DNA from: an uncultured Prevotellaceae bacterium
Lineage (GTDB): Bacteria > Bacteroidota > Bacteroidia > Bacteroidales > Muribaculaceae
NCBI GenBank assembly: GCA_946186575.1
Contig: CAMHNO010000005.1
Location: 49,165-113,164 of the forward strand
Direction of reading: 5' to 3'
Length of the DNA: 64,000 nt
Both the position numbers and the translations under genes were made by a program. This document shows, piece by piece, positions 1 through 64,000 of the stretch. Below the pieces are notes generated by a model, which was not told the origin of the DNA, did not search any database, and saw nothing but the letters and a program-made list of their open reading frames with translations. The stretch's first letter is position 1; each line of letters starts with the position of its first letter.

Positions 1-1
1 T

Positions 2-739
2 GTGCCTGCAAGTGCTTATAGTGGTGAGAGCAACACTTCTCCCCTATTCACGCTCGAAAACTGGGACAACTCGGTCGAAGCGCCCCTCAAGTGGCTTGAA
101 GTGCCAGCCAGCACACCTGCCGAGAGGCTTCATTTCGTTAAAGACCTCGACAATGTGGCACTCATCATCAGCCCCGATAACACCAACATTCCTGGCTGCC
201 AACAGGCACTCATTCACTCACTGGTTGATGCTGGGCTCAAGTGCCCGATGATTCTTCACAATGCCTATCTCGACAACGAAAGCGAATGGTTGCAAGTGAA
301 GGCTGGCGCCGATCTGGGCGCTGTACTCCTTAACGGGTTGGGCGACGGCATCTGGCTCGAAGCACCACACTACCACAATCCTAACGAGGTGGTGGGCTTT
401 GCCTTTGCCATCCTTCAGGCAGCACGCCTGCGCACAACCAAGACCGAGTTCATCTCATGCCCGAGCTGCGGACGCACGATGTTTGACCTGCAGACCACCG
501 TGCACCGCGTGCAAGAAGCCACATCCCACCTCACCCACCTGAAAATAGGCGTGATGGGATGCGTGGTGAATGGTCCTGGCGAGATGGCCGACGCCGACTA
601 TGGCTATGTGGGTGCCGCAGTGGGCAAGATAAGCCTTTACAAGGGCAAACAATGCATCGAGAAGAACATTCCCGAGGACCAAGCCATTACCCGCCTTATT
701 GCCCTGATTAAAGAAAATGGCGACTGGGTGGACCCTTGA
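2..739 (+). CDS. ispG: 4-hydroxy-3-methylbut-2-enyl diphosphate synthase IspG, C-terminal part (5' end outside window)
   Basis: Penultimate-stage enzyme of the MEP isoprenoid pathway: an Fe-S protein that reductively opens MEcPP to HMBPP in the cytosol. Only the last 245 codons lie in the window. The Fe-S domain is clear: a CPSCGR motif (two cluster cysteines), then GCVVNGPGE with the third cysteine and the substrate glutamate, and the downstream ADYGYVG segment. The preceding ~130 residues look like the end of the extra domain that sits between barrel and Fe-S domain in Bacteroidota and plant IspG. Family assignment is very firm; the true start is not visible. No terminator hairpin is evident after the stop. 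Confidence 0.95.
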   Translation: MPASAYSGESNTSPLFTLENWDNSVEAPLKWLEVPASTPAERLHFVKDLDNVALIISPDNTNIPGCQQALIHSLVDAGLKCPMILHNAYLDNESEWLQVKAGADLGAVLLNGLGDGIWLEAPHYHNPNEVVGFAFAILQAARLRTTKTEFISCPSCGRTMFDLQTTVHRVQEATSHLTHLKIGVMGCVVNGPGEMADADYGYVGAAVGKISLYKGKQCIEKNIPEDQAITRLIALIKENGDWVDP

Positions 740-872
740 TTTAAACATAATTAATTGTTGGTGCTTGATTCACAATCGGTCACGATCATAAAAACGCTGC
801 ATTGCTAAAGCAAATGGCTCAACCAACGGCAAAAAAACACCGACAGATAGCTAAAAACTAAAAACTATTGCG

Positions 873-880
873 TATCTTTG
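873..880 (+). promoter_or_regulatory. Bacteroidota -7 promoter element (TATCTTTG)
   Basis: A perfect TAnnTTTG element lies about 50 nt before the glycosyltransferase start at 932. No good TTG sits at the expected -33 spacing. It suggests that the glycosyltransferase is transcribed separately from ispG. Confidence 0.5.
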
Positions 881-931
881 TAGCAAATTTAAGAATCAAC
901 TGTTGCACAAAAGAGAGAGAAAGACAAGGCA

Positions 932-2116
932 ATGATCTTCTCGCTAAATATACATTATATTATATGGTGCTTGCTGGGGGTGGCGCTTGTGCTATCGCTG
1001 GTGTGGGTAGTGTGGTATAACAGCCGTAGCATGAAGCTGTTAAAGTTCATCAAATACAAGGAACGCACACGCCGCTACCTTTATCCCGAAGACCTACCCA
1101 GCGTGTCGGTTATCGTCTTTGCCAACAACGATGAGAAATGGCTCAACAAGTTCTTGCCTGCTATTATGCGGCAAAAGTACCCGTCACCCTTCGAGGTGAT
1201 TGTGGTGGACGACGCGTCGTTCGACGGCACCAAGGATCTCGTGGGCGAGATGATGGTCTACTTCGACCACCTGAAAATCGTCACTGTACCCGACCAAACT
1301 CGCTCACTCTCACGCAAGAAACTGGCAGTGATGCTCGGCATTAAGGCTTCGCAACACGACATAGTGCTCACAACCAACGCTAACTGCCAGATTCACAGCG
1401 ACCGATGGCTGATGGCAATGATGCGCAACTTCGGGCCTGGTGTCGACATCGTACTGGGCTATTCGCACTTTGCCCACGACAACGATCGCGGCATAGGCAA
1501 GAACTATCGTGTGCTCGACGAGATGACCACCGCGATGCAATGGATATTGAGCGCCGCCAAGGGCAAACCCTACCGAGGCACAAGCGACAACCTTGCCTAT
1601 CGCAAGGAGGTGTTCTTCAACAACAAGGGCTTCTCCAAGTCGCTCGACATGAAATGGGGCGACGACGACATCTTCATCAGCGAGATAGCCACCAGCCGCA
1701 ATACCCGTCTGGAACTGATACCAGCAAGCTATGCCACATCTCACTACGACGACCTGCCTCATGCCTTCAGCACCCTAAAATCGCGCCGCGACTTCACCTC
1801 GCGCCATGTGAAATACAAGACACAGTTCCGTTGTCAGGCTTGGATGTCGCTGCTCTACTGGTTGCGACTGGCTGCAATTGTCACTGCCGTCACGCTGTGC
1901 TATACTAATCTGGCCGTGATTGGCGCTGCAGCCATCATCCTTCTCATCACATGGCTGCCCATGATGCTGGCCACCTTCCGCAACTGCTACCTGCTGCGGC
2001 TTCCTTTGCTGTTGTTCTCAGTTCCCTTGATGACTCTCATCCGTCCCATTATCAACACGGGCTACAAAATCAAAGGCCTCTTCACCCGCAAGAACAACTA
2101 CACCTCAATTATGTGA
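932..2116 (+). CDS. Membrane-bound family 2 glycosyltransferase (DxD replaced by NxN)
   Basis: 394 aa. An N-terminal membrane helix (about residues 8-30) is followed by a GT-A domain (about 55-280) beginning PSVSVIVFANND with the nucleotide-binding VVDDAS motif. A C-terminal hydrophobic region (about 310-385) holds two or three helices. This matches processive or lipid-linked GT2 enzymes that act at the inner membrane on envelope polysaccharide. At the usual metal-binding DAD position the sequence reads TTNANCQ, so both aspartates are asparagine. A later WGDDD motif is present. Substrate cannot be told. The acyltransferase gene begins 32 nt downstream, so the pair probably acts on the same envelope glycan. 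The altered DxD may mean changed metal use or reduced catalysis. Confidence 0.8.
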   Translation: MIFSLNIHYIIWCLLGVALVLSLVWVVWYNSRSMKLLKFIKYKERTRRYLYPEDLPSVSVIVFANNDEKWLNKFLPAIMRQKYPSPFEVIVVDDASFDGTKDLVGEMMVYFDHLKIVTVPDQTRSLSRKKLAVMLGIKASQHDIVLTTNANCQIHSDRWLMAMMRNFGPGVDIVLGYSHFAHDNDRGIGKNYRVLDEMTTAMQWILSAAKGKPYRGTSDNLAYRKEVFFNNKGFSKSLDMKWGDDDIFISEIATSRNTRLELIPASYATSHYDDLPHAFSTLKSRRDFTSRHVKYKTQFRCQAWMSLLYWLRLAAIVTAVTLCYTNLAVIGAAAIILLITWLPMMLATFRNCYLLRLPLLLFSVPLMTLIRPIINTGYKIKGLFTRKNNYTSIM

Positions 2117-2148
2117 GACACCTGAAATCCGACTTCTGACATCTCATT

Positions 2149-3159
2149 ATGATTAAAACACTCACCAGCTGGCGTGGCATCTTTGCCCTGTGCATCGTGT
2201 GTTTCCACTTTGCGATGCACGAGTTTGACCAGATGGCCTATGCCGGGGTGACGTTCTTCTTCATGCTCAGTGGCTTTCTGGTAACATTCCACCACAAGCA
2301 CATTGCCAGTGCCAAGCAATTCTACAGGCGGCGCATGTGGCGCATCTTTCCACTTCACTGGCTTGCTCTGACGCTGATGATAATCCTCGACCTTGCCATT
2401 ATGCACAAGTTCCATTACCAATGGGACCTACCGCTGCATGTGGTGCTGTTGCAATCGTGGGTGCCAAGCGAGCAGGTGTTCTACAACTACAGCATCCACT
2501 CCTGGTTCTTGAGTTCACTGCTGGCATGCGTCATTTTCACCCCACTGCTGCTCAAGTTCTTGCAGCTTTCGAGCCGCAGGGTGGCATGGACAGCAATCAT
2601 TGTGGCGTGCGCAGCAGTGGCAGCTGTCAACATTACCGGCACCGACAGCTTGCGCAGCTACCTCTATGTGTGTCCTCTCGCCCGCATGGTAGATTACAGC
2701 TTGGGCATGATACTCGGCGCAACGATGCGTGAGCGCCCCAGCTCCAAGCCTTACTCCACAATTCGAGCCACAGTCATCGAGGTGGCCACTCTGGCGGTGT
2801 TTGCAACATTCATCGCTGCACATGCCAGTGGCAATGCAGTTGTGGCACAACTTGAAAACTCGGCCATGTGGTGGATTCCCATGTCGCTATTGCTGGTGTC
2901 GTGCACATTGCTGCATGGCAGCGAGGGACTGATTGGCAGACTCTTGAGCATCAAGCCACTGGTGTGGCTCGGCGAGATAAGCTTCGAGGTCTACATTCTG
3001 CAAAAGCTGGTCAACAATGCATTCTGTTACCTTGTGGCACCCTTCTGTGGCCACTACGGTATTCTCATCTACGACTACAGCTTCGCCTGCACTCTTCCGC
3101 TGCTCATCGTCACCGCATGGGCAGTGCACAAAGCATTCAACTACTTATCACACCCCTAA
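2149..3159 (+). CDS. Acyltransferase family 3 membrane protein (O-acyltransferase)
   Basis: 336 aa, about 9-10 predicted hydrophobic segments. The N-terminus has the family signature: LTSWRGIFALCIVCFHF with the conserved R and the catalytic-type H, followed by GVTFFFMLSGFLVTF. These integral membrane enzymes move acetyl or other acyl groups onto cell-surface glycans such as O-antigen or capsule. Its place directly after the glycosyltransferase supports a role in modifying the same glycan. The start ATG at 2149 gives a normal N-terminus. Family confident, substrate unknown. Confidence 0.85.
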   Translation: MIKTLTSWRGIFALCIVCFHFAMHEFDQMAYAGVTFFFMLSGFLVTFHHKHIASAKQFYRRRMWRIFPLHWLALTLMIILDLAIMHKFHYQWDLPLHVVLLQSWVPSEQVFYNYSIHSWFLSSLLACVIFTPLLLKFLQLSSRRVAWTAIIVACAAVAAVNITGTDSLRSYLYVCPLARMVDYSLGMILGATMRERPSSKPYSTIRATVIEVATLAVFATFIAAHASGNAVVAQLENSAMWWIPMSLLLVSCTLLHGSEGLIGRLLSIKPLVWLGEISFEVYILQKLVNNAFCYLVAPFCGHYGILIYDYSFACTLPLLIVTAWAVHKAFNYLSHP

Positions 3160-3366
3160 ATCATCCTGAAAAACAAGTTCGTGAAGGGCCGCCCTGCGGC
3201 CTTAAGATTGTTACATCTCCGGTGCTATAACTAAAAAGATATTAGCGCAAAGCACAGTAATATTAAGTGCAAAGCACGGCAAAGAACAAGTTTGCGAGGA
3301 GCCTCAAAAAGATGTCGCCACTTTCAGACCTCTTTCGGTTAATAATTATTAAATATCGAGATATTT

Positions 3367-3383
3367 TTATCGTTTTTCGATAA
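3367..3383. promoter_or_regulatory. Inverted repeat (TTATCG-N5-CGATAA) between -33 and -7 regions, likely operator
   Basis: A 6-bp perfect inverted repeat with a 5-nt spacer, preceded by another ATATCG element near 3353-3358. It lies just upstream of the -7 element at 3392 that serves the DUF2975/XRE pair. Position and symmetry fit an operator for the XRE repressor encoded by the second gene. This is inferred from position only. Confidence 0.45.
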
Positions 3384-3391
3384 ATATGATA

Positions 3392-3399
3392 TATCTTTG
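3392..3399 (+). promoter_or_regulatory. -7 promoter element (TATCTTTG) of the DUF2975/XRE pair
   Basis: Perfect TAnnTTTG. It overlaps an in-frame TTG at 3397 that could be mistaken for a start codon. Transcription would begin downstream of that codon, so the ATG at 3442 is the supported start. Confidence 0.6.
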
Positions 3400-3441
3400 C
3401 AGGCGAAATCAATCTTATTAACTTTAAATCTTTTTTTCGTT

Positions 3442-3924
3442 ATGAACAAGACAACAGTAAAATTCTTAAAAGTCGTGTGCTACGTGATACTGGCATTCAT
3501 TCCATTTTGGCTCATCTTCTATGGTGTGCAGTCCTACTTCGTTCTCACCACCGGCAGTGGCGAGGGCGTGATTAATTGGGGTTCGCCGAGAATAGGAGTA
3601 AAAGTCACATTCTTCGTTTTGCATCGCCTTGCAATGCTCACCATGGCTGGGTTATTTACCGCTTTTATAATTAACATCTTAAGGTATTTGAAAAATGGCA
3701 CCCTTTTCAGTCGTGCTAATGTAACACTGCTATGGGTTATGGTGCTGGTGCTGCCCATCTACTCCTTCTTGAGCGACAACGTTAACATAGCTTGCGCCAA
3801 AACCGATGAACTGACCGTAGTCGTTACCGACAACATTTTCCTCTATCCAATGGTGGCACTAATCATCGCATCGCTCTACAAGATTGCCTACGACGTTGCC
3901 CAAGAACAAAAACTAACAATTTAA
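3442..3924 (+). CDS. DUF2975 family membrane protein
   Basis: 160 aa with four hydrophobic segments (about residues 10-30, 55-80, 95-115, 130-150), matching the short DUF2975 membrane family of unknown biochemical role. An open frame extends upstream to a TTG at 3397, but that codon lies inside the promoter, so ATG 3442 is chosen. The gene ends 4 nt before a small XRE regulator. DUF2975 membrane protein plus YozG-like regulator is a recurrent two-gene unit in Firmicutes and Bacteroidota, suggesting that the membrane protein modulates or is controlled by the regulator. Function unproven. Confidence 0.8.
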   Translation: MNKTTVKFLKVVCYVILAFIPFWLIFYGVQSYFVLTTGSGEGVINWGSPRIGVKVTFFVLHRLAMLTMAGLFTAFIINILRYLKNGTLFSRANVTLLWVMVLVLPIYSFLSDNVNIACAKTDELTVVVTDNIFLYPMVALIIASLYKIAYDVAQEQKLTI

Positions 3925-3928
3925 AACT

Positions 3929-4144
3929 ATGATCGTAGTGAATCTTGATGTGATGATGGCGCGGCGCAAGATGTCGCTGGGCGAGCTTAGCGAGCGAGTG
4001 GGCATCACCCTTGCCAACCTCTCAATCCTGAAAAACGGCAAAGCCCGAGCCGTGCGCCTCTCGACCCTCGACGCCATTTGCCGAGCACTCGACTGCACAC
4101 CAGGCGACATCCTGGAGTACCGTCCTGACAATAATGAACAGTAA
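3929..4144 (+). CDS. Small Cro/CI-type HTH regulator (YozG-like)
   Basis: 71 aa, essentially one helix-turn-helix domain: helices around MSLGELSERVGI, TLANLSILKNGK and STLDAICRALDC, ending in the CTPGDILEY signature of this XRE subfamily. No effector domain is present. It is translated almost directly after the DUF2975 gene and is probably a DNA-binding autoregulator of that promoter; inverted repeats sit at 3367-3383. Very confident for family, moderate for role. Confidence 0.9.
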   Translation: MIVVNLDVMMARRKMSLGELSERVGITLANLSILKNGKARAVRLSTLDAICRALDCTPGDILEYRPDNNEQ

Positions 4145-4182
4145 TTAACGTTATATGTTGTATAATTTAATTCATAAATAAG

Positions 4183-5100
4183 ATGAAAAAAACTTACTTA
4201 CTGCTGCTTGCCGCAGCAATTGCAGCACCCTGCATGAGTGGCGCTGAATCAAGCGACACAGTTAAAGTCATTAACAATCCCAACAAAGTCACCATCACCA
4301 AGGGTGAAGGCGAGGTAAAACTGAAAGTGGACGGGAGCAACGATGACAAGGATTATCAGTATGAGTATAAAATCACTACCGACACCGACAACCGCCTCTA
4401 TGCACAAGAGAGCGAGAGCGGACACATGAGGTTCCGTCACCCATTTTCAAGGTATGACAGCACCTACAAGGTGCCACACTGGGAAGTGTTCACCAGCGAC
4501 CTCATGTTTGGCTGGGGGCGTCATAGTGTTGCCGATGGCGACCGTGATTGCGTTAAAAAGTCGATGAGCGAGATTGGCATCCTCAACCTCGTGGCTCTGG
4601 CCCGAGTGTTCAACCAGGGCCGCTCGCGAGTGTCGCTCGGCATCGGTTTCAACTGGCATCGCTATGGTCTTGAGAAGCCCTACTTCTGGAGTCGCGATGA
4701 AGATGGAGTGCTTGGTTACAATAAGCTTGACGAGCAACACGACAAGCATCGCACCACCCTGCTCGTGCGCTCAATGCAGTTCCCACTGATGTTTAACCAG
4801 TCGCTGGGCAAGAACTGGAACGTGGCAGTGGGAGCAGTGATGAACTGGAACTTCTTTGCCGACTACAAGAACTCCTACCGCATGGGCAAGAGCGACTTCA
4901 GCGAGACCACTCGCGGCCTCAACCAGCGCAAGATCTCGTTCGACGGCATCGCAATGCTAAGCTGGGGTGGTCTGGGCATGTACTTCCGCTACGCGCCACA
5001 GAGCGTGATGAAAACCGGCTGGGGACCCGAAATCAAGAACCGCTGGACCCTGGGCATAGTGCTGCGAGGCTTCCCCCACCGCAAGCATCAACACAAATAA
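4183..5100 (+). CDS. Outer-membrane beta-barrel family protein, secreted
   Basis: 305 aa. Signal peptide at residues 1-20 (MKKTYLLLLAAAIAAPCMSG), then a charged linker of about 60 residues rich in D, K and E. The rest alternates aromatic and polar residues in short strands (for example VSLGIGFNWHRYGLE, NWNVAVGAVMNWNFF, GLGMYFRYAP), as in PorT-like or OmpW-like eight-strand barrels. The protein ends RGFPHRKHQHK rather than in a terminal aromatic. A strong terminator follows at 5127-5165. No specific function can be named. Confidence 0.7.
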   Translation: MKKTYLLLLAAAIAAPCMSGAESSDTVKVINNPNKVTITKGEGEVKLKVDGSNDDKDYQYEYKITTDTDNRLYAQESESGHMRFRHPFSRYDSTYKVPHWEVFTSDLMFGWGRHSVADGDRDCVKKSMSEIGILNLVALARVFNQGRSRVSLGIGFNWHRYGLEKPYFWSRDEDGVLGYNKLDEQHDKHRTTLLVRSMQFPLMFNQSLGKNWNVAVGAVMNWNFFADYKNSYRMGKSDFSETTRGLNQRKISFDGIAMLSWGGLGMYFRYAPQSVMKTGWGPEIKNRWTLGIVLRGFPHRKHQHK

Positions 5101-5126
5101 TTCCTCTATCGTCAACATCGCTACAT

Positions 5127-5165
5127 CATCCTGGCTCCACTATCTGACGCGAGCCAGGATGTTTT
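5127..5165 (+). terminator. Intrinsic terminator
   Basis: Perfect 11-bp stem (CATCCTGGCTC, 5127-5137, with 5151-5161) followed by TTTTGTG. It separates the barrel gene from the T9SS operon. Confidence 0.85.
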
Positions 5166-5285
5166 GTGTTCGGCACAATCCAACTTGGACAAAATGTGCA
5201 TCATGCGGCCTTAATTTATTTTTTGGATATTCAAAAACACAAAATATTGCAATAACAGCGACAAAATTTCGTTATTAATGTTATA

Positions 5286-6029
5286 ATGAGTATTCACAAC
5301 TATCGCCATATAGTATTTTTAGTTCTCCTCATTTGGGCATCGACTACAGTAGCTCAAGACAACGACAAAATCTTGAACCGCCAGTATGCCGACATGAAGC
5401 GCATACATTATGGCTTCTCGGTAGGTGCCAATTTCCAAGACCTGCTCATCACCAACAATGGTTATGTGAGCGACGATGGTCAGTCATGGTTTGCTTCGGT
5501 GCCCAACCATTCTCCTGGTTTCAGTGTGAATGTGCTTGCCGATTTGCGAATATCTAACCATCTGAACTTGAGGTTCTCACCAGGTATGTACTTTGGCAAC
5601 AAAGTGGTAAAGTACTATAATGCCACTCCACCAGCCGATGCTCTCGAGCCCTCAATCTTCAAGCAGAGCCAGAACGTAAAAGCCACCTACATAGTGGTGC
5701 CTATTGACCTGAAATTCTCGTCCAGGCGATTCCACAACGTGAGACCCTACCTCACTGGAGGTGCCATGGCAGTCTACGACCTTAGCAAGGAACGCCCCGA
5801 GCAGTTGCGCCTCAAGGACTTTGACGTGATGCTCACGGTGGGCATGGGTTGCGACATATACCTCCCTTTCTTCAAGCTCTGCCCCGAGGTGAAATTCTGC
5901 TTCGGTCTTAAGAACCTGCTCGAGACCAACCGTCCCGACCTCCAAGACAACCCAGCGATGGAGGTTTTCACCAAGAGCATCAGCAAAGTTAAAAACAACA
6001 TGGTGGTTGTCACTTTCTATTTTGAATAA
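5286..6029 (+). CDS. porT: Type IX secretion / gliding outer-membrane protein PorT
   Basis: 247 aa. Signal peptide of about 23 residues, then the PorT barrel: the N-terminal NRQYADMKRIHYGFSVGANF segment, a central RFSPGMYFGNK strand, RPYLTGGAMAVYDLS, and a terminal VVVTFYFE ending in aromatic residues as in outer-membrane barrels. PorT is required for type IX secretion in Porphyromonas gingivalis. It is the first gene of a six-gene run, with porP starting 9 nt after it. In many Bacteroidota porT is not next to gldKLMN, so this compact arrangement is useful. Start ATG 5286 gives a proper signal peptide. Confidence 0.85.
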   Translation: MSIHNYRHIVFLVLLIWASTTVAQDNDKILNRQYADMKRIHYGFSVGANFQDLLITNNGYVSDDGQSWFASVPNHSPGFSVNVLADLRISNHLNLRFSPGMYFGNKVVKYYNATPPADALEPSIFKQSQNVKATYIVVPIDLKFSSRRFHNVRPYLTGGAMAVYDLSKERPEQLRLKDFDVMLTVGMGCDIYLPFFKLCPEVKFCFGLKNLLETNRPDLQDNPAMEVFTKSISKVKNNMVVVTFYFE

Positions 6030-6037
6030 AACAAGTA

Positions 6038-7027
6038 ATGCACAAGCTCAAAATACATATCTTCTCACTGGCAATGTGGACGTTTCTTGTGGTGGCAATG
6101 CTCCCACACGAAGCCAAAGCACAAATCGACGCTCAGCTCACGCAATACTGGGCTCTGCCATCCTACTATAACCCAGCCGAGATAGGCAAGGTTGATTTCA
6201 TCCACATCACAGCCGGCAGCAAGCTGCAGTGGATAGGAATCAAGCATGCTCCCATGAACTTTCTGGCCATGGCCGACATGCCATTCAAGTTTTTGGGCAA
6301 GAGATGGGGAACAGGACTTATGCTGCAGCAAGAAAGCGTGGGTTTGTTCAGTACTCAGACCATTGCCGCACAACTTGCATGGAAAAAGAAAATGCTGGGC
6401 GGCACGCTGAGCGTGGGCATCCAGGCAGGATTGCTCAACCAATCGTTCAAGGGCGACAGCATCAGAATGCCTGAGAACGACCAGGCCCACACAAGTGCCG
6501 ACGACGCCATCCCCAAGGGCGTGGTCAACGGCCGTGCCCTCGATGTGGCCGCTGGCGTGTCGTTCACTCACAAGTGGTTCTGGGCAGCCATCTCGGCCAC
6601 CCATGTCACATCGCCAACCATCAACCTGAAAGCCGGAGAAAACGAGGAAGATTTGTATCAATTTAACACCGGCCGCTACTTTTATTTCATGGGAGGTAGC
6701 AATATTCCAGTAAAAAACACGTTATTTGAAATACAGCCTTCAGTCCTTGTCAAGACCGATACTAAGTTTTGGCAATTTGAGGCAACAGCACGTGTACGGT
6801 ACAACAAGTTCCTTTCGGGAGGTGTTGCTTATCGTCACAAAGATGCTGTTAGTGCCATGATTGGTGCCGAGTTTAAGAATTTCTTCATTGGCTATGCCTA
6901 CGACTACCCCATCTCGGCTATCAGCAAGGCCACACACGGTAGCCACGAGTTGTTCTTGAACTACAATGTGAAGCTCAACTTGGGCGAGGTGAACAGGAAC
7001 AAGCACAAGAGCATCAGGATAATGTAA
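6038..7027 (+). CDS. porP: PorP/SprF family type IX secretion membrane protein
   Basis: 329 aa, normal for PorP. Signal peptide of about 30 residues cleaved after KAQ. The mature start IDAQLTQYWALPSYYNPA is the hallmark of PorP/SprF proteins, followed by a 14-strand-type barrel pattern ending FLNYNVKLNLG. PorP is an outer-membrane partner of the PorK/N ring, and SprF-type paralogues help secrete particular cargo. It lies between porT and gldK, as is common. The gap of about 75 nt before gldK lacks a terminator. Confidence 0.93.
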   Translation: MHKLKIHIFSLAMWTFLVVAMLPHEAKAQIDAQLTQYWALPSYYNPAEIGKVDFIHITAGSKLQWIGIKHAPMNFLAMADMPFKFLGKRWGTGLMLQQESVGLFSTQTIAAQLAWKKKMLGGTLSVGIQAGLLNQSFKGDSIRMPENDQAHTSADDAIPKGVVNGRALDVAAGVSFTHKWFWAAISATHVTSPTINLKAGENEEDLYQFNTGRYFYFMGGSNIPVKNTLFEIQPSVLVKTDTKFWQFEATARVRYNKFLSGGVAYRHKDAVSAMIGAEFKNFFIGYAYDYPISAISKATHGSHELFLNYNVKLNLGEVNRNKHKSIRIM

Positions 7028-7101
7028 CAGCTATTGTGCCTGCTCACAAAGGCTTTTTTAGGGTTTGAACATAAAAAAAGATAACAATTCTATAGAATAT
7101 A

Positions 7102-8547
7102 ATGAAAAAGTTATTGATCTTTATTTTAGCGACTTTAGCATTAGCCTCTTGCAGTGGTATTCGCAAGAGTGTCAACAGCGGCGGCGGTGAAGTGACTGGA
7201 GTGGGAGCAATCTACTACAGCGAGCCCACACCCTACGGAATGGTTCTCATTGACTGCGGCTCGATGAAGGAGGGACCTGCCCAGCGCGATTCGCTGTGGG
7301 GCATTGACTCCACGGCCCGCGGCGTGAGCGTCGACGCCTTTTGGATGGATGAGAACGAAGTCACCAACAGCAAGTACAAGCAGTTTGTATACTGGGTGAG
7401 AGATTCCATCATCCGTGAGCGCCTCGCCGACCCTGCCTACGGAGGCAACGAAGAGTTCAAAATTGAGGAAGACAAAGATGGAAACCCCATTACTCCACAC
7501 CTGAACTGGAGCCGTTCCATTCCATGGAAGAACCCCAGCGAAGATGAAGAGAGGGCTATCGAGAGCGTTTATCGCACCAATCCCATCACTGGCCGCAAAG
7601 AGCTCGACCCCAGGCAGATGAACTACCGCTACGAGGTGTATAACCTCACCGAGGCTGCCAAGCGTCGCAACCGCTTTGAGCCAGAGCGTCGTGACTACAA
7701 CACCGACCATGCCGTGCCCACCACCAACCCCATCATCAGCAAGGACACCGCATTTGTCGACGACGACGGCCGCATCATCCGTCAGACAATCACTCGCACC
7801 TTGCAGAGCGACTACGACTTCCTGAACACCTATATAGTAAACATATTCCCCGACACCACCTGCTGGATCAACGACTTTGAGAATAGCTATAACGAGCCCT
7901 ACGTGAGAATGTATTTTGCCAACGGCAACTACAACAACCACCCCGTGGTGGGCGTGAGCTGGGAACAAGCCAACGCATTCTGCCACTGGCGCACCGAGTT
8001 CTTGAAGAAGTCGCTGGGCAAGGAAGGAGTCTACATCGAACCATTCCGTCTGCCCACCGAGGCTGAGTGGGAATATGCCGCTCGTGCAGGTAAAAACGAA
8101 AACATCTACCCGTGGGACGGCAGTTTGCCGCTAACTGAGGACGAAGGGTGCTTCTATGCCAACTTTAAACCCAACGAAGGCAACTATGTGCGAGACGGAA
8201 GCATCATAACCTCGCCAGTTGGCACCTATGAGCCCAACGACAACGGACTCTTTGACATGGCTGGCAACGTGAGCGAGTGGACATCAACGAGCTACACCGA
8301 GAGCATCGACCGCATGACCAACGACCTCAACCCTGAGTATCGCTACTATGTGGCCAAAGAAGACCCCTACAAAATGTCGCGCAAGATTGTCAGAGGCGGC
8401 TCGTGGAAAGATGTGGCACACAACATACGCAGCGACATTCGCATGTGGGAATACCAGAACGAGCAGCGCTCCTACATAGGGTTCCGATGCGTTCGCACAA
8501 AGGTGGGATTCACCAAGTCGAAGCGCAAGAACAACTGTTGCGACTAA
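7102..8547 (+). CDS. gldK: T9SS ring lipoprotein GldK/PorK
   Basis: 481 aa. A lipoprotein signal with lipobox LASC puts the acylated cysteine at about residue 17. The C-terminal two thirds form a formylglycine-generating-enzyme-like (FGE-sulfatase) domain: VVGVSWEQANAFCHWR, RLPTEAEWEYAARAG, NGLFDMAGNVSEWTS, KIVRGGSW and GFRCVRT. GldK lacks FGE chemistry and instead forms the periplasmic ring with GldN under the outer membrane. The region between the two halves (about 110-260) is extended and charged, as in other GldK proteins. Core gene of the type IX translocon. Confidence 0.96.
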   Translation: MKKLLIFILATLALASCSGIRKSVNSGGGEVTGVGAIYYSEPTPYGMVLIDCGSMKEGPAQRDSLWGIDSTARGVSVDAFWMDENEVTNSKYKQFVYWVRDSIIRERLADPAYGGNEEFKIEEDKDGNPITPHLNWSRSIPWKNPSEDEERAIESVYRTNPITGRKELDPRQMNYRYEVYNLTEAAKRRNRFEPERRDYNTDHAVPTTNPIISKDTAFVDDDGRIIRQTITRTLQSDYDFLNTYIVNIFPDTTCWINDFENSYNEPYVRMYFANGNYNNHPVVGVSWEQANAFCHWRTEFLKKSLGKEGVYIEPFRLPTEAEWEYAARAGKNENIYPWDGSLPLTEDEGCFYANFKPNEGNYVRDGSIITSPVGTYEPNDNGLFDMAGNVSEWTSTSYTESIDRMTNDLNPEYRYYVAKEDPYKMSRKIVRGGSWKDVAHNIRSDIRMWEYQNEQRSYIGFRCVRTKVGFTKSKRKNNCCD

Positions 8548-8595
8548 ACCTTGTTCACCATAAAAATTTGAAAACTATTAAAGCAAAATATTAAC

Positions 8596-9783
8596 ATGGC
8601 TACCGATAAAAGAACTACAAAGATACAGCGCAAGAGAAAAAGGCAGATGGTCACCCAGCGTTTTTTCAACTTTGCCTATAGTATTGGTGCTGCAATCGTT
8701 ATTTGGGGTGCTCTGTTCAAAATCCTGCACTTGCCTCAAGGCGACCTGCTGCTCATCATCGGTATGGGCACCGAGGTGCTGATGTTTATCATCACTGCCT
8801 TTGAGCGCCCCGAGAAGGAATATCACTGGGAAGACGTGTTCCCTGTTCTCGACACTGCCGACCCCGACGACCGACCACCATTCACTGGTGGAGCAGCAAC
8901 AACCACTGGCAATGTGACCATCAACGGCGACATCACCGCTGCATCAACAGCAGCAGGTGAAACAACTACTGGCGAGGGCTCAGCAGCAGCTGGCGAAGCA
9001 GGCCCCATCGTCATCGCTCCTCCTGTGCCTTCAATAAGCGCCGGAGAGCTTCCTGCCGACGGCACCACAGTGGTTGCAAGCCCCGAGGTAGCAGCTGCCA
9101 TCGCTGCCATGAGTTCACAAGAAGTGAAAGCCGTTATGGGCCTGCCACAAGGCATTCAGCTGAGCGAGGAAGAGACACAATCGCTGAGCGACAGCATTGC
9201 CAAGATGAACTCGGCAAGCGACCAGCTCTCGAAGATGGCCGAGCTAACCGATGCCACCCAGCAGTATCTCAGCCAGATGAGTGCCATCAGCGAGCAAATG
9301 CAGCGACTGAGCGAGACCACTACCGCACTCAATAATGTACAGCAAACTCTTCTCTCGAGTTATGAGGCAATAACAAGCAACAGCGAGAATATCACCCAAA
9401 ACACCACTGGCTACATCGAGCAGATGGAAGCTCTTAACCGCAATGTGGGCGGCCTGAACACCATCTATGAGATTCAGCTCAAGAGCATCTCGTCGCAGCT
9501 CGAAAGCATCGATCGTGTGAACCGCGGGCTGAAGGACATTCGCGACATGTATGAGAAATCGGCTGCCGAGAGCGCTCACTATTGCGACGAGACCGAGAAG
9601 ATGGCTCGCTACATGAAGCAACTCAATAGCGTCTATGAGAAGATGATCAAGGCCATGACAGTTAACATGTATAACCCCATGGCCGGCAACATGATGGCCG
9701 GGATGAGCGACACAGCCACCCCTGCACAGCAGCAAGTTGATGACAGCTACGACGACTATAGCAACAACAACTACGAAGAATAA
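8596..9783 (+). CDS. gldL: T9SS motor protein GldL/PorL
   Basis: 395 aa. Two N-terminal transmembrane helices: FFNFAYSIGAAIVIWGALFK, then LLLIIGMGTEVLMFIITAF, the second carrying the glutamate implicated in proton flow. A cytoplasmic tail follows. GldL pentamers with GldM dimers make the proton-driven motor of type IX secretion. The tail has a low-complexity A/T/G/E/P-rich stretch (about residues 100-155) and a long coiled-coil-like segment (about 190-350), ending in a D/Y/N-rich tip. The A/T-rich linker is longer than I expect for the family and probably lineage-specific. Confidence 0.95.
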   Translation: MATDKRTTKIQRKRKRQMVTQRFFNFAYSIGAAIVIWGALFKILHLPQGDLLLIIGMGTEVLMFIITAFERPEKEYHWEDVFPVLDTADPDDRPPFTGGAATTTGNVTINGDITAASTAAGETTTGEGSAAAGEAGPIVIAPPVPSISAGELPADGTTVVASPEVAAAIAAMSSQEVKAVMGLPQGIQLSEEETQSLSDSIAKMNSASDQLSKMAELTDATQQYLSQMSAISEQMQRLSETTTALNNVQQTLLSSYEAITSNSENITQNTTGYIEQMEALNRNVGGLNTIYEIQLKSISSQLESIDRVNRGLKDIRDMYEKSAAESAHYCDETEKMARYMKQLNSVYEKMIKAMTVNMYNPMAGNMMAGMSDTATPAQQQVDDSYDDYSNNNYEE

Positions 9784-9817
9784 TTCACACACACTCACAT
9801 CCCACACAACTTAGATA

Positions 9818-11401
9818 ATGGCAACTGGAAAAAATCAGTCACTGGCGAAGATGTCGCCACGTCAGAAGATGATAAACCTCATGTATATCGTCTTGACGGC
9901 CATGCTTGCGCTCAATGTGTCGAACGATGTACTGAACGGTTTCAGCCAGGTTGAGGAAGGCCTCAAGCGCTCTAACCGCACCATCACAGCGCGCAACATG
10001 CAGATGATGGCTCAACTCCAGGCTTTCTACAACAAAGACCCTAAAAACGGGCTGCCGCTACTCAACTCGGGCAATGAGGTGAGAAATGCTACCGACAGCC
10101 TCTACTTCTATATCGACACCCTCAAGACTCTCATCATCAAAGAAGCCGATGGACCTAAAGGTGACGTAAACAACATCGTGAACCGCGACAACCTGAGTGC
10201 ATCGAGTGTGGTAATGCTCTCGCCCGAGACAAGACGAGGAATGGACTTGAGGCTGCGCATCAATCAGTTCAAGAACTACATGACCAAGTTTCTTGAAGAC
10301 CCCGACAAGCGTCGCAACCTGGAGTCGGCTCTCTCGACCGAACCTTTCAAAGTGAAGGGCGAAATCACCAACAAAACATGGGAGGAGTCGCTCTTTGAGA
10401 ACATGCCTGCCGTTGCAGCCATCTCATTGCTCACTAAGCTACAAAACGACGTGAGGTTTGCCGAAGGCGAGGTGCTGAGCCACCTGCTCGCACTGACCAA
10501 CGCCGACCTTAGCGAGCTCAAAGTGAACTGGATTAACGCCTTCGTCATTCCACAATCAAGAGTGGTAATGCGAGGCTCAAAGTATAAATCGCAAATCGTG
10601 CTCGCCGCCATCGACTCCACACAGCGACCCATCGTCTATGTTAACGGAGCTCGACTCAACAACCGCGAGGGCATTTACGAGGTGGGGACAAGCCGCTCGG
10701 GCACATTCGACTACTCGGGCTACATCGAGGTCATTGGACAAGACGGACAAGTCTACAAGCGCGACTTCAAGTCGAGCTACACCGTCATCGACCCCATCGC
10801 CACCGTGAGTGCGACCATGATGAATGTATTCTATGCCGGAATCGACAACCCCGTGTCGATATCGGTGCCAGGAATTGGCGACGGCACAGTGAGCGCCACA
10901 ATGACCAATGGCTCGCTCGTCAAGAGTGGCGATGGCTGGATTGCTCATCCCACTCAAGTGGGTGCCGAGTGCGTCATCACAGTAACGGTTGAGATGGACG
11001 GCGCGAGAACCAATGTGGGCTCTACATCGTTCAAGGTGAGAAAACTGCCCGACCCAACGGCCTATATCGCCTATCGCGATGCCGAGGGCAACGCGGCTCG
11101 ATACAAAGGCAGCCGTCCGTTCCCCAAGAGGACATTGCTTGAGGCCAGTGGCCTGCATGCCGCTATCGACGACGGTCTGCTCAACATCGAGTTTACAGTA
11201 GTGAGCTTCGAGACTATAATCTTCGACTCAATGGGCAACGCCATCCCCGAGGTCTCGGCAGGCAGCAGCTTCTCTGAGCGCCAGAAGAACAGCTTCCGCC
11301 GCATGCAGCGCGGCAAGCGATTCTACATCTCGCGCATCAAGGCTCGCGGCCCCGACGGCATCACTCGCGACTTGTCGCCCGTTGAAGTCATTGTCAATTA
11401 A
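9818..11401 (+). CDS. gldM: T9SS motor protein GldM/PorM
   Basis: 527 aa, standard size. A short basic cytoplasmic N-terminus is followed by one transmembrane helix (about residues 18-36, MINLMYIVLTAMLALNVSN), then the four periplasmic domains D1-D4. D1 is helical (about 40-225) and later domains are beta-rich, with the GldM_C end carrying RISRIKARGPDG. GldM dimers thread through the GldL pentamer and transmit rotation to the GldK/GldN ring. Spacing of 34 nt from gldL fits co-transcription. Confidence 0.96.
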   Translation: MATGKNQSLAKMSPRQKMINLMYIVLTAMLALNVSNDVLNGFSQVEEGLKRSNRTITARNMQMMAQLQAFYNKDPKNGLPLLNSGNEVRNATDSLYFYIDTLKTLIIKEADGPKGDVNNIVNRDNLSASSVVMLSPETRRGMDLRLRINQFKNYMTKFLEDPDKRRNLESALSTEPFKVKGEITNKTWEESLFENMPAVAAISLLTKLQNDVRFAEGEVLSHLLALTNADLSELKVNWINAFVIPQSRVVMRGSKYKSQIVLAAIDSTQRPIVYVNGARLNNREGIYEVGTSRSGTFDYSGYIEVIGQDGQVYKRDFKSSYTVIDPIATVSATMMNVFYAGIDNPVSISVPGIGDGTVSATMTNGSLVKSGDGWIAHPTQVGAECVITVTVEMDGARTNVGSTSFKVRKLPDPTAYIAYRDAEGNAARYKGSRPFPKRTLLEASGLHAAIDDGLLNIEFTVVSFETIIFDSMGNAIPEVSAGSSFSERQKNSFRRMQRGKRFYISRIKARGPDGITRDLSPVEVIVN

Positions 11402-11458
11402 TATCAGCCACAAGAGCTGCATTAAGATATTGTTTAGTTACATCTTAAACTCATTATA

Positions 11459-12577
11459 ATGAAATACTTGAAAGTTATATTCTTGGGATTGGCATTAGCT
11501 ATAGCCTGGTCAGGGCTCAGCGCACAAGTTGTGCGCAGAGACGGCCAAGAGCGACGTGACAAGGACAACAACACTGGTCCTCAAATCTCGGGACGCCAAC
11601 AGGCTTTTTACGAGCAGAACGAGCCCAGCGAGGCCGACCTGCAGTGGACAAAGACAGTGTATCGAGTGCTCGACCTGAACAAGGGTAAAAATCCGGCACT
11701 TTACTACCCAGCAGAGCCCAACGAGGACGGCCAAAGCCTGTTCTTCATCATCATGCGACTGCTTGCTAATGATCAAATTTCGGTCTATGAGTACCTTGAC
11801 GGACGCGAGATGTTTACCGATGAATACAAAATCAAGGTAGACCAACTGCTCGACCGCTTCCACATTCTCTATAGCGAGGCAAAAGGCAGCACCGAGAAGC
11901 ATCGTAAGTATGCCATCGAAGATGCCGACATTCCAGGATTTGAGATTTTGAGCTACTACATCATCGAGAAATGGTCGTTCGACACTCGCAGCAACAAGAT
12001 GATGTGCCGTGTCGACGCTCTGTGCCCTGTGCTCCATCGTCAGGATGAGTTTGGTGGCGACCCCATCAAGTTCCCAATGTTCTGGGTGAAGCTCAACGAC
12101 ATCAGGCCTTACATCGCTCAGCAGTATGTGTTCACCGACGATGACAACAACCTCTCACGCTACAACCTTGACGATTTCTTCAAGCTCAACATGTATCATG
12201 GAGACATCTACAAGGTTAAGAACTTGCGCAACCTCTCGCTCATGGAGCTTTATCCCGACCCCAAAGACCTAAAGCATGCTCAAGACTCTATCGAGGAGCG
12301 ACTGCACCGCTTCGACAAGAACCTGTGGGCTCCCTCGCGCGAAGAGCTGCAAGCTAAAGCTGAAGAGCAGCGACGTCTTGAAGCTGAGCAGCGAGGCGAG
12401 GACATCGACGACGAAGCACCTGCTCAAGCCGAACAGAAACCTGCCAGCAAGCCTCGTTCCAAGCGAGGCAGCAGCGAGCAAAAGCCACAAAAGCCCAAGA
12501 AGAAACCTGCTGCAAAATCAAAGCCACAAAGCAGCAACCAGGGAGCTACCCGCTCGGTTCGAAACCGCAAGCGTTAG
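11459..12577 (+). CDS. gldN: T9SS ring protein GldN/PorN
   Basis: 372 aa. Signal peptide of about 22 residues (cleavage near LSAQ). The conserved GldN domain spans about 50-290 with characteristic ADLQWTKTVYRVLDLN, FHILYSEAKGS and GDIYKVKNLRNLSLMELYPD segments. The last ~75 residues are a low-complexity K/E/Q/P/S-rich basic tail, absent or shorter in many homologues, that could contact peptidoglycan or nucleic acid in the periplasm or simply be a linker. It closes the porT-gldN operon, with a terminator at 12608-12655. Confidence 0.94.
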   Translation: MKYLKVIFLGLALAIAWSGLSAQVVRRDGQERRDKDNNTGPQISGRQQAFYEQNEPSEADLQWTKTVYRVLDLNKGKNPALYYPAEPNEDGQSLFFIIMRLLANDQISVYEYLDGREMFTDEYKIKVDQLLDRFHILYSEAKGSTEKHRKYAIEDADIPGFEILSYYIIEKWSFDTRSNKMMCRVDALCPVLHRQDEFGGDPIKFPMFWVKLNDIRPYIAQQYVFTDDDNNLSRYNLDDFFKLNMYHGDIYKVKNLRNLSLMELYPDPKDLKHAQDSIEERLHRFDKNLWAPSREELQAKAEEQRRLEAEQRGEDIDDEAPAQAEQKPASKPRSKRGSSEQKPQKPKKKPAAKSKPQSSNQGATRSVRNRKR

Positions 12578-12607
12578 ACACACTTAGCCCCCCTACTGGT
12601 AAAAACA

Positions 12608-12655
12608 ATTCACGCCCAGCACTCATCATTGAGCACTGGGCGTGAATTATTTTTG
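12608..12655. terminator. Bidirectional intrinsic terminator between gldN and menA
   Basis: An 18-position stem (12608-12625 with 12630-12647) with one internal 2-nt mismatch and a 4-nt loop, flanked by a T-rich tract on the right and an A-rich tract on the left. It can stop both the T9SS operon and the convergent menA operon. Confidence 0.9.
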
Positions 12656-12672
12656 CATTTCCCTCATCTTCA

Positions 12673-13566
12673 TCACATCACAAATGCCACCAGCATGAGG
12701 ATTGTGAAGATTAGCATGTTGCGAGCCGTGGCACCAAGCAAGGGATTGAGAGCAGCACCCTGGCGGCGCATGAGCTTAATCCAAGTGACAACGTGCAGCA
12801 TCAAGTAGAGTGCAGGCACAGCATAGGTCCACACTGGCATGTTTTTATTAAGATAGATTATGAGCCATAGTGGTGATAGCATGGCTATTGCCATGAAGCC
12901 ATTGAACAGATAGGCCACAGCGGCAAGTTTGCGACCAAAAATCACCACTGCAGTGCGCTTGCCAGCATCGATGTCGTCATCCATGTCGCGATAGTTGTTC
13001 ACCAGCAGCACATTCACGCCCATGAAGCCTATTGTGATGCCGCCCAGCACTGCCAGGGCATCGATGCGGCCAGCAATCACATAGTAGCTGAAGAACACTG
13101 GCACAATGCCATAGAAGACAAACACCGTGAGTTCGCCCAACCCATGATAAGAAAGTGGATAAGGCCCGGCACTGTAGGCAAGAGCAAACACCGCAATCAG
13201 AACTCCGACAGGAACAAGCTGCCAACCGCCATAGGGAATGAGTGCGCACCCCACCGCGCAAGCCAGTGCCAGAGTGGCATAGGTGGCATTGCGCAGCGTC
13301 ACTGGCTTGATATCGCCCTCGGTAACACCGCGACGGGGACCCACACGGCCCTTCTTGTCGGCCCCGTGCTTAAAGTCATAATATTCGTTTGCAAAGTTCG
13401 ACACCACCTGTGCCAGCAGTGCAAACACCAAGCAGAGCACTGCGGGCATCCACTTGAAGTGGTTTTGCCACACAGCAATGCCTATTGCCATCAGCACTCC
13501 GCTAAGCGACACTGGCAGTGTGCGAAGCCGCATAGCCTCGATCCAAATCTTTAATTTCTTTCTCAT
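12673..13566 (-). CDS. menA: 1,4-dihydroxy-2-naphthoate polyprenyltransferase MenA
   Basis: 297 aa integral membrane UbiA-family enzyme that attaches a polyprenyl chain to DHNA in menaquinone synthesis. First Asp-rich motif NEYYDFKHGAD followed by the MenA-typical GRVGPRRGVTEG; second motif NNYRDMDDDIDAGKRT. About nine hydrophobic segments. It is the last gene of the minus-strand operon (PorE-like, ribE, yfcE-like, menA), 51 nt after the phosphoesterase. Very secure assignment. Confidence 0.95.
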   Translation of the reverse strand: MRKKLKIWIEAMRLRTLPVSLSGVLMAIGIAVWQNHFKWMPAVLCLVFALLAQVVSNFANEYYDFKHGADKKGRVGPRRGVTEGDIKPVTLRNATYATLALACAVGCALIPYGGWQLVPVGVLIAVFALAYSAGPYPLSYHGLGELTVFVFYGIVPVFFSYYVIAGRIDALAVLGGITIGFMGVNVLLVNNYRDMDDDIDAGKRTAVVIFGRKLAAVAYLFNGFMAIAMLSPLWLIIYLNKNMPVWTYAVPALYLMLHVVTWIKLMRRQGAALNPLLGATARNMLIFTILMLVAFVM

Positions 13567-13617
13567 AATTTTTGAGTTCTCTGTGTTGCTTGTTAAGGTT
13601 CTATAAGCACAATAGTG

Positions 13618-14145
13618 TCACTCCACTATGCGTCCTTGGGGGTTAGTGCGATCGTCGGCAAGTTCAATTACCTGACAACCTGTGACCGTGCCAGCATCGA
13701 GAGTAAGGCGAATTAGCGTTCTTACCTTCTGCCAACCCTGGCGGCCAGCAGCACCAGGATTGATGGTGAGCACACCCAAGCTGCGGTCGGGGATTACCTT
13801 TAAAATGTGACTGTGCCCGCAAACGAAGAGTTTTGGTTGCACCAGGTCGAGTCGCGATTTGATTCCTGGAGCATAACGACCGGGATAGCCACCAATGTGC
13901 GTCATCATCACCTTCACCCCCTCAATGGTGAATATCTCGGTTTCGTTAAACCGACGCCGCAGGTCTTGTCCGTCAGCATTGCCCCACACGGCCCTAAGCT
14001 GTGGCCCTATCGCCTCGATCATGTCGATAAGAGCCTCGTTGCCAATGTCGCCAGCATGCCATATCTCGTCGCAGTCGGCAAAGTGCTCACGATACCGGTC
14101 ATCCCAGTAGCAATGCGTGTCGCTTATGATGCCTATAGTTTTCAT
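13618..14145 (-). CDS. YfcE/MJ0936-type metallophosphoesterase
   Basis: 175 aa, compact calcineurin-like fold. Motifs in order: ISDTHC (metal D and H), HAGDIG, WGNADG (GNxD/H position), MTHIGG and CGHSH. Homologues hydrolyse phosphodiesters in vitro with unclear physiological substrates. It lies in the ribE-menA operon, which gives no clear functional clue. The first ATG after the ribE stop is used. Confidence 0.88.
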   Translation of the reverse strand: MKTIGIISDTHCYWDDRYREHFADCDEIWHAGDIGNEALIDMIEAIGPQLRAVWGNADGQDLRRRFNETEIFTIEGVKVMMTHIGGYPGRYAPGIKSRLDLVQPKLFVCGHSHILKVIPDRSLGVLTINPGAAGRQGWQKVRTLIRLTLDAGTVTGCQVIELADDRTNPQGRIVE

Positions 14146-14192
14146 TAAAAGATGTCACTAAGATAAATATTTGCTCAACTAATGGTTTCGTC

Positions 14193-14801
14193 TCAATTAG
14201 AGAATTCCATGAGGCGAGCAAGGTACTTGCCAATGATGTCGAACTCAAGATTTACTACTGTGCCCTCCACTATATTATGAAAGTTGGTGAGCTCGTGGGT
14301 GTAGGGGATGATGGCAACCTCAAAGCTGTTGCGTTCACTGTTGCACACCGTGAGGCTGGTGCCATTCACAGTTATGCTTCCCTTCTCGACGGTGACATAG
14401 CCCTTGCGTGCCATGGCTGGATCCACATCGTAGTGGAAGGTGTAATACCAGCTGCCGTCGGCCTCACGCACACTGGTGCATGTGGCAGTCTGGTCAACAT
14501 GGCCTTGCACAATGTGCCCGTCGAGGCGTCCGTTCATGAGCATGCTTCGCTCCACGTTTACCTCATCGCCCACTTTGAGCAGGCCCAAATTGCTACGATC
14601 GAGCGTCTCCTGGATGGCAGTGACGGTATAGGTGCCATCACCTGGCAATTTCACCACAGTGAGGCACACACCATTGTGCGACACACTTTGGTCGATTTTC
14701 AGCTCTTCAACAAAGCTGCACTTCAACGTGATGTGCAAGTTGCCATCTTCTCTCTCAAGCAACACTACGCGTGCAGCCTCTTCTACTATTCCTGAAAACA
14801 T
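14193..14801 (-). CDS. ribE: Riboflavin synthase alpha subunit
   Basis: 202 aa, the usual length. Two homologous lumazine-binding barrels: the first begins MFSGIVEEAA and has the SHNGVCLTV motif, the second begins GHIVQGHVD and carries INGTSLTV-like VNGTSLTVC. It dismutates two 6,7-dimethyl-8-ribityllumazine molecules into riboflavin in the cytosol. No FMN riboswitch is visible upstream, because the gene starts 36 nt after the PorE-like gene and shares its transcript. Confidence 0.96.
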   Translation of the reverse strand: MFSGIVEEAARVVLLEREDGNLHITLKCSFVEELKIDQSVSHNGVCLTVVKLPGDGTYTVTAIQETLDRSNLGLLKVGDEVNVERSMLMNGRLDGHIVQGHVDQTATCTSVREADGSWYYTFHYDVDPAMARKGYVTVEKGSITVNGTSLTVCNSERNSFEVAIIPYTHELTNFHNIVEGTVVNLEFDIIGKYLARLMEFSN

Positions 14802-14837
14802 ATTACTAATTGTAAATATCCTAATTGTTGATTTCTG

Positions 14838-17252
14838 TTATTTTCTTGTGTTTTGGGTGCCGCCTGCTCCTGGCCGCTTAGTGGCAGTGCCACTGCCGTT
14901 GTTGCCACCGCCAGTGCCGGTTCCACCACCAGTGCCAGTGCCGGTACGAGTGCTTCCACCAGTACCTGAGCCTGAACCGCCACCTGTGCCAGAACCTAAG
15001 CCACGGCCTTGAGCACCGCCCAGCTTATCACCATTTTGCGGCGCTGGAGGTTCCTTGCCTCCATACTTGTTGTCGGGATCTAATTCCTTTTGGCGATCAA
15101 GCTCTTCTTGCATTTTCTGCATTTTCTCAATCTCTTTTTGCGTCACAGTGCTGCCGGCACCACCCTGTCTATCGTCATTCTTTTCACCTTCAAGTTTAGC
15201 AGTACCAGAATCGCCTGTCGATGTAGAGTCGGCTTCTTCGCCTTGTCCCGGCTCGACAATAGAGCTGTCGAAGGTACGATAATAATTAGTAGTAAGTACC
15301 TGGAACTCCGTGCGTCGGTTTATTTGGTCGGCTGCTGCGCGGTCTTCCTTCGACAGCGCCATGACATAAGCCTCGTTGAGCGTGTCGCCCTCATTGAACT
15401 GCGGATAAAGGCGTGCAATGCGCTTGGTCACCACCTTGGGTCTTGACCTTCCATATCCGTGAAATTGCAGTCGTGCACTGTCCACACCATTGGCAATGAG
15501 ATAGTCGACCACACTCTTTGCACGTCGGTCACTGAGCTTGAGGTTATACTCGTCGCCACCCACGCGGTCGGTGTGCGACGCCATTTCTATCGTGATATAG
15601 GGATTATCGTTCATCACCTGAACCATGCTGTCGAGTGCAGCCTTCGACTCTGGCCTCAGAGTTGCCTTGTCATAGTCGTAGAATATGTTCTCTATCACCT
15701 GAGGCTTGGTCATTGCAGCGAGGATAAAGTCGACGCCATACTCGGCATCGGCTTCCTCGATATCGCTGGTAAACTCCTGCTTGCCATTGAGGTAGCCGTT
15801 GGCTCCGGCAAGCATCACATAGCTCACTCCGCGCTGCAGGTCGAAGCGGAACGAGCCATCGGGCTTAGCCACAGCTTTCTGGTTGCTGCCATCGTTGCCC
15901 ACGATTCGGATAATAGCGTTGGGCACTGGTTCCTCGTCTTTGTCGAGAACATATCCCGAAATCCATATCTTGAGGTCGGGCTTCTCAAAGCTATAGATGT
16001 GGTCATAGCCACGTGCATCCTTGCGGTTACTCGAGAAAAAGCCTCGCTCGCCCTCGCTCTCAAAGGTGATGCCAAAGTCGTCGCCGCTGCTGTTCATGGG
16101 AGCACCCATGTTCTCAACATACCAGCGTCCCGACGGTTGCAGCCGAGCCCTGAACAGGTCAAGGCCGCCCAGTCCGGCATGACCATTGCTCGAGAAGTAG
16201 AGCGTGCTATCGTCGCGCACATAGGGGAATCGCTCGTCGCCAGGAGTGTTGATTTTATCTCCAAGATTCTCGAGTGTGCCGTGACCATCGCTAATCATCA
16301 CACGCCACAGGTCTTTGCCGCCCTGCCCTCCTGGCATGTCGCTTGAGAAATAGAGCCACTTGCCGTCGGGGCTCACCGCAGGGTCGTTGTAGGCCGAGAG
16401 GGTATCGGCCGTGATCTCAAACTTCGCTGCCCCACTCCACCTGGCCTCGCTGCGGCTGGCTTTGTAAATCTCTACGCTCGTTGGAGCATCGGTCTTGCGC
16501 AAAGCCTTGGCAAAGAACATTGTCATGCCATCGGGGGTAAATGCCGTTATGCCCTCGTCGAACTCGGTGTTGAGTTCTCCCTCGGCCAGCTCAGGATTGC
16601 TCCACTTGCCTTTATCGTCCTTCTTAGAGAAGAAGACGTCGCAATTTTTGGTTCCCGTTATCTCGCTCTTGAGGGTGCCAGTTGCCTTCTCACGCGACGA
16701 GGTGAAATAGAGCACCTCGTTCTTGCTGTCGAGAAACATTGGGCAGAAGTCGGCACGGCGAGAGTTGAAGAGTTTGGCCGGCTTGACAATGTAGCGCGAC
16801 CCCTGGTCTCTCCATTTCACAGCATTCTGGCATGCCCTGATGCCCTCGATGGTGAGCCAGTTGCCAGGCGCAGTGTCGAGATAGGCTTTATAGTTGCGCT
16901 CGGCAAAGGCATACTGCCCCTCCATCTGCTGCATCTGCGCCAGATAGAAGGGAATCGTGCTGTCTTCCCATTCATAGCGTTGCGCGTTTTGGTAGGCTGC
17001 GGCAGCCCTTGAGCTCTGGTTCAGGTGCCTGTAGCACTCACCCAGCATGAAGGCCACCTCACCGCGCTGGAAGCGGTCTTCCTTGCGCCGCAGTTTGTTG
17101 TAGATTTTGCGATAAGTCTCGGCAGCGGCATTATACTCGCCGCGCTCATATTTCTCGTCGGCATCCTTCATCTTGGCGGTCTTGCACGACGAGAGCTGCA
17201 CTGCAGTGGCAGCTATCACCACTGCCATTATAATGTAAATTATTTTCCTCAT
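14838..17252 (-). CDS. PorE-like OmpA-family lipoprotein (TPR - beta-propeller - CarboxypepD_reg - OmpA) with Gly/Thr tail
   Basis: 804 aa. Lipoprotein signal with lipobox LSSC (cysteine about residue 23). TPR-like helices at about 30-140, WD40/PD40 propeller repeats at about 150-425 (repeated ...DGKWLYFSSDMPG-type motifs), a carboxypeptidase-regulatory-like domain at about 430-515, and an OmpA peptidoglycan-binding domain at about 530-670 with SHTD and LSDRRA. The domain order equals that of P. gingivalis PorE, which tethers the type IX machinery to peptidoglycan. Nearness to the T9SS operon supports this, though such proteins have paralogues. The last ~100 residues are K/E/Q-rich then a pure G/T/S/P repeat tract, not typical of PorE. 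Confidence 0.85.
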   Translation of the reverse strand: MRKIIYIIMAVVIAATAVQLSSCKTAKMKDADEKYERGEYNAAAETYRKIYNKLRRKEDRFQRGEVAFMLGECYRHLNQSSRAAAAYQNAQRYEWEDSTIPFYLAQMQQMEGQYAFAERNYKAYLDTAPGNWLTIEGIRACQNAVKWRDQGSRYIVKPAKLFNSRRADFCPMFLDSKNEVLYFTSSREKATGTLKSEITGTKNCDVFFSKKDDKGKWSNPELAEGELNTEFDEGITAFTPDGMTMFFAKALRKTDAPTSVEIYKASRSEARWSGAAKFEITADTLSAYNDPAVSPDGKWLYFSSDMPGGQGGKDLWRVMISDGHGTLENLGDKINTPGDERFPYVRDDSTLYFSSNGHAGLGGLDLFRARLQPSGRWYVENMGAPMNSSGDDFGITFESEGERGFFSSNRKDARGYDHIYSFEKPDLKIWISGYVLDKDEEPVPNAIIRIVGNDGSNQKAVAKPDGSFRFDLQRGVSYVMLAGANGYLNGKQEFTSDIEEADAEYGVDFILAAMTKPQVIENIFYDYDKATLRPESKAALDSMVQVMNDNPYITIEMASHTDRVGGDEYNLKLSDRRAKSVVDYLIANGVDSARLQFHGYGRSRPKVVTKRIARLYPQFNEGDTLNEAYVMALSKEDRAAADQINRRTEFQVLTTNYYRTFDSSIVEPGQGEEADSTSTGDSGTAKLEGEKNDDRQGGAGSTVTQKEIEKMQKMQEELDRQKELDPDNKYGGKEPPAPQNGDKLGGAQGRGLGSGTGGGSGSGTGGSTRTGTGTGGGTGTGGGNNGSGTATKRPGAGGTQNTRK
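14861..15010 (-). repeat. Low-complexity repeat coding the Gly/Thr/Ser tail of the PorE-like protein
   Basis: About 150 bp built from degenerate copies of a CCACCAGTGCCGGT-like unit (plus strand), giving GTGGG, SGSGTGG and TRTGTG peptide units at the C-terminus. Such tracts are slippage-prone and could vary between strains without shifting frame when lost in 3-nt multiples. Confidence 0.75.
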
Positions 17253-17450
17253 ATTACTGAACTTGTGGCACTCTGGCCATCACCTTGAGTGCCCAGTATG
17301 CCTTAAAAATAAAACGCAACACAAGCCGTCTTTATTGCACGCGCACGCACGCAAGGAGCATTTTTTAACCAAGCAGTTAAACCAAGAGCCACTTTTGCAG
17401 TCACTAAAGCAAATGAAATACATTCATAAAATCAATTAAACTTATTATTT

Positions 17451-18128
17451 ATGAAAAACTTAACTCACTCACTGATTTTGGCGATGGCTATGCTCATGTT
17501 ACCTGCCATGTGCCATGCCCAAGAAACTTCGCTACCTGTAAAGATTCAAGGCGGCAAAGTCGGCATTAAAGACTTTGCACGAGCCTATTGCTCTCCATGC
17601 CAGAGTGGCACCATGGAGCGCATTGCTCTTGCCGCTTGGAGCAAGGGCAACTACAAGAATGGCAATTCCCAAAGCATTGTCGATGTTAAGAACGGTTATT
17701 TAATGTTCACTCAGCAATCCAACGGCATGAAAGAGACCATTGAGATGTGCTATTGGAACTGCGACAACAAGAACGAGAAAATTGTAGCTGTCAACAACAT
17801 CAGCAACTCGATTGGGATGGACGAGAGCATCCTCATCTTCTACCGCTATAACGTCAAGACAAAGACGATGACACTCATCGACGCTCCATTCGACCACACT
17901 CCTGCTCCAATCGACCTTGTCGACCGCGAGAGGGCCGACAAGGCTACCATCGACATGGTGCGCAGTGCAAAGAATGAGGACTCTAACAAGTATCAACCAT
18001 TCTACCAGTTGCCACGCAACGGCAAGGACATCAAGTGCCGCATGGCCGACCCAAACGCTATTCCCAAGCAATTCCAAAATGACTGCGAGCTTGAATGGAA
18101 TGGCAATGGCTTCACCTTTGACGACTGA
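17451..18128 (+). CDS. Secreted protein of unknown function
   Basis: 225 aa. Signal peptide MKNLTHSLILAMAMLMLPAM with likely cleavage after CHA. The mature region has two cysteine pairs (AYCSPCQSG and MCYWNCDN) and one more pair later (IKCRM, NDCELEW), suggesting disulfides in the periplasm. A repeated modest beta-strand pattern is seen, but I recognise no domain. It stands alone: upstream is the divergent PorE-like operon, downstream a strong palindromic terminator. Confidence 0.65.
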   Translation: MKNLTHSLILAMAMLMLPAMCHAQETSLPVKIQGGKVGIKDFARAYCSPCQSGTMERIALAAWSKGNYKNGNSQSIVDVKNGYLMFTQQSNGMKETIEMCYWNCDNKNEKIVAVNNISNSIGMDESILIFYRYNVKTKTMTLIDAPFDHTPAPIDLVDRERADKATIDMVRSAKNEDSNKYQPFYQLPRNGKDIKCRMADPNAIPKQFQNDCELEWNGNGFTFDD

Positions 18129-18194
18129 CAACAGACAACAGAATTTTGATTGCGAATGGTGATATATGACAAAGGTTTGACAGCCTTAACCCAT

Positions 18195-18208
18195 CCTGCA
18201 ATTGCAGG
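18195..18208. repeat. Perfect 14-bp palindrome CCTGCAATTGCAGG
   Basis: A perfect self-complementary sequence eight nucleotides before the main terminator stem. It may be part of a compound terminator or a protein site; no further evidence. Confidence 0.4.
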
Positions 18209-18215
18209 AGAAAGC

Positions 18216-18250
18216 GCTCATCAAGTGACGTCACTTGATGAGCTCTTTTT
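18216..18250. terminator. Intrinsic terminator with perfect 28-nt palindrome
   Basis: 14 + 14 nt fully self-complementary stem at 18216-18243 followed by TCTTTTT. It ends transcription of the 17451 gene and could also serve the convergent cotH gene. Confidence 0.85.
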
Positions 18251-18295
18251 GCATATTATCATTCTTTTATAATCCAAACATCAATAAGGCAGTAG

Positions 18296-19897
18296 CTACT
18301 GCATCAGGATGTTGTAGATGAATGTCACGTCGCCACTGGTCACCTGGCCATCGCCATCCACATCGCTGGTTTCGAAATAGGTTGTGTCGCCACTGAGCAG
18401 GAAGTTATAGAGTGCAGTGATGTCGGCCGAGGTCACATCGCCATCGCAGTTCACGTCGCCGGGCACCACAGCATTGGGGTCAAAGCCGAGTTTCTGATCC
18501 ATCCATGCGAGTCGGTCGTGAATCCAGCTCTTGAGGTAAGACACCTCGTCCTGGAAGTTCTGTGCAATGTAATGGTTGGGCCACACATACTGTCCCCACC
18601 TGGGCCAAGCCTGGCTGTTGCGGTCCATGGCACCCTCAGCGGTAAGTTGCGTTGCCATCGAGTCGATAGTGGCAATGATGCGGTCCTCGCGCATGTTGGC
18701 ACGTCGGCATTGTGCCCATCGGCTCTTGAGCAAGTTCACATAATAAGGGTCTTTATTAAGTTTGTACCACCAGAATGGCACCAGCTGTGTGTCGCCGTTC
18801 CAGTTCAAGACATCATTTCCTTGATAGACCCACGTGTTAGTATACCAGCCATTATAGTAATCGCTGTTGCCAAAGGCGATATTGAAATCCCAGAGCACCA
18901 TCTTGAAGCGTGGGTCCTGACTGTCGCGCCGCTTGTAGATCTTAGAGCTGAGGCGATAGCCGTCCACATTGTGCGCCAGCTCCTGGGCAATCTGGAAGTC
19001 GACAAATGACATCACGTCCATCCACTTGCGGTAACCCTCATCGGGGTCGGTATAGTTGGCTGAATTCAAGGCATCTTCCATCTTGTCGACTTGACTTGTG
19101 ATGTAGTTGTACTGTGCATCGGTAAGCTCTTCATATTCTGGCTCTTTGAACTGATAGTTGATGTACTGATTGTTAAGCCAACTACCCATTGAGTTGACAG
19201 GGTGATATTTCGAGGTGTAGGTGGGTTCATCGGTGCGGTCCACTTCGAGCAGGTAGCCTCCAGTGAGCTCGTCGCCAGCCTCACCTGGGTCGTCAAGATT
19301 GAGGCGCTGCTTGCCCTTGGTGGGCAACTCGCACATGATGTAGATGCCGTAGTAAATGCCATCGAGGAAGAGCTCACAATATTTGCCTGTTGGGGCGAAT
19401 TCCATCCATGGCCTCGCAAGCTCAAAAGTGAGCAAGTCGCGCATCATGCTCTTGTCGCTGTAGGGAGCGAGCAGCGCCCAGTTGTTATCCTTGCCCATCC
19501 CCAGAATTTTCACCTTCTGCTTTGTGCCACCGTCTTCGAGCGGTGCATTGAGCGGACGAAACGAGTAAGGCTTCTTGTCACTGCTTGAGAACGATGAGTT
19601 GCCACGATATTTCAAAGCCACATAGCCCTGGTAGTCAACAGTCTGGCCAGGGTGTGCCACTGTGTCGGCATAGTTTAGATTACCATCGCCGTTGTAGATG
19701 ATTTTCATGCGCGCCGTGATGCGCTCTTCGCGGTCGATGGTTGCTCCATCCACATCGAGCCACACAATGGGCAGGTTGGTTTTAGTGAGCTGAACCGTTT
19801 CATCGTCGGGTGGGTAATTAGGATTCCACCACCACTGCGCCTGTGCACTAACAAATAGAGTAATTACTGCAGTAAAAAGCAATAGAAATCTTTTCAT
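18296..19897 (-). CDS. CotH-kinase-family secreted protein with C-terminal dockerin-type repeats
   Basis: 533 aa. Signal peptide of about 20 residues (cleaved after SAQA). CotH domain about 40-440: LPIVWLDVDGATIDREERI, ALKYRGNSSFSSSDKKPYSF, FLDGIYYGIYIMCELP and a metal-site-like MVLWDFNIAFGNSD, as in CotH proteins that phosphorylate spore coat proteins. Residues about 475-533 hold two calcium-binding dockerin-like repeats (GDVNCDGDVTSADITALYN and DVDGDGQVTSGDVTFIYN). A secreted or surface location is likely. No T9SS C-terminal domain is evident, so the dockerin repeats may be the anchoring module. Substrate unknown. Confidence 0.88.
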   Translation of the reverse strand: MKRFLLLFTAVITLFVSAQAQWWWNPNYPPDDETVQLTKTNLPIVWLDVDGATIDREERITARMKIIYNGDGNLNYADTVAHPGQTVDYQGYVALKYRGNSSFSSSDKKPYSFRPLNAPLEDGGTKQKVKILGMGKDNNWALLAPYSDKSMMRDLLTFELARPWMEFAPTGKYCELFLDGIYYGIYIMCELPTKGKQRLNLDDPGEAGDELTGGYLLEVDRTDEPTYTSKYHPVNSMGSWLNNQYINYQFKEPEYEELTDAQYNYITSQVDKMEDALNSANYTDPDEGYRKWMDVMSFVDFQIAQELAHNVDGYRLSSKIYKRRDSQDPRFKMVLWDFNIAFGNSDYYNGWYTNTWVYQGNDVLNWNGDTQLVPFWWYKLNKDPYYVNLLKSRWAQCRRANMREDRIIATIDSMATQLTAEGAMDRNSQAWPRWGQYVWPNHYIAQNFQDEVSYLKSWIHDRLAWMDQKLGFDPNAVVPGDVNCDGDVTSADITALYNFLLSGDTTYFETSDVDGDGQVTSGDVTFIYNILMQ

Positions 19898-19953
19898 AGC
19901 TTGCGATTTTGTTTTATGTTAAAGGCAAATATGCCAAACGTTTTTTTCTTTTG

Positions 19954-19984
19954 CAAAATTAAAAACTTTTTTATTTTTATGCAA
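19954..19984 (-). promoter_or_regulatory. Promoter of the CotH gene (TTG-N20-TAATTTTG)
   Basis: On the minus strand a -33 TTG (19982-19984) and a -7 TAATTTTG (19954-19961) are separated by 20 nt, the Bacteroidota consensus spacing, about 57 nt before the start codon. Confidence 0.65.
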
Positions 19985-20008
19985 GAAAACCGCAAAACAA
20001 AACCACAT

Positions 20009-20530
20009 TTAATAGGTGCTTGCTCGGCTATCGAGCAACAACCAGCGACCTTCGCGCCTGACAAGGTGTAATGCGAGCTGCAAAGGCCATGTGTGCCTGC
20101 CACCGCCAAACACGGCAGCCTCTACCCTACTGCGCCCGATCATGGTTGCCTGGTCGCCATCCACGTCAATGCGTATGCTATCATGAGTGGCCGAGAAGTA
20201 GTTGAGAGTTCCGTCGGCAATGGCTCTGACGTAGTCTTGCTTGGACTGACGCATGCCAGTCATGTGTATGAGAACAAACTCTGGCGCATGAATCTCGTTG
20301 AGCGTGGCAGTGTCTTTGTCAATCATTGCCTGGCACATGCGTTTGTATAAGCCTTCAATAAGTTGATTGTCGGTCATGACTGTGTTGTTGTTATCTGATA
20401 AAATTTGTTGCGATTCGCTTGGGTTCAACCCGTGGCAGGCCTGAACGCTGGCGCTCAGCGCTAATTGCATTAATAAGAAAAGCCATGTTGCGACCCAGCA
20501 CGCGCATCGTTTGCAATCCTTCTTCAGCAT
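20009..20530 (-). CDS. Exported NTF2-like (DUF4440/SnoaL-fold) protein
   Basis: 173 aa. A basic N-terminus and a hydrophobic stretch (about 10-28, WVATWLFLLMQLALSASVQA) form a signal peptide. The remaining ~120 residues follow the DUF4440 pattern: LYKRMCQAMIDKDTATLNEIHAPEFVLIHMTG, then QSKQDYVRAIADG, and a terminal VRREGRWLLLDSRAS strand. NTF2-fold proteins bind small hydrophobic ligands or act as isomerases, with no fixed activity. Last gene of the flavodoxin/SDR operon, 9 nt after the SDR gene. A second NTF2-like protein lies in the same operon. Confidence 0.8.
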   Translation of the reverse strand: MLKKDCKRCACWVATWLFLLMQLALSASVQACHGLNPSESQQILSDNNNTVMTDNQLIEGLYKRMCQAMIDKDTATLNEIHAPEFVLIHMTGMRQSKQDYVRAIADGTLNYFSATHDSIRIDVDGDQATMIGRSRVEAAVFGGGRHTWPLQLALHLVRREGRWLLLDSRASTY

Positions 20531-20539
20531 TTCAGAGAA

Positions 20540-21373
20540 TTAATGTGTTGATTTCAAATATTGCAGGTCGCCATACCAATAGCTGGCTGTGCAACCGCCG
20601 TCAATCAAAAAATCTGAACCTGAGATAAAGCGCCCACGACTCGACATGAGAAACTCTGCAAGGTCGCCCACCTCATCGGGAGTGCCGGCGCGTTGTGCTG
20701 GCATGCCCCCGATCATCTTCAGATAGCCATCCTTGCGTGGGCCATGCAGCTCGTCGTTGGCAAGCGGTGTGATGATGATTCCTGGACTGATGGAGTTAAT
20801 GGTGGCTTGTCGCTTGCCCCAGCAAGTAGCCTCGCCCATCACTCTGAGCACATTGCAACGTTTAGAAAACTGATAGGCCTTAAGGGTGTCGTCAATAGCC
20901 TTGAGAAATGGCAAATCGAGCAACTGCTCACACGGCGTGGTGGCAAGTGCCTCGTTCTGTTCCTGAGTCAATGCTGGCAATCGGTGCCCGCTCTGCGACG
21001 AAATAATCACGCCGCTGCCACCTGGCGCTATCACTTTGCCCACCTCGTGGAGCAAGACACTGGTCCCATAAAGGTCGACCTGCAAGATACGCTCCACCGG
21101 TGCCTGCGATGGCGACACGCCAGCGGCATTAATCAGGTTCATAACTGCACCCTTGCTGGTGGCAAATTCCACCAACCGCAGTATATCGTTTCTTGAGCCC
21201 AGATCACACTTAATGATTGAGCACTCAAATCCAGCGTTCTCAAGCGTGGCAGCTGCCCGTTGGGCATTGTCGATGCTATAGTCGGCAATCACCAGATGCT
21301 TTCCTGCCGACACTCGGCGAGCAATCGCCAGTCCTATGCTTCCCGCCCCCACTAAAATTACTACTTGTTTCAT
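20540..21373 (-). CDS. Short-chain dehydrogenase/reductase (SDR)
   Basis: 277 aa. The Rossmann nucleotide-binding GAGSIGLAIARR replaces the usual TGxxxGIG, then VIADYS with an acidic residue at the end of beta-2 (favouring NAD(H)), NAAG, a catalytic Ser in ISSQSG, and a C-terminal SGSDFLIDGGCTASYW. The usual YxxxK is seen as AYQFSKR. An insertion of about 30 residues lies between the catalytic Ser and Tyr. It reduces or oxidises an unknown carbonyl/alcohol. Part of the AraC-controlled redox operon; a minus-strand -7 element lies at 21398-21405. Confidence 0.85.
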   Translation of the reverse strand: MKQVVILVGAGSIGLAIARRVSAGKHLVIADYSIDNAQRAAATLENAGFECSIIKCDLGSRNDILRLVEFATSKGAVMNLINAAGVSPSQAPVERILQVDLYGTSVLLHEVGKVIAPGGSGVIISSQSGHRLPALTQEQNEALATTPCEQLLDLPFLKAIDDTLKAYQFSKRCNVLRVMGEATCWGKRQATINSISPGIIITPLANDELHGPRKDGYLKMIGGMPAQRAGTPDEVGDLAEFLMSSRGRFISGSDFLIDGGCTASYWYGDLQYLKSTH

Positions 21374-21397
21374 TGTCTATATGTTATTTCTCTGTTG

Positions 21398-21405
21398 CAA
21401 AAGTA
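21398..21405 (-). promoter_or_regulatory. -7 promoter element (TACTTTTG) before the SDR gene
   Basis: Perfect TAnnTTTG on the minus strand 25 nt before the SDR start, suggesting that an internal promoter can express SDR and NTF2 genes separately from the upstream flavodoxin genes. No well-spaced TTG is seen. Confidence 0.4.
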
Positions 21406-21480
21406 AAGCATAACAGGCAATCAAGGAGTTACCCAAATTGCCCATTGATATATAAAAATAAAAAAAATCAGAGCATTTTT

Positions 21481-21999
21481 TCACCTGGCCATCTGTGCTA
21501 TGCGCTCTGCATGCACATCGGCATGTGCAGCTTCAGCGCCATGTATCGAGACTCCTGCCATGACATCGCTGCCAGGGCACAGGCTCTTGATAAAGCGTAC
21601 GCTCGACCCCATGCCACTGCCCTCGTTGGTACAGAATGGGATGATGCGTTTGCCGGTGAAGTCATGTGACTCGAGGAAGGTGTAGCACACCATGGGCATG
21701 GTTCCCCACCAGTTGGGGTAACCCAGTATGATGGTGTCATAGTCGTCGATGCTGGCAAGGTTCTCCTTGAGCTCGGGACGTGCTTTTTCACGTAGCTCCT
21801 GCTTGGCCTCCTCGATGCAAGTCATATAGGACTTGGAATACTCACGTAATGTGTCGATGTGAAACACGTCGGCATCAGGAAGTAATGCCTTGATTTTCTC
21901 AACTACCACCTCGGTGTTTCCTTTTGGCAGACTGACGATGCTGCCGTTCACATAGTTCTCGCCTCGTCGAGAGTAATAAGCTATTAAAGTCTTTGCCAT
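21481..21999 (-). CDS. Flavodoxin (Flavodoxin_4-like)
   Basis: 172 aa, cytosolic. FMN phosphate-binding loop at the N-terminus: TLIAYYSRRGENY, then an insertion, then KGNTEVV. This split loop is typical of the flavodoxin subfamily often annotated as Flavodoxin_4. Middle YDTIILGYPNWWGTMPM binds the isoalloxazine ring (tryptophans), and FCTNEGSGMGSS is the second FMN loop. It carries electrons for an unknown partner, plausibly the SDR or an exported process in the same operon. Confidence 0.9.
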   Translation of the reverse strand: MAKTLIAYYSRRGENYVNGSIVSLPKGNTEVVVEKIKALLPDADVFHIDTLREYSKSYMTCIEEAKQELREKARPELKENLASIDDYDTIILGYPNWWGTMPMVCYTFLESHDFTGKRIIPFCTNEGSGMGSSVRFIKSLCPGSDVMAGVSIHGAEAAHADVHAERIAQMAR

Positions 22000-22044
22000 A
22001 ATTCTGATAGTTATAGGAAATTTAGTATTATACTTTAAGAAAAA

Positions 22045-22476
22045 TCAGATTTGGGGCTGGGTTGTCCACTCAAAGTGTTGCTCACGCTCGGCAATCCACC
22101 AGCGACCGTCAATTTTCACATATTTGTCATAGTAGCGCACCGCATGCACAGTGAGCACGTCCTTGCCATCCTGCTCGGTAACGAGGGTCGCAAGTGCATA
22201 GCAAGTGCCGTTAGCATGAGTCGCATCAACGAAGTCAACGCTCTGCTGTCCATTCATGTGAAACGACACCTTTGCGGCTCCAAAAGCTTTGTACTGCTTG
22301 ATCATATCGTGCACGTCACGAGCCTGCATCCCCAGCTTGTCGCCAAAGTACACATCGAGCTTAATGTCGGGGCGGAAAATCTCGACATAGCAGTCCTGAT
22401 TATTCTTGTCACTCTCGGTTGCATAGAAGTCTACTAACGCCTTCAACTCCATGCGGTCTTGCATTCTGAAATCCAT
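22045..22476 (-). CDS. NTF2-like / SnoaL-fold protein
   Basis: 143 aa, no signal peptide. Fold markers: ELKALVDFYATESDKNNQDCYVEIF, an acidic central strand and a C-terminal VKIDGRWWIAEREQHFEWTTQ, typical of nuclear-transport-factor-2-fold cyclase or isomerase-like proteins. It is located between two flavodoxin genes, so a role handling a small redox-active compound is plausible but not shown. Confidence 0.8.
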   Translation of the reverse strand: MDFRMQDRMELKALVDFYATESDKNNQDCYVEIFRPDIKLDVYFGDKLGMQARDVHDMIKQYKAFGAAKVSFHMNGQQSVDFVDATHANGTCYALATLVTEQDGKDVLTVHAVRYYDKYVKIDGRWWIAEREQHFEWTTQPQI

Positions 22477-22506
22477 ATTTTGTTGTTTATTTGTTAGTTA
22501 ATAATC

Positions 22507-23130
22507 TTAATTGTTAACTTTCTTAAGCCATTTCTCAACATCACTCTTGCCGTCACGCACGTCGTGACCATAGATTGAGAAGGCTTCCTTGAAGGTAGCT
22601 TTCGGGAAAAGCTGCTTGAGGTCTTCCACACAACTGCCCAGGCCGCTACCCTCGTGTGTGGTGAATGGAATGATGGTCTTGCTGCCCAAAATGTCGTTGT
22701 TCTTGAAGAAGGAGAACATCACTTGTGGATAGGTGCCCCACCACACTGGACCTCCCACATAGACGATCTCATAACCCGACAGGTCGATGCTACCTTCATA
22801 CTCAGGGAGCTCACCTTTTGTTTTCTCCTCCCGGGCGAGGTCGCACAATGGCTTGTAGGCCATGCCATCATATTTTGAAGTCTTGATCTCGAACTGGTCG
22901 GCACCTGTGATCTCGGTTATGTAATCAGCAACCACCTTGGTGTTGCCCACCTTGATGTTACCCACGGCATAGTTGTCGCCGGCATGCGAGAAGAAAACCA
23001 CGAGGGCTTTTCGCTGGCTCTGTCCTTTATTGTCAGTGTGTTTTTCTCTTTGACTCGGCACGGTTTGCCCACAAGCTGTTGTAACGATAGCGAGTGTCAT
23101 GGCTATCAGTGTTAAAAAACGATGTCTCAT
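22507..23130 (-). CDS. Flavodoxin with lipoprotein signal peptide
   Basis: 207 aa. Residues 1-20 form a lipoprotein signal ending TTACG (lipobox cysteine about residue 20), then a K/Q-rich linker and a full flavodoxin domain: LVVFFSHAGDNY, VGNTKVVADYI, YEIVYVGGPVWWGTYPQ and FTTHEGSGLGS. Same split FMN loop as the cytosolic flavodoxin 500 nt downstream. A membrane-anchored flavodoxin on the periplasmic side would need exported FMN and an electron source there. First gene of the operon, divergent from an AraC regulator. Confidence 0.88.
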   Translation of the reverse strand: MRHRFLTLIAMTLAIVTTACGQTVPSQREKHTDNKGQSQRKALVVFFSHAGDNYAVGNIKVGNTKVVADYITEITGADQFEIKTSKYDGMAYKPLCDLAREEKTKGELPEYEGSIDLSGYEIVYVGGPVWWGTYPQVMFSFFKNNDILGSKTIIPFTTHEGSGLGSCVEDLKQLFPKATFKEAFSIYGHDVRDGKSDVEKWLKKVNN

Positions 23131-23168
23131 AATTTATTGTTTTTAGGATTAATATTTCTTTGACAGTG

Positions 23169-23176
23169 CAAAATTA
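23169..23176 (-). promoter_or_regulatory. -7 promoter element (TAATTTTG) of the flavodoxin operon
   Basis: Perfect TAnnTTTG on the minus strand about 39 nt before the lipoprotein-flavodoxin start, in the divergent intergenic region shared with the AraC gene, where the regulator could act on both promoters. Confidence 0.5.
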
Positions 23177-23281
23177 CAACCACCATTTCATTTGTGTCTT
23201 GCATATATTTCGGAGCAATTTACCAAAAACGTAAATAATAATAATTTTGCAACAAATTATCACAATTAATGAATTATTTTG

Positions 23282-23289
23282 TAACTTTG
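23282..23289 (+). promoter_or_regulatory. -7 element (TAACTTTG) immediately before the AraC gene
   Basis: Perfect TAnnTTTG ending 8 nt before the ATG at 23297, implying a leaderless or very short-leader transcript if this start is correct. Confidence 0.45.
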
Positions 23290-23296
23290 CCACACT

Positions 23297-24106
23297 ATGG
23301 AGTCGGTTCAACACATTATATTAGACAACACGTTGCGCCACGTGGGTGATGAGCGATTTGCAGGTTACATCAGTCACGGTTACTGCCGTGGCGGGCACTG
23401 CGCCTTTGATCACAACAACAAACATTACACCATGCAAACCGGCGATTGCGTGATTTTTGCACGGCGTGGCGACCTGGTCGAGAACGTGCATCAGAGCGAC
23501 GATTTTGCCATCGACATGATATATGTAACGCAGGAATTTATCGAGATATCTACACCGCCAAGCAACTACGGGATGAGAGGTCACCTGGCTCTCTTTGAAA
23601 ATCCGGTCATGAGGCTCACCGCCGACCAGCAGCAGGTGTGCCAAATGAACTTCGACAACGTGAAGCGACGATTAAGCCAGACCGATCATTGCTTTAGGCG
23701 CGATGCGCTTGCCAATGCTGTGGAATGTATGATCATCGATTTCTTTGACTTTCATGCCAAGCTCTATGGCGTTGACAAGATTAGCTCGCAGTATCATCAG
23801 CTCATGAGCGACTTTATTGAGCTGCTTGAGCGAGGCGATTTCAGGCAAAACCGCGAGATAGGTTACTATGCCGACAAGCTGTGCGTTACGGCCAAATATC
23901 TGAGCGAGGTGTCGAAGAAAGTGAGCGGTATGCCTGCCAACTATTGGATAACGCGTTACGCGGCGCTCGACATCAGCAGGCTGCTTCGTGACCGCTCGCT
24001 GTCGATCGCACGCATCAGCGACATGTTTGGTTTCTCGTCGATGTCTCATTTCACTCGCTATGTGCAAAACAACTTGGGTGCCAAGCCCAGCGACTTCAGA
24101 ATGTGA
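23297..24106 (+). CDS. AraC-family transcriptional regulator
   Basis: 269 aa. N-terminal cupin-like sensor (about 1-150) containing GHCAFDHNNKHYTMQTGDCVIF; C-terminal double helix-turn-helix (about 170-269) with LCVTAKYLSEVSKKVSG, LLRDRSLSIARISDMFGFSSMSHFTRYVQNNLG and KPSDFR, the signature of AraC/XylS. Divergent by about 165 nt from the flavodoxin operon, which is its most likely target. The effector is unknown. Confidence 0.93.
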   Translation: MESVQHIILDNTLRHVGDERFAGYISHGYCRGGHCAFDHNNKHYTMQTGDCVIFARRGDLVENVHQSDDFAIDMIYVTQEFIEISTPPSNYGMRGHLALFENPVMRLTADQQQVCQMNFDNVKRRLSQTDHCFRRDALANAVECMIIDFFDFHAKLYGVDKISSQYHQLMSDFIELLERGDFRQNREIGYYADKLCVTAKYLSEVSKKVSGMPANYWITRYAALDISRLLRDRSLSIARISDMFGFSSMSHFTRYVQNNLGAKPSDFRM

Positions 24107-24207
24107 AAGAAAAAGGCTCACATCACACACATCCCACACCTGCGGCAATCGCATCACACAAGTAATTATTATTTTCGTTACTTTGCACCACGCAAGACTA
24201 AAGGTTT

Positions 24208-24492
24208 ATGCTACAGATAATTCTCATAATGGCAGCGGGCATAGCCACAGGGTGGTTGCTGCGGCAACGCATCCCCGTCAAGTGGCTCAACCCAGTCATT
24301 ACCGTGATGGTGTGGGCGTTATTGTTCTTCTTGGGAGTTGAGGTGGGCATGAACGAGAAGGTGCTGGCAAGTCTCCAGAGCTTGGGCTTGGAAGCGCTGC
24401 TACTTGCTGTGGCGGCATCGGCGGGAAGCATAGCCCTGGCATGGGCACTGTGGAAACTGATCAAGCGCAAGGAGGGGGGCCGGCTGCCATGA
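24208..24492 (+). CDS. LysO-type lysine exporter, N-terminal part encoded as a separate gene
   Basis: 94 aa, three hydrophobic helices and a basic end. Matches the first part of LysO/YbjE (DUF340): GIATGWLLRQR, then LLFFLGVEVGMNEKVL. LysO exports L-lysine across the inner membrane. The coding frame ends in an ATGA overlap with the next gene, so the two halves are translated in a coupled way and likely assemble. Splitting of LysO in two ORFs is common in Bacteroidota rather than a disabling mutation. Confidence 0.82.
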   Translation: MLQIILIMAAGIATGWLLRQRIPVKWLNPVITVMVWALLFFLGVEVGMNEKVLASLQSLGLEALLLAVAASAGSIALAWALWKLIKRKEGGRLP

Positions 24493-25091
24493 AGGGGAGT
24501 GTGATAATCGTGGGATTCTTCGTTGCCGGCATTATGGTGGCAGTGATGAAATTGCTGCCATGGAATGGTGACATGGGCACTGTGAGCTACCTGACGCTAT
24601 GTGCCCTAATCTTCCTGGTAGGATTCATGATTGGCAACGATGCTGAGATAGTAAAAAAATTCAAAACACTCAATCGTCTCTACATGCTATTGCCGTTGAT
24701 GACCATTGTGGGCACACTTGCCGGATGCGCCATCACCACGCTGTTGTTGCCTCATCGGTCGCTCGCCGATTGTCTGGCAGTGGGCTCGGGTATGGGCTAT
24801 TACTCTCTCTCAAGTGTCCTAATCACGCAATATCGTGGTCCCGAACTGGGAGCAGTGGCGCTGTTGGCCAACATAGTGCGTGAAGTGTTTACGCTGCTTG
24901 GAGCACCGCTCATGGTGCGATGGTTTGGAAAGTTGGCTCCCATCTCGGTGGGCGGTGCCACCACCATGGACACTACGCTCCCTATCCTCACCAACGTCTG
25001 TGGAAAGGACTTGGTTATTGTCTCTATTTTCCACGGTTTTATAGTTGACTTTAGCGTTCCTTTCCTCGTCACATTTTTTGCCAACCTGTAG
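24489..25091 (+). CDS. LysO-type lysine exporter, C-terminal part
   Basis: 200 aa, about six hydrophobic helices. Family motifs LCALIFLVGFMIGND, AVGSGMGYYSLSSVLITQYRG, ELGAVALLANIVREVFTLL and GGATTMDTTLPI belong to the LysO C-terminal core. A longer open frame starts upstream at 24441, but ATG 24489 overlaps the stop of the first half by 4 nt, the standard coupled arrangement. Works with the 24208 product. Confidence 0.85.
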   Translation: MKGSVIIVGFFVAGIMVAVMKLLPWNGDMGTVSYLTLCALIFLVGFMIGNDAEIVKKFKTLNRLYMLLPLMTIVGTLAGCAITTLLLPHRSLADCLAVGSGMGYYSLSSVLITQYRGPELGAVALLANIVREVFTLLGAPLMVRWFGKLAPISVGGATTMDTTLPILTNVCGKDLVIVSIFHGFIVDFSVPFLVTFFANL

Positions 25092-25127
25092 AATAACGTG
25101 AGTTCGAGGCGGATGGTTGAGGGGAGG

Positions 25128-25739
25128 TCACTTTAGCTTCATCTCAAACCCCACCATCACGTTGCTGAAGTTGTTGCTCAGCAGCGCGAGCGCTTTGAGA
25201 GTCTCGCTATGGCTAATGCCGCTGAGCAGGCTCAGGACCATGAGCAGGCGGTCCATGTCGAATGCCACATAGAGCTTTTTGCCGTCGCGGTGAGTGTGCG
25301 ACTTGAGGGGGATGCCGTTCCACTTGAGCGTGAGTTCTTGCGACTCTGGGTCGTAGTTGTAACTTCCCTTCACCGGCAAGCCCAGCACTTTCATCTGCCA
25401 CATTCCGTCGGGGCTTAGTGTCATTAAGGTCCACCGGTCCTTGAGTTTAAGTTTCTTGTAAGCCTTGTCGAGATTTTTCTTGAGCTTGCTCTTGGCTATG
25501 GGTTTGCCCAGCTTGCCAATGAGGGTTGAGCCTGTGGCGTGCACATAGGGCTTGCTATATGTCCACTCACCCGCAACAATCTCACAGGCAGCCCTGCGGG
25601 CTTTCATGAGCTCATCGTCGCCTGCGGGCACCAACACTTCGTTGGGGTCGAACCAAGCAACCGTGTCCTGCTCCTGAGCCATGGCAGACCCCGCGGCAAC
25701 CATCATGAGAAACAATAATAAAAAGTGTCGAAAGTTCAT
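25128..25739 (-). CDS. DUF4923 family secreted protein
   Basis: 203 aa from ATG 25739 with a clear signal peptide (MNFRHFLLLFLMMVAAGSAM, cleaved after AQ). An upstream in-frame ATG at 25790 would precede the -7 element and disrupt the signal peptide, so it is rejected. The body matches DUF4923: ACEIVAGEWTYSKPYVHATG, SKLKKNLDKAYKKLKLKDRWTLMTLSPDG, a helix-strand lipocalin-like region, and an end in VGFEMKLK. Found in many gut Bacteroidales. Function unknown, periplasmic. Confidence 0.8.
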   Translation of the reverse strand: MNFRHFLLLFLMMVAAGSAMAQEQDTVAWFDPNEVLVPAGDDELMKARRAACEIVAGEWTYSKPYVHATGSTLIGKLGKPIAKSKLKKNLDKAYKKLKLKDRWTLMTLSPDGMWQMKVLGLPVKGSYNYDPESQELTLKWNGIPLKSHTHRDGKKLYVAFDMDRLLMVLSLLSGISHSETLKALALLSNNFSNVMVGFEMKLK

Positions 25740-25745
25740 TGCGTG

Positions 25746-25753
25746 CAAATTTA
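25746..25753 (-). promoter_or_regulatory. -7 element (TAAATTTG) of the DUF4923 gene
   Basis: Perfect TAnnTTTG on the minus strand, 7 nt before ATG 25739. It supports the downstream start and suggests an almost leaderless mRNA. Confidence 0.45.
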
Positions 25754-25776
25754 TGCTGAAAATACCCATTTTTTTG

Positions 25777-25784
25777 TAACTTTG
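25777..25784 (+). promoter_or_regulatory. -7 element (TAACTTTG) of the TIGR04076 gene
   Basis: Perfect TAnnTTTG 20 nt before ATG 25805, back to back with the promoter of the divergent DUF4923 gene. Confidence 0.5.
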
Positions 25785-25804
25785 CGGCAAAACAACTCAC
25801 AATC

Positions 25805-26107
25805 ATGAAGAGAATAAAGATTACCGTCATGCGCATGGCTTGCTACAGCGACTTGATGGAGCAATATGAGAACCCACACATTGAGCAGGCATGCAACATG
25901 AGTCTGGGGCAAACCTTTGTGGTGGAGAACTGCCAGCGCCCCGAGGGCATGTGCCACAGTGCATGGGAAACCCTGCTGCCTTTTGTCAGAGAACTTGCCC
26001 AGGGCGGGGGCAACTTCTTCGACGGCTGGATGTTGAATCCCCACAGTGCCATGCTATCGTGCAACGATGGCTTCAGGCCCGTGACTTTCTTGGTCGAAGT
26101 TTTGTAA
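25805..26107 (+). CDS. TIGR04076 family protein
   Basis: 100 aa, the normal size. Family marks: ITVMRMACYSDLMEQYE, GQTFVVENCQRPEGMCHSAWETLLPFV, GGNFFDGW, and a late SCNDGFRPVTFLVEV. Four cysteines are conserved-looking (ACY, NCQ, MCH, SCN), compatible with a metal or disulfide, but no activity is known. Monocistronic, convergent with the GT2 gene. Confidence 0.82.
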   Translation: MKRIKITVMRMACYSDLMEQYENPHIEQACNMSLGQTFVVENCQRPEGMCHSAWETLLPFVRELAQGGGNFFDGWMLNPHSAMLSCNDGFRPVTFLVEVL

Positions 26108-26143
26108 GGTCAGGGCATGCCCCCCTGGCCATTGTGCATTAAA

Positions 26144-26902
26144 TTATTGTTGCTTTGCCTGGCGTGTGAATCGCTGCTTGTTGAAAATGCTGTCCCAGCG
26201 CAGCTTGATAACTCCAAAGAGCGCCTCGCTGAAGATGCCACCGCTCATCTTGCTCGTGCCAAGCACGCGGTTTACAAACACGATGGGCACCTCCTTGATT
26301 CTGAACCCCATCTTGAAGGCGGTGAACTTCATCTCAATTTGGAAAGCATAGCCCTTGAACTCAATGGCGTCGAGATTGATGGCCTCGAGCACCTCGCGCC
26401 TGTAGCACACAAAACCTGCTGTGGTGTCACGCACGTTCATGCCAGTGACCAGGCGCACATAGGCCGAAGCGTAGTAGCTCATCAGCACCCTGCCCATGGG
26501 CCAGTTCACCACGTTAACCCCTGTGATGTAGCGCGACCCCACCGAGAGGTCGGCTCCCTCCTGGGCGCACGCTCGCTGCAGCCCTATCAGGTCCTCGGGC
26601 CTGTGCGAGAAGTCGGCATCCATTTCAATCATGTAGCTGTAGTCTCGCTCAAGGGCCCACTTGAAGCCGGCTATGTAGGCAGTGCCCAGTCCCAGCTTCC
26701 CGGCTCGCTTGAGGATGCTGAGGCGATCAGGAAATTCCTCGATCAGCCGCTCCACAATTGCTGCCGTGCCATCGGGGCTGTTGTCGTCTATCACGAGAAT
26801 GTCAAACTTGTGCATCTCGTCCAGGGCAAGCACTGCCCTGACCATTGCCTCGATGTTCTCTTTCTCGTTGTAGGTGGGTATGATAACTACGCTGTCGCTC
26901 AT
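26144..26902 (-). CDS. Polyprenol-phosphate mannosyltransferase-like GT2 (DPM1 type)
   Basis: 252 aa, soluble GT-A enzyme. Motifs: VIIPTYNEKENI, VIDDNSPDGTA, GLGTAYIAGFKWAL, the metal-binding EMDADFSH and VGSRYITG. This is the dolichol-phosphate mannose synthase pattern without a membrane tail; it would charge a polyprenyl phosphate with a sugar for extracytoplasmic glycosylation. A longer frame from 26998 is rejected because the minus-strand -7 element lies at 26969-26976 and family members begin at this ATG. Sugar donor not certain. Confidence 0.9.
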   Translation of the reverse strand: MSDSVVIIPTYNEKENIEAMVRAVLALDEMHKFDILVIDDNSPDGTAAIVERLIEEFPDRLSILKRAGKLGLGTAYIAGFKWALERDYSYMIEMDADFSHRPEDLIGLQRACAQEGADLSVGSRYITGVNVVNWPMGRVLMSYYASAYVRLVTGMNVRDTTAGFVCYRREVLEAINLDAIEFKGYAFQIEMKFTAFKMGFRIKEVPIVFVNRVLGTSKMSGGIFSEALFGVIKLRWDSIFNKQRFTRQAKQQ

Positions 26903-26968
26903 CGTGATTTTGCAATTAAATATTAACCATAATGCAATCAAAGCACTGCTATGACTGCTTTTATTGCA

Positions 26969-26976
26969 CAAAAGTA
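26969..26976 (-). promoter_or_regulatory. -7 element (TACTTTTG) of the GT2 gene
   Basis: Perfect TAnnTTTG on the minus strand 66 nt before the chosen start. It lies inside the alternative longer reading frame and so argues for ATG 26902. Confidence 0.5.
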
Positions 26977-27232
26977 ATAATAAATTCGCTACAATCACAC
27001 TTTTAAAACATTTTTTTACCTCAAAAATGATTTTTTATCACCTCGGACGCAAAGCAAATCGCATGACGAGAGTGGGCAAAAATCGCTAAAATCAGCGCTT
27101 TTCAACTTTTTAGTGTCCTGGCGCTTGTGAGTTTGGCAAAAAAGCAGTAATTTTACCCGCTTTTTTTGAAAAGTTGTGGCTTCGGCACCCGCAAAATGCG
27201 AAGCTGCGGCGATTCTAATTAATTATATAACA

Positions 27233-28345
27233 ATGAACAACGACAGAAAAATGCGCATAGGCATCACTCAGGGCGACACGAACGGCGTGGGCTACGAGGT
27301 GATCATGAAATGTTTTACCAGCAACGATATGCTGGAACTGTGTGTGCCCATCATCTACGGATCGAGCAAAATTTTCAACTATCACAAGAAGGCTCTCGAC
27401 ATAGCAACAACCGCGCTCAACATCACCAGCAGTGCCGGTCATGTGAAGGAAAACGCGCTCAACCTTGTGGAAGTAAACAAGAACGAGGTGAAAATTGAGC
27501 TTGGGCAACCCAGCAAGCAGGCCGGTGCAGCGGCCTTCATGGCACTTGAGGCGGCAGTGAGCGACCTGAAAAACGGAGTGATAGATGTGCTGGTCACAGC
27601 TCCAATCAACAAACAGAACATTCGCAGCGAAGAGTTCACATTTGCGGGTCACACCGAGTATCTCGAGTCGAGCCTGGGCGACGGCAACAAGGCGCTGATG
27701 GTGCTGTGCTGCGACAGGCTGCGCGTGGCCCTGGCCACAACCCACATCCCCATTGCCAAGGTGGCGCAATCGCTCAACATAGACGACATTGCCGAGAAGC
27801 TGCGCATCTTCAACCTTGCGTTGCAGCGCGACTTCAACATCCAGAAGCCACGCATCGCAGTGCTTGGCCTGAACCCTCACTGCGGCGATGGTGGCGTGGC
27901 AGGCAATGAGGAGAAAGAGATCATTGAGCCAGCCATTGCACAAGCATGCGACGACAAGGTGCTGTGCTTCGGCCCCTATGCCGCCGACGGCTTCTTTGGC
28001 ACAGGTCAGTATCGACGATTCGACGGTGTGCTGGCTATGTATCACGACCAAGGCCTCGCACCCTTCAAGGCCATTGCCATGGACAGTGGTGTGAATGTCA
28101 CAGCAGGTCTGCCCTACGTTCGCACAAGCCCCGACCACGGCACGGGCTACGACATAGCAGGCCAGGGTGTGGCAAGCGAGAAATCGATGCGTGAAGCAAT
28201 CTTCACCGCCATCGACATCTGGCGCAACCGCCAGCGGTGGGACCAGATGTACGGCAATCCGCTAAAAAAGCAGTACTTCGAGAAAGGCAAAGACAACGTG
28301 GTGCTCGACCTGACCAAAATCGAGAACGAAGAACCGCTTGGGTAA
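27233..28345 (+). CDS. pdxA: 4-hydroxythreonine-4-phosphate dehydrogenase PdxA
   Basis: 370 aa from ATG 27233. NAD-dependent oxidative decarboxylation in the DXP-dependent pyridoxal phosphate pathway. Family motifs: ITQGDTNGVGYEVI at the start, VTAPINKQNI, FAGHTEYL with the metal-binding histidine, LGLNPHCGDGG, VLAMYHDQGLAPFKA and RTSPDHGTGYDIAG. An upstream in-frame codon at 27176 adds an unconserved tail and is not used. The nucleotidyltransferase cassette follows 61 nt later on the same strand, so they may share a transcript. Confidence 0.95.
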   Translation: MNNDRKMRIGITQGDTNGVGYEVIMKCFTSNDMLELCVPIIYGSSKIFNYHKKALDIATTALNITSSAGHVKENALNLVEVNKNEVKIELGQPSKQAGAAAFMALEAAVSDLKNGVIDVLVTAPINKQNIRSEEFTFAGHTEYLESSLGDGNKALMVLCCDRLRVALATTHIPIAKVAQSLNIDDIAEKLRIFNLALQRDFNIQKPRIAVLGLNPHCGDGGVAGNEEKEIIEPAIAQACDDKVLCFGPYAADGFFGTGQYRRFDGVLAMYHDQGLAPFKAIAMDSGVNVTAGLPYVRTSPDHGTGYDIAGQGVASEKSMREAIFTAIDIWRNRQRWDQMYGNPLKKQYFEKGKDNVVLDLTKIENEEPLG

Positions 28346-28406
28346 TGCACAATCCTCAATTCACTACCGACAACCCCAGAATTCATTAATCATAACTTAA
28401 GAACAC

Positions 28407-29105
28407 ATGCATTACGCAATCATAGCAGCTGGCCAGGGGTCACGTCTTGCACAAGAGGGTGTGGACAAGCCCAAACCACTGGTAGAGCTCAACGGCAAGC
28501 CCATGATAATGAGGCTGATCAACATCTTCATGCGCTGCAACGCTGAGAGCATCTCAATCATCATCAACGATTTCATGCCCGAAGTGAAAGAGTTTATCCA
28601 CTCGCTGCACCTTGACGTGCCACTGAACTTGGTGGTGAAGTCCACACCAAGCTCGATGCACAGCTTCTGGCACTTGAGCAAGGTGATGAACCCCGGCAAG
28701 TTCTGCCTCACGACCGTTGACACCATTTTCAGAGAAGAAGACTTCGCACAATATGTCAGAGCCTTTGAGCAGGACGACCGCGACGACGGGCTGTGGGCCG
28801 TGACTCCCTATATCGAAGACGAAAAGCCGCTGTATGTGGACGTAGACGACCAAATGGTGATCAAGGCTTTCTGCGACAAGGCGTTTGACGGAGCCCGATA
28901 TGTGTCGGGCGGTGTCTATGCCATGAGCAACAAGGTGCTGCCCGTGCTTGACCAGTGCATTCAAAACGGCACCTCGCGCATGCGCAATTTCCAGCGCGCG
29001 CTCTTGGCAGCCGGCATGCGCCTGAGGGCCTACAGCATCGACAAGATAATCGACGTGGACCATGCCAGCGACATTGCCGTGGCTCAAGCCTTCATAAATT
29101 CATAG
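28407..29105 (+). CDS. Sugar/alditol-phosphate nucleotidyltransferase
   Basis: 232 aa, single nucleotidyltransferase domain. AAGQGSRLAQEG with KPKPLVELNGKPMI is the classical NTP-binding signature; TTVDTIF is the metal-binding region and SGGVYAMS a product-site strand. It should activate a phosphorylated alcohol or sugar as an NDP or CDP derivative. Directly downstream are ATP-grasp, CDP-alcohol phosphatidyltransferase and HAD genes, so CTP:inositol-1-phosphate or a similar CDP-polyol reaction is a reasonable proposal. No left-handed beta-helix acyltransferase domain is attached. Confidence 0.85.
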   Translation: MHYAIIAAGQGSRLAQEGVDKPKPLVELNGKPMIMRLINIFMRCNAESISIIINDFMPEVKEFIHSLHLDVPLNLVVKSTPSSMHSFWHLSKVMNPGKFCLTTVDTIFREEDFAQYVRAFEQDDRDDGLWAVTPYIEDEKPLYVDVDDQMVIKAFCDKAFDGARYVSGGVYAMSNKVLPVLDQCIQNGTSRMRNFQRALLAAGMRLRAYSIDKIIDVDHASDIAVAQAFINS

Positions 29106-29195
29106 AAGAAAACGGCGAATTATGCGAATTAAACAAACTTTTAGGAAATCTGAGCTCTGATTTCTGAAATATTATAACTCTAACTGAAACAGAAC

Positions 29196-30056
29196 ATGGC
29201 CGAGATAAACATTGCAGGAGTGATGAGGGCTGGTGCCTACTCTCCTAACCACATTGGCAACGACACCGCCATCTTTAACGCCGTTGCCGAGCAACTGCGC
29301 AAGCGGGGTTGCATTGTCAACACCTATAGCGAAGAGCAGTTCAACAACACCGACATCAAGGAGGACATCGTCATGAACATGTGCCGCGAGCACAGCTCAA
29401 TTGTCAAACTCCAACAATTAGAGAACCAGGGAAAGCTGGTCATCAACTCGGGCTTTGGCATTGAGAATTGCACCCGAGAGCGCATGACTCGCATCTTACT
29501 CGGGAACGACATTCCCTATCCCGATAGCATCATAGTCAACACCGACGAGGTGGTCAAAGACCGCCTGGAACGAAGCGGATTTCAGAGCTGCTGGATTAAG
29601 CGTGGCGACTTCCATGCAATGCACAAGGAAGATGTGAGCTACGTGCGACACAGCGAGGAAGCACAGGAGGTGCTGCAAGAGTACTTCTTGCGTGGCATTA
29701 AGCGGGCAGTGATCAACATACACCTGGTGGGCGACCTCATAAAGTTCTATGGAGTTAGAGGCACCAACTACTTCTTCTGGTTCTATCCCTTCGACGAAGG
29801 ACACAGCAAATATGGCCACGAGGCCATCAACGGCAAATCGAGAGGACTAAAGTTTGACCTAAAGCAACTGAAGGACATCTGCAACCGCGCAGCCGATGAG
29901 CTCAACATCGAGATTTATGGTGGAGACTGCATTGTGGGCAACGACGGCGATATTAAAATTATCGACTTCAACGACTGGCCCAGCTTTGCGCCATGCCGCA
30001 ACGATGCTGCCCCCCACATTGCTAAGCGCATCATCAACATCATCAAGAGCCGTTGA
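29196..30056 (+). CDS. ATP-grasp fold enzyme of unknown specificity
   Basis: 286 aa. An N-terminal pre-ATP-grasp region (about 1-90) precedes the ATP-grasp core: CWIKRGDFHAMHKEDV with the adenine/phosphate lysine, an extended KFYGVRGTNYFFWFYP strand region, and a final DCIVGNDGDIKIIDFNDWPSF holding the acidic metal ligands and the asparagine. The layout resembles ATP-grasp kinases such as the inositol 1,3,4-trisphosphate 5/6-kinase group as well as peptide ligases, and I cannot separate these. It is embedded between the nucleotidyltransferase and the phosphatidyltransferase, suggesting action on the same head group. Confidence 0.75.
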   Translation: MAEINIAGVMRAGAYSPNHIGNDTAIFNAVAEQLRKRGCIVNTYSEEQFNNTDIKEDIVMNMCREHSSIVKLQQLENQGKLVINSGFGIENCTRERMTRILLGNDIPYPDSIIVNTDEVVKDRLERSGFQSCWIKRGDFHAMHKEDVSYVRHSEEAQEVLQEYFLRGIKRAVINIHLVGDLIKFYGVRGTNYFFWFYPFDEGHSKYGHEAINGKSRGLKFDLKQLKDICNRAADELNIEIYGGDCIVGNDGDIKIIDFNDWPSFAPCRNDAAPHIAKRIINIIKSR

Positions 30057-30118
30057 TCCCGAGGAAACCAAACAATCCATCAGATTAAAAATCAACTATT
30101 CACTTTTTTATCACGTCA

Positions 30119-31081
30119 ATGAACTTCAAAGACCTAAAACAACAATATAACGAGTCGCTCAAGTCGATGGACACCGAAGAGCACATCGACCTGTGGTTCT
30201 ATAGGCCACTTGGCTTTGCCTGGGCAGTGCTCTTCGCAAAGCTCGGCATCACACCAAACATCGTCACCATAGCATCGATTTTTCTGGGTGTGGCAGGAGG
30301 TGTGCTGCTCTACTTTGGAGCTTCGCCACTAATCTGGCTCAACTATGTGGGAATATTCCTTATCATCTGGGCCAACACCTACGACAGCGCCGACGGCCAG
30401 CTGGCACGCATCACCAAGCAGTATTCACAGATTGGGCGCATCCTCGATGGTGTGAGCGGCGACCTGTGGTTTTTTGCCATCTATTTTGCTCTCGTCTTCC
30501 GCGAGCTGCACTTTGGCGACGCATGGCTGGGCAACTTCTTCACATCGCACCAGTGGGTGATTTGGACCATTGCTATCGCTGCCGGAGTGAGTCACGCGCT
30601 GCAATGCGCCATGGCCGACTACTACCGCCAGTGGCACCTATTCTACCTCAAGGGCAAGGAAGGCAGCGAACTTGAAAGCACCTCTGTGCTCGATGAGCAG
30701 ATCAAGCAATCGCGAGGCTTCAAGCGCATCACCATGTTCTTCTACCGCAACTACACTGCCAACCAGGAGCGCCTCACTCCCAACCTGCAGCGCCTGCGCC
30801 GAGAACTCAAGGCCGAGTTTGGCGACGAAGTGGCAACCCAGCAGTTCCGCACCGACTTCAGGCGCCTTAGCCTGCCGCTGATGAAGTATACTAACATGCT
30901 CACCTTCAACACACGCACCATTGCAATGTTCATCTCGGTGATAATCTGCATTCCATGGCTATACTTCGCTTTCGAGCTCATAGTGCTCAATGCGATGCTC
31001 ATCTACATGATTTCGCGCCACGAGAACTTCTGCAAGCGGCTGTCACGCGACCTTAAGGCAGGGCAATACACCACAAAGTGA
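30119..31081 (+). CDS. CDP-alcohol phosphatidyltransferase family membrane enzyme
   Basis: 320 aa with about six hydrophobic helices. The catalytic motif is seen at about residues 84-110: D-x2-DG-x2-AR-x8-G-x3-D, then four rather than three residues before the last aspartate (LDGVSGD). The enzyme transfers a CDP-activated group to an alcohol or uses a CDP-alcohol on a lipid in the inner membrane. A soluble 80-residue charged insert (about 185-260) splits the membrane region. Neighbours supply a likely NDP/CDP-polyol. Predicted to make a phospholipid with an unusual head group. Confidence 0.85.
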   Translation: MNFKDLKQQYNESLKSMDTEEHIDLWFYRPLGFAWAVLFAKLGITPNIVTIASIFLGVAGGVLLYFGASPLIWLNYVGIFLIIWANTYDSADGQLARITKQYSQIGRILDGVSGDLWFFAIYFALVFRELHFGDAWLGNFFTSHQWVIWTIAIAAGVSHALQCAMADYYRQWHLFYLKGKEGSELESTSVLDEQIKQSRGFKRITMFFYRNYTANQERLTPNLQRLRRELKAEFGDEVATQQFRTDFRRLSLPLMKYTNMLTFNTRTIAMFISVIICIPWLYFAFELIVLNAMLIYMISRHENFCKRLSRDLKAGQYTTK

Positions 31082-31119
31082 CAAAAGGCTAAACGCAAAG
31101 CCACAAAACTATAAAGCAA

Positions 31120-31824
31120 ATGATACAAGGCATAATCTTTGATTATGGCGGCACAATCGACAGCCGCGGCGTCCATTGGAGCGAAGTTATTTGGGACGGA
31201 TATCAAGCAGCACACGTGGCTGTGAGCAAGCAGCAATTCCGAGACAGCTATGTAATGGCCGAGCGCGAGCTGGCACGAGTGCGCCACATTCTGCCCAACG
31301 ACAACTTCCACGACCTTCTGCTCAAGAAGATGCGCATTGAGCTTCAAGACCTCGCCCAGAAAGGCCACCTGCAGTGCAGCGACATCGAGACAACAGCAGC
31401 GCAAGTGGCACAGTATTGCTACGATGCGGCTCGCTCATCGATTGAGGAGGCACGCCCCGTGCTTGACCTCCTGAGCCAGCACTACCCCATGATGCTGGTG
31501 AGCAACTTCTATGGCAACGTCGACAGCGTGCTGCGCGACTTTGACCTGCGACAGTATTTCAAGGGAGTGATAGAGAGTGCCGTGGTGGGAGTGCGCAAGC
31601 CCAATCCTGTGATTTTCAAGTTAGGAGTCGACGTTCTCGAGATGGAGCCACAGCAGGTGCTCGTCGTGGGCGACAGCCTTAAAAAAGACATTCTCCCCGC
31701 CGAGTCGCTGGGCTGCCACACACTGTGGCTCAAGGGCAAAGGCTGGACAGCCGAGGAAGATGAACTCACTCATCCAGGCACGATAACTTCGCTCAGCGAG
31801 ATTCCTTCTATCATTAATCTTTGA
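31120..31824 (+). CDS. HAD-superfamily hydrolase with altered motif I
   Basis: 234 aa. Motif I reads FDYGGTID: the nucleophile Asp is present but the usual second Asp (DxD) is Gly. Motif II is LVSNFY, motif III VRKPNPVIFKLG with the lysine, motif IV VVGDSLKKDI. A helical cap domain spans about 20-115. In HAD phosphatases the second Asp is the general acid/base, so this enzyme may be a weak phosphatase or have another activity. Last member of the nucleotidyltransferase/ATP-grasp/CDP-alcohol cassette, 38 nt after the third gene; it could dephosphorylate a lipid or polyol intermediate. Confidence 0.85.
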   Translation: MIQGIIFDYGGTIDSRGVHWSEVIWDGYQAAHVAVSKQQFRDSYVMAERELARVRHILPNDNFHDLLLKKMRIELQDLAQKGHLQCSDIETTAAQVAQYCYDAARSSIEEARPVLDLLSQHYPMMLVSNFYGNVDSVLRDFDLRQYFKGVIESAVVGVRKPNPVIFKLGVDVLEMEPQQVLVVGDSLKKDILPAESLGCHTLWLKGKGWTAEEDELTHPGTITSLSEIPSIINL

Positions 31825-31882
31825 CGGACATTTAGCTGGCATAACAACGCCCAAGTGAAATCACAGAACAACTCACCAGCCA

Positions 31883-31912
31883 TTGATATGTCAATATTTT
31901 TCATTATCTTTG
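31883..31912 (+). promoter_or_regulatory. Promoter TTG-N19-TATCTTTG
   Basis: -33 TTG at 31883-31885, -7 TATCTTTG at 31905-31912, with consensus spacing. It drives the HExxH/HD gene pair and therefore separates them from the HAD cassette upstream. Confidence 0.75.
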
Positions 31913-31945
31913 CATCTTGATTAATTAATTTCATTCAATTAAGGT

Positions 31946-32341
31946 GTGAAGATTGTTCGAAGCAGATATCTGCCCCCACTGCGCCGGCATGCCGCAATCA
32001 ACTTGATGGGTGTACTCTTTGTGCACCCCGATGTGCACATCTCCAAGCGCCTCATCAACCACGAGCGCATACACACCGCCCAGATGCGCGAACTCGCTTT
32101 CTTGCCTTTCTACCTTATTTACTTGATAGAATGGCTACTGCGCCTTGTCATGAAAGACAATGCCTACATGAGCATTGGCTTTGAGCGTGAGGCTTACATT
32201 AACGAGAACGACTACGACTATCTTAATCGTCGCAAGCACTATGCATGGGTTAAATATTTGAAAAAGAAAAAGGGAAAAACTAAGCACAACAAGAAAAGAT
32301 ATAAACGCAAGAAACAATCTAACATTCACAACGATGACTAA
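31946..32341 (+). CDS. Small HExxH-motif protein conserved in Bacteroidota
   Basis: 131 aa, GTG start at 31946 (the only start codon after an in-frame stop that keeps the conserved N-terminus). Contains LINHERIHTAQMREL, an HExxH zinc-protease-type motif, then a hydrophobic helix (FLPFYLIYLIEWLLRLV) and FEREAY, which could supply the third zinc ligand. The last 30 residues are strongly basic (K/R-rich). A membrane-associated metallopeptidase is possible, but catalysis is unproven. It overlaps the next gene by 8 nt. Confidence 0.75.
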   Translation: MKIVRSRYLPPLRRHAAINLMGVLFVHPDVHISKRLINHERIHTAQMRELAFLPFYLIYLIEWLLRLVMKDNAYMSIGFEREAYINENDYDYLNRRKHYAWVKYLKKKKGKTKHNKKRYKRKKQSNIHNDD

Positions 32342-32966
32342 ACAAGAAATAGAAACCAATAAAACCGAATTCATCAACCTGCTCAAATCTACCGGACGCG
32401 AAGGCATTGACGAGCTCATCGAGATGCTCGATGAGGGCAAGTTGCACTTTTTTACGGCACCAGCAAGCGTGAACCATCACCTCAACAGCGACGGCGGACT
32501 GCTTGTGCACTCGCTCAACACCTGCAAGGCTGGGCTGAAGCTTCGCGACATGGTGATTGCCATAAAGCCAGAATTGGAACCAAAGCTCAACAGAGACAGC
32601 GTGATAGTGGCTACGCTGCTACACGACATCTGCAAAGCCGACATTTATCACCCAACACTCAAGAAGCGCAAAGGCGACGACGGGCTATGGCGAGAGGTGC
32701 CTACCTACGACGTGAACTTCTCTAATTTTCCCATGGGGCATGGCGAGAAATCGGCCATGCTGGCACTGATGAGTGGCATGGAAATCTATGACGACGAGCT
32801 GCTGGCCATCAGGTGGCACATGGCAGCATGGGACCTGCCTATGCAGAGCTATGAGCTCACGCGATGCCTGAACACTGCTCGCGACGAGCACCCACTGTGC
32901 TCTCTCGTGAACCTTGCCGACGGCATTGCCGCCAACTTGCTCGAGTGGGGCAACGAAGAAGAGTAA
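32334..32966 (+). CDS. HD-domain phosphohydrolase
   Basis: 210 aa. HD-domain metal residues: HSLNT (first H), LLHDICKAD (HD pair), then GHGEKSAMLAL and IRWHMAAWD with later H and D. This arrangement resembles the HD domain of YhaM-like 3'-5' exoribonucleases, without the OB domain, and other HDc phosphohydrolases. Translation starts 8 nt inside the HExxH gene, so the two are coupled. Substrate unknown. Confidence 0.85.
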   Translation: MTKQEIETNKTEFINLLKSTGREGIDELIEMLDEGKLHFFTAPASVNHHLNSDGGLLVHSLNTCKAGLKLRDMVIAIKPELEPKLNRDSVIVATLLHDICKADIYHPTLKKRKGDDGLWREVPTYDVNFSNFPMGHGEKSAMLALMSGMEIYDDELLAIRWHMAAWDLPMQSYELTRCLNTARDEHPLCSLVNLADGIAANLLEWGNEEE

Positions 32967-33017
32967 TAAAAATAATTTTATCACAATTTCATCCAATAAA
33001 ACTCAACTCTCATAATC

Positions 33018-34445
33018 ATGAAACTAAAACTTATGATAATAAGCCTGCTGATAGCTACCATCAATGTGGCAGTTAATGCAAGAGGCGTGACAGCACAACG
33101 CACTCAGAAGGCCATCGACCGCTTTGTTGACGACTCCACAATGAGGCATGGTTCGCTCGGTGTGATTGTAGTGGACGTGAAAAACGGCAAGATGCTGGGA
33201 GGGCGCAACACCAACCTTGCTTGCATCACGGCTTCAACCATGAAGACAGTGACATCGGCTGCCGCACTGGAGCTGATGGGAGCCGACTACACGTTCGACA
33301 CACCTGTCTTTCTCGACGGCGAGATTCATGGAAACACCCTCAAGGGAAATCTTGTGATCGTGGGCAAAGGTGACCCAACATTAGGTTCGGCCTTCTTCAA
33401 AGACAATCTCGACATCGTGGACGAGGTGATTGCCACCCTCAGCAAGCAAGGCATCAACCAGATTGACGGCAAAGTGATTATCGACAACTCGCTTTACTAT
33501 TATCCTGCGTTCAACGGTGACTGGTGTGCCGACGACCTGGCATGGGACTACGGAATGGGAGTTCATGCGCTCAACTACTGCGACAACATGGTGAAGCTCG
33601 CCTTCGAATCAAGAAATGGCAAGATACATAACCAGCGACTCATTCCCAATGTGCCGGGCATGGAAATTATCAGCCACCTAAGGCCTGGAAACACCGACAA
33701 CGTGGGAGTGCTGCTCGAGTATGCCCACCCAGCAGTGGTTATAACTGGCACCGCAGCCGACACCACCTACCTTTTCAACGTGTCAAATCCCACGCCAGGA
33801 GCACTGCTGGCCGACAGCCTCGGGCGGTCGCTTGCTGCTCATGGTGTGAAGGTGGGAAATGCTGTAATATCCGCCAACAACCACCGGTGGCTGTTGCTCA
33901 CCCACAAATCGCCTGCAATGGCCGACATTATCACTTCACTGCTCGAACGCAGCGACAACATGTTCACCGAGGCCCTGCTCCGAGCTATTGCTGTGAACAG
34001 CGGCAGGGAGCCCATCGACAGTGAGGGTGTTGCTGTGATCGACAGCCTGTTCACGGCACGAGGACTTGATGTGAGTGGCAAGTTCCAGTACGACGGCAGC
34101 GGTTTGGCCCGCAACAACAAGGCACCGGTCAGATTCTTTGCCGACATGCTCACCTACATGAGCACACGACGCTTCGGCACCAAGCAGCTACGCCTCGTCG
34201 ACCTCATGCCTCGAGTGGGCATCAACGCACGCATTGGCACGGTATTGCCATCGACAGCCTTGAGCACTCATCTTGCTGTGAAATCAGGGTCGATGCGCGA
34301 TGTACAGTGCTATGTGGGTTATTATCCGGCCGACAATCCCCAGTATGCCTGGGCAGTGCTTGTGAACAACTGGCACGGCGCACGTCCGAACCTCAAGGAC
34401 AAAATCGACAGGCTGCTGATAGGCATCTTCGACCCAGAACATTAA
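33018..34445 (+). CDS. dacB: D-alanyl-D-alanine carboxypeptidase/endopeptidase, PBP4 (DacB) family
   Basis: 475 aa. Signal peptide of about 22 residues. Class C penicillin-binding protein with the active-site SxxK in ASTMKTV, the SDN motif in ERSDNMFTEALLR, and KSG in HLAVKSGSM. Between SxxK and SDN lies the large PBP4 insertion (about residues 90-290). It trims or cleaves peptidoglycan cross-links in the periplasm. The gene sits alone on the plus strand, 50 nt after the HD gene. Confidence 0.93.
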   Translation: MKLKLMIISLLIATINVAVNARGVTAQRTQKAIDRFVDDSTMRHGSLGVIVVDVKNGKMLGGRNTNLACITASTMKTVTSAAALELMGADYTFDTPVFLDGEIHGNTLKGNLVIVGKGDPTLGSAFFKDNLDIVDEVIATLSKQGINQIDGKVIIDNSLYYYPAFNGDWCADDLAWDYGMGVHALNYCDNMVKLAFESRNGKIHNQRLIPNVPGMEIISHLRPGNTDNVGVLLEYAHPAVVITGTAADTTYLFNVSNPTPGALLADSLGRSLAAHGVKVGNAVISANNHRWLLLTHKSPAMADIITSLLERSDNMFTEALLRAIAVNSGREPIDSEGVAVIDSLFTARGLDVSGKFQYDGSGLARNNKAPVRFFADMLTYMSTRRFGTKQLRLVDLMPRVGINARIGTVLPSTALSTHLAVKSGSMRDVQCYVGYYPADNPQYAWAVLVNNWHGARPNLKDKIDRLLIGIFDPEH

Positions 34446-34521
34446 AGCATGCAATCGCATATTTATTGCAAATTGTTGACATCTTTTTTTAATTATTGAT
34501 ACAACATTAAATATTTTTTTA

Positions 34522-34529
34522 TAAGTTTG
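34522..34529 (+). promoter_or_regulatory. -7 element (TAAGTTTG)
   Basis: Perfect TAnnTTTG about 48 nt before the 34578 gene, in an A+T-rich leader. A TTG at 34496-34498 is spaced at 23 nt, a little long. Confidence 0.5.
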
Positions 34530-34577
34530 CATCCAAAATCAATGTGACACGCCAATAAAGGAACAGTTTTTAAGGCT

Positions 34578-35138
34578 ATGAAGGCTACTATCGACAACAT
34601 GCTCACTCACGTGATGGAACTTGAGGGGCTACTGCTTGTGATGCAGCGACACGACGTGAATGACGTGCCGCAACAGGTAGTGGCACGTTTCAAACAATTG
34701 GCACAAATTGTTGCTCAAGAAGCCCAAATGCTGCATCTTGAGCCCATTCAGCAGCCACAAGTGCAGAAAGCTGCTCACGGCAAAAGCAATACCGATGACC
34801 AGCCAGCTGCTCCTGCTCCAGTACCAGTCACAGCTACGCCCATTGCACCAGATTCCACCGCAATAACACCCCCAGTTTTCAAACCTCAAGCTACGGCACA
34901 GCAGAGCAGGAATGTGGCATCGCTACTGAGCATTAACGATAAGTTCCTCTTCGTGAGAGAGCTTTTTGACAACGATATTAAGAAATTTGACCACACTATC
35001 GAGTTAATTCAAGCGATGAAGACTCCCGCCGAAGTTGAAGACTTAGTTGCCAGCAAACTTCACTGGAATATGGAAAACGACACGGTCAAGGAGTTCATGA
35101 GAATCATCATGATGAGTTTTCCCAACCCACACATTTAA
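34578..35138 (+). CDS. Conserved Bacteroidales protein of unknown function
   Basis: 186 aa. An N-terminal helical segment (about 1-50, MELEGLLLVMQRHDVNDVPQ) and a C-terminal helical segment (about 115-186, SINDKFLFVRELFDNDIKKFD) are joined by a P/A/Q/T-rich linker. The second half resembles small Bacteroidota proteins with no assigned activity. No signal peptide. It begins a plus-strand run with rsmI 15 nt downstream, suggesting a link to translation or ribosome maturation only by position. Confidence 0.65.
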   Translation: MKATIDNMLTHVMELEGLLLVMQRHDVNDVPQQVVARFKQLAQIVAQEAQMLHLEPIQQPQVQKAAHGKSNTDDQPAAPAPVPVTATPIAPDSTAITPPVFKPQATAQQSRNVASLLSINDKFLFVRELFDNDIKKFDHTIELIQAMKTPAEVEDLVASKLHWNMENDTVKEFMRIIMMSFPNPHI

Positions 35139-35153
35139 AATAGACATTACACG

Positions 35154-35909
35154 ATGGCAGGCAAGTTATATATGGTACCCACCCCTGTGGGAAATCTCGA
35201 GGACATGACTGCGAGAGCTATAAAAGTTCTTGGCCAAGCAACCCTCATCCTTGCCGAAGACACGCGCACCAGTGCCGTGCTAATGAAGCATTATGGCATC
35301 ACAACACCCATGCGCAGCCATCACAAATTTAACGAGCACGAGACGGTCGCTGGCATCATCGCCATGCTCGAGGCTGGAGACGTGATAGCCCTCGTTACCG
35401 ATGCTGGCACACCAGGCATTAGCGACCCGGGGTTCATGCTCGCAAGGGCTTGCCGCGAGAAGGGAATCACCGTTGAAACACTGCCAGGCGCCACAGCATT
35501 TGTGCCAGCCCTGGTCAACTCGGGGCTTCCATGCGAGAGATTCGCTTTCGAGGGGTTTCTCCCAACAAAAAAAGGCCGCGCCTCACGACTCGAAGAGCTT
35601 GCGCAAGAGAGGCGTACCATGATTTTCTATGAATCGCCCATGAGACTGGTCAAAACTCTTGAACAACTTGCCGCCGCCTTTGGAGGCGACAGGCAAGCAT
35701 CAGTCAGCCGCGAAATTTCGAAAATTCACGAGAGCACTTGTCATGGCACCTTGCAAGAACTGGCTCAGCACTACAAGCTCAACACCCCTCGTGGCGAGAT
35801 TGTGATTGTTGTTGCAGGAAAAGCGAGCGAAGCCACTGTCAAGAAAGACAAATATGCCCAATTCAAAAATAAATACTCTCAAAACAACAATTGCGATGAA
35901 ACACTTTAA
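35154..35909 (+). CDS. rsmI: 16S rRNA (cytidine-1402-2'-O)-methyltransferase RsmI
   Basis: 251 aa. The tetrapyrrole-methylase-fold SAM enzyme that methylates C1402 in the decoding centre. Signature MVPTPVGNLEDMTARAIKVL, LAEDTRTS, ALVTDAGTPGISDPG, PGATAFVPALVNSGL and FAFEGFLPTKKG. The last 15 nt overlap the start of the next gene. Assignment is very secure. Confidence 0.95.
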   Translation: MAGKLYMVPTPVGNLEDMTARAIKVLGQATLILAEDTRTSAVLMKHYGITTPMRSHHKFNEHETVAGIIAMLEAGDVIALVTDAGTPGISDPGFMLARACREKGITVETLPGATAFVPALVNSGLPCERFAFEGFLPTKKGRASRLEELAQERRTMIFYESPMRLVKTLEQLAAAFGGDRQASVSREISKIHESTCHGTLQELAQHYKLNTPRGEIVIVVAGKASEATVKKDKYAQFKNKYSQNNNCDETL

Positions 35910-36843
35910 CACGATAATTCTCATAGCCGCCTCAGTGGCAATCATGGCACTCATGGGGTGTAAGAAAAACCACTCAAACAGTAGCGACACCACATCGACA
36001 GAAGCTGCAATACAGAACGACGAGAGCATGTTTCTGCGCGACTCGCTCGCTACCGCTCGTGACTACATGAACACCCTGAGCACTCTGGTAAACGAGGTGA
36101 GCGACGGGCTCAACGAAATAAAGCAGATGGAGCAAATTGTCTCAAGCACCAACCTGAGCGAAGAAACACCCGACAAGCGCAACCAGCTGCTGGGCGACAT
36201 ACTGCTCATCAAGAACTCCATCCAAGAGCGACAGAACAAGCTGGCACAACTCGAAGCCAAACTAACAAGCACCGAAGCGTCGAACGCCTACAACGAGAAC
36301 GACCGCAAGTCGATGCTGCAAACCATCGCGAACCTGAAACAGCAGCTCAGCCAGCAACAAGCAATGATCGACAATCTCACTGCACAGCTCGAGGCGGCCA
36401 ATGCCACAATCAAAGACCTGAGCGGACGAGTAGACTCGCTCAACGCAGTGAACTCAACCATCAAAGCCGAGAACTCAAGGGTTAAAGACGACAACCAAAA
36501 GGCACAAGCCGAAGTCACACGATTGAACAATGTCAACAATGAGTGCTTCTACGCTATTGGCTCGAAAAGCGAACTCAAGAACCACAAGATAATCGACACT
36601 GGGTTCTTGCGCAAAACAAAGGTGATGCAGAACTCTAACATCATGCACTCCTATTTCACCAAAGCCGACAAGCGCACCCTGGGCGAGATTCACCTTCATA
36701 GCAAGAAAGCTAAAGTGCTCACCAATCACGACACTCACTCTTATCGTCTCGACAAGGGGCAAGATGGTTCTCTAATACTCAGAATCACCGACCCTACCCT
36801 CTTTTGGCAATACACTAACTATCTTGTGGTGCAAGTCGACTGA
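35896..36843 (+). CDS. Coiled-coil lipoprotein
   Basis: 315 aa from ATG 35896. The lipoprotein signal ends ALMGCKKNH with the lipobox cysteine at about residue 19. A long heptad coiled coil (about residues 50-215) rich in Q, L, N and K follows, then a small beta domain (about 220-315) ending YTNYLVVQVD. An in-frame upstream ATG (35806) would add 30 residues before the signal and is rejected. It begins inside the rsmI 3' end (14-nt overlap). Probable periplasmic membrane-anchored scaffold; partner unknown. Confidence 0.75.
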   Translation: MKHFNTIILIAASVAIMALMGCKKNHSNSSDTTSTEAAIQNDESMFLRDSLATARDYMNTLSTLVNEVSDGLNEIKQMEQIVSSTNLSEETPDKRNQLLGDILLIKNSIQERQNKLAQLEAKLTSTEASNAYNENDRKSMLQTIANLKQQLSQQQAMIDNLTAQLEAANATIKDLSGRVDSLNAVNSTIKAENSRVKDDNQKAQAEVTRLNNVNNECFYAIGSKSELKNHKIIDTGFLRKTKVMQNSNIMHSYFTKADKRTLGEIHLHSKKAKVLTNHDTHSYRLDKGQDGSLILRITDPTLFWQYTNYLVVQVD

Positions 36844-36847
36844 GTCA

Positions 36848-37978
36848 ATGAAAGTCATAGTCGCAATCGACAAGTTTAAGGGATGTGCCTCATCGCAGCA
36901 GCTGAGCGATGCTATCGAGGAGGCTTTAAAGCAGATAAAACATGATGCAACAGTGGTAAAGGTGCCTGTGGCCGACGGCGGCGACGGCACCATGCGCGTT
37001 ATCAGGGGCATAAAAGGCGATTCATGCCAGAACATGCAAGTGAGTGTGCCGGCATGCATAGGCGGCTTGCCACCTGTTGATGCACAATATTTCATCGACA
37101 CCACGACCATGACAGCATTTATGGATCTGGCAACCGCTACTGGCCTGGCCCTCGTGCCGCCACCTGTGCGAAATGTGATGCAAGCGTCCACGTTTGGCAC
37201 AGGAGTGATGATGATGCACGCCATCGGCCATGGAGCAAGAAGCATAGTGCTGGGGCTGGGTGGCAGCGCCACTTGCGATGGAGCAATGGGAATCCTTGCA
37301 GCATTAGGTTGCCAATTCCTCGATAGGGCAGGCAACACACTTGAGCCATGTGCCCAAGCGTTGAGTCGCATTCATAGCATCAGCACTGTGGGCTTAGCCC
37401 AGAATGTGAAGCAAACTCACATCACTGCGCTGGTCGATGTCGACAATCCACTGCTGGGCAACAGGGGGGCGGCAGCAACCTTTGCTCCACAGAAAGGAGC
37501 GTCGCCATCTCAAGTCAAGCTGCTCGAACAAGCCCTGACCCACTGGTCAAAATTCATGCCACCCACAGTGGCAAGTCAGCCGGGAGCAGGAGCTGCTGGA
37601 GGTGCGGCAGCTGGTCTTGCTGCTATGCTTCACGCCAAGCTCACAAGTGGCATCGACTACATTCTTGGCTTAAACCACTTCGACGAAATCATAGGCGATG
37701 CGCAGCTCATTATCACCGGCGAGGGCCGAATCGACAAGCAAACCATGCATGGCAAGGCTCCAGCTGGAGTGTTGCGTGCCGCCAAGAGATGCAACATCCC
37801 AGTTGTGGCACTATGTGGAAGCGTCGACCCTGAACTCAACCTGAAAAGCTATGGCTTTGAGCAAGTAATCGAGGTCACCCCCCACGGCATGCCACTTCAG
37901 GAAGCCCTCAACACCACTACCGCCCTATGCAATGTGAAGAATGCCATCGCCAAGCTCCCTTCTCACCTGTTTCACTAA
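36848..37978 (+). CDS. Glycerate kinase (GarK/GlxK family)
   Basis: 376 aa from ATG 36848, 4 nt after the preceding stop. Family markers: IVAIDKFKGCASSQQLSDAI, VPVADGGDGTM, LGLGGSATCDGAMGILAALG, ALVDVDNPLLGNRGAAATFAPQKGA and LIITGEGRIDKQTMHGKAP. It phosphorylates D-glycerate with ATP (2- or 3-position depending on clade) and links sugar-acid or serine breakdown to glycolysis. The frame extends upstream to 36824 but without conserved residues. Confidence 0.93.
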   Translation: MKVIVAIDKFKGCASSQQLSDAIEEALKQIKHDATVVKVPVADGGDGTMRVIRGIKGDSCQNMQVSVPACIGGLPPVDAQYFIDTTTMTAFMDLATATGLALVPPPVRNVMQASTFGTGVMMMHAIGHGARSIVLGLGGSATCDGAMGILAALGCQFLDRAGNTLEPCAQALSRIHSISTVGLAQNVKQTHITALVDVDNPLLGNRGAAATFAPQKGASPSQVKLLEQALTHWSKFMPPTVASQPGAGAAGGAAAGLAAMLHAKLTSGIDYILGLNHFDEIIGDAQLIITGEGRIDKQTMHGKAPAGVLRAAKRCNIPVVALCGSVDPELNLKSYGFEQVIEVTPHGMPLQEALNTTTALCNVKNAIAKLPSHLFH

Positions 37979-38019
37979 ATGTGTGGCACAACCCCACCCA
38001 ACGCTATAAAGACAGACAA

Positions 38020-38058
38020 TGAGTAAAAAAAGAAATCCTCGACATCACGTCGGGGATT
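38020..38058 (-). terminator. Minus-strand intrinsic terminator (orphan)
   Basis: A 10-bp stem (38034-38043 with 38049-38058, one G-T pair, 5-nt loop). On the minus strand it is followed by a T-rich tract (TTTCTTTTTTT). The nearest minus-strand gene ends 370 nt away, so it may belong to a short RNA starting near 38170 or 38280. Confidence 0.55.
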
Positions 38059-38161
38059 GCTTAACTAATTAACCTTCTAATACCATTAACATAAACCTTA
38101 AACAAAGAAAAAACAATTCGTTATCTCAACGATTAAGTTTTTTACCTTAAAAACTAATACC

Positions 38162-38260
38162 ATGAAAACAGTTGCAAATATAATGAATTATATTATTTCT
38201 AAAAAACAATTTATTGTTAATATTTGTATTTTTACGTCGATTTTAATATTTTTTGACTAA
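38162..38260 (+). CDS. Possible 32-aa small membrane protein
   Basis: Too short for standard gene finding. ATG at 38162, stop at 38258-38260. The product starts MKTVANIMNYIISKKQ and continues with one hydrophobic helix (FIVNICIFTSILIFF) and a final Asp, the profile of a single-pass small membrane protein. An upstream purine-rich leader (about 38100-38160) is plausible. Low confidence, because A+T-rich DNA gives such ORFs by chance. Confidence 0.3.
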   Translation: MKTVANIMNYIISKKQFIVNICIFTSILIFFD

Positions 38261-38429
38261 AATACTTACTTTTTGCTTGAATTTATGGCAAAATTACAAC
38301 ACACTATCAAATCATATCATGATTCAGTGCTGTGTTGTACTATATTGACTTGAAAACTTCAATTAGGTTTAATCCCACGCGGTGCAAATCTGGTATCTTA
38401 TTTCTGGCATGCCATGTCGCAACAGATGG

Positions 38430-38810
38430 CTAATCGGTCTCCATAAAAGCGAAGTAGACAGCAACAATGAGCAGCGCAAATGAAATGAAGTGATTCCAGT
38501 GCAGTTGCTCGTTGTTGAAGAAAATGCGGACGAAAAAAGTGAACACCGTGAGCGTAATGACCTCTTGCAGCACCTTTAGCTGCATAAGTGAGAAGGGACC
38601 ACCGTTGCCAGCAAAGCCAAGCCGGTTGGCAGGCACCATGAGCGAGTATTCAAAGAATGCTATTGCCCACGAAAACACGATCACAGCAATGAGCGGCCAG
38701 TGTGCTGTAACACCCATCTGCTGCAGCTTCAGATGTCCGTACCAGGCAAAAGTCATCACAATGTTGCTCAAGATGAGCAACCCAAGTGTGGCAAAGATTG
38801 TCCAATTCAT
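38430..38810 (-). CDS. DUF486 / DMT-family small membrane protein
   Basis: 126 aa from ATG 38810 with four transmembrane helices and the DUF486 marks: MNWTIFATLGLLILSNIVMTFAWYGHLK shortened to ILSNIVMTFAWYGHL, SWAIAFFEYSLMVPANRLG, and QLKVLQEVITLTVF with FVRIFF. It resembles half of a drug/metabolite transporter and probably works as a dimer. ATG 38828 is an alternative; an even longer frame to 38909 passes the -7 element and is rejected. Substrate unknown. Confidence 0.85.
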   Translation of the reverse strand: MNWTIFATLGLLILSNIVMTFAWYGHLKLQQMGVTAHWPLIAVIVFSWAIAFFEYSLMVPANRLGFAGNGGPFSLMQLKVLQEVITLTVFTFFVRIFFNNEQLHWNHFISFALLIVAVYFAFMETD

Positions 38811-38857
38811 TTGTTTTATATTATGCATTTTTGGCGATTGGTAAATTAAAACGGGTG

Positions 38858-38865
38858 CAAAAATA
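38858..38865 (-). promoter_or_regulatory. -7 element (TATTTTTG) of the DUF486 gene
   Basis: Perfect TAnnTTTG on the minus strand about 47 nt before ATG 38810. It rules out the longer frame beginning at 38909. Confidence 0.5.
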
Positions 38866-38909
38866 ATGCATTTTGCGCTAATAGACCCCACCATAGAAAG
38901 AAAAATCAC

Positions 38910-38917
38910 TACCTTTG
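38910..38917 (+). promoter_or_regulatory. -7 element (TACCTTTG) of the esterase gene
   Basis: Perfect TAnnTTTG about 19 nt before the esterase start at 38937 (or 13 nt before the alternative ATG at 38931); divergent from the DUF486 promoter. Confidence 0.5.
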
Positions 38918-38936
38918 CACGTAAAATGAAATGCGT

Positions 38937-40274
38937 ATGAAACTGCGAACATTCACTTTATCACTATTGACAGCCTTGCAACTTGTTGCCGCACAGGGAC
39001 ATGAAATAATAAAAGGCACACTCAAGAGTAAGTCGCACTATCCTGGCACAGAGCGCGAGATTCAGGTCTACGTGCCCGATGCTTATGACGGCAAGCAGCC
39101 TGCATGCCTCTATGTGGGCCTCGATGGAATCTTGTGCAATGCACCTCATGTGATGGACAGCCTCATTGCCGTGGGTAAAATGCCAGTGACCATTGGTGTG
39201 TTTGTCCAGCCAGGAGTGATAAAGGACAAGGACGGCAATGTGGTGCGATACAACCGCAGTAACGAGTTTGACATGACAACTCGTACGTTTGTATCCTTCA
39301 TAGAGAAAGAGGTGCTGCCCTGGGTGGAGAACCTCACCACTGCCCGCGGACTGCCTATTAAGCTCTCCCACCGTGGGGCCGACGCCATGATTTTTGGGCT
39401 GAGCAGCGGCGGCATTGCGGCATTCACGGCGGCTTGGCACAGGCCCGACCTGTTCAGCCGCGTTTTCAGCGGAGTGGGTACCTTTGTGGCGATGCGTGGT
39501 GGCAACGACCTCCAGGCGATAGTCCGGAAAAGCGAGCCTCGCCCCTTGCGCATCTTCCTGCAAGACGGCACCAACGACGTGTGGAACCCATTGTTCGGCC
39601 ACTGGTACGAGGGCAACCGCATGCTTGCTACAGCGCTCGATTTTGCCGGCTACGATGCTCGTTACGACTGGAGCGACTGCAACCACGGTGTGAAGCGTGC
39701 AAATGAGATTTTCCCTGAGGTAATGAAATGGATGTGGCAAGGTTGGCCTGAGGCACCCCGCTGCGGCAAGACGCAGAACAACCTGCTCGACACAATGCTG
39801 GTTTATGGAGGCAGAGGATGGAAACCATGGTTATGGGTCGTTAAAGAGAATGAAAATGATGTGCCTATTGCTGTCTATCCTGACTCTACACTGATGGTCA
39901 AAGCTCAACCTGGTTCAAATTGCCTGTGGCAGTACACGATAGACGAGAATGGCAATGAGCAAAATGGGCAACCTTTCTATTGGCTGCACAGCTACGACAA
40001 CTCGCAACTCGACGTGAAAGCAATGACATTTGATGGAGCAGGCAATCTATGGGTAGTGACCAAGGATGTAGGCATCCAGATTTGTGACCAGAATGGCCGC
40101 GTGCGAGGCATTTTGAAGTTTCCTGGCACTTTGGATGGAAGCGACATGATGCGCATTGAGATACATAAAGATGGCATTGATTTGTATGACCGTAGAGGCT
40201 ATATACACACGCGTCAACTCCATGTCACCCCTCCCTCTCCAGGCGTACCCCCCAAGAGCCAAGGGCAAGGGTAA
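38937..40274 (+). CDS. Secreted two-domain alpha/beta-hydrolase esterase
   Basis: 445 aa. Signal peptide of about 20 residues. Residues about 25-265 are an esterase-D/Fes-like alpha/beta hydrolase: GTEREIQVYVPDAYDG at the start, nucleophile serine in GLSSGGIAAF, then FLQDGTNDVWN with the acid and CNHGVKRA with the histidine. Residues about 270-430 form a second beta-rich domain resembling SMP-30/gluconolactonase ends of carbohydrate esterases. It probably removes acyl or feruloyl groups from a glycan in the periplasm. The stop codon abuts a heptamer repeat tract at 40271. An ATG 6 nt upstream is equally possible. Confidence 0.82.
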   Translation: MKLRTFTLSLLTALQLVAAQGHEIIKGTLKSKSHYPGTEREIQVYVPDAYDGKQPACLYVGLDGILCNAPHVMDSLIAVGKMPVTIGVFVQPGVIKDKDGNVVRYNRSNEFDMTTRTFVSFIEKEVLPWVENLTTARGLPIKLSHRGADAMIFGLSSGGIAAFTAAWHRPDLFSRVFSGVGTFVAMRGGNDLQAIVRKSEPRPLRIFLQDGTNDVWNPLFGHWYEGNRMLATALDFAGYDARYDWSDCNHGVKRANEIFPEVMKWMWQGWPEAPRCGKTQNNLLDTMLVYGGRGWKPWLWVVKENENDVPIAVYPDSTLMVKAQPGSNCLWQYTIDENGNEQNGQPFYWLHSYDNSQLDVKAMTFDGAGNLWVVTKDVGIQICDQNGRVRGILKFPGTLDGSDMMRIEIHKDGIDLYDRRGYIHTRQLHVTPPSPGVPPKSQGQG

Positions 40275-40325
40275 GTGGTAAGTGGTAAGTAGTAAGTGAT
40301 AAGTAGTAAGTAGTAAGTAGTAAGC
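40271..40325. repeat. Heptamer tandem repeat (GTAAGTR), about 7-8 units
   Basis: Consecutive GTAAGTG/GTAAGTA units, one starting ATAAGTA. It begins at the esterase stop codon (the stop TAA lies in the first unit), so expansion would not change the protein. Typical slippage microsatellite. Confidence 0.85.
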
Positions 40326-40336
40326 CACTTTTGGTT

Positions 40337-40408
40337 CCTTTGGTTCTTTTGAGTCCTTTGAGTCCTTTGATTTCTTTAATGCTTTTGTTTCCTTTATTTA
40401 CTTTGATT
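40337..40408. repeat. Degenerate 9-bp tandem repeat (consensus CCTTTGAGT), about 8 units
   Basis: Units in register: CCTTTGGTT, CTTTTGAGT, CCTTTGAGT, CCTTTGATT, TCTTTAATG, CTTTTGTTT, CCTTTATTT, ACTTTGATT. It ends 2 nt before the MATE start codon, so it forms the leader and ribosome-binding region of that gene. It contains no clear terminator. Confidence 0.75.
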
Positions 40409-40410
40409 AA

Positions 40411-41763
40411 ATGAACAGTCCAGCACAGCATGCCAAGTTTGTTAAATTGACCAGCGAGCCTGTAGGGCGGTTGGTCACAGGCCTTGCCATTCCAGCGATG
40501 ATAAGCATGCTCGTGACTGGATTCTACAATCTTGTCGACACCTTCTTCGTTGGGCAAATCAACACCCAGAGCGTGGCGGCACTCGGCATTGTGTTCTCTT
40601 ACATGTCGATTGTGCAGTCAATCGCCTTCTTCTTTGGACAGGGAGCAGGCAATTACATCTCGCGCATGCTTGGCCACGAAGATACCCACAATGCCGGTGT
40701 GATGGCAAGCGTGGGGTTGGTTTCAACATGGCTAACTGGTGCCGTGATAGCAACATTCTGCTTCCTATTTATGGAACCAGTGCTGAGATTCTTTGGGTCA
40801 ACAACTACCATTTTGCCCTATGCCTGCGACTACTTCACTTTCATATTGCTGGGCACACCGTTCATCATGAGTTGCTTCACCATGAACAACCTCATGCGTC
40901 ATCAAGGCAATGCCATGCTATCGATGATAGGCATCATGACCGGCGCAGTGCTCAACGTAGCCCTCGACCCCATCTTCATCTTTGGACTGGGGATGGGCGT
41001 GAAAGGTGCCGGCATGGCAACGGCACTGTCGCAGGTGGTGAGTTTCACACTCATGCTCATGCTCTCTGGCAAGCGCGGCGGTGTGGAAATAAAGTTATCG
41101 AAGTTCAAGCCATCGGCGCAGCGCTACCGCGACATAGCCGCCGGCGGATTGCCCTCGCTGGCTCGCCAGTCGATGATGGGCATCGCCGCTCTGATTCTCA
41201 ACCATGTAGCAGGCATCTATGGCGACTCGGCAATTGCCAGTTTCTCGGTTGTGAGCCGCATCACCATGCTGGCCAACGCCGCCATGATAGGCTACGGACA
41301 AGGATTCCAACCCGTGTGCGGTTTCAATTACGGGGCTGGTAAATTTGACAGAGTGCGTGCCGCTTTCATTCACACTGGCAAGGTGCTCACCATCTACAGC
41401 ACTGCGCTCGCCGTGGCTGGGTGGATATTTGCCAGCCCAATAGTGGGTCTCTTCGTCGCCAGCGACCCCGAGGTGAGCCGCATAGGCACCGAGGTGCTTC
41501 GCTACCAGTGCCTTGCCTTCCCGCTCACAGGCTATGTGGTGCTGGTGAACATGTTTCTGCAAAACATACGCCGCACAATCCCGGCAACCATCATGGCTAT
41601 GTCGCGACAGGGCATTTTCCTCATTCCGTCATTATTGCTGGGCAACATGCTATTGGGGTTCCTTGGAGTGGAAATCGCTCAGGCCGTGGCCGACACGGCT
41701 TCATTTCTGCTGGCTTTGCCCCTGGGGCTACATGCCCTCAATCACATGGATGCCAAAGAGTGA
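40411..41763 (+). CDS. MATE-family efflux transporter
   Basis: 450 aa, 12 hydrophobic helices in two homologous halves of six. Family marks: PVGRLVTGLAIPAMISMLVTGFYNLVDTFFVGQ and later GYGQGFQPVCGFNYGAG, each used here only as pattern positions (N-terminal half about residues 15-60, second half about 285-300). Na+- or H+-driven export of cationic drugs or metabolites from the cytoplasm. Its leader is a 9-bp tandem repeat, which could tune expression by slippage. Very secure family, unknown substrate. Confidence 0.93.
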   Translation: MNSPAQHAKFVKLTSEPVGRLVTGLAIPAMISMLVTGFYNLVDTFFVGQINTQSVAALGIVFSYMSIVQSIAFFFGQGAGNYISRMLGHEDTHNAGVMASVGLVSTWLTGAVIATFCFLFMEPVLRFFGSTTTILPYACDYFTFILLGTPFIMSCFTMNNLMRHQGNAMLSMIGIMTGAVLNVALDPIFIFGLGMGVKGAGMATALSQVVSFTLMLMLSGKRGGVEIKLSKFKPSAQRYRDIAAGGLPSLARQSMMGIAALILNHVAGIYGDSAIASFSVVSRITMLANAAMIGYGQGFQPVCGFNYGAGKFDRVRAAFIHTGKVLTIYSTALAVAGWIFASPIVGLFVASDPEVSRIGTEVLRYQCLAFPLTGYVVLVNMFLQNIRRTIPATIMAMSRQGIFLIPSLLLGNMLLGFLGVEIAQAVADTASFLLALPLGLHALNHMDAKE

Positions 41764-41806
41764 AAACAGCTCTGCAGCAAAGTCCTCACCACCCGCTATC
41801 AAAAAG

Positions 41807-41841
41807 TAGCAAGGATTATTTTCGTCAAATAATCCTTGCTA
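41807..41841. terminator. Hairpin with perfect 15-bp stem, likely terminator
   Basis: Arms 41807-41821 and 41827-41841, 5-nt loop. The T-run lies on the minus-strand side (from A5 at 41801-41805), so it fits best as a terminator for minus-strand transcription; on the plus strand it lacks a U tract but may protect the MATE mRNA 3' end. Confidence 0.65.
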
Positions 41842-42098
41842 AGCATTCAATAGGTAATAATTTAAATGTAAGGTAATAAAAGAATGTTTTGAGGTTTATT
41901 GTAAATGCAAATTTAGTGCTTTCAAATGAAATGCGAAAAAAATTAGCTTATATAATGTCGTACTGACGCATTTCTTTCTTGTTAGAAAGTTATAATAGTT
42001 ATGCAATCCAATTGATATTAAGCTCTTTACACTCGCTCTCGCAGGTCAAGCCTTTCGTGGTTAATTAAAGTTAATGCAAACGATTGCGAATGTTCGTC

Positions 42099-42180
42099 AA
42101 AAAAAATCCCATTAATGGGACTCCTCCCGACGGGAAAGCCTAAAACAATTCTTCAATGACCTTGTGTGTGTTTGTTTTGC
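42099..42180 (-). ncRNA. Candidate small RNA (about 80 nt) with its own promoter and terminator
   Basis: Minus strand: promoter TTG-N19-TATCTTTG (42185-42214), then about 80 nt with no ORF, a short stem around 42126-42134, and a palindromic TCCCATTAATGGGA stem (42107-42120) followed by eight T (42106-42099). No adjacent gene is in position to use this promoter. I do not recognise the family. The TSS estimate is approximate. Confidence 0.65.
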
Positions 42181-42184
42181 GTTG

Positions 42185-42214
42185 CAAAGATATGTATAAT
42201 ATTTGAATATCCAA
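42185..42214 (-). promoter_or_regulatory. Promoter TTG-N19-TATCTTTG of the candidate sRNA
   Basis: Minus-strand -33 TTG at 42212-42214 and -7 TATCTTTG at 42185-42192, consensus spacing. It lies downstream of lpxH and points away from it into intergenic DNA. Confidence 0.7.
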
Positions 42215-42282
42215 CAACTTTTTGAAAGAAAAAAATGTAATTTAACAAAAAAACTCTGACAACATGCCAATTGAAAAAGAGG

Positions 42283-43035
42283 TTATTGATCAACTGCATT
42301 GTTAAGGGTCACCTCTTCTCCATCGAAGGTAGCATAGGTAAATTGATCAATCCAATCGCCCAGTATGGTCATGGTGCGGCCTCCAGGCAGCGCAAGATGA
42401 CGCGCCAGGTGAACATGACCATACATGTAGTGACGCACTTCGGGATGGTGCTGGGCATGCTCGGTGCTGAAGACCTCGAGACGCTTGCAGCAATCTTCCC
42501 TAACCTTGGCCTCAACAGCAGGGGAACGGGTGATGCGGTTTTGCTGCGACCAGCTCGTGGCAATGGGATAGGTCCAGCGAGGATGCACGCTGGCATAGAG
42601 CCACTGGCACACCTTGTTATAGAAACACCAGCGCGTGAAGCGATACATGGGCTTTTGATACCCCACATCATCGCCGTGAGAGAGCAGAAACTTAGTGCCC
42701 ATTATCTCCATAACGGTGTGCCCCCTGATAACTTCAAGGCCTATCTCGTCGCGCAGGTAGTCAAAGAGCCACACATCATGGTTTCCAGTGAACCAGTAGA
42801 TTTTCACGCCGGCGTCGGCAAGCTCGGCAAGCTTGCCCAGGAATCGCACGTGTCCTCGTGGCACTACCCACTTGTACTCATACCAGTAGTCGAGTATGTC
42901 GCCCAGCAAGTATAGCTCGGCAGCATCGTCCTTAATGCTGTCGAGAAATCTCACAAGCCGCATCTCGTGCTGGCGCTTGTCGGTAATGTATCGGGCACCC
43001 AGGTGGGAATCAGATATGAAATAGGCACGTTTCAC
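42283..43035 (-). CDS. lpxH: UDP-2,3-diacylglucosamine diphosphatase, LpxH-type
   Basis: 250 aa calcineurin-fold enzyme of lipid A synthesis that cleaves UDP-2,3-diacylglucosamine to lipid X and UMP at the inner membrane. Metal motifs: FISDSHLG, YLLGDILDYWYEY, FTGNHDVW, LLSHGDDVG and GHVHLAR. It matches LpxH-like proteins of Bacteroidota. The start overlaps the end of the DUF59 gene by 4 nt, so the two are co-translated. Confidence 0.88.
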   Translation of the reverse strand: MKRAYFISDSHLGARYITDKRQHEMRLVRFLDSIKDDAAELYLLGDILDYWYEYKWVVPRGHVRFLGKLAELADAGVKIYWFTGNHDVWLFDYLRDEIGLEVIRGHTVMEIMGTKFLLSHGDDVGYQKPMYRFTRWCFYNKVCQWLYASVHPRWTYPIATSWSQQNRITRSPAVEAKVREDCCKRLEVFSTEHAQHHPEVRHYMYGHVHLARHLALPGGRTMTILGDWIDQFTYATFDGEEVTLNNAVDQ

Positions 43036-43373
43036 TTTGATGTCTCCTCGTCAAGGTCAAATCCCAGCTCAAGCTTGGCCTCATCGCTCATCATCCTCAC
43101 GTCCCACTCGGGCTCATAAACGAGGTTGACTGTACACCCCACAATGCCATCAATGCTCTCCACCTTCTGGCGCACGTCCTCAAAGATGAAGTCGGCCATA
43201 GGGCAATTAGGAGCTGTAAGTGTCATGTCGATTGTCACATTGCCATCGTCTTGAAGGTCAATTTTGTACACAAGTCCCAAGCTGTAAACATCAACCGGTA
43301 TTTCGGGGTCAAACACAGTCTTGAGCATAGTGATGATTTGCTCCTCGAGCTTTAGTCTCTTTTCTTGATCCAT
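43032..43373 (-). CDS. DUF59 / MIP18-family metal-sulfur cluster assembly factor
   Basis: 113 aa. VKTVFDPEIPVDVYSLGLVY, then MTLTAPNCPMADFI with the conserved cysteine, and VESIDGIVGCTVNLVYEPEWD are the SufT/PaaD-type DUF59 pattern. Such proteins help deliver Fe-S clusters to target enzymes. Coupled to lpxH by a 4-nt overlap; this pairing reflects a shared operon more than a shared pathway. A minus-strand -7 element lies at 43398-43405. Confidence 0.9.
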   Translation of the reverse strand: MDQEKRLKLEEQIITMLKTVFDPEIPVDVYSLGLVYKIDLQDDGNVTIDMTLTAPNCPMADFIFEDVRQKVESIDGIVGCTVNLVYEPEWDVRMMSDEAKLELGFDLDEETSK

Positions 43374-43397
43374 TATCGTCTTTTTATGTTACGGCTG

Positions 43398-43405
43398 CAA
43401 AAATA
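43398..43405 (-). promoter_or_regulatory. -7 element (TATTTTTG) of the DUF59-lpxH operon
   Basis: Perfect TAnnTTTG on the minus strand 25 nt before the DUF59 start. Confidence 0.5.
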
Positions 43406-43431
43406 GTAAAAAAAATAATAACTCAGCCCAT

Positions 43432-44130
43432 TTACAGCAGTTCTTTTATCTCACCCAGGCAGCTCACAGTGTGGTGTGCTTCGGGGCAGGGCATGCCATT
43501 CAAGTTTAAGTAGATGGCACGCCACCCGGCAGCAAGGGCACCGGCTATGTCGGTCTGAGGGTCATCGCCTATCATCACCGTCGACTCGGCACGGCAACCA
43601 GTCACCTGCTCAGCATAGCGATAGATGCCTGCACGTGGCTTGGTCACTCCACAATCTTCGCTCAAAATTGTGTGGCTGATGTAGCGGTTCATGCCTCCAT
43701 GAGCAAGCTTGCGCTCCTGAACGCCCTTGAAGCCATTGCTCAAAGTGTTCACCTGATATCCCTTGGAGCAAAGATACTGCAACAGCTCCACCGCACCCGG
43801 CACAAGCTCATCATGCATGACAAGGCGTTCCAAGTAGGTTGAGTTCATCTTTGTGGCAAGAGTCGCGCTATCGCCGCAGTGACCACACTCACGCAACGCC
43901 AGCTCAAATCGCCGAACCATTAGTCGCTCTTTCTCAACCTGACCCTGATTATAGAGTTGCCACAGGAGCTGGTTGTGGCGCTCGTAGCTCTCATGAAACA
44001 TGTCGTAGCGGTTGCACCACTGCTGGCATCGAAAAATGCCGAACGTCTCCTCAAGCGCCAAATCGCTGTTGCGTGCAAAATGCCACAATGTGTTGTCGAT
44101 GTCAATGAACACTGTCTTTATGCCAATCAT
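43432..44130 (-). CDS. YjjG-type HAD nucleotidase
   Basis: 232 aa. HAD motifs intact: VFIDIDNTLWHF (DxD), LSNGFKG (motif II), TKPRAGIYRY (lysine of motif III), MIGDDPQTDIAGA (motif IV). The family includes YjjG, which dephosphorylates (non-canonical) pyrimidine nucleoside monophosphates. The cap domain is helical and about 70 residues. Contrast with the HAD protein at 31120, whose DxD is broken. Preceded by a minus-strand -7 element at 44213-44220. Confidence 0.88.
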   Translation of the reverse strand: MIGIKTVFIDIDNTLWHFARNSDLALEETFGIFRCQQWCNRYDMFHESYERHNQLLWQLYNQGQVEKERLMVRRFELALRECGHCGDSATLATKMNSTYLERLVMHDELVPGAVELLQYLCSKGYQVNTLSNGFKGVQERKLAHGGMNRYISHTILSEDCGVTKPRAGIYRYAEQVTGCRAESTVMIGDDPQTDIAGALAAGWRAIYLNLNGMPCPEAHHTVSCLGEIKELL

Positions 44131-44550
44131 AATGGATGATGTAATATAATATTGTAAATATTTGTCTCTTGAAGATTGAGTGAAGCACGGCGTACTGCGA
44201 GATTTAGTGCAGCAAAGGTAATAAAAACACCTTATCCAAGCAAGTTTATATCAAGCCACAAGTTAATTGATTTCGACCATTACCATCGCATATTTAGCCT
44301 TGCGAGTGGTAATAATGAGGGTAAAAAACTTGAAAATGAGAAAAAAAACATAAAAACTTGACAAAAAATTGCTTAACATGAGTGCTATTTAAAAAAAAAG
44401 TGCGATATTTGCACTTGCAAAAAAAACGGGGTACCATAATTTCACTCTCATTAAGGGTGTTTTTGTGCTGATAATCAAGCAACCAGGCCTCATTTTTTTT
44501 ACAACTTTGAGTAAGTGATATATTTTAAACAACTATAAAAAATTACTAAA
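44131..44550. other. Intergenic region between HAD gene and HU gene
   Basis: 420 bp, A+T-rich. It holds the divergent promoters, including a minus-strand -7 element TACCTTTG at 44213-44220 for the HAD gene. No good TAnnTTTG is seen for HU, although ACAACTTTG at about 44501-44509 is close. No other feature recognised. Confidence 0.5.
44213..44220 (-). promoter_or_regulatory. -7 element (TACCTTTG) of the HAD nucleotidase gene
   Basis: Perfect TAnnTTTG on the minus strand about 82 nt before the start codon. Confidence 0.45.
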
Positions 44551-44826
44551 ATGACTAAAGCAGATATCGTAAGCGAAATCGCTAAATCAACAGGCATCGA
44601 CAAGGCCTCAGTTTTGGAGACTATTGAGAAATTCATGGAAACCGTTAAAGATTCGCTCGCCGAGGGCGAAAACGTTTATCTCAGAGGTTTTGGTAGCTTT
44701 ATCGTTAAGACTCGTTCGCAGAAGACTGCACGCAACATCTCTAAGAATACTGCCATCATCATTCCTGAGCACAAAATACCAGCTTTCAAGCCAGCTAAGG
44801 TCTTCATGGAGCAAGTAAAGAAATAA
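44551..44826 (+). CDS. HU-family DNA-binding protein
   Basis: 91 aa, canonical HU/IHF size. MTKADIVSEIAKSTGIDK helical body, GENVYLRGFGSFIVKTRSQKTARN beta-arm region with conserved RGFGSF, and a PAFKPAKVF end. Histone-like DNA bending dimer. Lies 57 nt before a 30-aa basic peptide gene and then rng, an order I recall from other Bacteroidota. Confidence 0.97.
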   Translation: MTKADIVSEIAKSTGIDKASVLETIEKFMETVKDSLAEGENVYLRGFGSFIVKTRSQKTARNISKNTAIIIPEHKIPAFKPAKVFMEQVKK

Positions 44827-44883
44827 AACAAGAGTTTGTAAATATCACAATCTTTGATTATAAATTTTTAAATTTTAACTACA

Positions 44884-44976
44884 ATGCCAAGCGGTAAAAA
44901 AAGAAAAGGCCACAAAATGGCTACGCACAAGCGCAAAAAAAGACTTAGAAAGAATCGTCACAAGAACAAGAAGTGA
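44884..44976 (+). CDS. 30-aa highly basic conserved peptide
   Basis: Too short for normal gene finding. ATG 44884, TGA 44974-44976. The product begins MPSGKKRKGHKMATHKRKK and ends RKNRHKNKK, with about 60% K/R/H. Similar K/R-rich micro-ORFs lie between HU and rng in other Bacteroidota as I recall, and are compatible with a tiny ribosomal or RNA-binding protein. An A-rich leader with a plausible ribosome-binding zone precedes it. Function is inferred from composition and place only. Confidence 0.7.
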   Translation: MPSGKKRKGHKMATHKRKKRLRKNRHKNKK

Positions 44977-44989
44977 TCTTTCTGATTGA

Positions 44990-45091
44990 GTCTAAAGGTG
45001 AAGGACAAACCAATGTGCAATGAAGCCTCGCCAGCTGTGTAGCTATGCATCGGGTAGGTCGATTTCATTGGTTTGTTCTTTGCATTTAGAC
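44990..45091 (+). promoter_or_regulatory. Long leader hairpin upstream of rng
   Basis: Arms 44990-45015 and 45066-45091: of 26 positions, 22 are Watson-Crick, 3 G-U and 1 mismatched, with a 50-nt loop that contains a small AGCT-type stem. No U tract follows, so it is not an obvious terminator. It lies in the transcript between the basic peptide and rng, a suitable place for RNase-dependent control. Confidence 0.75.
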
Positions 45092-45259
45092 TGATGAACA
45101 AGTTGCAAGCAACTCACACTTGATCATCACGGGCCCACTCGCCTCACAGAAGATTCACAAGAGCAACACATTATATAATATAACATCATAATGTGGTTGA
45201 CCTCAGCAACGAATCTTTTCTTGAAGGAGAGTGTTTTCATTAAACAACACTATTTCACA

Positions 45260-46897
45260 ATGAGAAGTGAACTGATAGTTGACGTCAAGCCCACCAGCAT
45301 CAGCACTGCCTTGCTCGAAGACGGCAGACTGATGTCGTTGCAAAAGGAGCCGAGAGACGCTTCTTATGCTGTGGGCAACCTCTATTTTGCCAAGGTTAAG
45401 AAGCTCATGCCTGGACTCAACGCTGCGTTTGTCAACGTAGGATATGGGAAAGAGGCATTTCTTCACTACCTTGATTTAGGCTCTCAGTTTGCAAGCTATT
45501 CCGATTTCATCAAGCAAGTGCGACAATCGGGAGGGAAGCGACAAATCAATCTCTCGAAGATTAAGCTCAAACCCGACATCGACAAGCATGGCTCGGTTAC
45601 CGACGTGCTCGAGGCTGGACAAGAACTGATTGTTCAAATCTCCAAAGAGCCCATCTCGACCAAGGGACCAAGATTGACCACCGAAATCACATTCACAGGA
45701 CGATTCCTCGTCTTAATTCCGTTTAACAACAAGATTTTGGTGTCGCAGAAGATTAAAGACCGAGCCGAGAAAATGAGGCTTAGAAGACTCATCGAGAGCA
45801 TCAAGCCAAAAAACTTTGGAGTCATAGTCAGGACCTCGGCCGAAAACAAGCGCGCAGCCGAACTGAATAGCGAGCTAAAAGTACTGCTCAAGTGCTGGGA
45901 CGAAAGTGTTGCCAAAATCAACTACAGCGAGCCCCCTTCACTCATCTATGAGGAAGAAAGCAGAGCTGTGAGCTTGATAAGAGACATCTTCAACCCCGAC
46001 TTTGAGAGCATAAATGTGAATGACGCCGAAATCTTTGAGCAAATTCACAACTACGTGAGCCTAATAGCACCCGAGCGAGGCGACATTGTAAAAATCTACA
46101 CCGACGACCAACCCATCTTCGACAGGTTCAACGTCACAAGACAGATGAAGTCGTCGTTCGGAAAAACGGTATCGTTCCGTTCGGGAGCATACATAATTAT
46201 TGAAAGCACCGAGGCGCTGCATGTCATTGACGTGAACTCGGGTAACAGGTCAAGAAAAACCACCGACCAGGAGAGCAACGCGCTCGACGTGAACCTGCTC
46301 GCTGCCGACGAAATAGCACGACAGCTCAGGCTACGCGACATGGGAGGCATCATTGTCATCGACTTCATCGACATGGCCAAGAGCGACCACCGACAAGCGC
46401 TCTACGATCACATGAAAGAAGTCATGCAAAACGACCGAGCACGGCACAACATCCTGCCACTGAGCAAGTTTGGGCTGATGCAGATAACTCGCCAGCGCGT
46501 GCGACCCGCACTCGACATCGTCACCAGCGAAACATGCCCCTCTTGTGGAGGTAAGGGGGAAGTGATGCCTTCGCTGCTTTTCACCGACCTTCTCAAGGAC
46601 AAGATTCACTACCTTGTGAACGACCTTGGAGTGAAAGGGTTTATTATGTATGTCCATCCATTTGTCGATGCCTATCTCAAAAAAGGACTGATTAGCATCT
46701 ACCTGAAATGGAGACGGGAGTTTGGAAGACTTTTCAAAATCATGCCCGATCAGGACCTTGCCTACCTGCAATACAGGGTCATCGACAAGAACAAGCAGGA
46801 AATTGACCTTAGCGAAGAGAAAGACACAAGCAGCTCCTCAAGCAAGAAGGAAAACCGCATGAGGAAACAAAAAGAACAAGACAACGAGAGCGAATGA
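45260..46897 (+). CDS. rng: Ribonuclease G/E family endoribonuclease
   Basis: 545 aa from ATG 45260. N-terminal S1 domain with insertion (about 10-120: VGNLYFAKVKKLMPGLNAAFVNVG), then the 5'-sensor/RNase-H-like region. Catalytic aspartates in LHVIDVNSG and IIVIDFIDM; zinc-link cysteines in CPSCGGKG. The C-terminus is short and K/E/S-rich, without the RNase E degradosome scaffold. It matures rRNA and degrades mRNA. An upstream frame from 45191 is not conserved. The preceding hairpin suggests autoregulation. Confidence 0.95.
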   Translation: MRSELIVDVKPTSISTALLEDGRLMSLQKEPRDASYAVGNLYFAKVKKLMPGLNAAFVNVGYGKEAFLHYLDLGSQFASYSDFIKQVRQSGGKRQINLSKIKLKPDIDKHGSVTDVLEAGQELIVQISKEPISTKGPRLTTEITFTGRFLVLIPFNNKILVSQKIKDRAEKMRLRRLIESIKPKNFGVIVRTSAENKRAAELNSELKVLLKCWDESVAKINYSEPPSLIYEEESRAVSLIRDIFNPDFESINVNDAEIFEQIHNYVSLIAPERGDIVKIYTDDQPIFDRFNVTRQMKSSFGKTVSFRSGAYIIIESTEALHVIDVNSGNRSRKTTDQESNALDVNLLAADEIARQLRLRDMGGIIVIDFIDMAKSDHRQALYDHMKEVMQNDRARHNILPLSKFGLMQITRQRVRPALDIVTSETCPSCGGKGEVMPSLLFTDLLKDKIHYLVNDLGVKGFIMYVHPFVDAYLKKGLISIYLKWRREFGRLFKIMPDQDLAYLQYRVIDKNKQEIDLSEEKDTSSSSSKKENRMRKQKEQDNESE

Positions 46898-46957
46898 CTC
46901 ACACTCACTCTCGGGAGGGATAAAAACTCAATCCCCCTCTGACTAAAACCTATCTTT

Positions 46958-46999
46958 CATCCCTGCCGCAACTTTATCACAGTCGGCAGGGATGTTTTT
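46958..46999 (+). terminator. Intrinsic terminator of rng
   Basis: Perfect 11-bp stem (CATCCCTGCCG at 46958-46968 with 46984-46994) followed by TTTTTC. Confidence 0.88.
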
Positions 47000-47231
47000 C
47001 TTATTTCACCTCAGGCATCTGTTTTTTACGGTGCCAATGTCAAAACAAGGCACGACGCTCATTCTTCAATCATATCACTGAAATTGTTTTTCAGACTCCG
47101 CCCTGTTAAAAAACGTAATTTTGTGTTTCTAAGTTACTTACATTAAGCCTCGTTAAGTTATTTTTGCACAAAAAACGGTTCTTTGTTAGCAAAATCTTCA
47201 TGTTTTGCTTTTCTATTTGGTAAATAATTAC

Positions 47232-47239
47232 TTACTTTG
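47232..47239 (+). promoter_or_regulatory. -7-like element (TTACTTTG) of acpP-fabF
   Basis: One mismatch from TAnnTTTG, about 52 nt before acpP. The same TTACTTTG form occurs before lysO at about 24178, so it may be a tolerated variant. Confidence 0.4.
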
Positions 47240-47290
47240 CACCGCAAAAAACGAACGTATAATATTTAACAATTTAAATTTCATAGTATT

Positions 47291-47536
47291 ATGTCAGAAA
47301 TTCAAGAAAGAGTAGCAGCGATTATCGTTGACAAGTTAGGTGTTAGTGAGTCACAAATTACTCCCGAGGCAACTTTTGCTCAGGATTTGGGAGCCGACAG
47401 CCTCGACACCGTTGAGCTCATCATGGAGCTTGAGAAGGAATTCAACATTACTATTCCCGATGCCGAGACCGAGAAGATTCAAACAGTGGGCGACGCTGTT
47501 TCTTTCATCGAGGCTGCTAAAGCTGCTGAAAAATAA
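47291..47536 (+). CDS. acpP: Acyl carrier protein
   Basis: 81 aa, acidic four-helix protein. Phosphopantetheine attachment serine in [15 protein letters not shown]. It carries acyl chains in type II fatty acid synthesis. fabF follows 48 nt later, the standard acpP-fabF-rnc order. Certain. Confidence 0.98.
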
Positions 47537-47584
47537 AAATTAAAACAGCATTTGTTTTAATACATTCTTTTTTTAATTTTAATT

Positions 47585-48844
47585 ATGGAATTAAAGAGAG
47601 TTGTGGTAACAGGTCTTGGTGCCATCACTCCTCTGGGAAATGACGTTGAGTCCACTTGGAACAACGCCGTCAATGGAGTGAGCGGAGCAGGACCTATTAC
47701 TCATTTTGATGCCTCATTGTTCAAGACGCAATTCGCCTGCGAGGTCAAGGACTTCAAAGTCGAGGACTACTTGGACCGTCGTGAAGCAAGACGCATGGAC
47801 CTCTACTGCCACTACGCAATGGCCAGTGCAACCCAGGCCCTCAACGACTCAAAGCTGCTCGACGACGAAAACGTAGACCGCAACGAGATAGGAGTGATTT
47901 ACGGCTCGGGCATTGGAGGACTTCACACTTTTGAAAACGAAGCAGGCTACTATGCCAAAAACGAAGACAAGGGCCCAAAGTACAACCCATTCTTCATCCC
48001 CATGATGATTGCCGACATTGCCGCCGGACACATCTCCATTAAGTGGGGGCTGCGCGGCCCCAACTATGGTGTGGTTTCGGCTTGCGCAACTTCGACCAAC
48101 GCCATGATCGATGCCTTCAACTATGTGCGCCTGGGCAAGGCCACGGCTATCGTCACTGGCGGATCGGAGGCGGCCATCTTCCCAGCAGGCGTGGGCGGCT
48201 TTAACTCTATGAAAGCCATCTCCACCCGCAACGAAAGCCCCGAAACCGCATCGCGCCCCTTCAGTGGCTCGCGCGACGGCTTTGTCATGGGCGAGGGCGG
48301 TGTGACTCTCATCTTTGAGGAACTTGAGCACGCCTTAGCACGTGGTGCTAAGATCTATGCCGAGGTGATTGGCGGCGGCATGAGTGCCGACGCATTCCAC
48401 ATCACCGCAAGCCACCCCGAAGGACTGGGTGCTTCGCTGGTAATGAAGCGCGCGCTCGACGATGCTGGCATCACACCAGCCGATGTCGACTACATCAACG
48501 TTCACGGCACTTCCACGCCAGTGGGAGATCTGAGCGAGGCTCAAGCAATAAAGGAAGTCTTTGGCGACCACGCGTTTGAGCTTAACATCAGCTCCACCAA
48601 GTCAATGACTGGGCACATGCTCGGCGCCACAGGAGCTATGGAAGCGCTCTTCTGCATCAAGGCCTGCCAGGACAGCATTGTTCCACCCACCATCAACCAC
48701 GAGGATGGAGACAACGACCCCGAGATTGATTACAATCTCAACTTCACCTTCAACAAGGCTCAGCGACGTGAGGTGAAAGTGGCTCTGTCCAACACCTTTG
48801 GGTTTGGCGGACACAATGCCAGCCTTATTGTAAAGAAGTATTGA
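47585..48844 (+). CDS. fabF: 3-oxoacyl-ACP synthase II FabF
   Basis: 419 aa, typical. Catalytic cysteine in VVSACATSTNAM, the two histidines in NVHGTSTPVGD and SMTGHMLGATGAME, and FGFGGHN near the end. Condenses malonyl-ACP with growing acyl-ACP in fatty acid elongation. Operon with acpP; a terminator at 48844-48886 separates it partly from rnc. Confidence 0.98.
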   Translation: MELKRVVVTGLGAITPLGNDVESTWNNAVNGVSGAGPITHFDASLFKTQFACEVKDFKVEDYLDRREARRMDLYCHYAMASATQALNDSKLLDDENVDRNEIGVIYGSGIGGLHTFENEAGYYAKNEDKGPKYNPFFIPMMIADIAAGHISIKWGLRGPNYGVVSACATSTNAMIDAFNYVRLGKATAIVTGGSEAAIFPAGVGGFNSMKAISTRNESPETASRPFSGSRDGFVMGEGGVTLIFEELEHALARGAKIYAEVIGGGMSADAFHITASHPEGLGASLVMKRALDDAGITPADVDYINVHGTSTPVGDLSEAQAIKEVFGDHAFELNISSTKSMTGHMLGATGAMEALFCIKACQDSIVPPTINHEDGDNDPEIDYNLNFTFNKAQRREVKVALSNTFGFGGHNASLIVKKY

Positions 48845-48886
48845 GAGACCCACACCGCTCGCCACTGAGTAGTGCAGTCTCTTTTT
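48844..48886 (+). terminator. Terminator after fabF
   Basis: AGAGAC (48844-48849) pairs with GTCTCT (48877-48882), with an inner CACT/AGTG stem, followed by five T. It overlaps the last base of the fabF stop codon. Moderate strength. Confidence 0.6.
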
Positions 48887-49001
48887 GAAATAACGTTAAA
48901 CTATTTTTGATTGAGTGGCAAGGACAGCACAATTGCTCGCCATCAAGCCCACAGACAGGTATGGGGAGACTTGCCACACAACCGCTTGACTCCACAACAC
49001 C

Positions 49002-49772
49002 TTGTTTAACCGATTCATATCAGTCATAAAGTTCCTTTTCGCCAAGGAAAAGGAACTTTATGTTTTTATTCATGGCATAACAGGGTTTTATCCTCTCAAC
49101 ATCGAGTACTACAAGTTAGCTCTCGTTCACAGGTCAATGCCAGTGAAAACTCAAGACGGACGTTGGGCCAACAATGAGCGGCTCGAATATCTGGGCGATG
49201 CCATACTCGACGCCGTGGTCGGAGCCTATCTCTACAACCACTACCCCACCAAGCACGAGGGATTTCTAACAAGCACAAGGGCGAAAATCGTTCAGCGCGA
49301 CAGCCTCAACAGACTGGGCAAAGCTTTCCGGCTTGAGTCGCACGTGAGAGCGTCGACCCACTCATCGAGCCACAACTCCTACATTGGCGGCAACGCGCTC
49401 GAGGCGCTTGTGGGTGCCATCTACCTCGACCGCGGCTATGAGGCATGCAAACAGTTCATTGAGCACAAAATCATTGAGCAGCACCTCAACCTCAAAGAAC
49501 TGGTGAAGACCGAGAGGAACTATAAGTCGCGGCTCATTGAGTGGACACAGAAATATCGAGTCTCAATCGAGTTCCAACTTGTCGACACCATGACCGACGC
49601 TCAAGGCAGTCCAGTGTTTAAGACAGCCGTGCTACTCGGCGGCATTTTTGCAGCCCATGGCACTGGCTACAGCAAGAAAGAGTCGCACCAAGCGGCGAGC
49701 AAGAAATCCTACGAGCGGCTCAAGAGCAATAAGATCTTTAGAGAACAAGTTCTCTCAACCGCCTCCTCTTAA
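49002..49772 (+). CDS. rnc: Ribonuclease III, TTG start
   Basis: 256 aa. RNase III signature NERLEYLGDAILDAVVG with catalytic acidic residues, GNALEALVGAIYLDRGY as the second catalytic site, and a C-terminal dsRNA-binding domain (about 175-250). An in-frame stop lies at 48987-48989 and the first ATG comes after the conserved FYPLNIEYYKLALVHRS segment, so TTG 49002 is the only sensible start. A perfect 15-bp hairpin lies in codons 9-20. It processes rRNA and structured mRNAs; autoregulation through this hairpin is possible. Confidence 0.93.
   Translation: MFNRFISVIKFLFAKEKELYVFIHGITGFYPLNIEYYKLALVHRSMPVKTQDGRWANNERLEYLGDAILDAVVGAYLYNHYPTKHEGFLTSTRAKIVQRDSLNRLGKAFRLESHVRASTHSSSHNSYIGGNALEALVGAIYLDRGYEACKQFIEHKIIEQHLNLKELVKTERNYKSRLIEWTQKYRVSIEFQLVDTMTDAQGSPVFKTAVLLGGIFAAHGTGYSKKESHQAASKKSYERLKSNKIFREQVLSTASS
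49026..49061 (+). promoter_or_regulatory. Perfect 15-bp hairpin inside the rnc coding start
   Basis: Arms 49026-49040 and 49047-49061, 6-nt loop, followed by TGTTTTTATT. It lies 24 nt after the TTG start codon, within coding sequence. It could be an RNase III target, a translation block, or an intrinsic attenuator. Confidence 0.75.
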
Positions 49773-50289
49773 TCTATCACACACCACAGCCATCTCCTCG
49801 CCATCGCGGCACACACTAAGTGCTGCGAGCACACGCTCCTCACCTGAAATCCATCTTAACGCAAAAACGCATAGGCAAAAAGTCGGTCATTCTGGTACTT
49901 TTTTCCACATAAAATAGTCGGTTTGTAGTAACTGACTCTTTATTCGTTTGTTTTTAGTAAACCTTTAATTTGCGAGCACGTCTAAACGATAAACTTTAAA
50001 GTGGTAAATTCATACGGCAAGCAAGAGCCGAAAATGACAAAAAATCGTGTTTTGACGTCAGAAAAAATGTGAGGTAGCGTTTTGTTTCATTAACTATAAA
50101 ATACTGTTGCTATGTGAAAATTAAGTTAATTTTGTAATACTGCTGCATCGTTGTGCATATTTAACTAATAAAGTTCACAAATAATTTTTGCAGTAAGGAA
50201 AAAGGTAGTACTTTTACACACTTTTTTCGCACAATACATTTTTAAAGAGAATTTTAACAACACATTAAGATAACATTAATTAATTGACT
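49773..50289. other. Intergenic leader region upstream of ino1
   Basis: 517 bp, increasingly A+T-rich toward the gene. The only recognised element is the promoter TTG-N17-TAATTTTG at 50107-50134, leaving a leader of about 145 nt. No gene seen. Confidence 0.5.
50107..50134 (+). promoter_or_regulatory. Promoter TTG-N17-TAATTTTG of ino1
   Basis: -33-like TTG at 50107-50109 and -7 TAATTTTG at 50127-50134; spacing two nt shorter than ideal. Confidence 0.5.
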
Positions 50290-51597
50290 ATGAGTAATCC
50301 AAATGTAAAACCTGCTACCGGCAAATTAGGTATCATGGTAGTTGGTCTGGGTGCAGTGAGCACCACTTTCATGACAGGTGTCATGATGACACGCAAGGGT
50401 CTGGCTAAGCCTATTGGCTCAATGACTCAGTACGACAAAATCCGTGTAGGACGTGGCGAGAACAAGAAATACTTGCATTACAACGAAATCGCCCCTATCG
50501 CTAAGCTCGACGACATCGTTTTTGCTGCTTGGGACGTATATCCAGTCAACGCCTATGAGAGCGCCATCAACGCCGAGGTTCTCAAAGAGAAGGACATTGA
50601 GCCTGTAAAGGACGAGCTCATGAAGATCAAGCCACTCAAGGCCGCATTCGACAAGAACTATGCAAAGCGCCTCGACGGCGACAACGTGAAGCAGTGCAAA
50701 GACCGCTGGGACATGATGGAGCAAGTGCGCGAGGACATTCGCAACTTCAAGAAGGAAACTGGTGTCGACCGCGTGGTAGTGCTCTGGGCAGCATCGACCG
50801 AGATCTATGTCGCTCCCGACAAGAACGTACATTATACTATTGAGCAACTCGAGGCTGCAATGAAGGCTAACGATGTTGACCACATCGCCCCCTCTATGTG
50901 CTACGCCTATGCAGCACTCAAGGAAGGATGCCCATTCATCATGGGTGCACCAAATACCACAGTCGACATTCCTGCCATGTGGCAACTTAGCGAGGAGACC
51001 AAGGTGCCCATCGCCGGCAAGGACTTCAAGACAGGACAAACTCTGGTTAAGAGTGGCTTCGCACCAATCATTGGCACTCGCATGCTCGGTCTGAGCGGAT
51101 GGTTCTCGACCAACATCCTGGGCAACCGCGACGGTCTCGTGCTCGACGAGCCAGCAAACTTCCGCACCAAGGAGGTGAGCAAGCTCTCTACCCTCGAGTC
51201 TATTCTCGTAGCCGAGGAGCAGCCCGACCTCTATACCGACTACTTCCACAAGGTGCGCATCAACTACTATCCTCCACGCAACGACAACAAGGAAGGATGG
51301 GACAACATCGACATATTCGGATGGATGGGATATCCCATGCAGATTAAGATCAACTTCCTCTGCCGTGACTCTATCCTCGCAGCACCCCTCTGCCTCGACC
51401 TGTGCTTGCTCATGGACCTCGCTCACCGCGCAGGTTGCTATGGCACTCAACGCTTCCTGAGCTTCTTCCTCAAGAGCCCAATGCACGACTACACTAAGGA
51501 CGAAGTTCCCGTCAATGACCTCTTCAAGCAGTATGTGATGCTCAAGAACTTCATCCGCGAGGCAGGTGGTTATGAGGCTGATCAGGAAATCGACTAA
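50290..51597 (+). CDS. ino1: Myo-inositol-1-phosphate synthase
   Basis: 435 aa from ATG 50290. NAD-dependent isomerisation of glucose-6-phosphate to inositol-3-phosphate (1L numbering). Rossmann start IMVVGLGAVSTTFMTG; family motifs CPFIMGAPNTTVDIPA, KVPIAGKDFKTGQT with the catalytic lysines, LGLSGWFSTNILGNRDG and FLCRDSILAAPLCLDL. Monocistronic with own promoter and terminator. In other gut Bacteroides such a gene sits in an inositol-lipid cluster; here it is about 19 kb from the candidate lipid cassette at 28.4-31.8 kb. Confidence 0.95.
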   Translation: MSNPNVKPATGKLGIMVVGLGAVSTTFMTGVMMTRKGLAKPIGSMTQYDKIRVGRGENKKYLHYNEIAPIAKLDDIVFAAWDVYPVNAYESAINAEVLKEKDIEPVKDELMKIKPLKAAFDKNYAKRLDGDNVKQCKDRWDMMEQVREDIRNFKKETGVDRVVVLWAASTEIYVAPDKNVHYTIEQLEAAMKANDVDHIAPSMCYAYAALKEGCPFIMGAPNTTVDIPAMWQLSEETKVPIAGKDFKTGQTLVKSGFAPIIGTRMLGLSGWFSTNILGNRDGLVLDEPANFRTKEVSKLSTLESILVAEEQPDLYTDYFHKVRINYYPPRNDNKEGWDNIDIFGWMGYPMQIKINFLCRDSILAAPLCLDLCLLMDLAHRAGCYGTQRFLSFFLKSPMHDYTKDEVPVNDLFKQYVMLKNFIREAGGYEADQEID

Positions 51598-51655
51598 GCC
51601 GAGACTTCGAGCACAACTCTAAACTAACTTCTACTCAACATAGAATCAGCTTTCA

Positions 51656-51699
51656 GTGAGCCTCACACTCCACAACAGAAAGGGTGCGAGGCTCACTTT
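51656..51699 (+). terminator. Terminator after ino1
   Basis: 15-position stem (51656-51670 with 51682-51696; central 1-2 mismatches) followed by TTTA. Confidence 0.65.
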
Positions 51700-51726
51700 A
51701 ACAATACAGCACCCCCCACTTAGAAC

Positions 51727-52056
51727 ATGACATTCAACCAGCAAGAGAAAATCGCACTGCTGAGTCTGCTAATCGAGATGGCAAACGCCGATCAGCACAT
51801 CGCCTACGAGGAAATGATTGCCATCAACCTCATCTGCCGCAGGCTCGACATCGACCACAACTCATTCCTTGTGGCTCACGGGCTCAAGCCTCAGCACGCC
51901 ATCGAGGTTCTAAAGAGCATGAGCGACGACAACAAACTGCAACTGGCGCAGCTCATGGTCGACGTTATCGACAGCGATAGCCAGGTCAACGACGCCGAGA
52001 TTCAACTTCTCAACCACGCGTGCCGCGAAATCGGAATCGACCATCTGCTGCAATAA
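51727..52056 (+). CDS. TerB-like all-helical small protein
   Basis: 109 aa. Helical pattern with acidic pairs placed as in the TerB/DjlA fold: QEKIALLSLLIEMANADQHIAYEEM at the start and VIDSDSQVNDAEIQLLNHACREIGI at the end. TerB-fold proteins bind metal ions or act as adaptors. No signal peptide. Stands between ino1 and a lipoprotein gene; a function in inositol metabolism is not indicated. Confidence 0.65.
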   Translation: MTFNQQEKIALLSLLIEMANADQHIAYEEMIAINLICRRLDIDHNSFLVAHGLKPQHAIEVLKSMSDDNKLQLAQLMVDVIDSDSQVNDAEIQLLNHACREIGIDHLLQ

Positions 52057-52098
52057 CCATTTTTTTAACAACTACAGGAAAAAAATCTGCACTTTGTA

Positions 52099-52129
52099 TT
52101 GCCGCTTTCAACAAAAAAGCATAACTTTG
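52099..52129 (+). promoter_or_regulatory. Promoter TTG-N20-TAACTTTG
   Basis: -33 TTG at 52099-52101, -7 TAACTTTG at 52122-52129. Drives the 52158 lipoprotein gene and, with no terminator visible, possibly the tRNA-Gly behind it. Confidence 0.7.
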
Positions 52130-52157
52130 CCATCACAAAGCTTGACCACTCATAACA

Positions 52158-52571
52158 ATGAAGAACTTACTTTTTACAATACTCGTCGTTGCGGTGTTCT
52201 CGGCCATAGTGGGAACCACCACTACAGGATGCTCTAAGGAGAAGAAAACCACCGACACACTCGACACTGCTGCAATCAAGCCTGTAAAACTCATGCAGGA
52301 CTCCGACACCACAGCCGCCAGTCAACCACAGCAGCAACAAGTGCTCAGCGCCACAGGCGAAGTGGTAGATGGTTCCAAAGATCAAGTGTCGATTAAAATT
52401 TCACAAGACAGCATTGCCGACTTCACCTACGAGAACCTCGACCACAACGACCCAAAGATGTTCTATCACTGGAGTCTCGACAACAACGACCGCATCACTG
52501 TCAGGTATATCAAGGTCAAGCAAAACGGCATGGACATAGATAGCGTCGTGAGCATACAGAAGGCAAACTAA
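52158..52571 (+). CDS. Small lipoprotein of unknown function
   Basis: 137 aa. Lipoprotein signal ending TTTGCSKEK (cysteine at about residue 24 by lipobox TGC). A linker rich in T, D, Q and S is followed by a compact domain (about 70-137) with NLDHNDPKMFYHWSLDNNDRITVRYIKVKQNG. No known domain recognised. Envelope location likely. It ends 53 nt before tRNA-Gly. Confidence 0.65.
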   Translation: MKNLLFTILVVAVFSAIVGTTTTGCSKEKKTTDTLDTAAIKPVKLMQDSDTTAASQPQQQQVLSATGEVVDGSKDQVSIKISQDSIADFTYENLDHNDPKMFYHWSLDNNDRITVRYIKVKQNGMDIDSVVSIQKAN

Positions 52572-52624
52572 CAACACACACAATGAGCAGCAACAACGCT
52601 GACCTATAAAAAACACCAACATTT

Positions 52625-52700
52625 GCGGTAGTAGCTCAGTTGGTAGAGCATCAGCTTCCCAAGCTGAGGGCCGCGGGTTCGAGCCCCGTCTACCGCTCCA
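52625..52700 (+). tRNA. tRNA-Gly (anticodon CCC), CCA encoded
   Basis: Acceptor stem GCGGTAG (52625-52631) pairs with CTACCGC (52690-52696), discriminator T, encoded CCA 52698-52700. Anticodon loop TTCCCAA gives CCC; T arm GGGTTCGAGCCCC is standard. 73-nt body. Confidence 0.95.
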
Positions 52701-52787
52701 AGCCTCAACAAACAAGGAAGTCTCTCAAAAAGCTTCCTTTTTTTAAAGGATCACTCACTTCAGCACATCAACACACAAACTCAACAC

Positions 52788-53000
52788 ATGAAACACAACC
52801 TGAAATCGTTACGCACTATTTTGCTCATCACTGGCATGGCTGTGGCAATCATTCCCATTGCAACAAGCTGCAACTCTAACCGTTTCATCACCTACGAGGA
52901 CGGCATGTTCGATGACGACGACATCTACACCGACGACTCACGCAGCGACACCTATCAAATCAACAGCGAGATCGACAACGACGACCAGGAACGATACTAA
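52788..53000 (+). CDS. Small acidic lipoprotein
   Basis: 70 aa. Lipoprotein signal with ATSCNSN giving a lipobox cysteine at about residue 28. The mature 43 residues are very acidic (D-rich around DGMFDDDDIYTDDS). Such short lipoproteins are common in Bacteroidales and lack assigned roles. An upstream A-rich leader lies after tRNA-Gly. Confidence 0.6.
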   Translation: MKHNLKSLRTILLITGMAVAIIPIATSCNSNRFITYEDGMFDDDDIYTDDSRSDTYQINSEIDNDDQERY

Positions 53001-53137
53001 AGCCTCTCCCCCACTACGCCCTTCTCAACTCAAAGGCCATGCCCAATTCGCACCAGCACCTTAAACTCAACAGCATAACCTTAAAAAAAACAAAACCGAA
53101 AACCAACGAAAATAGCCGATAAATAAAAACTTTTTAC

Positions 53138-53145
53138 TACCTTTG
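53138..53145 (+). promoter_or_regulatory. -7 element (TACCTTTG) of the YitT gene
   Basis: Perfect TAnnTTTG about 59 nt before ATG 53204. No TTG at matching spacing. Confidence 0.5.
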
Positions 53146-53203
53146 CGGCCGATTTTAGAGAACTCACATTTTTTTAAACAAGCAACCTATTCATTTATTC
53201 TTT

Positions 53204-54151
53204 ATGACGGCTCTCAACAACAAGAAACTCAAGCAAGAGATTTTTGCTTATTTTCTGCTCACAATTGGCAGCGCACTGTTTGCCATTGGCGACGTGATGT
53301 TTGTAAACCCCTACCTCATGGCCCCCGGTGGAACCTATGGTCTCAGCAACGTGTTCAACACATTGTGGCCATGGAAGATTTCGCTCTACGCCATCTGCAT
53401 GGACGTGCCATTGCTCATCATTGGCACCTGGATCCTGGGCCCACGATTCGGCATCAAGACCATTGTCTCTACTGCCCTCATCTTCCTCTTCACATTCATA
53501 CTTGAGTACACATGGGGCTACAACCCTGTGATTCACGACGGAGCAATCTTACAGCAAAATGCCGAGGGACTTGTACCCATACCCAACAATGGAGGTTGGT
53601 TCCAGCCCGACTATTTCCTTAACACTGTGGTGGCAGGTCTCATCTATGGTGTGGCAATCGGCCTTATCTTCCGCTCGGGAGCTACCAGTGGCGGCAGCGA
53701 CATAATCTCAATGATTATACACAAATACACCAAGATTTCGCTTGGCACACTCGTGATGATCGTCGACGGCATCATCACCCTGAGCACTCTCATTGCTTTT
53801 GGCGACATCCGCCTGCCCATCTACTCGGTCATCATCATCTTCATCGAGGGAAAGGTCATCAACCTCGTGGTCGACGGCATGAAGAGCTACCGCACAGTCT
53901 TCATCATCACCGACAATCCCGAGCCCATTCGCGACTACATCATCAACAACCTCAAGCGCGGTGGCACATGCATTACAGGTAGCGGCCTCTACAAGGGAAA
54001 CGAACGCAAGATGCTATACGTGAGCCTCAACCGCACCGACATGATCAAGCTGCGCTCTGAGCTATACCACATCGACCCCAAAGCATTTGTCAACATCATG
54101 GAGAGCTCCGAAATCCTGGGCGAAGGCTTCCGCCGCCTACCACAGGAATAA
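53204..54151 (+). CDS. YitT-family (DUF161/DUF2179) membrane protein
   Basis: 315 aa. Five to six N-terminal transmembrane helices (about 15-200) with GDVMFVNPYLMAPGGTYGLSNV and IFRSGATSGGSDIISMI, the YitT pattern. The C-terminal DUF2179 domain (about 235-305) contains ITGSGLYKGNERKMLYVSL. Widespread family of unclear transport role. Followed by a strong terminator. Confidence 0.92.
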   Translation: MTALNNKKLKQEIFAYFLLTIGSALFAIGDVMFVNPYLMAPGGTYGLSNVFNTLWPWKISLYAICMDVPLLIIGTWILGPRFGIKTIVSTALIFLFTFILEYTWGYNPVIHDGAILQQNAEGLVPIPNNGGWFQPDYFLNTVVAGLIYGVAIGLIFRSGATSGGSDIISMIIHKYTKISLGTLVMIVDGIITLSTLIAFGDIRLPIYSVIIIFIEGKVINLVVDGMKSYRTVFIITDNPEPIRDYIINNLKRGGTCITGSGLYKGNERKMLYVSLNRTDMIKLRSELYHIDPKAFVNIMESSEILGEGFRRLPQE

Positions 54152-54185
54152 AGAGCACACTTGCAGACAAAGAATCACAAACAAT

Positions 54186-54213
54186 AGCCCGCACTGGTTT
54201 GCGGGCTTTTTTT
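54186..54213 (+). terminator. Intrinsic terminator of the YitT gene
   Basis: AGCCCGC (54186-54192) with GCGGGCT (54201-54207) and T7. Confidence 0.88.
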
Positions 54214-54244
54214 AGACCATAGACAAAGCTTTCAAGGCATGCTA

Positions 54245-54275
54245 TTGCGCCATTACCGACAATTGATTATCTTTG
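54245..54275 (+). promoter_or_regulatory. Promoter TTG-N20-TATCTTTG
   Basis: -33 TTG at 54245-54247, -7 at 54268-54275. An in-frame TTG at 54273 inside the -7 box cannot be the start, so ATG 54327 is used. Confidence 0.75.
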
Positions 54276-54326
54276 TCAGTCACATCATTAACCGCACACT
54301 GTACTGCCCAAACAAATATCACAACT

Positions 54327-54572
54327 ATGGACAATGAATACTACTGCCTGTGGCAGCTCGAAGACGAGACCGACAGCGTGATAAGTGCCGTGCTGGGCGA
54401 CTGCCAGCGCTGGATCACGGCAAGCTCCGGAGCCCTACACGTGGAGCTGGGAATGCACCTGCACGAGGAGCAGGCCATGAACCTGTGTTCGCAATTCTAT
54501 TCTCCAGCAACCTACGATGGCGAAGGCACTCACGGCTCACTGTTCACCGTCTACCCTCGACAAGATGACTAA
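54327..54572 (+). CDS. Small conserved-looking protein of unknown function
   Basis: 81 aa from ATG 54327. Sequence features: MDNEYYCLWQLEDETDSVISA, ITASSGALHVELGMHLHEEQAM, then an acidic C-terminus. No membrane segment or signal. It has its own promoter and no obvious partner. Start chosen because the longer frame begins inside the promoter. No family recognised. Confidence 0.6.
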   Translation: MDNEYYCLWQLEDETDSVISAVLGDCQRWITASSGALHVELGMHLHEEQAMNLCSQFYSPATYDGEGTHGSLFTVYPRQDD

Positions 54573-54589
54573 AAAACACACCAAAACAC

Positions 54590-54620
54590 TTGCATTTTGA
54601 AACAAAATTAACTATATTTG
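54590..54620 (+). promoter_or_regulatory. Promoter TTG-N20-TATATTTG of the DUF4332 gene
   Basis: -33 TTG at 54590-54592, -7 TATATTTG at 54613-54620, consensus spacing, about 50 nt before ATG 54672. Confidence 0.72.
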
Positions 54621-54671
54621 CAACAAAAATAATCAACAACCATTTATTAACTCTTTAAATCATCATTTCTT

Positions 54672-55079
54672 ATGACCTACAAAATCATAGACATCGAAGG
54701 CGTGGGCGAAGCGTATGCCCCAAAACTCATCGACGCCGGCATTAAAGACACCGACACTCTGCTTGAGAAATGCGCCAAACCCGCTGGTCGCAAAGCACTC
54801 GAAGAAGCCACAGGCATCAGCGGCAAACTAATCCTCAAGTGGACCAACCATGCCGACCTCATGCGAATCAACGGCGTTGGACCACAGTTCAGCGAACTGC
54901 TCGAGGCTGCAGGAGTCGACACAGTTAAAGAACTGCGAAACCGAGTGCCAGCTAACCTACAAGCAAAACTCGAAGAAGTCAACGCAGCTAAAAACCTCGT
55001 CAACCGAGTTCCTGCCCTCGTCGAGGTAGAGAAAATGGTGGCACAAGCCAAGGAACTGCCACCCATGATGGAGTATTAA
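54672..55079 (+). CDS. DUF4332 helix-hairpin-helix protein
   Basis: 135 aa. Two HhH-like units: IEGVGEAYAPKLIDAGIKDT and INGVGPQFSELLEAAGVDTVKEL, plus a helical C-terminus. DUF4332 proteins resemble the DNA-binding HhH domains of repair proteins but act alone; nucleic-acid binding is likely. Small, soluble, own promoter. Confidence 0.9.
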   Translation: MTYKIIDIEGVGEAYAPKLIDAGIKDTDTLLEKCAKPAGRKALEEATGISGKLILKWTNHADLMRINGVGPQFSELLEAAGVDTVKELRNRVPANLQAKLEEVNAAKNLVNRVPALVEVEKMVAQAKELPPMMEY

Positions 55080-55188
55080 AAAAACTGCATCTCGCGCTCA
55101 CTCACATTAATCATCAAAAACACTCTAACCGCAAAAGACAGCAAACGCAAGAAAAAACACATTCCGACTAAAAAAAATCAAAAAAAAC

Positions 55189-55219
55189 TTGCACAACTCA
55201 GCTACAAGTATTAATTTTG
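55189..55219 (+). promoter_or_regulatory. Promoter TTG-N20-TAATTTTG of tRNA-Pro
   Basis: -33 TTG at 55189-55191, -7 TAATTTTG at 55212-55219; about 58 nt before the tRNA, leaving a 5' leader for RNase P removal. Confidence 0.7.
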
Positions 55220-55277
55220 CAACGCTTTTCGAGAAAACACCACGTCAGTGGCAATGTTCTTAGCGGAAATGCAAGTT

Positions 55278-55352
55278 CGGGATGTAGCTCAGTCCGGTTA
55301 GAGTACGCGTCTGGGGGGCGTGGGGTCGCTAGTTCGAATCTAGTCATCCCGA
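55278..55352 (+). tRNA. tRNA-Pro (anticodon GGG)
   Basis: Acceptor CGGGATG (55278-55284) pairs with CATCCCG (55345-55351), discriminator A. Anticodon loop CTGGGGG gives GGG; T arm GCTAG-TTCGAAT-CTAGT is standard. CCA not encoded. 75 nt. It marks the left edge of the accessory region. Confidence 0.95.
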
Positions 55353-55365
55353 CTGAAAAAGAAAA

Positions 55366-55409
55366 GGTTAGTAATCAGGCAATTAAGCCAATTACTAACC
55401 TTCTTTTTT
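55366..55409 (+). terminator. Terminator of tRNA-Pro
   Basis: GGTTAGTAAT (55366-55375) pairs with ATTACTAACC (55391-55400), followed by TTCTTTTTT. The minus-strand open frame of the neighbouring phage-like fragment runs into this hairpin, so that frame is not natural at its end. Confidence 0.85.
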
Positions 55410-55707
55410 GCCTATTTCGGGGTGTAAATGCCATTAAAAAAGAAGCCTCTGTACAAACTTTGAGGCAAGAAAAACACATGAAAATGGTTATAAGACTAGT
55501 GGAAAGCGTCTCATCGTCCTCAATGAGTTTGAGGATATTATAGGGCATCATGTTGTCTCCACCCCACGGGACGTAAGCCAGTTTCTTGTCGATTATCACT
55601 GGACATATGTCCACATCGTCTTTGAACACCTTGCCGCTATCCACTTGTAAGGCAGCCGATGCATTCAGCTGAGCTATTGTCTCTACGCTATTAAAATTCA
55701 ACTCCAT
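55375..55707 (-). pseudogene. Phage portal-like protein, N-terminal fragment
   Basis: The first ~70 residues (55498-55707) look like the conserved start of a structural protein seen in Bacteroides/Prevotella prophages as I recall: ELNFNSVETIAQLNAS, then AYVPWGGDNMMPYNILKLIE with DDETLS. After this the frame reads into unrelated sequence and ends in the tRNA-Pro terminator. Thus only the 5' part remains. Whether a peptide is made is doubtful. It indicates a former prophage near tRNA-Pro. The family call rests on memory of motifs, not a search. Confidence 0.55.
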
Positions 55708-55771
55708 AACCTTGCGTTTTGTGCAAAGTTATGGAGTCTGTACTATAGACTAAAAGACAAATCGCTGTTAT

Positions 55772-56365
55772 TTACCTTATATTCATTTTCTTATTGAGGT
55801 AATTTGCTACGTCTTTAGGAAAATCATCGTCAATGCCACCGCCTCTATTTCCTCCATACCACTTAGCATAAGCCACCTTACCTCGAATTTTCACATCCTC
55901 CTTGTACGATTCATATTCAGGATCCTGTATGAATTGGTTCAGTCTTTTCACCCACTTGACATCAGAAATTGTCGCTTTTCCATCTTCAACCATCTCATGT
56001 CCGTGAAGATACCACTGTTTTTCTTCCTCGTCATAGTCCACCCAAAGATCATCATCTCCAGCTGCTTCTATTCTCTTGGCTTCCTCCTCATCTACTGGAA
56101 GATATATAGTTGTCACATCAATTCGCGTTATTATCCACTTTTCAACATTGTCGAAAGGAGAGTTATGAGTTTCTTCTTGCGCTACGTTTTTTTCCTCTCC
56201 TTCCTCAATCACAACATCCTTGTCTTCAACAATCGAAGGGTTGGAGACACTATCAACTTTTGATGACTCATCATTACTTCTTGAGTCCTTCTTCATGTTA
56301 TCACAAGAAACTATCAATAATCCAGTTGCTAATGACACTAAAAAGAAATAAACTATCTTTTTCAT
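55772..56365 (-). CDS. Accessory-region lipoprotein
   Basis: 197 aa. Lipoprotein signal MKKIVYFFLVSLATGLLIVSC, then an acidic low-complexity linker (D/E/S/N) to about residue 70, then a domain with KWIITRIDVTTIYLPVDEEEAKR and YAKWYGGNRGGGIDDDFPKDV. No known family. Lower G+C than the core genes. A minus-strand -7 element lies at 56387-56394. Confidence 0.65.
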   Translation of the reverse strand: MKKIVYFFLVSLATGLLIVSCDNMKKDSRSNDESSKVDSVSNPSIVEDKDVVIEEGEEKNVAQEETHNSPFDNVEKWIITRIDVTTIYLPVDEEEAKRIEAAGDDDLWVDYDEEEKQWYLHGHEMVEDGKATISDVKWVKRLNQFIQDPEYESYKEDVKIRGKVAYAKWYGGNRGGGIDDDFPKDVANYLNKKMNIR

Positions 56366-56386
56366 TGTTCATTCAATTTTATGGAA

Positions 56387-56394
56387 CAAAGATA
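56387..56394 (-). promoter_or_regulatory. -7 element (TATCTTTG)
   Basis: Perfect TAnnTTTG on the minus strand 22 nt before the 55772-56365 lipoprotein start. Confidence 0.5.
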
Positions 56395-56510
56395 AGTCTT
56401 TTCATCGTAATACTATTGCTTTATGGCTACAAAAACACCTCAAGATTATTCGCTCTGAAGATGCAGCATATCCTCGCTTGGCGTATTTGGTTGCTATTCA
56501 AAAGCTTAAA

Positions 56511-56660
56511 CTACTGCGTTCCTTTATAGAAGTTATATCGAAGAGGGATACAGTTTTTCCATTCCTGTATTTCTCCTGATTTAGTCCAAAGTTTCAGGTC
56601 TACTGGATCTCCAGCCTTCAGCATCTTGCGAAGCGTTGATATGTGTATTGAGTTTGCCAT
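56511..56660 (-). pseudogene. Short phage-like ORF coupled to the chimeric gene, probably truncated
   Basis: 49 aa, ATG at 56660 sharing its A with the stop of the upstream frame (TAATG). Product begins MANSIHISTLRKMLKAG and includes VDLKLWTKSG. It looks like the start of a small protein that follows structural genes in Bacteroidales phages, cut short by a TAG. Function unknown; fragment status is a judgement. Confidence 0.45.
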
Positions 56661-57898
56661 TATTGGAATGTCGGGTCATATTGTTCGGTGAATATCCTGT
56701 CGTGGTCTACCGTCAGGTAGTCCGTCTGTAGCCAAGTCCTGCGGTCTGCGAACTGGTATGTGAACTTCACCGTGTTGAGTTCGCCGTCAGCGTCGTCGAT
56801 CTCACAGGTGAAGTCCGTGATGAGCACTTTCGGGAGAAGTGTGAAATCAATATCCCACGGTTCCATCTCTTCATCAAGTTTTCCCATGCGCACGTCATGC
56901 GAGTAGAACAGCTGCTCAATCCATTGAGCCTGCTCGTATGTGAGTCCGGATGTCTCCACCTCATATTTCTTCTCGTTGCGCTGGTTGTAGAACGTGCTGA
57001 TGCGGTTCGTGACCGCTATCGAGCGTTCCGATTCGGCAATTTGAGTGGTGACAGCCTCCAGCTCGCAGCACTCAAAGACGTTGAAGGCATTACGGAAGAA
57101 CATCCTTATCTGCGGCTCACGCTGTGAGACGTAGTAGGTGAATGCCCTCTCGCCGACATGAATACTCACAGCCAGCAACTTTGTTGCCTGGTCTATGTTC
57201 GCCATTTCCCTGATCACGTCACACGAAATACTTATTTCAAAAAGTTTGGGATTAGCATAGCTATATATATTCTCGGTGCATACCGTCAGTTGCGCATCCT
57301 CTCCCTCACGTTGCGTCACTATCTCATATCTCACCCTCTCGCTCTGGTTGGCATCCAGGAATAAAGTCAGTCTTTCCAAAGCGTTCTCCGAAGTCATCTT
57401 CGATGACGTGTTCGTGTCTAGAACTGGGTTGATGCCGAGGTTAATATTGTCGTCAGTAAATCTTTCTATCAAGCTTCCCAAACGACCTGCGTCACTTAGA
57501 TTGTCAACCTGCTGTTTAAGGCGGAACTTCTCGATGATGTCCTGAACATCACGGCTGAACCCATCGAGATACTCAAGGAAATTTTGTTTCAATCGAATAG
57601 GGTTCGTCTCTCCACGAAGCGATTTCATTGTGAAACGCGATGTGTTGCAGAAGGGGTAGCGAGTGAGACCAAAGAGAACTTGCTCCTGTGATTCCTCTGG
57701 AATGGCGCTTGCATCAAGTAATTTCTTCTGTTTAAGCACATCCTCATGAGTTGGTTCAAGAAGGATGTCAAGACGGCGAAGCACCATCATAGGCAAGATT
57801 ACTTTCTTGTAATCGCCCTTGTTGAATGCGTGGACAAGAACATCATTAGCGATGTTCCAGATGAACGAGAATAGTTGATTGTATTGAGATTAGTTCAT
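56660..57898 (-). pseudogene. Chimeric pseudogene: HsdM N-terminus (stop at codon 3) fused to phage-like C-terminus
   Basis: Reading from ATG 57898, codon 3 is TAA, then the frame continues in HsdM-like sequence: IANDVLVHAFNKGDYKK, ILPMMVLRRLDILLEPT, YLDGFSRDVQDIIEKF and LIERFTDDNIN, the N-terminal helical domain of type I restriction methylases. Near 57400-57420 similarity stops and about 250 unrelated residues follow, containing phage-structural-like segments up to DRIFTEQYDPTFQ. The SAM-binding and NPPY parts of HsdM are absent. Translation could restart at ATG 57796 (or 57790), giving a 378-aa hybrid. Clear relic of recombination between an R-M locus and a prophage. Confidence 0.7.
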
Positions 57899-57947
57899 GA
57901 AGTAGTTCTTTTGATTTTTTATAACTATTATCCTTTTAGTACTTAAT

Positions 57948-58355
57948 TTATTTTTTGTGTTTCTTTTTGAAAGTTTCTTTCGTTTCAATGCCTTGCATCG
58001 CTTCTTCTATTGTTGCAGCTTCTTTAGTAAAAATCCAATGAATGATGCAATCGCTACTGTAAGTTGATGAATACGCCTGAAGGAATTTCCATCCTTTTGA
58101 GCTCATATAGTTTCCCGCGTCCACCATGCTGTTGAATTTTATCTCCTTTCCATTCTGGTCAACCATTTTTTGGTTGTCTTTTAGGTTTGACCATACTCCA
58201 TATACAGGCCCAGTCCCCAAATCAAATACAATATTAAGTCCTGATGATATTTCCTTTTCAGCACCTTTAATCTCGCAATAATATGTGTTTGTTTGAGCTT
58301 TTGATACATTAAAGAGGCAAATGCCAACAAGTAAGATGAAGATTAACCTTTTCAT
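57948..58355 (-). CDS. Secreted accessory protein, unknown
   Basis: 135 aa. Signal peptide MKRLIFILLVGICLFNVSKA with cleavage before QTN. The mature part holds GLNIVFDLGTGPVYGVWSNL and a basic K-rich tail (KETFKKKHKK). Two cysteines. No family recognised. Lies between the chimeric pseudogene and two lipoprotein genes on the same strand; a minus-strand -7 element is at 58384-58391. Confidence 0.6.
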   Translation of the reverse strand: MKRLIFILLVGICLFNVSKAQTNTYYCEIKGAEKEISSGLNIVFDLGTGPVYGVWSNLKDNQKMVDQNGKEIKFNSMVDAGNYMSSKGWKFLQAYSSTYSSDCIIHWIFTKEAATIEEAMQGIETKETFKKKHKK

Positions 58356-58383
58356 AATAAAACTTTTTATGGTTATTTGTTGG

Positions 58384-58391
58384 CAAAGTTA
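58384..58391 (-). promoter_or_regulatory. -7 element (TAACTTTG)
   Basis: Perfect TAnnTTTG on the minus strand 29 nt before the 57948-58355 gene. Confidence 0.5.
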
Positions 58392-58499
58392 GTAAAAATA
58401 CACCTATTTATAAAGAGTATAATCTGAAAAGTTTTCAAAAAATACAAAAAAACGCCTTGAACCTTTTATTAGGTCTCAAGACGTGTCCTTTATCTATAG

Positions 58500-58853
58500 C
58501 TATTTGGCTTTTTTAGGAAAAAACCATTTAGTCCATTTATCGATTAGTTCATCATCCATACAGAAGCTACAGAATGTATTGCTGTAATAATCGTTTTTAT
58601 AGCAATTGCGAGTAACACCATTCTGTATTCTTGGGCAGTCCAATGTTGAGTGATGAACGTCATATTCAAAAGAACCAACCTTTACATATTCATTATAAAA
58701 ATTGCTACCATCCCCTTTTATATGCATTTGCATGGAATCTAGTGAGGTGACAAGTTCTTTCTTAAAGTCCTCCTTTATTTCTTTCTTAATCTGTTCTTTG
58801 TCAACACAAGAGCAAAGAACAAGTATTGGTATTAAAAATAGTATCTTTTTCAT
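58500..58853 (-). CDS. Small cysteine-containing lipoprotein
   Basis: 117 aa. Lipoprotein signal ILVLCSCVDKE with lipobox cysteine. A charged helical stretch (KEQIKKEIKEDFKKEL) is followed by a domain with paired cysteines LDCPRIQNGVTRNC and FCSFCMDD that could bind metal or form disulfides. The signal closely resembles those of neighbouring lipoproteins. Unknown function. Confidence 0.62.
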   Translation of the reverse strand: MKKILFLIPILVLCSCVDKEQIKKEIKEDFKKELVTSLDSMQMHIKGDGSNFYNEYVKVGSFEYDVHHSTLDCPRIQNGVTRNCYKNDYYSNTFCSFCMDDELIDKWTKWFFPKKAK

Positions 58854-58917
58854 AATGACAAAGTTTAGTTCTGATTATATTGATTTATTTTTTATCTCAA
58901 AACCTATGTTATACAAA

Positions 58918-59367
58918 TTAATAATAGTAGTTACCATCACTGTTCCATCCACTTAAGTTACCCATTCCATTGTCATGAAAATTGTAGTAGTTTCCATAGC
59001 TGTCATATCCTGACACATTACCCATTCCGTCGCCATGGAAATGGTAGTAGTTTCCATATTCATCATATCCTGACACATTCCCCATTCCGTCTTCATGTAG
59101 GTAAACATTGCCTCCTCTTCGTGGTGTGGAGTGATATTCATAATCATACTCATATTCCTCATCATTATCATAGTTGTCATAATCATCATCTGAGTCATAA
59201 TCGTAATCATCATATGTTACAGCGTATTGACTATCATTTAAATAGTCATTTGCTCGGTTTTTGTCATACCCTATTTCAGAGGAGGCAGAATTGCTGTTCT
59301 CGTTATGATTTTTATGACCACAAGAGCATAAGATAAGTAATGGAATTAAAACAAGGAATATCTTCAT
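58918..59367 (-). CDS. Lipoprotein with D/Y-rich region and three ~20-aa tandem repeats
   Basis: 149 aa. Lipoprotein signal LLILCSCGHKN. Residues about 48-78 are nearly all D, Y, E and N. Residues about 93-149 are three tandem units of about 20 residues, each DGMGNVSGYDEYGNYY-like, diverging in the third. Gly/Tyr/Asn repeats suggest a surface or wall-binding, possibly amyloid-like, segment. A minus-strand -7 element is at 59396-59403. No family recognised. Confidence 0.65.
   Translation of the reverse strand: MKIFLVLIPLLILCSCGHKNHNENSNSASSEIGYDKNRANDYLNDSQYAVTYDDYDYDSDDDYDNYDNDEEYEYDYEYHSTPRRGGNVYLHEDGMGNVSGYDEYGNYYHFHGDGMGNVSGYDSYGNYYNFHDNGMGNLSGWNSDGNYYY
58925..59095 (-). repeat. Coding tandem repeat, about 57-60 bp unit, three copies
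   Basis: DNA under the three GMGN-x-SGYD units; unit 1 and unit 2 are nearly identical (around 59030-59090 and 58970-59030), unit 3 more diverged. Prone to copy-number change in frame. Confidence 0.75.
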
Positions 59368-59741
59368 TTTGTCTATGTTTAATGATTATTGTTTGCAAAA
59401 ATAAGTAAATTTACTTATCAATTATTTCTTTTAGTTATATTTTTGTCCCGAAAAAGCAAAAATCATGCAAATATCCTTTTAAATAAAAAAAAACGTGAGC
59501 CGCCAATTACATTTATTGGGGCACATAGGACTGAGCCCTTGCTAACGTAGTTGTGGCTCACGCATAGTGAGAACCATCAAACTACCTTGTTAGCAATAAT
59601 GAAAGTGTCCTACGTTTTCAATAAATAAGGTGGTAAGATGTCAAAATGTTCAGTCTTTGTAAAGTCAAGCTAACTCGATTGACCTTGCAAAGATAAATTA
59701 TTTTTCTCAATGTGAGTATGAATCACACAGAAAAAAACAGA
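59368..59741. other. Non-coding region with long imperfect hairpin
   Basis: About 375 bp of A+T-rich sequence without ORFs. It contains the long hairpin at 59512-59625 and a minus-strand -7 element TATTTTTG at 59396-59403 for the repeat lipoprotein. Confidence 0.55.
59512..59625. other. Long imperfect hairpin/palindrome, possible MITE-like element or structured RNA
   Basis: Arms 59512-59561 and 59567-59625 around a 5-nt centre (59562-59566). Matching blocks in order from the outside: TTTATTG, TAGGAC, TTGCTAAC, GTAGTTTG-like, TGG and CTCAC, with small bulges between. A further CGTGAGCC at 59494-59501 also complements 59555-59562. Confidence 0.6.
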
Positions 59742-59992
59742 GGAAGAGTCGCAGGTAGTCGTCCTGTGCCTGTTTGATACCGAGATCATCGGCGACCGTG
59801 TTGATGGCGACAGATGGCTCTTTTGACCCTTTCTTCAGCGCGACCTGCGCACCGTCTATTGTCAGTGGGTTTGAGGTCATTAATTACCTCACGGCTGAAT
59901 TTATACTCACGGAATTTCTTGTCGGGAGAACACTTCCCTGGAGTGTTGCTCCCATGGGCTGTGCCCAGGATTACTACTGTTTTGTTGTCCAT
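59742..59992 (-). pseudogene. N-acetylmuramoyl-L-alanine amidase N-terminal fragment joined to unrelated sequence
   Basis: From ATG 59992 about 41 residues (to about 59870) match the start of phage-type amidase_3 lysins: VVILGTAHGSNTPGKCSPD and FREYKFSREVIND, including the first zinc-type histidine. Then the sequence switches: a different frame encodes TIDGAQVALKKGSKEP and INTVADDLGIKQAQDDYLRL to about 59742. So two gene pieces are joined and both are incomplete. The TIDGAQVA piece is also echoed in the two repeats at 61660 and 63711. Confidence 0.6.
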
Positions 59993-60095
59993 AGTTTCTT
60001 TGAGATTGGTTCTCACCGCAAAGGAAACCAGACAACATCATTCCTTAAAAGACAACATTTCCCGTCAAAAATCCATATTATTTTAAAAAAAGTAG

Positions 60096-60103
60096 TATCT
60101 TTG
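60096..60103 (+). promoter_or_regulatory. -7 element (TATCTTTG)
   Basis: Perfect TAnnTTTG 37 nt before the lipoprotein gene at 60140. Confidence 0.55.
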
Positions 60104-60139
60104 TCCAGATAGAATTATTAACCAAAAAACCACAACATT

Positions 60140-60505
60140 ATGAAGAAATTACTTTTACTAATGGCAATCATATTGCCTTTTGTCCTCACATCATGTGGCG
60201 ATGACAAAGACGAGCCAAAATCTTTGGAACAACAACTCATAGGCAGATGGGAAAGTTCATGGAAAGAAGATGGAGATAATTACCATAATATAGCTATATT
60301 CGATTCTGAGTACCAGTTTTATCTAAGTGGCTATAAGAATGACTCTCAAATCATTCGTGAGTCTTATATATGGGCGTTGAATGGAAACACTTTAAAACTA
60401 ATCAGAAATTCTGACCATGCCGAGACAGAACATGTGATTTCCATTAAGGATAATATATTAACAATAAGTGGTTATAGAGAGAGTTACCATAAGGTGGAAA
60501 ACTGA
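60140..60505 (+). CDS. Lipocalin-like small lipoprotein
   Basis: 121 aa. Lipoprotein signal FVLTSCGDDKDEP, then LEQQLIGRWESSW, a pattern of short strands and a late NNTLKL-like NGNTLKLIRNSDH, as in Bacteroidales lipocalin-like (DUF-type) lipoproteins. Ligand unknown. It is the only plus-strand gene of the accessory part and has its own promoter and terminator. Confidence 0.7.
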   Translation: MKKLLLLMAIILPFVLTSCGDDKDEPKSLEQQLIGRWESSWKEDGDNYHNIAIFDSEYQFYLSGYKNDSQIIRESYIWALNGNTLKLIRNSDHAETEHVISIKDNILTISGYRESYHKVEN

Positions 60506-60531
60506 AATCTCTCGCCTTAAAATGCATAATA

Positions 60532-60570
60532 CGGTTGGTTTACATCAAGGTAAATCAACCGCATTTCTTT
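60532..60570 (+). terminator. Intrinsic terminator
   Basis: CGGTTGGTTTAC (60532-60543) with GTAAATCAACCG (60550-60561), one G-T pair, followed by CATTTCTTT. Confidence 0.78.
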
Positions 60571-60644
60571 AGTTGGGCCTATTGGTCATTTTATTTGGTG
60601 AATTAGAAAAATTCTTAAAGGCACACCACCAAGGACTTGACTTA

Positions 60645-60848
60645 TTATTTTCGCCGCCTGCAAAAAAACGATACACTTATAAAAGTAGATTGATACTGTG
60701 GCTCAGCAAAAGACATAAAAATGGTGTAAATCGAGCGTAAAAGGAAACCATTGCGTGCCTGAGTCATTATAAGCGATATAAGATAGCGACATATGCCACC
60801 TATACCACTGCCTATCCCGACTAAAACAACATCCTTTATCATTTGCAT
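60645..60848 (-). pseudogene. CrcB/Fluc fluoride channel, N-terminal stub
   Basis: Begins MIKDVVLVGIGSGIGGICRYLISL, which is the first transmembrane helix and GGxxGxxxRY motif of CrcB. After about 35 residues the sequence leaves the family, and the remaining helices are missing, so it cannot form a channel. No fluoride riboswitch is seen upstream. Adjacent to the GIY-YIG gene. Confidence 0.6.
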
Positions 60849-60872
60849 AATTACGATTTCTTGTTTGTGTAT

Positions 60873-61652
60873 TCAAAACTGGAATTTATCTCTTATATAC
60901 CTTACGGCTCCTCCACTGCCAAAAGGATAGTCAGAAACATCTTTATTAAGATAAGCAGAATCATTTAGGAGTTTGCCCTCAAAGATGCAACGGTTAGACT
61001 TAAACCTCGTACCATCATCAGCAACATCGGTCCACTGCCATGATGTGACTTCTATCACACTGCGGACAACACCTTTGTACACACCAAGCACATATTTAAT
61101 CTCTTGAGGCGCATTCTTGCCTATTATCCAATACTTGCGAGTAGCCTCATAAATGTCAATTCTGCGATATACTCCATCGGCTTTTGCTTGGTTAAAACTC
61201 TTGTTTAAACTAACTAAAAGTAAAGTGTCCCTTCGATTTACTTCTATCTTCATACAATTGTATAATGCATCAATCTCATCGACATCTTTAATACCCTCGT
61301 CCCATTGATGATGTCCAGCAACGATATTTGCCAATATATTTGTCTTGTTAAACTTATTATATGTGAGTAAATCGATAAGTACTGATTCTACAACATACGC
61401 AGTATCCTCTGTCAGGTTGTGCCGTAAAATATAAAGAGCAACTTGTTTGCCTTCGCTTAAAATACTTCTTATAATATCCAGTTTAAGACTTTGGTCACTA
61501 TCGTCTAAAGCATTTTTAGCATGTTGAAAAATTCTGTTTCCTTTCCCCTTTCCTATATAGAATATTCTATTATCTCTCGGATCTACTAAGGCATAAACAT
61601 AATATGCCAAAGATTCTATCGTCTGTTGGTTGAACTTATTTATATTACTCAT
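60873..61652 (-). CDS. GIY-YIG nuclease family protein
   Basis: 259 aa. GIY-YIG-like core at the N-terminus: YYVYALVDPRDNRIFYIGKGKGNR with the second motif intact, an R/H pair (RIFQHAKNAL), and a later E in VVESVLIDLL, as in the COG3680/LEM-3-like clade. The C-terminal half (about 130-259) holds NRRDTLLLVSLNKSFN and IYEATRKYWIIG, an associated domain common in this clade. Possible DNA-cleaving mobile or defence nuclease. Its start lies 8 nt from a ~265-bp repeat that supplies its promoter. Confidence 0.82.
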   Translation of the reverse strand: MSNINKFNQQTIESLAYYVYALVDPRDNRIFYIGKGKGNRIFQHAKNALDDSDQSLKLDIIRSILSEGKQVALYILRHNLTEDTAYVVESVLIDLLTYNKFNKTNILANIVAGHHQWDEGIKDVDEIDALYNCMKIEVNRRDTLLLVSLNKSFNQAKADGVYRRIDIYEATRKYWIIGKNAPQEIKYVLGVYKGVVRSVIEVTSWQWTDVADDGTRFKSNRCIFEGKLLNDSAYLNKDVSDYPFGSGGAVRYIRDKFQF

Positions 61653-61659
61653 AGTTTCC

Positions 61660-61930
61660 GATTTATCGTTCTAATTTCATCGCAAAGGTAGGCATTTTTC
61701 CGCTATCTGCGCTTGTTTCTTGGAGCTTATTATTCATAATGCGTTGGAATCGTCTTGAACCTGGCTGAAAGTTCGTGCGAGCCTTTCTTCGCACCACTTG
61801 TGCACAGTCTATTGCGAGAGAGATATAGCCACAAGTTAAGCGATTGATTTACAAAATAAATGTAATCCAACCGCTTTGGTTCCCAAAAGACGTTGACGAT
61901 AAATTCCTATTTATCAGTTTATTGTGTTAT
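61660..61930. repeat. ~265-bp dispersed direct repeat, copy A
   Basis: About three-quarters identical by eye to 63711-63975 in the same orientation, with shared blocks GATTTATCGTTCTAATTTCA, TAGGCATTTTTCCGCTA, GCCACAAGTTAAGCG and AAAAGACGTTG. It starts 8 nt before the GIY-YIG start codon and carries a minus-strand TACCTTTG at 61683-61690. Confidence 0.8.
61683..61690 (-). promoter_or_regulatory. -7 element (TACCTTTG) inside repeat copy A
   Basis: Perfect TAnnTTTG on the minus strand 31 nt before the GIY-YIG start. Confidence 0.5.
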
Positions 61931-61945
61931 CATAGAATGCCACTA

Positions 61946-62518
61946 TCATAATACTAAGTGCTTCATGAGATGACCGCCCCACGAACTGTCGTTAACATAA
62001 TGAAAACCGACCGAGGCATATAGTTTCTCGCCGGCAGGATTTCCCTTGTCAACCAGCAACCCCACATGTGGCAGCCCCATCCGCTCGGCTTTTTCTTTGG
62101 TGGCTTTCAGGAGTCGCCGGGCAATGCCTTGGCGGCGATAGTCAGGCTCTATGGCAAGGGAGTCGAGATATAGCTCGCCCGCCTGCGTCTCGTCATCCAT
62201 TCCTGAATGGTCCTTGCCTATGCACTCTTTTGCAGCTTGCACAAATGCCTGCCGCAGTGCATGCAAGCGGCCGCCGTCATAGCTGACGGCAATTCCAACC
62301 AGCCTGTCATCATCCATGGCCACCAGCGCATTAAGGTAGCTATATTGTGAATCTTCACGCTCTACAAGCATGGTCATCATCCCACGAAAGTCCTCCAGAC
62401 CATAGCCCGCCCCACAAAAATGCAGGCAACAATCGTCTGTCATCGCCGTCATGATTAGCCGGGCAATATCGGCCGATTGTTCCCTCGGTGCATTCTTTAT
62501 CTCAAACATGGTTTTCAA
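61946..62518 (-). CDS. GNAT-family N-acetyltransferase
   Basis: 190 aa. GNAT core with acetyl-CoA loop YRRQGIARRLLKATKEKAER (motif A) preceded by LYLDSLAIEPD and followed by VGLLVDKGNPAGEKLYASVGF (motif B). Soluble acetyltransferase with unknown acceptor. Last gene of a three-gene minus-strand unit (CMD-like, flavodoxin-like, GNAT), 11 nt after the flavodoxin gene. Confidence 0.9.
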   Translation of the reverse strand: MKTMFEIKNAPREQSADIARLIMTAMTDDCCLHFCGAGYGLEDFRGMMTMLVEREDSQYSYLNALVAMDDDRLVGIAVSYDGGRLHALRQAFVQAAKECIGKDHSGMDDETQAGELYLDSLAIEPDYRRQGIARRLLKATKEKAERMGLPHVGLLVDKGNPAGEKLYASVGFHYVNDSSWGGHLMKHLVL

Positions 62519-62529
62519 TCAATGGAGAA

Positions 62530-63069
62530 TCAGGAGATACGCTTGCCCAATTCGCAGGCCTCCTGGAGCTTGAGATTGCCCTCGATTTCGCGGGCATCGT
62601 TCACGCCACCACAGAAGAGCGTACCCGCCAGGCGGCTCTTGGGATAGCAGTCAATCCAGCCTGTCAATCCCGCCTCGGCCCGCTTCGGAGTCTCGGCTTC
62701 ATCCTCGGCAGCCGTTGTCAGCAGATACACATCACGGAACTGGTAATCCTGCTCATACATGGCGTTCATGCGGTCGATGAGCGTCTTCATTTGTCCACTC
62801 ATTTCATAATAATAGATAGGTGTGGCCCAAACCACCACGTCGGCCTTCAGCACCCTGGCCATGATGTCGTTCACGTCGTCTTTAATGACGCAGCGACCCA
62901 ACTTTTGGCAAGCCATACAACCCTTGCAGAACTGAATGTTCTTGCCCACAAGAGAAATCTTCTCCACATCGTTTCCGGCAGCTTTGGCACCTTCCACAAA
63001 CTTTTCAGCGAGCATATCGCTGTTTGAGCCATGACGCAAGCTCGTTGATATTACTATTACCTTTTTCAT
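62530..63069 (-). CDS. NADPH-dependent FMN reductase / flavodoxin-fold oxidoreductase
   Basis: 179 aa from ATG 63069. Flavodoxin-like start VIVISTSLRHGSNSDMLAEKF binds FMN phosphate; CKGCMACQKLGRCV gives a cysteine cluster typical of iron-sulfur-flavoprotein-like reductases; VVVWATPIYYYEMSGQMK is the FMN side loop. Reduces quinones, metals or other acceptors. A longer frame to 63219 overlaps the CMD gene and is rejected. Confidence 0.88.
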   Translation of the reverse strand: MKKVIVISTSLRHGSNSDMLAEKFVEGAKAAGNDVEKISLVGKNIQFCKGCMACQKLGRCVIKDDVNDIMARVLKADVVVWATPIYYYEMSGQMKTLIDRMNAMYEQDYQFRDVYLLTTAAEDEAETPKRAEAGLTGWIDCYPKSRLAGTLFCGGVNDAREIEGNLKLQEACELGKRIS

Positions 63070-63115
63070 ATCGTAGTTATTATTATTAAATTGAAATTTA
63101 TCCTGATGATAGCTA

Positions 63116-63700
63116 TTAAATGTTGTCTTCAAGCCAATGGCAGAGATAATCCACCTGTTCCTTAGTATTACCCATGAAGACGGCACATTCCTTATGCCCC
63201 TCAAACTGTGGAGTAACACCGTCCATTGCGCTGAGAGCCGAAACGGTGATCAGTTCGCGTTCGGCCGGAGTGAGTTGGTCACAAGCGAAGATATCACCAA
63301 AGAGGTGCGACTTCATGTAGTAGTCGGCCTGTGGACAGAAAGAATAGTTCCATGGCGTGCCACCCTCATCACGGGTCTGCATGGCGGTGCCGAGCTGCAA
63401 TGCCAGCTTGGCATCATCCCAGGCAGCGGGCCGCTGGAACGGTTTTCCTTCATGGTCGGCTATCCCCTCCGTCTCGCGCTCTGATAGCACACATTCAAGC
63501 GTGTTTAGAGCATTAAGTGAACGAGGGAAGCCCGTATAAGCATAGAGCTGTGCAAAGGCATCCTTCAGCTCATTCACGCTCACACCGCCGTCGAGCGCCT
63601 TGCGAATGGCCACGTCGAGACGTTGCAGGTCACCCCTTGCCTCCAATGCAGCACAGCCGCATAGCAAGAGCATCCGCTGTGGAATTATTTCCTCTATCAT
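63116..63700 (-). CDS. Carboxymuconolactone decarboxylase (CMD/AhpD-fold) family protein
   Basis: 194 aa with two CMD half-repeats: DVAIRKALDGGVSVNELKDAFAQLYAYTGFPRSLNAL near residues 28-64 shown here by position, and LTPAERELITVSALSAMDG near 140-160 with EGHKECA. The peroxidatic CxxC of AhpD is absent, so a lactonase or other role is more likely than peroxidase. First gene of the redox/acetyltransferase unit. Its ATG lies 11 nt from repeat copy B, which carries its -7 element. Confidence 0.85.
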   Translation of the reverse strand: MIEEIIPQRMLLLCGCAALEARGDLQRLDVAIRKALDGGVSVNELKDAFAQLYAYTGFPRSLNALNTLECVLSERETEGIADHEGKPFQRPAAWDDAKLALQLGTAMQTRDEGGTPWNYSFCPQADYYMKSHLFGDIFACDQLTPAERELITVSALSAMDGVTPQFEGHKECAVFMGNTKEQVDYLCHWLEDNI

Positions 63701-63710
63701 ATAAAAAAGC

Positions 63711-63975
63711 GATTTATCGTTCTAATTTCATCGCAAAGATAGGCATTTTTCCGCTACCTGCACCTTGTTTCTTGGGCTTATTATTCATCAAGCTATGGAA
63801 TCGCCTTGGGCTTGCTTAAAAGTTCGTGCTACGAGCCTTTATGCCACTTGCGCACCGTCTATTGTGAATGATATGGCCACAAGTTAAGCGGCTGAGATAA
63901 GCAAAGGCAACTCAACCACTTTAAGCCTTAAAAGACGTTGCCGAGAAATTGGAATTTACCTTATTACAATATTAT
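63711..63975. repeat. ~265-bp dispersed direct repeat, copy B
   Basis: Partner of 61660-61930, same orientation and same position relative to a downstream minus-strand start codon. It contains a 24-codon frame (minus strand, 63720-63794) that is also open in copy A with the same last ten residues except one. Confidence 0.8.
63734..63741 (-). promoter_or_regulatory. -7 element (TATCTTTG) inside repeat copy B
   Basis: Perfect TAnnTTTG on the minus strand 34 nt before the CMD gene start; equivalent position to 61683-61690 in copy A. Confidence 0.55.
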
Positions 63976-64000
63976 TCTTTGGTACCGGTTTTGCGAGTTT

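Follow-up and report, generated by a model that had tools for sequence, protein, structure and literature searches.

Does the long inverted repeat in front of the RNase G gene (rng) control that ribonuclease through its own leader, as the first-pass annotation had proposed, or does it belong to the end of the preceding HU-bS22 transcript? We addressed this question for the window, i.e., the whole analysed stretch of 64,000 nt, as well as for the corresponding loci of its relatives. The relevant features of the window are as follows.

44551..44826, + strand: gene of an HU-family DNA-binding protein (Pfam Bac_DNA_binding, 4.2e-27)
44884..44976, + strand: gene of ribosomal protein bS22 (= bL38; AURKAIP1/COX24 domain), 30 aa, identified by phmmer
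44990..45015, + strand: 5' arm of the hairpin, with the conserved core GGACAAAC at 45003-45010
45016..45065, + strand: hairpin loop, unconserved, 3 to 89 nt long in relatives
45066..45091, + strand: U-rich 3' arm of the hairpin, with the conserved core GTTTGTTC at 45071-45078
45092..45259, + strand: remaining rng leader, 168 nt, differing in length and sequence among relatives
45260..46897, + strand: rng, Rne/Rng family ribonuclease (RNase G; TIGR00757, 3e-128; Pfam RNase_E_G, 8.7e-99)

The hairpin and its neighbours

The bS22 peptide matches the chains 9i5v (3.6e-9), 7jil (1.1e-8) and 8fmw (2.8e-5) in phmmer, while no match was found in Pfam or NCBIfam. The protein was present in all 118 Bacteroidota genomes drawn (118/118). 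For rng, homology places the start at ATG 45260 (MRSELIVDV, conserved in relatives) and not at ATG 45191 of the mechanically called ORF, which reaches 23 codons further in 5' direction. That is, positions 45191-45259 are probably leader rather than protein.

Concerning the hairpin, the annotated pairing was reproduced: 44990-45015 and 45066-45091 form 25 of 26 possible pairs (3 of them G-U, the single mismatch being G-A) around a 50-nt loop, and the structure indeed lies between the 30-aa ORF and rng. A repeat search draws the arms as 44989-45015/45066-45092. Folding the RNA from 44960 to 45120 results in -49.6 kcal/mol, compared to -38.95 +/- 3.75 kcal/mol for 200 dinucleotide shuffles (z -2.84), of which 2/200 fold at least as well.

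Conservation of the stem

Among the named relatives, ruminant MAGs are the nearest, and several of these carry the label Muribaculaceae; named contigs with at least 80% identity (close named contigs) were taken as the same genus as the window. rng was matched in 54/61 genomes of the genus (53 fetched), in 35 named loci, and in 140/148 genomes of the order Bacteroidales (138 fetched, the window's own among them). Within the order, bS22 is located before rng in 137/138 loci. Among the genomes without rng match, 14/15 are also without bS22 match, an indication that these assemblies lack the block as a whole. We therefore did not use loss of the hairpin where rng is absent as an argument, since a single informative case is left.

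A stem was counted when its score reached a cut-off of 18, and expectations were derived from dinucleotide shuffles. Strong stems are found in 122/137 Bacteroidales bS22-rng leaders (8.8 expected), while 15 are below the cut-off; this frequency supports the attenuator discussed below. In the distinct leaders of the window's genus and the close named contigs, the core GAACAAAC/GUUUGUUC is kept in 61/63 cases, such that the hairpin is retained among close relatives. The two exceptions (L116, L117) carry other hairpins. In L116, an unrelated 42-position inverted repeat, accompanied by repeats of GTTTACCG and possibly an inserted element, replaces the usual stem. The arms of L117 (CGACAGACCCACTCGT/ACGAGCGGGTCTGTCG) perhaps represent the usual stem with some A-U pairs turned into G-C.

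The conserved portion comprises the core plus a few pairs on either side, and the outer portion of the window's 26-pair stem is common to few relatives (L007, L028). Since loop lengths vary and reach at least 30 nt in 45/61 leaders of the genus and the close contigs, the 50-nt loop of the window is a feature of its lineage.

Some further elements were observed in the same leaders. A second short inverted repeat (TGTCC-AGCG-GGACA) is located 3' of the hairpin in L100, L107, L112 and other leaders of the genus, and the string CTTCTGCG recurs before the rng start (e.g., in L107). 8-mers of this repeat and of the string occur in 17-22 of 61 leaders, while CTTCTGCG and CCAGCGGG were not found in the window's own leader. 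The 5' end of 16S rRNA reads AGAGTTTGATC. The 3' arm AGAGTTTGTTC of L018, L049 and L051 resembles it, a likeness that fails in other families. According to PMC3985665, as far as this source covers it, the 5' region of 16S rRNA is processed by RNase G in E. coli.

Covariation of the arms

The arms had been expected to covary if the structure is of functional relevance, and they do so. Based on 104 distinct hairpins, 90.5% of the cells pair and double changes are observed at 12/14 pairs. The number of double-change cells (188) exceeds both the shuffled alignments (55.7 +/- 9.3; 0/500 reach 188) and slid versions (11-69), i.e., compensatory changes occur beyond chance, as for a structured RNA, with the caveats that the hairpins were anchored by a search demanding core pairing and that related sequences inflate shuffle tests. 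A tree-based count for 75 leaders is supportive but modest, with 20 compensatory branch events compared to 4-15 when partners are slid by 1-3 columns. The 5' arm is more variable than the 3' arm. We rejected this as proof that the 3' arm is a recognised sequence, since A-to-G changes opposite U produce the same picture under pairing alone.

Sequence forms and locus specificity

To quantify how specific the stem is for rng, we scanned 148 genomes for exact sequence forms, where places within 450 nt upstream of rng are considered to be at rng and the backward-read pattern serves as control. Form A (GAACAAAC/GTTTGTTC, gap 4-34) is found at 29 places, of which 18 are at rng and 11 elsewhere (control 15). 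For form B (AAACCTAAA/TTTAGGTTT, gap 3-30), 20 of 25 places are at rng and 5 elsewhere (control 10). Judged by label, the 18 form-A places at rng belong to 12 families and the 20 form-B places to 17. The window's own copy is outside these exact matches, given its core variant GGACAAAC and its longer loop.

Both forms align over AAAC/GTTT and their differences are paired (one pair changes from C-G to U-A and another from U-A to C-G), from which we infer that they are homologous. Families beyond forms A and B show different stems at the same place, some with clear U runs. A third form (TTACATAA/TTATGTAA) has only 5/34 places at rng, such that no claim of locus specificity is made for it. Counts from a covariance model (R1; based on hairpins with 4-nt loops and applied to the 148 genomes, with 48 candidates scored per genome and strict filters) were also dropped with regard to specificity, because the model missed the window's locus and its matches off the locus look like ordinary terminators.

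Position and comparison with terminators

Within 75 leaders, the stem lies close behind the bS22 stop codon (median 26 nt, interquartile 21-40), as is typical for the stem-loop of a terminator, and is located at a median of 74 nt before rng, with distances to rng ranging from 8 to 284 nt. A GC-rich stem followed by a U run, on the other hand, is not typical of these leaders: the median GC content is 0.30, and in the window no T run longer than 3 is present in the 3' arm or in the bases that follow. The annotated lack of a U tract is thus correct for the window genome.

As a control, we used the hairpins 3' of the rng stop at the same loci. Compared to these, the leader hairpins show a lower median stem GC content (0.30 vs. 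0.54), fewer T runs of at least 5 (23/75 vs. 42/74) and larger loops (median 22 vs. 8). Loops of at least 30 nt are unusual for intrinsic terminators. The GC-poor stem, the reduced number of U runs and the long loops, which prevail in the window's genus, count against an attenuator. A further difference concerns the sequence itself. For 27 order loci (L069-L095), an 8-mer of the 3' arm is shared in 202/351 pairs of leader hairpins, in contrast to 39/351 pairs of post-rng hairpins. Judged by this sharing, the leader stem is under stronger sequence selection than a plain terminator, which also counts against the simplest form of an attenuator.

Stems of terminator-like layout are nevertheless found both elsewhere in the order and at the same place in other lineages. 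Among the inspected off-locus matches of R1, T runs of at least 5 are present in 9/11 on the strand shown and in 10/11 on either strand, and convergent ORFs flank some of the matches. These matches resemble ordinary terminators that are built like the leader stem. U-run stems occupy the same place in four loci of other lineages (L202, L210, L214, L222). One Bacteroidales genome (G073) is without rng match, also within the 732 nt that remain on the contig behind bS22, but shows a terminator-like stem after bS22. Outside the order, we read 30 of 118 bS22 loci, 9 with rng detected downstream and 21 without. While the stem reaches the cut-off in 2/9 of the bS22-rng loci (L158 with a U run, L161) and is below in 7/9, a terminator-like stem was identified by reading in 11/21 of the rng-less loci (L157, L162, L164-L168, L176, L181-L183).

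When set against intrinsic terminators that act as intercistronic attenuators, the hairpin thus shares the succession of A-rich arm, stem and U-rich arm near a stop codon, as well as the occurrence of terminator-like stems at this place in other lineages. It differs in its GC-poor stem, its interrupted U tract, a loop of up to 89 nt, and in a core that is found before rng in 12 families.

A leaky terminator as the preferred reading

The hairpin is real, widespread in Bacteroidales, covarying, enriched at rng, and terminator-like in layout and position. We prefer to read it as a conserved leaky intercistronic terminator, i.e., an attenuator, located where the HU-bS22 transcript ends, and hold belief and doubt about this reading in roughly equal measure. 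The preference is based on several observations. The stem stays near the end of bS22, whereas rng follows at anything between 8 and 284 nt; its layout recurs in ordinary terminators of the order; and a terminator-like stem stands after bS22 both in the rng-less genome G073 and in 11/21 of the rng-less loci outside the order.

According to this reading, RNA polymerase coming from HU and bS22 would meet first the A-rich arm, then the stem and finally the U-rich arm, where the U tract (GUUUGUUCUUUG in the window's lineage) is interrupted by a fixed G and C. The majority of transcripts would stop or pause at the hairpin and a set fraction would continue into rng, such that the output of RNase G would be kept at a low, fixed proportion to bS22. 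That is, read-through of a fixed fraction would, within this proposal, keep RNase G low relative to HU and bS22. Pairing of the U-rich arm back with the A-rich arm may in addition shield the bS22 mRNA at its 3' end. We infer that the polymerase arrives from upstream, that termination is partial, and why selection keeps the sequence fixed; a terminator with its strength set at a partial level would be the simplest account. We also considered and set aside an antiterminator, in which another GAACAA further 3' might capture the 3' arm. Such a copy is found in 3/58 leaders of the genus and in 3/23 other leaders (1.4 and 0.6 expected), which is a small excess.

Alternative explanations

The first alternative is autoregulation, i.e., RNase G binds or cuts the stem in its own leader, which holds its level constant either directly or via faster cleavage elsewhere in the mRNA. 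It is in line with a sequence-conserved, covarying stem that is enriched directly before an RNase gene, and E. coli rne and B. subtilis rny, as far as these are covered in PMC10303841, are precedents for it. In its most elaborate version, the stem would be dedicated to the autoregulation of the Bacteroidota RNase E/G enzyme: RNase G would recognise the paired AAAC/GUUU core and tune read-through or stability of rng, and thereby link RNA decay capacity to ribosome production via the shared HU-bS22-rng transcript. We consider autoregulation rather unlikely, and this dedicated version rather unlikely to the same degree. The stem stays nearer to bS22 than to rng, its sequence differs between lineages, the hairpin persists in one genome of the order with bS22 and no rng, and most bS22-rng loci examined outside the order (7/9) are without a stem at the cut-off. 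The first-pass proposal is thus partly supported. The stem is kept in close relatives, its arms covary, and its sequence is located mostly at rng, as would be expected for a dedicated element. Its closeness to bS22, its resemblance to ordinary terminators, the terminator-like stems at its place in other lineages and in G073, and the bS22-rng loci outside the order without a stem at the cut-off (7/9 of those examined) point to a terminator-like attenuator.

Alternatively, RNase III or another RNase might cut the stem and thereby split the transcript into a stable HU-bS22 mRNA and a short-lived mRNA for rng. RNase III substrates require about two helical turns of duplex, such that 16 continuous pairs or fewer are short. 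The window's long stem with its 25/26 pairs comes near to this length, but at least 20 continuous pairs through the core are found in only 7/75 hairpins, while 60/75 have at most 16; furthermore, cutting of a duplex leaves the fixed sequence unexplained. RNase III of E. coli reduces the expression of rng, but its cuts are in the coding region, as far as described in PMC3985665. Overall, we regard a processing site as improbable.

A terminator-promoter overlap is a slightly weaker candidate still and overall doubtful. Here, the 3' arm would hold the -7 box of an rng promoter on the bases of the bS22 terminator, since TAAGTTTG fits TAnnTTTG, the consensus -7 box of sigma-ABfr, the main sigma factor of Bacteroides, as given in the part of PMC7366714 that is concerned with it. 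For the form-A leaders among L069-L095, which belong to other genera and families, the box is found exactly at the 3' arm in 16/22 cases. Irrespective of its position, it occurs in 38/221 leaders (some of them identical; 23.3 expected). In the window's genus and the close contigs, however, it is at the arm in only 1/61 leaders although the hairpin is kept, and a promoter box has no need for a covarying partner arm. We also rejected a full promoter of -33 and -7 boxes within the leader, since their combination is at chance level (4/221 vs. 3.05 expected), even if the -7 box taken by itself exceeds expectation. The gap between stem and rng shrinks to 8-20 nt in a few leaders, such that a promoter would have to overlap the stem there, which we count in favour of the attenuator. 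For other families, a start site inside the stem has to be taken seriously as a rival, for the window's genus less so.

Finally, a chance inverted repeat or the remnant of a mobile element, which has nothing but the long loop in its favour, can practically be dismissed, given that the hairpin sequence has one match in its own genome, and is thus no dispersed repeat, and that the stem occurs order-wide far above shuffles.

Relation to known systems and significance

The hairpin shares with the E. coli rne 5'-UTR element (as far as described in PMC10303841) that a gene of the RNase E/G family carries a stem-loop in its leader. It differs in its position near the upstream bS22 and is no member of the respective covariance model, since the Rfam search of 44820-45270 reported no family at E-values up to 5. 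The control of E. coli rng mRNA by RNase III similarly relies on double-stranded RNA within the transcript of this enzyme, but there, going by the portion of PMC3985665 on this control, the cut is in the coding region while the stem studied here is intercistronic. For B. subtilis rny, the respective part of PMC10303841 also concerns a decay-initiating RNase whose leader helps to set its own expression, there by autoregulation; in contrast to our locus, cleavage takes place in the 5' UTR and early in the reading frame, and that part describes no such conserved stem. Within the open-licence literature on RNase G/E, bS22 and Bacteroides/Bacteroidota leaders, we found neither a report of the hairpin nor a description of how the RNase E/G-type enzyme of Bacteroidota is controlled.

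Sequence-specific selection appears to act here on what looks like a terminator, and the hairpin would tie the expression of RNase G to a ribosomal protein gene. With a core that is kept before rng across many families, it marks an exact site at which dosage control or autoregulation of this ribonuclease can be examined.
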